From assembly GCA_017466005.1 (NCBI GenBank), contig JAFTUZ010000033.1:1-6898 (forward strand): a DNA stretch of 6,898 nt. The letters are read 5' to 3'. The notes beneath the pieces were generated by a model. It was not told the origin of the DNA. It saw nothing but the letters and a program-made list of their open reading frames with translations, and made no database searches. The position numbers were made by a program, and so were the translations under genes. Each line of letters starts with the position of its first letter. The first letter of the stretch is position 1. Below, in pieces: positions 1 to 6,898 of the stretch. This DNA comes from Clostridia bacterium. GTDB taxonomy: Bacteria > Bacillota_A > Clostridia > Christensenellales > UBA1242.

Positions 1-288
1 ACCTGTTACTGCTGTTCCGGTAAACCATGTTGCACCATCTGCTCCCGCAGCACCTGGCAAACCTTGTTCACCTTGTATTCCTTGTTCACCTTGTGGACCA
101 GCAGGACCAGTTGCCCCGGTATCTCCTTTAGGGCCTGCTTCGCCACAACCTACTAGCATTCCTGTACAACCTAAAAGTACTCCCATACTCATTACGGTTG
201 TAAACAAGGTTTTTCTTAAACCCTTTTTCTTAATTTTTTCTAGTTTGTTTTCTCTTGTTTCTAGTGTTATTTTATTTTTATTAAACAT
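1..288 (-). CDS. Collagen-like surface lipoprotein, N-terminal part (runs off left edge)
   Basis: This reading frame starts at the ATG at 288-286 and stays open to base 1, giving 96 codons with no stop, so the gene is partial. An AGGGAGGG ribosome binding site sits four bases upstream (300-293). The product has a long lysine-rich N-terminal region (residues 1-27), a short hydrophobic stretch and a lipobox ending LVGC, with the lipidated cysteine probably Cys48; a second possible lipobox, LLGC, ends at Cys41. From Gly49 there are 13 uninterrupted Gly-X-Y triplets (such as GPK, GDT, GPA, GEQ) up to residue 87, then WFTGTAVTG, where the non-collagen part begins. Bacterial collagen-like lipoproteins are anchored to the outer face of the membrane and project a triple-helical stalk; the ligand is unknown. 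The promoter region is the inverted-repeat segment at 306-490, which may make expression phase-variable. Family assignment is firm, function is not. Confidence 0.88.
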
Positions 289-308
289 TTTTCCCTCCCT
301 ATTACAAA

Positions 309-339
309 ACACACATTTAACTAATTGATAGATGTGTGT
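309..339 (+). repeat. Left inverted-repeat arm of the candidate switch
   Basis: The arm is itself a near-palindrome centred on base 324. The outer eight bases are ACACACAT and ATGTGTGT, a perfect match, and 12 of 15 positions pair overall. The non-symmetric positions lie mostly in the middle (320-328). Two inverted half-sites around a short asymmetric core is how tyrosine-recombinase crossover sites are built. The inner 21 bases (319-339) are identical in inverted orientation to 457-477. Confidence 0.8.
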
Positions 340-352
340 AATTAATAATAAA

Positions 353-381
353 AAAATAGTATTTATAAAAAAAATTGTAAA
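353..381 (-). promoter_or_regulatory. Weaker minus-strand promoter-like pair
   Basis: TTTACA (381-376) and TATTTT (358-353) on the minus strand are 17 bases apart and point at the lipoprotein gene; TACTAT at 361-356 is a better -10 hexamer but only 14 bases from the -35. It is a poorer match than the rightward promoter at 408-436. It could give low basal transcription of the lipoprotein, or be chance in an A/T tract. Confidence 0.25.
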
Positions 382-401
382 AAATTTAAAATTTATGTCA
401 T

Positions 402-434
402 TTTTATTTGTTAAATATTGTTTTATTTGTTAAA
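402..434 (+). repeat. 14-bp direct repeat inside the switch
   Basis: TTTTATTTGTTAAA occurs at 402-415 and again at 421-434, a period of 19 bases. The first copy contains the proposed -35 hexamer and the second ends in the proposed -10 region. It may be a regulator site repeated on nearly the same DNA face, or a local duplication in AT-rich DNA. Confidence 0.5.
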
Positions 435-436
435 AT
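408..436 (+). promoter_or_regulatory. Sigma-A-like promoter inside the invertible segment, facing right
   Basis: TTGTTA (408-413) and TAAAAT (431-436) are separated by 17 bases, the optimal spacing, with a start expected near 443. In the sequenced orientation it fires rightwards, away from the lipoprotein gene and into the right arm. If the segment were inverted, the same promoter would map to about 388-360 on the minus strand and give a leader of about 65 bases in front of the lipoprotein start codon. AT-rich DNA yields chance matches, so confidence is moderate. Confidence 0.5.
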
Positions 437-456
437 GTTAATATTACAACATTAAA

Positions 457-487
457 ACACACATCTATCAATTAGTTAGACGTATGT
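457..487 (-). repeat. Right inverted-repeat arm of the candidate switch
   Basis: This is the inverted copy of 309-339, identical over the inner 21 bases and differing at three positions in the outer part (479, 481 and 484). It is also internally near-palindromic about base 472, with 12 of 15 positions pairing. The differences are confined to the half away from the enclosed segment, so the parts nearest the spacer and the crossover core are exactly conserved. Confidence 0.8.
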
Positions 488-542
488 TTTTTTATTATTA
501 TAAATTACTAGATTTATATATAATAATTTGCAATTTTATATA

Positions 543-570
543 AAAAACAAGGTATGTTAACCTTGTTTTT
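543..570. terminator. Bidirectional intrinsic terminator between switch and TraX gene
   Basis: AAAAACAAGGT (543-553) pairs perfectly with ACCTTGTTTTT (560-570), an 11-bp stem with a six-base loop. On the plus strand the stem runs into TTTTTATTTTA; on the minus strand it runs into TTTTTTATAT. It would stop rightward transcripts from the switch before the TraX gene, and leftward transcripts before they enter the switch. Because it lies in the TraX leader it could also act as an attenuator. Confidence 0.6.
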
Positions 571-608
571 ATTTTACTTATTTTTGATTTATTGGTAATA
601 TTTATTTT

Positions 609-1331
609 ATGGAAAAAGTTGAAAATATAAAATGGGGGCTTAACAGAAATATATTAAAGTATATAGCAGTTATTGCTATGCTTTTAGACCATATTGCTTT
701 AATGTTAATTCCTGCCTATACGGCTTTGTGGGTTGTTTTACGAGTTATTGGCCGACTAACCGCCCCTATTATGTGTTATTTTTTAGCACAAGGATTTTTT
801 TACACATCTAACAAATTTAAGTATGGTTTAAGGCTGTTTATATTTGCATTAATTTCACAATTTGCCTATACTTTTGCATTTTTTAATAGTTTTTTTGTTT
901 TTGATTTTAATTTTATTTTTACTTTGTTTTTATGTTTTTTAATGCTTGGTGCATATACTAAAATTTTAAACCCTTTTATTAAATGGGCTTGTGTTATTTT
1001 AATTATTTTACTAACTTATCCTTGTGATTGGGGGCTTTACGCACCGCTTTTGGTTTTAATGTTTTATATATTAAAAGATTATAAACAGCAACAAATAATG
1101 GCATTTGTTTTAATTACACTTTTATTTGTGGTTTATCAAATTTTAACTAATGTTTTTAGCAATATTTCTATAATATTTCCTATTATTCAACTTGGGCTAC
1201 TTTTGTTTATTCCTGTTATTTATTTATACAACCAACAAAGTGGTAGTAAAAACCGTTTTCATAAATGGTTTTTTTATATTTTTTATCCGTTACATTTAAT
1301 TGTTTTAGGAATATTAAATTTTTTTATTTAA
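609..1331 (+). CDS. TraX family membrane protein
   Basis: This 240-residue, very hydrophobic protein has about eight membrane segments. Hallmarks of the TraX family are visible: LKYIAVIAMLLDH near residues 16-28, then R-x-x-GRL-x-x-PI with GFFYT (45-66), CDWGLYAPLLVLMFY (139-153) and the C-terminal KWFFYIFYPLHL (219-230). The founding member, TraX of the F plasmid, N-acetylates F pilin. Chromosomal homologues in Firmicutes are common, mostly uncharacterised, and are probably membrane acyl- or acetyl-transferases. No other conjugation gene is present, so a conjugation role is not implied. The ATG at 609 is used because it directly precedes the conserved N-terminus; its RBS is weak (GGTAAT, about ten bases upstream), suggesting low expression or dependence on the leader. 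It is convergent with the next gene and shares its terminator. Confidence 0.85.
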   Translation: MEKVENIKWGLNRNILKYIAVIAMLLDHIALMLIPAYTALWVVLRVIGRLTAPIMCYFLAQGFFYTSNKFKYGLRLFIFALISQFAYTFAFFNSFFVFDFNFIFTLFLCFLMLGAYTKILNPFIKWACVILIILLTYPCDWGLYAPLLVLMFYILKDYKQQQIMAFVLITLLFVVYQILTNVFSNISIIFPIIQLGLLLFIPVIYLYNQQSGSKNRFHKWFFYIFYPLHLIVLGILNFFI

Positions 1332-1337
1332 CAGCAA

Positions 1338-1365
1338 AAAACTGCACTATTTAAAGTGCAGTTTT
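1338..1365. terminator. Shared bidirectional terminator between convergent genes
   Basis: AAAACTGCACT (1338-1348) pairs perfectly with AGTGCAGTTTT (1355-1365), an 11-bp stem with a six-base loop. It lies six bases after the TraX stop codon. The right half and loop also encode the last residues of the minus-strand gene, whose TAG stop (1349-1347) falls at the loop-stem boundary, so the hairpin overlaps that gene's end. A/T runs flank both sides. Confidence 0.8.
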
Positions 1366-1850
1366 GCATTTATTAGTAATTTTATATAATTTAATTTTTT
1401 ACGTTTAAACATACAACGGAAGAAGAACACATCTACAAACTCCCAAACAAACGCCCAAGATACAATTTCTACCAAAGTACGAACAATTAAGTTAACGTTC
1501 CACCAAGTTAAAAAGCAAAACAATACTGTTAGTAAAGCACCAACGCCAAGCAAAATTAAAGATATAAAATAATAATGTTTTAGTTCGTTTTTTTCATCTT
1601 GTAAATATAATTTATAATGTTTTTTAAATGCCTTTACACAATCTTCTTGCTCTTTTTCACTTACTGGTTTTGGGGTTTCTATATAAACGCAAATTTTACT
1701 ATTCTTTTTTGCATCTTCGGTAGAATGCTCTATATGTTTTGCAATTTCTGGTTTTAGTGATAAATTATTTTCTTCTGAATATGGCGAAAACATTTCGTTT
1801 GCATTATTTAGTTTTAATGTTATATGTTGTGTTGTTGTTTTATTTTTCAT
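1347..1850 (-). CDS. Uncharacterised protein with two membrane segments
   Basis: This 167-residue protein could not be assigned a function. Residues 1-90 are soluble and mixed-charge, with an FSPYSEE-N-x-L-S-L segment at 21-32, a short beta-like stretch ICVYIETP (53-60), and a helical lysine-rich part (65-90). Two membrane spans follow at about 94-115 and 119-145, the second carrying WAFVWEFVDVFFFR (132-145), then a basic C-terminal tail (KRKKLNYIKLL). The spacing of Trp, Glu and Arg in the second span resembles small hypothetical membrane proteins I associate with Clostridia, but I cannot name a family. The start is supported by AAGAAGG six bases upstream and by a dedicated promoter (1875-1903). 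It is a single-gene unit, separated from the exporter operon by the structured element at 1935-2037. Confidence 0.8.
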   Translation of the reverse strand: MKNKTTTQHITLKLNNANEMFSPYSEENNLSLKPEIAKHIEHSTEDAKKNSKICVYIETPKPVSEKEQEDCVKAFKKHYKLYLQDEKNELKHYYFISLILLGVGALLTVLFCFLTWWNVNLIVRTLVEIVSWAFVWEFVDVFFFRCMFKRKKLNYIKLLINAKLHFK

Positions 1851-1874
1851 ATTAAACCTTCTTTTAATACTATA

Positions 1875-1903
1875 ATTTTAACAACTAAATTTTAAAATTG
1901 CAA
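1875..1903 (-). promoter_or_regulatory. Promoter of the two-span membrane protein gene
   Basis: On the minus strand TTGCAA (1903-1898) and TAAAAT (1880-1875) are separated by 17 bases, and the AAGAAGG ribosome binding site lies at 1863-1857. The spacing to the ATG at 1850 gives a short leader of about 20 bases, consistent with the gene being transcribed on its own. Confidence 0.5.
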
Positions 1904-1934
1904 CAAAATTTAAAGCCCAAATTTAATTTAATGC

Positions 1935-2037
1935 AAAAGTGGGGAAAGTTTGCACGCCTTATGGCGTAAAGCAAAACGCATTTTGCTTTTTGCTTGCCAC
2001 GCACCTTTGGTGCGTGGAGCAAACTTTCCCCACCTTT
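1935..2037. repeat. Cloverleaf-like structured element (outer stem closing three hairpins)
   Basis: GTGGGGAAAGTTTGC (1939-1953) pairs perfectly with 2019-2033, extending by three A-T pairs outwards after one mismatch. Inside are three perfect hairpins in a row: ACGCC/GGCGT (1954-1958 with 1963-1967), AAAGCAAAA/TTTTGCTTT (1968-1976 with 1981-1989) and CCACGCACC/GGTGCGTGG (1997-2005 with 2009-2017). Every arm is fully complementary, so both strands fold equally well. It is clearly GC-richer than its surroundings, starts to fold right after the end of the DedA gene, and holds no credible gene. It is probably a mobile palindromic (REP- or MITE-like) repeat that also ends the exporter operon transcript, or a structured RNA. 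It lacks tRNA sequence features. Confidence 0.7.
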
Positions 2038-2041
2038 AAAA

Positions 2042-2764
2042 CTACTCTTGCTCGTAATCTTGCTGAATATATTGTTGCACACTTATAGACTTATTATACT
2101 TTTTAATTTTGCTTCTAAACACAAGCCAAGCAATAATTTCTACAACAAGTGCAGCACCCCACGCAACAAGTGTTAAAATTCCACCGCCAGAAATTATTCC
2201 AAAGAATACTAATGTGGTTATAAGCCCTATTGTTCTACCAACAAAGTTAAATATTATAAAGTACCAAAAATTAAATTTAACCGAACCACATACAATACAC
2301 AAAATATCATCTGGGAACACTGGGAATAAAACTGTTAAAAAGTAAATAAACTTACCTTTTTTGTTAATAAAACTTGCCCATTTATCGTACTCTTGTTCCG
2401 AACCAGCACACCATTTAACGGCAATTTTACCCCATTTTCTACCAATGCCATATGCAATAATAGCACCTAGCATATATGCCGAAATTGCCACACAAACCAA
2501 AGTTGTGTAAGTTGTCATTTCTTGTGGCAATATTGTAAACACCGCCAAAATTATAACATAAGCAGGTATTGGAATAAGCACTTGCACAAACAACAGCACC
2601 CAAACAACTACCCACGTCCAGTTGCCAGCATTTATAACTAAATCTTTAAGCCAATTAGTAACAGCATCAAACGAAAAGATAAGTTCAAACACAAACATTA
2701 AAAATGTGCAAAGCAGTGCAACTTCTAACAGTTTTTTACACTGATGCATTGTTTCTATTTTCAT
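2042..2764 (-). CDS. DedA/TVP38-type (VTT domain) membrane protein
   Basis: This 240-residue integral membrane protein has a VTT/SNARE-associated domain at about residues 55-185. Visible family features are the re-entrant PIPAYVI segment (65-71), GAIIAYGIGRKWG (100-112), the FLTVLFPVFPDD motif with a following G (142-160), and the GR pair at 176-177. Members are membrane proteins linked to lipid scrambling, undecaprenyl-phosphate recycling and membrane homeostasis; this one looks closer to the TVP38/TMEM64 branch, where substrates are mostly unproven. The C-terminus (218-240) is a polar, Gln-rich cytoplasmic tail. The start has AAGGA seven to eight bases upstream and lies 15 bp after ABC subunit B, so the gene should be translated from the same transcript and is probably the last gene of the operon. 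Confidence 0.82.
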   Translation of the reverse strand: MKIETMHQCKKLLEVALLCTFLMFVFELIFSFDAVTNWLKDLVINAGNWTWVVVWVLLFVQVLIPIPAYVIILAVFTILPQEMTTYTTLVCVAISAYMLGAIIAYGIGRKWGKIAVKWCAGSEQEYDKWASFINKKGKFIYFLTVLFPVFPDDILCIVCGSVKFNFWYFIIFNFVGRTIGLITTLVFFGIISGGGILTLVAWGAALVVEIIAWLVFRSKIKKYNKSISVQQYIQQDYEQE

Positions 2765-2779
2765 AAAATTTTCCTTAAA

Positions 2780-4708
2780 TTAATTTTCAAACTGGCTATT
2801 ATACAGTTCAGCATAAAAACCATTTTTAGCAATAAGTTCTTCATGGTTTCCGCTTTCTATAATGTCACCATCTTTCATAACTAATATTATATCAGAATTT
2901 TTAATGGTTGACAAGCGGTGAGCAATAACAAATGATGTCCTATTTTTCATAAGTTTATCCATTGCTTGCTGAATTAATTCTTCTGTTCTGGTATCTACCG
3001 AACTTGTTGCCTCATCTAAAATAAGCATTGGCCCATTTTTAACCATTGCTCTTGCTATGGTTAAAAGTTGTTTTTGCCCTGCCGAGATAGATGTGTTATC
3101 GTCCATTATTGTATCATAGCCTTCTGGCAATGTTCTTATAAAGTGGTCCACACCAGCAGTTTTACAAGCTTCTATAACTTGCTCGTCGGTTACATCTTTT
3201 TTACTATATACAATATTCTCTTTTATTGTGCCTTCAAACATCCAAGTATCTTGCAACACCATAGAAAACATTTCGTGAACATTTTCACGAGTTAATTCGT
3301 TGGTTGGCACACCATCTATATAAATATTTCCGCCATTTAATTCGTAAAAACGCATAAGCAAGTTTACTAATGTTGTTTTACCAGCACCAGTTGGCCCTAC
3401 AATAGCCACTTTTTGCCCTGCTTTCACACTTACCGAGAAATCTTTAATTACAAGTTTTCCCTTTTTATACCCAAACTTAACGTTTTTAAATTCCACATCG
3501 CCTTTAACTAGTTTTGGGTCTAGATATTTTTGTTTATAAACATTTAATTGTAAATTTTGTTTTAATGTTAAATTGTTAAAGTGTTTAACTTTTTCTTTTT
3601 GAATAATTAAATCTTTAACTTTAAACTGTTTGCTAAATTTAAATTTTACATTGTGTTCGTTTTTCATTTCTTTTTCATCTAAAAATTCAAACACACGTTC
3701 GCTTGCTGCAGCGGTTGATTGAAGCATAGTTAAGGCCTGTGCCATTTGAGAAAGTGGCTGAGTAAACAAGCGAATATAAATCATAAACGCAACAATTACA
3801 CCAAAGCCAATATAGCCAGAAATTGCAAGTGCAACACCAACCACACAAACAACCACATAACCAAAGTTACCAACAAATGACATAAGTGGCATCATAAGAC
3901 CAGATAAAAACTGACTTTTCCAAGCACTGTTATATAACTCGTTGTTTATTTCTTCAAATTTTGCTTTTACTTGTTTTTCGGCATTATATGCTTTTACAAC
4001 AGTGTGGCCAGAATATGTTTCTTCTACATGGCCGTTTATTTGACCCAAACTTTTTTGTTGTGCTTTAAAGTATTTTTGAGATTTTTTCATAATAACGCCC
4101 ATTATAGAAAAACCAATAGCAGTAGAAGCAATAGCCGCAAGTGCCATAATCCAGTTTGTTACAAACATCATAACAAGCGAACCTACAAACATAACAATAG
4201 ATGTTACAAGTGATACAATAGAGTTGTTTAGCGACTGACCTATTGTATCTACATCGTTTGTTACCCTACTTAAAACATCTCCGTAACTATGTGAATCTAA
4301 ATATTTAAGCGGAAGACGGTTGATTTTTTTACTAATATCATAACGCAACTTTCTTGAAAAAGATTGTGTTATCCACGACATTATAAGACCTTGAATAAGT
4401 TGGAATAATGCACCAGTTAAATAAAGTATAACAAGCAAAATTACAATATCCATTATAGCGTGCATATCTATACTGGTTGCAAGACCTTGTTGAATAAGGT
4501 TTGTTAAATCAGAAATTTGATTAGGACCAATTAAAGTAAACACAACCGATGCAGAAGCAAGGATTAATGCAATTACCATAAGTGGTAAATATTTTTTCAT
4601 ACTGCCAAAAAGTTTGCCCCAAGATTTTTTAGCATCTTTTGGTTTTTCAAAATTCCTGCCACCTTTTATAGGAGCAACAGTGGCGGAAGAAGATTTAGAA
4701 TTACTCAT
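2780..4708 (-). CDS. ABC exporter half-transporter B (membrane plus ATPase; catalytic Walker B)
   Basis: From the ATG at 4708 this is 642 residues: a basic cytosolic N-terminus (1-38), six membrane spans (about 40-325) and an ATPase domain (from about 402). Walker A GPTGAGKT is at 438-445, the Q-loop VLQDTW around 484-489, Walker B LILDEAT with the catalytic Glu at 562-568, and the switch His at 597 (IAHRLST). The signature is ISAGQ (541-545) instead of LSGGQ. It pairs with the upstream subunit to make a heterodimeric exporter of drugs, lipids or peptides; the substrate cannot be read. A lysine-rich stretch of about 45 residues (349-396) between membrane and ATPase domains makes it longer than the usual 580-600. 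TTG (4714) and GTG (4711) are in frame just upstream, but ATG is nine bases after AAAGGAGG and overlaps the preceding stop (ATGAGTAA), indicating translational coupling. Confidence 0.93.
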   Translation of the reverse strand: MSNSKSSSATVAPIKGGRNFEKPKDAKKSWGKLFGSMKKYLPLMVIALILASASVVFTLIGPNQISDLTNLIQQGLATSIDMHAIMDIVILLVILYLTGALFQLIQGLIMSWITQSFSRKLRYDISKKINRLPLKYLDSHSYGDVLSRVTNDVDTIGQSLNNSIVSLVTSIVMFVGSLVMMFVTNWIMALAAIASTAIGFSIMGVIMKKSQKYFKAQQKSLGQINGHVEETYSGHTVVKAYNAEKQVKAKFEEINNELYNSAWKSQFLSGLMMPLMSFVGNFGYVVVCVVGVALAISGYIGFGVIVAFMIYIRLFTQPLSQMAQALTMLQSTAAASERVFEFLDEKEMKNEHNVKFKFSKQFKVKDLIIQKEKVKHFNNLTLKQNLQLNVYKQKYLDPKLVKGDVEFKNVKFGYKKGKLVIKDFSVSVKAGQKVAIVGPTGAGKTTLVNLLMRFYELNGGNIYIDGVPTNELTRENVHEMFSMVLQDTWMFEGTIKENIVYSKKDVTDEQVIEACKTAGVDHFIRTLPEGYDTIMDDNTSISAGQKQLLTIARAMVKNGPMLILDEATSSVDTRTEELIQQAMDKLMKNRTSFVIAHRLSTIKNSDIILVMKDGDIIESGNHEELIAKNGFYAELYNSQFEN

Positions 4709-4720
4709 CACCAAGTTCCT
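4701..4720 (-). promoter_or_regulatory. RBS and stop/start overlap coupling ABC subunits A and B
   Basis: On the minus strand a strong AAAGGAGG lies within the last codons of subunit A. It is followed by in-frame TTG, GTG and ATG codons; the ATG (4708-4706) overlaps the TAA stop (4703-4701) as ATGAGTAA. Such overlap favours equal synthesis of the two subunits of one heterodimer. GTG at 4711, six bases from the RBS, is a possible alternative start. Confidence 0.7.
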
Positions 4721-6464
4721 CCTTTGATAATTGTGAATATGCTATTTCTTTGTAAACATTACATTTTTTAAGCAATTCTTCGTGGGTACCTATTCCCACC
4801 ATTTCGCCATTATCTAGTACAATAATTCGGTTTGCGTTTTTAATTGTTCCAATACGCTGACCAACTATTAAAACAGTACTATCTTGCGTGTGTTCACGCA
4901 ATTCTTGGCGTAACTTTTTATCGGTTTTATAGTCAAGTGCCGAAAAACTATCATCAAAAATATAAATTTCCGGATTTCTAGCAATAGCCCTTGCAATAGC
5001 AAGCCTTTGTTTTTGCCCACCCGAAACGTTTGCTCCGCCTTGCTCTATTGTAGATTCGTATTTATTTTCCATACGTTCTACAAAATCTTTACCTTGTGCA
5101 ACTTTTAAGGCAGTTTTTATATCTTCTTGTGTTGGTTTGTATTCGCCATTATCTCCGTATGCAATATTTGAGTTTACTGTTCCGCTAAACAACACTGCTT
5201 TTTGTGGAACATAACCCAATTTGTTGTGCAACTGTTCTAGCGTCATATCTTTTACATTAACACCATCTATTAAAACTTCCCCTTCGGTAGCATCATAAAA
5301 ACGTGGCACTAAATTTATAAGTGTACTTTTTCCACTACCGGTAGAACCTATAAATGCCACAGTTTCGCCAGGGTTTGCAGTAAAACTAATATTTTTTAAA
5401 ACATATTCTTCCGCACCTGGATATTTAAACGAAACATTTTTAAATTCTACTTTACCAGTGTTTGTTTTACTAATTGTAACACCTTGCCCATCTTTAACAG
5501 AAACATCGGTGTTTATAACCTCTTTTATTCTTTGCCAAGATGCAATAGCACGTGGAAGAACAATAAACACCATAACCAGCATCATAAAACTCATAACCAC
5601 TTGCATTGCATAAGCAGTAAATACTACCATATCACCAAAAAGTGCAACACGGTCATAACCTACGGCACCATTTATTAAAATAGCACCTATTAAATAAACA
5701 GATAAAGTTAAACCATTCATAACAAGGCTCATAGACGGATTTAATATAGATAAAATTCCGTTTGTAGCCATATTAGTTTTTGTTAAATCTTGGTTTGCTT
5801 TATTAAATTTATCTTCTTGGTAGTTTTCGGCATTGTATGCTCTTACTACTCTTATACCCTTTAAATTTTCTCGTGCCAAACCATTAATAGCATCGGTTTG
5901 CTTTTGAATTTTTTTAAATCGTTTAAAAGTGAGTAATAAAATAACAACAATAACCAAAAGCATAAATGCAATAGCTACACCAGTAGCGGCAGACCATTGC
6001 CAAGATTTATCTAAAATTTTGCATATTGCCCAAACAGCCATAACTGGTGCTTTTATTAAAACTTGTAAACCAATTACAAAAGCCATTTGAACTTGTGTAA
6101 CATCGTTTGTAGAACGAGTTATTAAACTTGCTGTACTAAATTTTTTCATTTCATTTAATGAAAAACTGTTTACTTTGTTAAAGATGTTACTGCGTAATCT
6201 TTTTGAAAAAGATGCGGCAACTCTTGAAACGCAAAACCCAGTTATTACAGCAAGTAATGCACTACCCAAAGCACAAGCCAGCATATAACCACCGTTTATC
6301 CAAACGTCGTTCATAGCAATATTTCCACCAGCAAGGCCAGTAGAAATTTCGTTCATAAAGTCGGGTAATTTTAAATCTAAAAACACTTGCCCAACAATTA
6401 AACATGCTGATAGAATCATCAGCAACCATTCCTTTAATTTAAAATTAGAAAAAAAGTTAAACAT
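4701..6464 (-). CDS. ABC exporter half-transporter A (membrane plus ATPase; degenerate Walker B and H-loop)
   Basis: This 587-residue half-transporter has six membrane spans (about 12-30, 57-78, 128-150, 156-178, 240-265 and 278-303) and an ATPase domain from about 335. Walker A GSTGSGKST is at 373-381, the Q-loop Gln at 421 and a canonical signature VSGGQ at 480-484. Walker B reads YIFDD (501-505), so the catalytic Glu is Asp505, and the switch His is Gln536 (IVGQRIG). These changes define the non-hydrolysing site in heterodimeric exporters of the TM287/288, LmrCD and BmrCD type; they do not indicate a broken gene. The partner is the overlapping downstream gene. The start has AAAGGAAG four bases before ATG, and the gene lies 26 bp after the MarR gene. 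Confidence 0.94.
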   Translation of the reverse strand: MFNFFSNFKLKEWLLMILSACLIVGQVFLDLKLPDFMNEISTGLAGGNIAMNDVWINGGYMLACALGSALLAVITGFCVSRVAASFSKRLRSNIFNKVNSFSLNEMKKFSTASLITRSTNDVTQVQMAFVIGLQVLIKAPVMAVWAICKILDKSWQWSAATGVAIAFMLLVIVVILLLTFKRFKKIQKQTDAINGLARENLKGIRVVRAYNAENYQEDKFNKANQDLTKTNMATNGILSILNPSMSLVMNGLTLSVYLIGAILINGAVGYDRVALFGDMVVFTAYAMQVVMSFMMLVMVFIVLPRAIASWQRIKEVINTDVSVKDGQGVTISKTNTGKVEFKNVSFKYPGAEEYVLKNISFTANPGETVAFIGSTGSGKSTLINLVPRFYDATEGEVLIDGVNVKDMTLEQLHNKLGYVPQKAVLFSGTVNSNIAYGDNGEYKPTQEDIKTALKVAQGKDFVERMENKYESTIEQGGANVSGGQKQRLAIARAIARNPEIYIFDDSFSALDYKTDKKLRQELREHTQDSTVLIVGQRIGTIKNANRIIVLDNGEMVGIGTHEELLKKCNVYKEIAYSQLSKEELGDE

Positions 6465-6490
6465 ACTACTTCCTTTATATATTGTTTGTT

Positions 6491-6898
6491 TTAGCAGTTT
6501 TTACTGCCGCCCAAATTTGCTATTATTTGGTCTATAACTTTTAAAAACACTTCCAAATCTTTTTTGTCTATATTTTGCTGAATTATATTTTCTAGCCTAT
6601 CTAAATATTTTTGTGCGTTACTAAAAAGCATTTCTGCCTTGTTTGTAAGTTCTATAGTTTTTAACCTACTATCTGATTGCGAAACCTTACGAATTATAAG
6701 CCCGCTTTTTTCCATTTGTTGCAAAATAACAGTAGCACTAGAACGCCTGATTTTTAAATGTTGTTCTATATTTTTTTGATAAACCGGCGTTTTGCTTTTT
6801 TTAATAAATAAAATTACCCACATTTGGTTAGGTGGTAAAATTTCTTTATCATTTTTTTTATCCAAGCACACATATCTTGCCATAACATTAGAAAGTGC
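6491..6898 (-). CDS. MarR family transcriptional regulator (5' end beyond right edge)
   Basis: The frame is open from its TAA at 6493-6491 to the window edge. An ATG at 6883 gives 130 residues but has no ribosome binding site; the five codons before it read ALSNV, which looks like the first dimerisation helix, and MarR proteins usually have about 30 residues before the LPPNQ motif rather than 15. I therefore treat ATG 6883 as internal. Numbered from that Met: winged helix 16-80, helix-turn-helix YQKNIEQHLKIRRSSATVIL at 35-54, wing with the conserved D-x-R (DSR, 71-73), then C-terminal helices (83-124). Heading an operon with a paired exporter, it probably represses that operon and releases DNA on binding the exported compound. 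Its operator would lie outside the window. Confidence 0.88.
   Translation of the reverse strand, partial: ALSNVMARYVCLDKKNDKEILPPNQMWVILFIKKSKTPVYQKNIEQHLKIRRSSATVILQQMEKSGLIIRKVSQSDSRLKTIELTNKAEMLFSNAQKYLDRLENIIQQNIDKKDLEVFLKVIDQIIANLGGSKNC

What the first reader, a model, noticed from the sequence alone, without database searches (positions are those of the whole stretch)
306..490. Candidate invertible promoter switch in front of a collagen-like lipoprotein gene
Seen: 21-bp perfect inverted repeats (319-339 and 457-477), extending to 31 bp with three mismatches, enclose 117 bp of promoter-like AT-rich DNA next to the RBS of a surface lipoprotein. Known: C. difficile and Bacteroides phase-variable surface genes use this layout. 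Inference: the segment flips and makes the lipoprotein ON in some cells and OFF in others. A phase-variable collagen-like lipoprotein would be an uncommon target.
Basis: partly seen in the sequence, partly recalled or inferred. Interest (0 to 1): 0.85.

Follow-up and report, generated by a model that had tools for sequence, protein, structure and literature searches.

The report
Likely flip switch for surface lipoprotein
In an uncultured bacterium, probably a small-genome relative of gut Clostridia, a short AT-rich stretch between matching inverted repeats sits just in front of a surface lipoprotein gene and looks like a DNA segment that flips to switch the gene on or off, but no flipped copy could be looked for here.

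Summary
None of 2000 local or 200 whole-window shuffles gives such a repeat; 554 kb of relatives' DNA hold one comparable case, an array of parS-like palindromes. Each 31-bp arm is two inverted half-sites around an identical, non-palindromic centre, the layout of a tyrosine-recombinase crossover site. A terminator-like hairpin (543-570) lies between segment and divergent TraX-like gene, unusual between divergent genes in relatives (3 of 45). Best reading: a site-specific-recombinase switch (inverton) controlling this lipoprotein. Weak points: promoter calls do not separate the two orientations, no recombinase gene is in the window, the host genome is not held, and no relative searched carries the arms. 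The protein belongs to a family of collagen-stalk lipoproteins; 7 of 10 longer relatives end in a GDSL/SGNH hydrolase. New member of a known kind; inversion itself remains unproven.

The parts
309..339 (-). Left arm: 31-bp site; inner half ACACACATCTA, centre TCAATTAGT, outer half ACACACATTTA (outer half read from outside inwards)
   Evidence: 10 of 11 half-site match, equalled in 15 of 5000 shuffles of the arm
457..487 (+). Right arm: 31-bp site; inner half ACACACATCTA, same centre, outer half ACATACGTCTA (read from outside inwards)
   Evidence: 9 of 11 half-site match, equalled in 29 of 5000 shuffles
340..456 (.). Enclosed segment, 117 bp, 91.5% A+T; candidate invertible DNA
443..471 (-). 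Promoter-like site towards the lipoprotein as assembled: TTGATA (in the right arm), 17 bp, TGtTGTAAT (in the segment); inversion would break it
   Evidence: score 16.3 against a mononucleotide-shuffle 95th percentile of 16.0; weak
408..436 (+). Promoter-like site away from the lipoprotein as assembled: TTGTTA, 17 bp, TGtTAAAAT; inversion would point it at the gene
   Evidence: score 15.5, within shuffle range
533..560 (-). Promoter-like site outside the repeats, towards the lipoprotein (basis of the leader-switch rival)
   Evidence: score 14.7, within shuffle range
543..570 (+). Terminator-like hairpin facing the TraX-like gene, 11 pairs, 3 of them G-C
   Evidence: plus strand only; -12.0 kcal/mol; a looser rule also accepts the minus strand
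1..288 (-). N-terminal 96 residues of the lipoprotein (signal peptide, lipobox, collagen-like stalk); the gene continues beyond the window
293..300 (-). Ribosome-binding site AGGGAGGG, outside the repeats
609..1331 (+). Divergent TraX-family membrane protein (PF05857), behind the hairpin
   Evidence: (E 1.9e-27)

Best explanation
A site-specific recombinase, most likely of the tyrosine type and not encoded in the window, recombines the two 31-bp arms and flips the 117-bp segment. Orientation decides whether a promoter faces the lipoprotein gene; the ribosome-binding site and start codon lie outside and never change. In the other orientation transcription runs towards the hairpin at 543-570 and mostly ends before the TraX-like gene. 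The result would be an ON/OFF mixture of cells for one member of a surface-lipoprotein family. Shown: repeats, arm anatomy, hairpin, gene, protein family. Inferred: recombination, the enzyme, which orientation is ON, phase variation.
For: 22-bp perfect inverted repeat beyond chance and rare in relatives: in 400 kb (20 stretches of four genomes) the only pairs of 19 bp or more are three pairs of one parS-like palindrome; in 154 kb of ten other loci the longest is 15 bp. Arms agree better inverted (28 of 31) than direct (at best 23) and share the oriented centre TCAATTAGT, as strand exchange between inverted sites requires (recalled); half-site symmetry in each arm. Similarity ends at the inner edge. 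Terminator-like hairpins stand in 3 of 45 divergent gaps of relatives, against 16 of 24 convergent and 30 of 100 co-directional ones. Two of three relatives' genes of this family (L040, L063) have a TTGACA/TATAAA promoter with its -10 box 45-46 nt before the start codon and no repeats upstream; in the window a repeat arm takes that place, so the promoter should lie in or beyond the segment (inference). Sizes resemble known Clostridia switches: 21-bp repeats around 195 bp (cwpV, PMC2784873) and 154 bp (flgB, PMC5386303).
Against: No second orientation seen: no reads, no own genome. No recombinase in the window, although in most characterized systems it lies next to the switch (PMC5903667, passage); DNA beyond the lipoprotein side is not in the window. 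No arm match in 297 relatives at up to 3 mismatches, and the 22-mer is absent from genome contigs (exact search), so no comparative inversion could be found. Promoter-like sites point both ways with similar scores, near or within shuffle range, and one lies outside the repeats. Homologous genes in the nearest relatives do without such a segment (0 of 3).
Confidence: 0.64

Rival explanations
1. Leader switch like C. difficile cwpV or flgB: the segment flips, but the promoter lies outside (about 560-533) and orientation acts on the transcript after initiation.
For: Promoter-like TTAACA-16-TAAAAT at 560-533; the segment would then be 5' leader, as in PMC2784873 and PMC5386303.
Against: No terminator-like hairpin inside the segment on either strand, and none arises on inversion in silico; the candidate promoter overlaps the hairpin 543-570; at 91.5% A+T the segment has little to fold. 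A Rho- or RNA-stability effect was not tested.
Confidence: 0.13
2. Small non-autonomous transposon (MITE-like): terminal inverted repeats around AT-rich filler, inserted before the gene, not flipping.
For: Size of about 185 bp, terminal repeats, AT-rich filler; TATTA at 300-304 and 493-497 could be a target duplication.
Against: A shared 5-mer between such AT-rich flanks is expected by chance (0.85); the best-conserved part of the arms is the inner, not the outer end; no arm copy in 297 relatives or, as exact 22-mer, in genome contigs. The own genome could not be tested.
Confidence: 0.1
3. Two copies of a palindromic operator (looping repressor) framing the promoter region, without recombination.
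For: Each arm is a near-palindrome (12 and 11 of 15 pairs); parS-like palindromes also show up as inverted repeats, so the pattern alone can mislead.
Against: The non-palindromic centre is identical and inverted between the arms, which a repressor does not need; nor does it need a 22-bp perfect block.
Confidence: 0.08
4. Fossil switch or chance repeat with no present function.
For: Not found in the relatives searched; no enzyme known here.
Against: The inner 22 bp are perfect, which neutral decay would erode; chance is unlikely by shuffles.
Confidence: 0.05

Closest known systems
Clostridioides difficile cwpV and flgB switches (RecV, tyrosine recombinase)
   Same: 21-bp imperfect inverted repeats, 195- or 154-bp segment, upstream of surface-structure genes (PMC2784873 abstract and passages; PMC5386303 abstract and passages)
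   Different: Those segments hold no promoter and act after initiation; the flgB arm printed in PMC5386303 shows no resemblance by eye; here no inversion shown
Invertible promoters and invertons of gut bacteria (fimS type, Bacteroidales promoters, PhaseFinder calls)
   Same: Short inverted repeats around a promoter-sized segment near surface genes; Clostridia-like genomes of one defined community have a median of 3 invertons (PMC11892184, passages)
   Different: No read evidence, no assigned invertase, promoter not established
Ureaplasma mba locus inversion (XerC)
   Same: Small-genome bacterium (recalled), surface antigen, short inverted repeats, tyrosine recombinase (PMC3599477 abstract; PMC3047005 title and start of abstract)
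   Different: Ureaplasma inversions make chimeric or alternating antigen genes; here only upstream DNA would flip
C. difficile Cdi5
   Same: Invertible site next to a membrane O-acetyltransferase and an SGNH hydrolase-like gene (PMC5903667, passage)
   Different: There one operon; here a TraX-like gene and a lipoprotein of a hydrolase-bearing family diverge, with a hairpin between

Membership tests
Invertible promoter (inverton) | Inverted-repeat pair enclosing a short intergenic segment upstream of a gene | tested here: met
Invertible promoter (inverton) | Both orientations present in a population or among strains | not testable with these tools
   no reads; own genome not held; no relative with the arms found
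Invertible promoter (inverton) | Promoter in the segment whose direction changes with inversion | tested here: inconclusive
   sites point both ways, scores 16.3 and 15.5 against a shuffle median of 14.0 and 95% of 16.0; 7 sites against 4.5 +/- 2.4
Invertible promoter (inverton) | A cognate recombinase in the genome | not testable with these tools
   none in the window; own genome not held; 57 of 60 relatives have PF00589 proteins and 1 of 5 has PF00239 proteins, which says nothing on this species
Tyrosine-recombinase crossover site | Two inverted half-sites around an identical core in both arms (definition recalled) | tested here: met
   10 of 11 and 9 of 11 half-site matches, equalled in 15 and 29 of 5000 arm shuffles; centre TCAATTAGT in both. 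Sequence only; binding not tested
cwpV-type leader switch | Terminator formed in one orientation only, promoter outside | tested here: not met
   the only terminator-like hairpin in 240-640 is 543-570, outside the repeats, in both orientations; the outside promoter is a weak candidate
MITE-like element | Multiple dispersed copies with target duplications | tested here: inconclusive
   no arm copy in 297 relatives or as exact 22-mer in genome contigs; own genome not held; TATTA flanks not significant

The most novel reading that the evidence does not exclude
Inversion builds or breaks the promoter itself: the -35 box (TTGATA) lies in the recombination arms and the extended -10 box (TGtTGTAAT) at one end of the segment, so only one orientation joins them in front of the lipoprotein, while the other joins them facing the terminator before the TraX-like acyltransferase gene. 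It would be the switch of one member of a shared-signal-peptide, collagen-stalk, SGNH-hydrolase lipoprotein family in a genome of about 1 Mb, giving an uncultured reduced-genome gut lineage a mollicute-like surface variation system.
Probability: 0.2. Interest if true: 0.62.

Novelty: new member of a known kind. Interest (0 to 1): 0.42.

Why it matters
If the segment flips, a bacterium of what seems to be a reduced-genome, uncultured gut lineage spends scarce DNA on phase-varying a surface lipoprotein, which points to immune, phage or neighbour pressure on it. It is directly testable by re-mapping existing metagenome reads, and the arm sequence gives a tag for finding its enzyme and any sister switches before other members of this lipoprotein family.

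Tried and rejected
Led nowhere: exact 22-mer arm in genome contigs and 18-mer in viral contigs, no hit; phage collection, no match; a loosened arm pattern in three genomes gave 13 matches against 9 for the reversed control (3/6, 4/1 and 6/2 per genome), all with 2 or 3 mismatches and each on a different contig, so no pair; a DNA search with the 195-bp element in 60 relatives found matches in 48 genomes, in the rows listed mostly in the AT-rich filler; at least five listed rows begin inside the left-arm stretch (66-76% identity), none spans both arms, and the list was cut; viral contigs for P0165 and TraX, no relative; Rfam, none at gathering for the window or at E up to 1 for 290-620.

Rejected: that relatives share the switch. 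Of the three nearest homologous genes none has listed repeats upstream; two more distant members in L091 have only 13-bp AT-rich pairs near their starts, and 13-bp pairs are common there (14 in 154 kb); the G080 and G121 loci show at most 11 bp. Rejected: that the pattern alone proves a switch, since parS-like palindromes give the same signal. Rejected: naming an ON orientation, since promoter scores do not separate the two. Rejected: 'collagen-like lipoprotein' as a full description.

Not in print, as far as searched: I saw no paper on DNA inversion before a collagen-like or SGNH-type lipoprotein, nor in UBA1242 or Onthoplasma, in the listings (15 of 22 shown; 15 of 16; 10 of 14; 1 of 1; 8 of 20; 2 of 2; 6 of 42; 8 of 135); only open-licence PMC papers are held.

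Full report
Check of the observation. The repeats are there and slightly longer than stated: 22 bp perfect at 318-339 and 457-478, 28 of 31 for 309-339 / 457-487, 34 of 39 for 301-339 / 457-495. The enclosed 117 bp are 91.5% A+T. Dinucleotide shuffles never reach 22 bp: 0 of 2000 for 240-640 (largest 19), 0 of 200 for the window (largest 18). As a control from real DNA, 400 kb from four relatives (20 stretches) hold three pairs of 19-20 bp, all one palindrome TGTTTCACGTGAAACA (parS-like, name recalled), and otherwise nothing above 16 bp at spacings of about 40-700 bp; 154 kb of ten other loci hold nothing above 15 bp. In all loci held at the time, window included (558 kb, pairs with at least two G or C), there are four other repeats of 19 bp or more: three with spacers of 6-15 bp, and one pair in a Clostridium celatum locus (19 bp, spacer 158).

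Where it lies. The 31-bp arm starts 20 bp from the ATG (288, minus strand) of a lipoprotein gene that runs off the window after 96 residues. On the other side a terminator-like hairpin (543-570, 11 pairs) precedes a divergent TraX-family gene at 609 (PF05857, E 1.9e-27). The hairpin meets the stricter rule on the plus strand only, facing TraX; a looser rule accepts both strands; it folds at -12.0 and -11.9 kcal/mol. The rest is a protein without Pfam match, a VTT protein, two ABC exporters and a MarR regulator; no recombinase.

Which organism. No own genome is held. The closest genome found is a Clostridia MAG (L001/G001): its ABC protein is 80% identical over the best segment, and its contig matches the window from the VTT gene into the MarR gene at 74% and has a counterpart of the 1347-1850 gene after VTT; it ends before any TraX. 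The first-listed relatives of G001 are of 0.8-1.4 Mb, and G002, the genome of a Candidatus Onthoplasma locus, is among the relatives searched. NCBI places Onthoplasma in Christensenellales; PMC12306168 (passages) lists it under family UBA1242 with reduced genomes. That the window belongs there is inference.

The protein. A search of 5.8 billion proteins with the first 110 residues of the L089 homologue scored 7995 candidates and listed the best 120 of 3080. Among the 240 proteins held, ten longer ones share 49-55 of the first 55 residues with the window, two of them all 55. They are 568-964 residues long, at least one marked partial. Seven of the ten have a C-terminal GDSL-type hydrolase domain above a Pfam cut-off (PF13472 or PF16255), one (P0126) an SASA esterase domain, two neither. 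Of six homologues scanned from G001 and G006, five match GDSL lipase (one, L091:3055-5829, just below the cut-off) and two LRR_5. P0128 and P0129 show the same longest-contig length, which suggests paralogues on one contig. So the gene is one of a family with a conserved signal peptide, a short variable collagen-like stalk and a variable outer part. What follows residue 96 in the window's own gene is not seen.

Arm anatomy. Each arm is two inverted 11-bp half-sites 9 bp apart: inner halves ACACACATCTA in both; outer halves ACACACATTTA (left) and ACATACGTCTA (right). Arm shuffles do as well in 15 and 29 of 5000; the arms resemble each other, so these are not independent. The centre TCAATTAGT is identical, inverted between the arms and not palindromic; arms match 28 of 31 inverted and at best 23 in direct orientation. 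This is what a tyrosine recombinase (Cre, Flp, Xer type; recalled) needs for inversion. Each arm also folds as RNA on the strand reading into the segment (-12.9 and -15.2 kcal/mol), which follows from the dyad and is no separate evidence.

Promoters. Towards the lipoprotein, the best site as assembled has its -35 (TTGATA) in the right arm and an extended -10 (TGtTGTAAT) in the segment (471-443, score 16.3); the best site facing away is 408-436 (15.5). Inversion swaps their directions. The weights are my own, from recalled sigma-A preferences; mononucleotide shuffles give a median of 14.0 and a 95th percentile of 16.0, so neither is strong; a third site (560-533, 14.7) lies outside the repeats. 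I therefore do not name an ON orientation.

Relatives. Genes L040 and L063 of G001 have a TTGACA/TATAAA promoter with its -10 box 45-46 nt before the start codon (score 17.5), L039 of G006 a weaker one (14.3); none of the three has listed repeats upstream (AT-only pairs under 13 bp were not listed). No arm match in 297 relatives at up to 3 mismatches, none for the exact 22-mer in genome contigs. Searches for the signal peptide in 397 relatives and in 309 family members found the same 4 genomes, at 45-58% identity. So the switch is not a conserved feature of the lineage as sampled, which removes the comparative proof. Arms need not be conserved: in C. difficile all but two of seven sites have unrelated arms (PMC5903667, passage).

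The terminator as a clue. In 29 loci of relatives, crude ORF calls (100 codons or more, gaps of 120-700 bp) give terminator-like hairpins on either strand in 3 of 45 divergent, 16 of 24 convergent and 30 of 100 co-directional gaps (L093 was left out of that list, and the window's own gap was not counted because the lipoprotein piece is too short). A terminator between divergent starts has no gene to end; blocking transcription that leaves the segment towards TraX would explain it. This is suggestive only.

Known systems. C. difficile cwpV: imperfect 21-bp repeats, 195 bp, promoter outside, proposed terminator in the OFF transcript (PMC2784873, abstract and passages). flgB: 154 bp, 21-bp repeats, no promoter in the segment (PMC5386303, abstract and passages). 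Cdi5 lies by an O-acetyltransferase and an SGNH hydrolase-like gene (PMC5903667, passage). The same paper says that in most characterized systems the recombinase lies next to the switch, which is not so here within the window. Clostridia-like genomes of a defined gut community have a median of 3 invertons each, one Clostridia group being tied to tyrosine recombinases (PMC11892184, passages and section 8). Ureaplasma XerC inverts a surface-antigen locus (PMC3599477, abstract). Surface-gene switching by inversion is thus known; a further case in this lineage is new in place, not in kind.

Verdict. Observation confirmed; interpretation plausible and best supported among the rivals (0.64), inversion not shown. 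The most novel reading not excluded is a promoter whose -35 sits in the recombination arms and which is assembled by inversion.

Noticed in passing
window 1930-2042: Intergenic nested inverted repeat: a long outer stem (GTGGGGAAAGTTTGC...) encloses three inner hairpins; RNA fold -64.5 kcal/mol on the minus strand, z -9.4. No full copy in 40 relatives (one 22-nt match), no Rfam match at gathering. Unexplained; possibly a species-specific dispersed element or structured RNA.
   Followed up: partly
window 543-570: Terminator-like hairpin between two divergent genes, unusual in relatives (3 of 45 divergent gaps).
   Followed up: yes
window 1-288 and proteins P0165, P0150, P0131, P0143, P0126, P0128, P0190, P0228, P0129, P0135: Lipoprotein family with a nearly constant signal peptide (49-55 of 55 residues) but variable stalk and outer part; may vary by recombination among copies.
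   Followed up: partly
L005 3852-3870 and 4029-4047 (Clostridium celatum DSM 1785): 19-bp perfect inverted repeat with a 158-bp spacer, some 480 bp before the matched ABC gene; candidate switch, context not examined.
   Followed up: no
L120 17821-19192: Four parS-like palindromes (TGTTTCACGTGAAACA), useful as a control for palindromes posing as inverted repeats.
   Followed up: no
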